DNA from: Clostridia bacterium
GTDB taxonomy: Bacteria > Bacillota_A > Clostridia > Oscillospirales > Acutalibacteraceae
Reading direction: 5' to 3'
NCBI GenBank assembly: GCA_017423885.1
Contig: JAFPCJ010000112.1
Location: 1 to 5,574 of the forward strand
DNA length: 5,574 nucleotides
The notes under the pieces are model-generated. The model was given only the letters and a program-made list of their open reading frames with translations, searched no databases and was not told where the DNA came from. This document shows positions 1 through 5,574 of the stretch, piece after piece. Position 1 is the first letter of the stretch. Each line of letters starts with the position of its first letter. Both the position numbers and the translations under genes were made by a program.

Positions 1-540
1 GTGAATGACGGACTTATAGTCAGTGGAATAAATATTCCTGCCATGTCTAATGCTCTGCTTTTATACTCCGTTACAGTAAACGGTGCGGCACCTCCTGCAA
101 GCGGAAACACTGTTACAAATACCGTTACACTCACTGGAAACGGAATAGTTACACCCATAACAGCACAGGAGACCGTTACAGCCGAAGCACAGCCGCGTCT
201 TGCTATTACAAAGGCGATAAGCCCTGCCGTGGTATCGCCCAATCAGCCGCTTACCTATACCTTTACGGTAAGTAACCTTGGAAATACTGCGGCAGATGCA
301 GCCGACGGAATCGTTATTACCGACACCTTCGATCCCATCATTGATATTACAAGCGTGACTTATAACGGAATAGCTCTTGTAGAGGGACAGGATTACACTT
401 ATAATCAGGCAACAGGCGAGTTTGCAACAACACAAGGATATATTACTGTTCCTGCCGCAAGCTTTGTTCAGGACCCTGTAACAGGTGAATTTACCGTTGT
501 TCCTGCAATGGGTACACTTGAAATAACAGGCACAGTATAA
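1..540 (+). CDS. DUF11-like repeat surface protein, C-terminal part (5'-partial)
   Basis: The frame is open from base 1 to a TAA at 538-540 (179 codons). The GTG at base 1 is only the window edge, with no visible ribosome binding site, so the gene almost certainly starts upstream. The product is rich in Thr, Val, Ala and Asn and has almost no charged stretches, as in extracellular beta-sandwich proteins. Residues 65-179 look like one DUF11/isopeptide-type domain: it opens with PRLAITKAISP, continues with YTFTVSNLGNTAA and the characteristic VITDTFDP strand, and closes with a final strand, GTLEITGTV. Residues 1-64 look like the end of a preceding similar domain (VTNTVTLTGNG). From memory, clostridial proteins of this kind often stop right after this strand, so the C terminus is probably natural. 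No LPXTG motif or C-terminal membrane anchor is present. Role unknown; surface or secreted location is inferred. It appears unrelated to the downstream operon. Confidence 0.72.
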   Translation: MNDGLIVSGINIPAMSNALLLYSVTVNGAAPPASGNTVTNTVTLTGNGIVTPITAQETVTAEAQPRLAITKAISPAVVSPNQPLTYTFTVSNLGNTAADAADGIVITDTFDPIIDITSVTYNGIALVEGQDYTYNQATGEFATTQGYITVPAASFVQDPVTGEFTVVPAMGTLEITGTV

Positions 541-578
541 TAATTTATTTGATGCGTATTCCCTGAGCGCAAATAATG

Positions 579-607
579 AAGCCTTCTCCGTCGAACGGGG
601 AAGGCTT
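579..607 (+). terminator. Probable transcription terminator hairpin after the DUF11-like gene
   Basis: A 12-bp stem (579-590 with 596-607) has a single T-G wobble and a 5-nt TCGAA loop, beginning 39 nt after the stop codon at 540. The arms are AAGCCTTCTCCG and CGGGGAAGGCTT. The stem is GC-rich and stable, but the following bases (TAGGCTTATAC) contain no real T-tract. It is therefore either a weak or Rho-assisted terminator or an mRNA-stabilising 3' hairpin. Its position between two transcription units supports the terminator reading. Confidence 0.6.
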
Positions 608-724
608 TAGGCTTATACTACCTTTAAGTAAGCGCAGTTTTTATAGGCAGGCATATTTGGTCGTCCGCTATAGAGTACATAAATGGTATTTGCAAATAAC
701 TTTCCTGATTTTTATACAAATATA

Positions 725-753
725 TTGATTTATAACCTAAAATATGGTATTAT
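725..753 (+). promoter_or_regulatory. Probable sigma-70/SigA promoter for the malic enzyme-GRE operon
   Basis: A -35 box TTGATT (725-730) lies 17 bp from a -10 box TATTAT (748-753), giving 4/6 and 5/6 matches to the consensus at optimal spacing. Transcription would start near 760, leaving a leader of about 48 nt before the ATG at 808. The surroundings are AT-rich, as expected. No other equally good promoter was seen between here and the activase, so it would serve the whole operon. The region 608-724 holds no gene; it contains a 10-bp palindrome ATTTGCAAAT at 688-697 that could bind a regulator, but a single small palindrome in AT-rich DNA is weak evidence. Confidence 0.55.
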
Positions 754-807
754 AAATTGGCATAATAAATATGTGTTAAATACACAGTCTTCGGAGAAGT
801 GAAGAAA

Positions 808-1977
808 ATGGACATTAAGCAAAAAGCATTACAAAAGCATTATGAATGGGGCGGAAAGCTTGAGGTTGGTTCCAGGGTGACTGTAGCAGATGCCGAATCA
901 CTCTCGCTCGCATACACCCCCGGTGTTGCTCAGCCTTGCCTTGAAATACAAAAGGACCCAAGCCTTTCTTATGAGCTTACCCGCCGCTCAAATCTGATAG
1001 CGGTAATAACAGATGGCTCGGCGGTTTTAGGTCTCGGCAATATTGGCCCCGAAGCCGGAATGCCTGTAATGGAAGGTAAGTGCGTGCTTTTCAAGGAGTT
1101 TGCGGATGTGGATGCGTTTCCTATTTGTATACGCTCTAATGATGTTGACGAGATAGTTGAGACGGTATACAGAATATCAGGCTCATTCGGCGGAATAAAT
1201 CTTGAGGATATATCGGCACCGCGCTGTTTTGAAATCGAAAAAAAGCTTAAAGAAAAATGCGATATTCCCGTTTTTCATGACGACCAGCACGGTACTGCCA
1301 TCTGTGTTGCCGCCGCTATGCTTAACGCCTTAAAGCTTGCGGGTAAGAAAATAGAGGATATAAAGTGTGTTATAAACGGTGCAGGAGCCGCAGGTACTGC
1401 TATCGGTGAGCTTCTTTTGAAGCTTGGACTTAAAAAGCTTGTTATGTGCGATAAGATGGGCGCTATATGCCGCGGCATGGAATTGAGCGAAGCGCATGAG
1501 GCTCTGGCGCAAAAGACCAATCCCGACAATGAATCGGGCAGTCTTGCCGAGGTTATAAAGGGCGCTGATGTGTTTATCGGTGTGTCTGCTCCGAATATCG
1601 TAACACGCGAGATGGTAGCATCCATGAACAGCGGTGCCGCAGTTTTTGCAATGGCAAATCCTGTTCCCGAAATTATGCCTGATGAAGCACTTGCAGGCGG
1701 TGCGGCAGTAGTCGGAACCGGGCGCTCGGATTTTGCAAATCAAATTAACAATGTTTTGGCTTTCCCCGGTATCTTTCGCGGAGCGCTTGATGTAAGGGCG
1801 AGCGATATAAACGATGAAATGAAGCTTGCCGCGGTTTACGCGCTTTGCTCGCTTGTATCGGATGACGAGCTTAAAAACGATTACATACTTCCAAAGGCGT
1901 TCGATAAACGCATTGCGCCTACCGTTGCAAAAGCGGTAGCCGAAGCGGCAAGACGCTCGGGAGTTGCAAGGATATGA
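808..1977 (+). CDS. Malic enzyme, short bacterial NAD(P)-dependent form
   Basis: It catalyses oxidative decarboxylation of malate to pyruvate and CO2 with reduction of NAD(P), in the cytosol, and needs a divalent metal. I chose the ATG at 808 (389 aa) because GGAG at 793-796 lies 11 nt upstream; an in-frame GTG at 799 would be only 2 nt from it. N-terminal malic domain: LAYTPGVAQPC with catalytic Tyr36, VITDGSAVLGLGNIGPEAG, and MEGK with the catalytic Lys91. Metal ligands are in NLEDISAP (Glu133, Asp134) and FHDDQHGTA (Asp158/159). The Rossmann domain has GAGAAG at 191-196; Asp215 ends the next strand (VMCD), which tends to favour NAD over NADP. Near the C terminus NNVLAFPGIFRG is the usual family motif. 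There is no phosphotransacetylase extension, unlike MaeB. All key residues are present, so it should be active. First gene of the proposed operon, 24 nt before the ECF gene. Family very sure; cofactor preference inferred. Confidence 0.95.
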   Translation: MDIKQKALQKHYEWGGKLEVGSRVTVADAESLSLAYTPGVAQPCLEIQKDPSLSYELTRRSNLIAVITDGSAVLGLGNIGPEAGMPVMEGKCVLFKEFADVDAFPICIRSNDVDEIVETVYRISGSFGGINLEDISAPRCFEIEKKLKEKCDIPVFHDDQHGTAICVAAAMLNALKLAGKKIEDIKCVINGAGAAGTAIGELLLKLGLKKLVMCDKMGAICRGMELSEAHEALAQKTNPDNESGSLAEVIKGADVFIGVSAPNIVTREMVASMNSGAAVFAMANPVPEIMPDEALAGGAAVVGTGRSDFANQINNVLAFPGIFRGALDVRASDINDEMKLAAVYALCSLVSDDELKNDYILPKAFDKRIAPTVAKAVAEAARRSGVARI

Positions 1978-2001
1978 TATATTTTGAAAGGACGAATAAA
2001 A

Positions 2002-2523
2002 ATGAGTACACAATCAAATAAAAATGTAAAGCGACTTGTAGCCGCGGCTGTGTTTATGGCGATAAACGTAGTTTTCAGTTCGTTTGGAATACCTGTTCCG
2101 GGCGGCAGGATATACCTTTGCGATGCGGTTATATGCACAGCCGCTATGCTTTTTGACCCCATTTATGCCTTGGCGATAGGCGGAATAGGCGCCTTGCTCG
2201 GTGATATGTTTTTTTACCCTGCCGCTATGTTCGTATCGCTTTTGGTTCACGGACTTCAGGCAATAACAGTTTCACTTTGCACACATTTCACTTTTAAAAA
2301 GCATCCGCTGTTGGGAATGATACTCGGCGGCGTTTTGGGATGCGTGATAATGACTGTGGGGTATACGCTCGGAAAGGTATTTGTATACGGCGAGCTCGGC
2401 AAGTGGATGCCGGCGCTCATTACCGCTCCCTTTGAGCTTTTGCAGTCGGCGGTGGGAACGGTCATCGCAATAACACTTTGCTATAGTCTTAAGTTGCGCG
2501 ATAAGCTTAAACTTGATATATAA
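2002..2523 (+). CDS. ECF transporter S component (substrate-binding membrane subunit)
   Basis: A small, very hydrophobic integral membrane protein of 173 aa. The start is ATG 2002, since AAAGGA at 1987-1992 sits 9 nt upstream; an earlier in-frame TTG at 1984 overlaps that site and is unlikely. About six membrane segments are visible, near residues 11-28, 37-50, 54-70, 73-94, 103-127 and 137-161, followed by a Lys-rich cytosolic tail. The first helix carries an AxxxA pattern (Ala16, Ala20), which S components use to dock on EcfT. The loop GIPVPGGRIYLCDAV followed by AAMLFDPIYALAIGGIGALLGD matches the general ECF S-component family (PF07155/PF12822-like). These proteins bind a vitamin or small metabolite and share an EcfA-A'-T module encoded elsewhere; none is in this window. 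Substrate cannot be read from sequence; its place between a malic enzyme and a GRE suggests uptake of the GRE substrate or of a cofactor (inference). Confidence 0.85.
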   Translation: MSTQSNKNVKRLVAAAVFMAINVVFSSFGIPVPGGRIYLCDAVICTAAMLFDPIYALAIGGIGALLGDMFFYPAAMFVSLLVHGLQAITVSLCTHFTFKKHPLLGMILGGVLGCVIMTVGYTLGKVFVYGELGKWMPALITAPFELLQSAVGTVIAITLCYSLKLRDKLKLDI

Positions 2524-2530
2524 AACAATC

Positions 2531-2535
2531 AGGAG
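2531..2535 (+). promoter_or_regulatory. Shine-Dalgarno of the GRE gene, dictating a non-canonical start
   Basis: AGGAG at 2531-2535 is the only good ribosome binding site before the GRE frame. The codons in the GRE frame at normal distance are ATT (2541, 5 nt away) and ATA (2544, 8 nt away). The first conventional in-frame start is TTG at 2571, 35 nt away, with nothing resembling a ribosome binding site before it. Residues encoded from 2544 (NKTVYNFFLDKKHHEYR) read smoothly into the GRE, so the ancestral start was most likely at 2544, with ATG changed to ATA. Confidence 0.6.
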
Positions 2536-2543
2536 ATTATATT

Positions 2544-4529
2544 ATAAATAAAACAGTTTATAACTTCTTTTTGGATAAAAAGCATCACGAATATCGCCAT
2601 GCGGTCGATTGGAATTTGGCGGAGGAATATTCCGCAAAGGGGATGACTCCCATTGAGCGTATGGCTGACCGCTTTGAGCGTCTTTGCGAGGAAGAAAAGG
2701 CAGTAATTATCGATGGCGAGCAGATCGTTTTCATGCGTACAGTTTCAAATCTTCCCGAGATCTTTACCGATAGCGAGTGGGAAGAGATAAAGTCGAAGCA
2801 TTTTATACATGAGCTCGGCTACAATTCCAATCTTTCTCCGAATTTTGGGGACGCAATAGCAGAAGGACTTTTGAAAAAACGCGAGAGCGCCGATGAATAC
2901 GGCAAGCGTGCTATTGATAATATTATCAAGCTTTCGGATAAATACCTTGCCGAAGCCTAGAGACTCGGCAGGGAGGATGTAGCCGCAGTTTTGCGTCAGG
3001 TGCCGCGTTATCCTGCACGTAATTTCCGCGAGGCTCTGCAGTTCTTCCGTATTATCCATTATTCGTTATGGCTTGAAGGAAATTATCATAACACTGTCGG
3101 TCGCTTCGATCAGTATGTGAATGAATATCTTTTATCGGATATTGAAAAGGGTGTACATACATACGAATCGGCACTTGAACTGCTTGAAGACTTCTTTTTG
3201 TCCTTCAATAAGGACAGCGATATCTATATTGGTGTTCAGCAGGGCGATAACGGTCAGAGCATGATGCTCGGCGGAATAGATAAGGACGGAAACGATGCCT
3301 TCAATCTGCTTTCCGAGCTTTGCTTAAAGGCTTCCTGCAACAATAAGATGATCGATCCTAAAATAAATCTGCGCGTGAGCCGCAACACCCCTGCCGAGCG
3401 TTATACTCTTGCTACCGAGCTTACCAAGGCAGGTCTTGGTTTTTCGCAGTATTCCAATGATGATATCGTAATTCCTGCGCTTATAAAAATGGGCTACAGT
3501 CCCGAGGATGCCGCGGATTATACCGTTGCCGCCTGCTGGGAGTTTATTGTGCCTGCAGTAGGTGCCGATATAGCGAATATCAGCGCAATGTCTTACCCCA
3601 AGGCAGTAGATATTGCATTACATAACAACCTTGAAAAGTGCGCTACTTATGAGGAGTTTTTCGGTTGCGTAAAGCAGGAGATACAAAAGGAGTGTGACTC
3701 TATTTGTGATAACATCAAGGATGTATGGTTTATTCCTGCGCCGTTTATGAATGTGGTTATGGATTGTGATATCTATAACGGCGGAAAGTATAATAACTTC
3801 GGTATTCACGGTACGGGTATCGCTACCGCTGCCGATAGCCTTGCCGCTATAAAGAAGTATGTTTTTGAAGAGGGAACACTCCAAAAGAGCGAGCTTATAA
3901 AAGCGGTTGACGAAAATTTTGAGAATTCTCCCGAGCTTTTGCATAAGCTGCGTTTCGAGGCTCCAAAGCTTGGAAACAACGATGATTTTGTAGACAGCAT
4001 TGCAACCGATTTGCTTGACTCCTTCGGTGCGGCACTTAAGGGCAAGACAAATTGCCGCGGCGGAATTTTCAGAGCAGGTACAGGCTCTGCTATGTATTAT
4101 CTGTGGCATGCCAATGAGATAGGCGCTTCGGCTGACGGAAGAAGAGCCAAGGAGCCGTTTGGTACCAACTACTCGGTATCTCTTTTTGCCAAGGTGAAGG
4201 GTCCTGTTTCGGTAATCGCTTCAATGACCAAACAGCATTTTGAAAACGCAATGAACGGCGGTCCGCTTACACTTGAATTCCACCAAAGCATATTTGCCGA
4301 TCAGGACGGTATTGAAAAGGTCGGAATGTTAGTCAAGAACTTTATCGACCGTGGCGGTCATCAGCTTCAGCTTAATACCGTTAATCTCGAGCGTATGCTT
4401 GATGCACAGGCACATCCCGAAAATCACAGACAGTTGGTCGTGCGTATCTGGGGTTGGAGTGCTTACTTCGTAGAACTTGACAAAGAGTATCAGGATCATG
4501 TTATCGCCCGTCAGGCGTATACGGTATGA
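2544..4529 (+). CDS. Glycyl radical enzyme (PFL-like), unknown substrate, interrupted by an in-frame TAG
   Basis: An oxygen-sensitive cytosolic enzyme that uses a protein glycyl radical to make a thiyl radical on its active-site Cys. The frame from ATA 2544 to TGA 4529 gives 661 codons, with one TAG at codon 139 (2958-2960); both sides read as one family member. Numbering from 2544, VPRYPARNFREALQFF (153-168) and GRFDQY (186-191) are family motifs, and DPKINLRV begins at 271. The active-site segment AACWEFIVP has thiyl Cys331 and Glu333. This Cys-x-Glu pattern is that of dehydratase, lyase or decarboxylase GREs, not the Cys-Cys of pyruvate formate-lyase. GGHQLQLN (604-611) precedes the glycine loop RIWGWSAYF with Gly637, and the tail ends near VIARQAYTV. 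At about 660 residues it is shorter than the usual 750-900; the shortage is in the N-terminal helical region. It overlaps its activase by 4 nt. Family is certain; substrate unknown. It may be a recent pseudogene, a read-through gene or a split protein. Confidence 0.88.
2958..2960 (+). other. In-frame amber codon inside the GRE gene
   Basis: TAG interrupts the GRE at codon 139 between DKYLAEA and RLGREDVAAVL, a helix that normally continues without a break. No frameshift is involved: the frame is the same before and after, and the downstream 522 sense codons are open. One base change from GAG, AAG, CAG or TGG would produce it. If translation stops here, a purine-rich AGGGAGG (2970-2976) lies 14 nt before an in-frame TTG (2991), so weak reinitiation could give a 512-aa piece that retains both Cys331 and Gly637 but lacks the N-terminal helices. 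Could also be a sequencing or assembly error. Confidence 0.8.
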
Positions 4530-5281
4530 TAGGCACTATATTTGATATAAAGGAAATGGCGGTGCATGACGGACCCGGCATCAGAACTACCGTGTTCTTT
4601 AAGGGGTGCCCTCTGCGCTGCCGTTGGTGCCATAATCCCGAGGGTCTCGATCCAAGACCGCAGCTTATGTACAAGGATGCGCGGTGTATCGGTTGTAAAA
4701 GCTGTCAGCGCGAGTGCGAGCATGAGGAGTGTCAGCCTTTTGGCAGATGTATTCATTCCTGCCCTGAAAATTGTCTTGAGATAACAGGCAGAAGTATTAC
4801 TGCCGCCGAGCTTGCAACAGAGCTTAAAAAAACCGCCGAAATTCTCGGCAGTTCCTTTGGCGGCTTTACTTTTTCAGGCGGTGAGCCGCTTATGCAGTAT
4901 GATTTTTTGGCATCGGTTGCACACAAGCTTTCTGACTATCATCTTTGTATAGAAACGAGCGGATACGCTAACGCGCAGGTGTTCAAGCAGACTTGCAAGA
5001 TAATGGATCTTGTAATTATGGATGTAAAGCTTGCAGATAACGCACTTCATGAGAGGTATACAGGTGTCAGTAACCGACAAATACTTGAGAATTTAGACTA
5101 TCTAAAGAGGAGCGGAACGCCTTTTATAATACGCACTCCGCTAATTCCAAATATCACTGATACCGTAGAAAATCTTTCTGCGATACAAAGGCTTATAGGC
5201 GATGCCAAGTGGGAAAAACTACCCTATAACCAAATGGCAGGCGCAAAATATAAGATGCTCGGAATGGAATATAAGCTTTGA
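4526..5281 (+). CDS. Glycyl radical enzyme activase (radical SAM protein)
   Basis: It uses S-adenosylmethionine and a 4Fe-4S cluster to abstract hydrogen from the glycine of the preceding GRE (Gly637). The 251-residue product opens with the activase signature DGPGIRTTVFFKGCPLRC. Radical-SAM cysteines are Cys28, Cys32 and Cys35 (CxxxCxxC), followed by HNPEG. An inserted ferredoxin-like segment has a complete CxxCxxCxxxC set (Cys54, 57, 60, 64), then a modified second set with Cys69, Cys75, Cys79 and Cys83, where the expected second Cys is Phe72. SGGEP at 117-121 contacts SAM, and IETSGY and MDVKLAD are further barrel motifs. It ends right after the LPYN...LGMEY motif, without the extra helix many activases carry. 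The ATG overlaps the GRE stop (ATGA), with only a weak AGG 10 nt upstream, so translation is probably coupled to the GRE. Apart from the Phe72 change, no damage is seen, which bears on whether the GRE is really dead. Confidence 0.94.
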   Translation: MIGTIFDIKEMAVHDGPGIRTTVFFKGCPLRCRWCHNPEGLDPRPQLMYKDARCIGCKSCQRECEHEECQPFGRCIHSCPENCLEITGRSITAAELATELKKTAEILGSSFGGFTFSGGEPLMQYDFLASVAHKLSDYHLCIETSGYANAQVFKQTCKIMDLVIMDVKLADNALHERYTGVSNRQILENLDYLKRSGTPFIIRTPLIPNITDTVENLSAIQRLIGDAKWEKLPYNQMAGAKYKMLGMEYKL

Positions 5282-5345
5282 AAATGGCTATTAAACAAAT
5301 GAAAGAGAAAAAATAGAAACATTATAAATAATCAGTAATAAGCAT

Positions 5346-5420
5346 ATTAAATAATCCCCTTAGTGCAGATACTCGAAAAATAAATAGTTTTCGAGATTAC
5401 GCTAAGGGGATTATATTAAT
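5346..5420. repeat. Long imperfect inverted repeat, probable bidirectional terminator or small repeat element
   Basis: A 13-bp perfect outer stem (5351-5363 with 5402-5414, ATAATCCCCTTAG) is extended inward by a T-G wobble and a G-C pair (5364-5365 with 5400-5401). It is extended outward by ATTAA/TTAAT (5346-5350 with 5416-5420) past a single bulged A at 5415. A second perfect 8-bp stem, CTCGAAAA (5372-5379 with 5388-5395), caps it with an 8-nt loop. It begins 64 nt after the activase stop. Both flanks are AT-rich, and on the minus strand the stem is followed by ATTATTTAA, so it could terminate transcription from both sides. The two-tier structure is longer than a usual terminator; a dispersed genomic repeat is the main alternative. 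Confidence 0.7.
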
Positions 5421-5457
5421 TTGCGACTGTTCTTAAAACTTTTTTAATTTTAACTTT

Positions 5458-5574
5458 TTACCACGACCATTGATAAAGAGGCGATTTTGGTTCTGTTTCA
5501 AATGTTGGGGTGTCATTTGTTATACAACCTTTATATATTCATTCTTCAAGGCGCTTATTCGTTGGGACCCCACA
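5458..5574 (-). pseudogene. Possible C-terminal remnant of an unrecognised minus-strand gene
   Basis: Read on the minus strand from the window edge, one frame gives CGVPTNKRLEE, then a TGA (5539-5541), then 26 sense codons (IYKGCITNDTPTFE and onward, ending SPLYQWSW) before a TAA at 5458-5460. The 26-residue tail has a protein-like composition, including two Trp, and ends just before an AT-rich stretch, as a gene end would. TGA could come from a TGG Trp codon, giving a decayed gene. An adjacent frame (VGSQRISALKNEYIKVV, stop at about 5521) is a competing reading of the upstream part. I do not recognise the product, and 117 bp is too short to be confident that any of it is coding. Confidence 0.25.

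Follow-up and report, generated by a model that had tools for sequence, protein, structure and literature searches.

An amber codon, a damaged start and an altered proline in a short glycyl radical enzyme gene: a probable recent null allele beside an intact activase gene

Introduction

Glycyl radical enzymes (GREs) of the PFL2/glycerol dehydratase type (TIGR01774), among them glycerol dehydratase (1r8w), diol dehydratase (5i2a/5i2g), PflD (8yjo) and HypD (6vxc), are the closest known relatives of the gene described here. They share with it the PFL-like and Gly_radical domains, a thiyl cysteine with a glutamate two residues further on, a C-terminal glycine loop, and an activase encoded alongside. 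They differ from it in length, with about 780 residues compared to about 660 in this gene, and in integrity, as the present copy is broken.

The gene lies in a window of 5,574 nucleotides, by which we mean the whole stretch of DNA that was analysed, from an uncultured bacterium whose relatives are Oscillospiraceae/Clostridia MAGs from herbivore guts. We compared the window DNA with 398 genomes from one family, 327 of which matched, the best long match listed being 75% identical; a comparison of the window with plasmid sequences gave no match. A first-pass annotation had read the GRE as intact except for one in-frame amber codon, and had offered a very recent mutation or strain polymorphism, amber suppression or reassignment (including pyrrolysine), or a two-piece enzyme in explanation.

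Results

Organisation of the window

We identified five genes in the window, all on the + strand: a piece of a DUF11-type repeat protein (1-540), a malic enzyme (about 811-1977), an ECF transporter S component (2002-2523), the GRE gene interrupted by TAG (2544-4529), and an intact radical SAM GRE activase (4526-5281). The activase is in frame and its start at 4526 overlaps the GRE stop, as had been noted previously. It scores 258 bits against TIGR02494, compared to a cut-off of 174, and is undamaged beside relatives that are 98, 96 and 95% identical to it. There are no internal stops in the four genes other than the GRE.

Neither the malic enzyme nor the ECF transporter S component (window 799-2523) was found adjacent to the GRE in any of 76 related loci (tblastn, 1e-5), and this neighbourhood therefore looks particular to the lineage of the window.

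Three altered sites in the GRE gene

Counted from 2544, the GRE comprises 661 codons, and an in-frame TAG occupies codon 139 (2958-2960, + strand), in agreement with the first-pass annotation. The N-terminal part of the broken gene, residues 2-138, is open (2547-2957, + strand), and so is the C-terminal part, residues 140-661 (2961-4529, + strand), which contains the PFL-like and Gly_radical domains and runs for 522 sense codons up to a TGA at 4527-4529. The retention of Cys331 (3534-3536), Glu333 and Gly637 (4452-4454) was likewise borne out, all three residues being invariant in a 33-row family alignment; we take Cys331 and the glutamate two residues on to be the active-site pair, and Gly637 to carry the radical.

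The amber codon had also been described as a lone stop with no other damage to the frame. The reading frame is indeed otherwise undamaged, but we additionally identified two further lesions, at the start codon and at residue 301. The closest relative, the predicted protein P0002, is 98% identical, full length at 661 aa, and has Met1, Glu139 and Pro301; it is encoded on one 2733-base contig. Both P0002 and the closest related loci begin in register with window position 2544, where close relatives and P0002 have ATG/Met and the window has ATA (2544-2546, + strand). Across the 69 related loci that cover residue 139 (7 of the 76 were left out, as the match did not reach this position), 67 have an ATG no more than 12 codons from where the start is expected and one (L074) has a GTG, the remaining one being cut by a contig end (L023). 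A Shine-Dalgarno-like AGGAG, read by eye, lies 8 bases before 2544 (2531-2535, + strand). From the in-frame stop upstream, at 2514, as far as a TTG at 2571, the window contains no ATG, GTG or TTG, and no Shine-Dalgarno site was seen by eye ahead of this TTG. Both ATA and ATT count formally as bacterial start codons, although they are rarely used, and as ATA can initiate weakly, some initiation here is possible.

The third lesion is a serine codon at residue 301 (3444-3446, + strand), in a column that is otherwise invariantly proline, both in P0002 and in 118/118 other aligned orthologues (P0074 and P0102 having been dropped from this alignment by length). Proline also occupies this position in three solved GREs that we aligned, glycerol dehydratase, diol dehydratase and PflD.

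P0002 departs from the window at 11 of 661 positions, a count that takes in the start and the stop. Three of the nine sense differences fall in columns conserved to at least 98% (359 of the 661), and two of these are changes in P0002 itself (Tyr226 and Cys344), which may therefore be drifting or error-bearing. The corresponding count in the 25 closest other pairs is 18 of 113; as the counts are small and the pairs overlap in ancestry or membership, this comparison alone does not prove relaxed selection. Seven residues common to the window and P0002 (101, 102, 193, 197, 280, 325 and 399) depart from columns that are at least 98% conserved in 118 other orthologues, and may reflect either a long branch or a shift in function.

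Residue 139 in related enzymes

Aligning orthologues at residue 139, as had been suggested earlier, yielded varied residues that are mostly lysine (Lys in 109, Arg in 5, Gln in 3, Glu in 2 and Asn in 1 of 120 listed homologues), with glutamate in P0002. That none of these 120 database proteins has a stop at this position is weak evidence, since predicted proteins cannot contain one. At the DNA level, a sense codon was found at 139 in 69/69 loci covering the position; the encoded residues are more diverse in the distant loci, where the alignment is less sure. In a structural model of P0002 (mean pLDDT 87.9), residue 139 is placed near the end of a helix spanning residues 118-140. Nothing suggests that an unusual residue is needed here.

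Family and possible substrate

The piece of the GRE past the stop scores 262.6 bits against PF02901 and 69.6 bits against PF01228. Its domains, the Cys, Glu and Gly residues and the adjacent radical-SAM activase alike place it with GREs of the PFL2/glycerol dehydratase type, and it is a member of a short group (about 660 aa) within them. The nearest solved relatives of P0002 are glycerol and diol dehydratases, and its model has the GRE fold (TM 0.84 to 5i2g by query length). No equivalog model for a GRE of known substrate, such as HypD, CutC, PflD or sulfopropanediol dehydratase, reached its cut-off when the piece past the stop was searched against NCBIfam, the best equivalog scoring 273.7 compared to 1100 bits.

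We found a DUF4867 (PF16161) gene between GRE and activase in one related locus (L001:7582-8232). Gaps of 669-906 bases separate GRE and activase in eight others (L016, L018, L020, L022, L024, L025, L043 and L060), which may also hold a DUF4867 gene; the window has none between these two genes. As DUF4867 (SqvB, SftX) is found in clusters for sulfoquinovose, according to passages in PMC9594981 and PMC13219744, our guess is that the substrate of this GRE clade is a sugar or sugar acid.

Origin of the lesions

The GRE carries more than one disabling change, at start, stop and Pro301, and has intact orthologues, and it is very probably a null allele, or pseudogene, of recent origin next to an activase gene that is intact. 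Of the explanations offered by the first-pass annotation, it is the very recent mutation or strain polymorphism that gains support, from the full-length relative P0002 at 98% identity and from the sense codon at residue 139 throughout the loci compared. Judging from the sequence, translation would begin rarely if at all and, when begun, would stop after about 138 residues, so that no working GRE would be made. The activase, with its start overlapping the GRE stop, may in turn be translated less. The rest of the GRE would still be readable because the damage is young.

A sequencing or assembly error in the metagenomic contig could instead have made the stop, lost the start or both, the true gene being intact. 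The existence of a nearly identical intact relative is consistent with this, and the damage to the GRE, being limited to a few points, could in part stem from the assembly. However, such an error would have to account for three substitutions, each separate and each at a critical site, within a single gene, with no indel, and with none in the activase or the other genes of the window; we therefore give this explanation a slim chance.

It is very improbable that the TAG is read as an amino acid, through suppression, reassignment or pyrrolysine, and that the enzyme is made. Recoding is suggested by the 522 open codons past the TAG and by the retained catalytic residues, but the residue concerned is variable and falls where a helix ends in the structural model. 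We searched for a recoding apparatus in the genomes of 13 relatives, picked by GRE or DNA similarity out of roughly 400, these being MAGs of unstated completeness. PylS remained below the cut-off in 13/13 (18-33 bits, compared to 178), while release factor RF1 was above its cut-off in 13/13. Below-cut-off PylS matches were also obtained in most control genomes, 1 of 14 controls being above the cut-off, and the weak matches are presumably other class II synthetases. No tRNA(CUA) was found with ARAGORN among 27 CUA-pattern matches in 12 of the 13 genomes, all 27 loci being covered and several of them proving to be tRNA-Arg or tRNA-Ser; the anticodon-arm pattern requires A37 and a variable arm of 4-5 bases, and misses suppressors of other shapes.

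The use of TAG elsewhere also argues against recoding. It terminates 33 of 278 long ORFs, mechanically listed, in loci L001-L033, and the GRE itself ends in TAG at 4 of 68 loci (L016, L022, L025 and L060). The first-pass annotation had proposed counting in-frame TAGs in other conserved genes: across the five genes of the window the only one is that in the GRE, the other four having none, nor does TAG serve as the stop codon of any of the five. The RNA past the TAG folds like its shuffles (z -0.28). Finally, suppression would supply no missing start, and would leave both the start and Pro301 altered. The suggestion of amber suppression, reassignment or pyrrolysine is not supported.

Nor do we retain the proposal of a two-piece enzyme, in which a C-terminal piece with a start of its own would assemble with residues 1-138; we consider it, like recoding, unlikely, and its probability is very low. 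Both pieces are open, and a GGGAGG near 2970 lies ahead of a TTG at 2991. However, this TTG is about 15 bases from the purine run, and the first piece has no standard start. The first in-frame starts past the TAG are TTG 2991 and GTG 3000, and the first ATG comes only at residue 240, leaving the second piece with no good start. No protein with its start at the break is present among the 120 listed matches (7998 best candidates scored); the shortest of them, P0122 (491 aa), has no initial Met, opens within the domain and is probably a contig-end fragment.

There is scarcely any likelihood that the silencing is leaky, with weak initiation at ATA and low-level readthrough by a CUA-reading tRNA leaving a trace of full-length GRE.

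Damaged GREs in related loci

We identified two further GREs with independent damage among the related loci. In L058 (6000-7565), an otherwise normal orthologue contains a frame change, which is the sole early in-contig stop among 68 loci and is either real damage or an assembly error. In L071 (5572-7155), the GRE retains only residues 2-248 and 638-661, with an internal stop and a large deletion. The activases of both loci align nearly full length. These two cases fit a repeated loss of the GRE within the operon, although both are on MAG contigs in which errors are possible.

Discussion

The null allele or pseudogene favoured here suggests that, in an uncharacterised clade of short GREs, some strains can lose the enzyme yet keep a readable activase gene. 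It also bears on the annotation of metagenomic genes that are intact but for a single in-frame amber codon, in which a second lesion should be checked for before recoding is invoked.

Genes that are recoded at amber codons, including those with pyrrolysine, resemble this one in that, in a gut-type anaerobe, a conserved gene contains a single in-frame TAG. They differ in that here no machinery was found in the relatives, the residue is variable, and the start has been lost as well. With ordinary bacterial pseudogenes and nonsense alleles the GRE shares a lost start, a premature stop, a change at an invariant residue and an intact close relative, and it differs from them in that the damage is young, with frame, activase and catalytic residues still readable. 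The GRE thus looks like an ordinary loss of function rather than a change in the genetic code.
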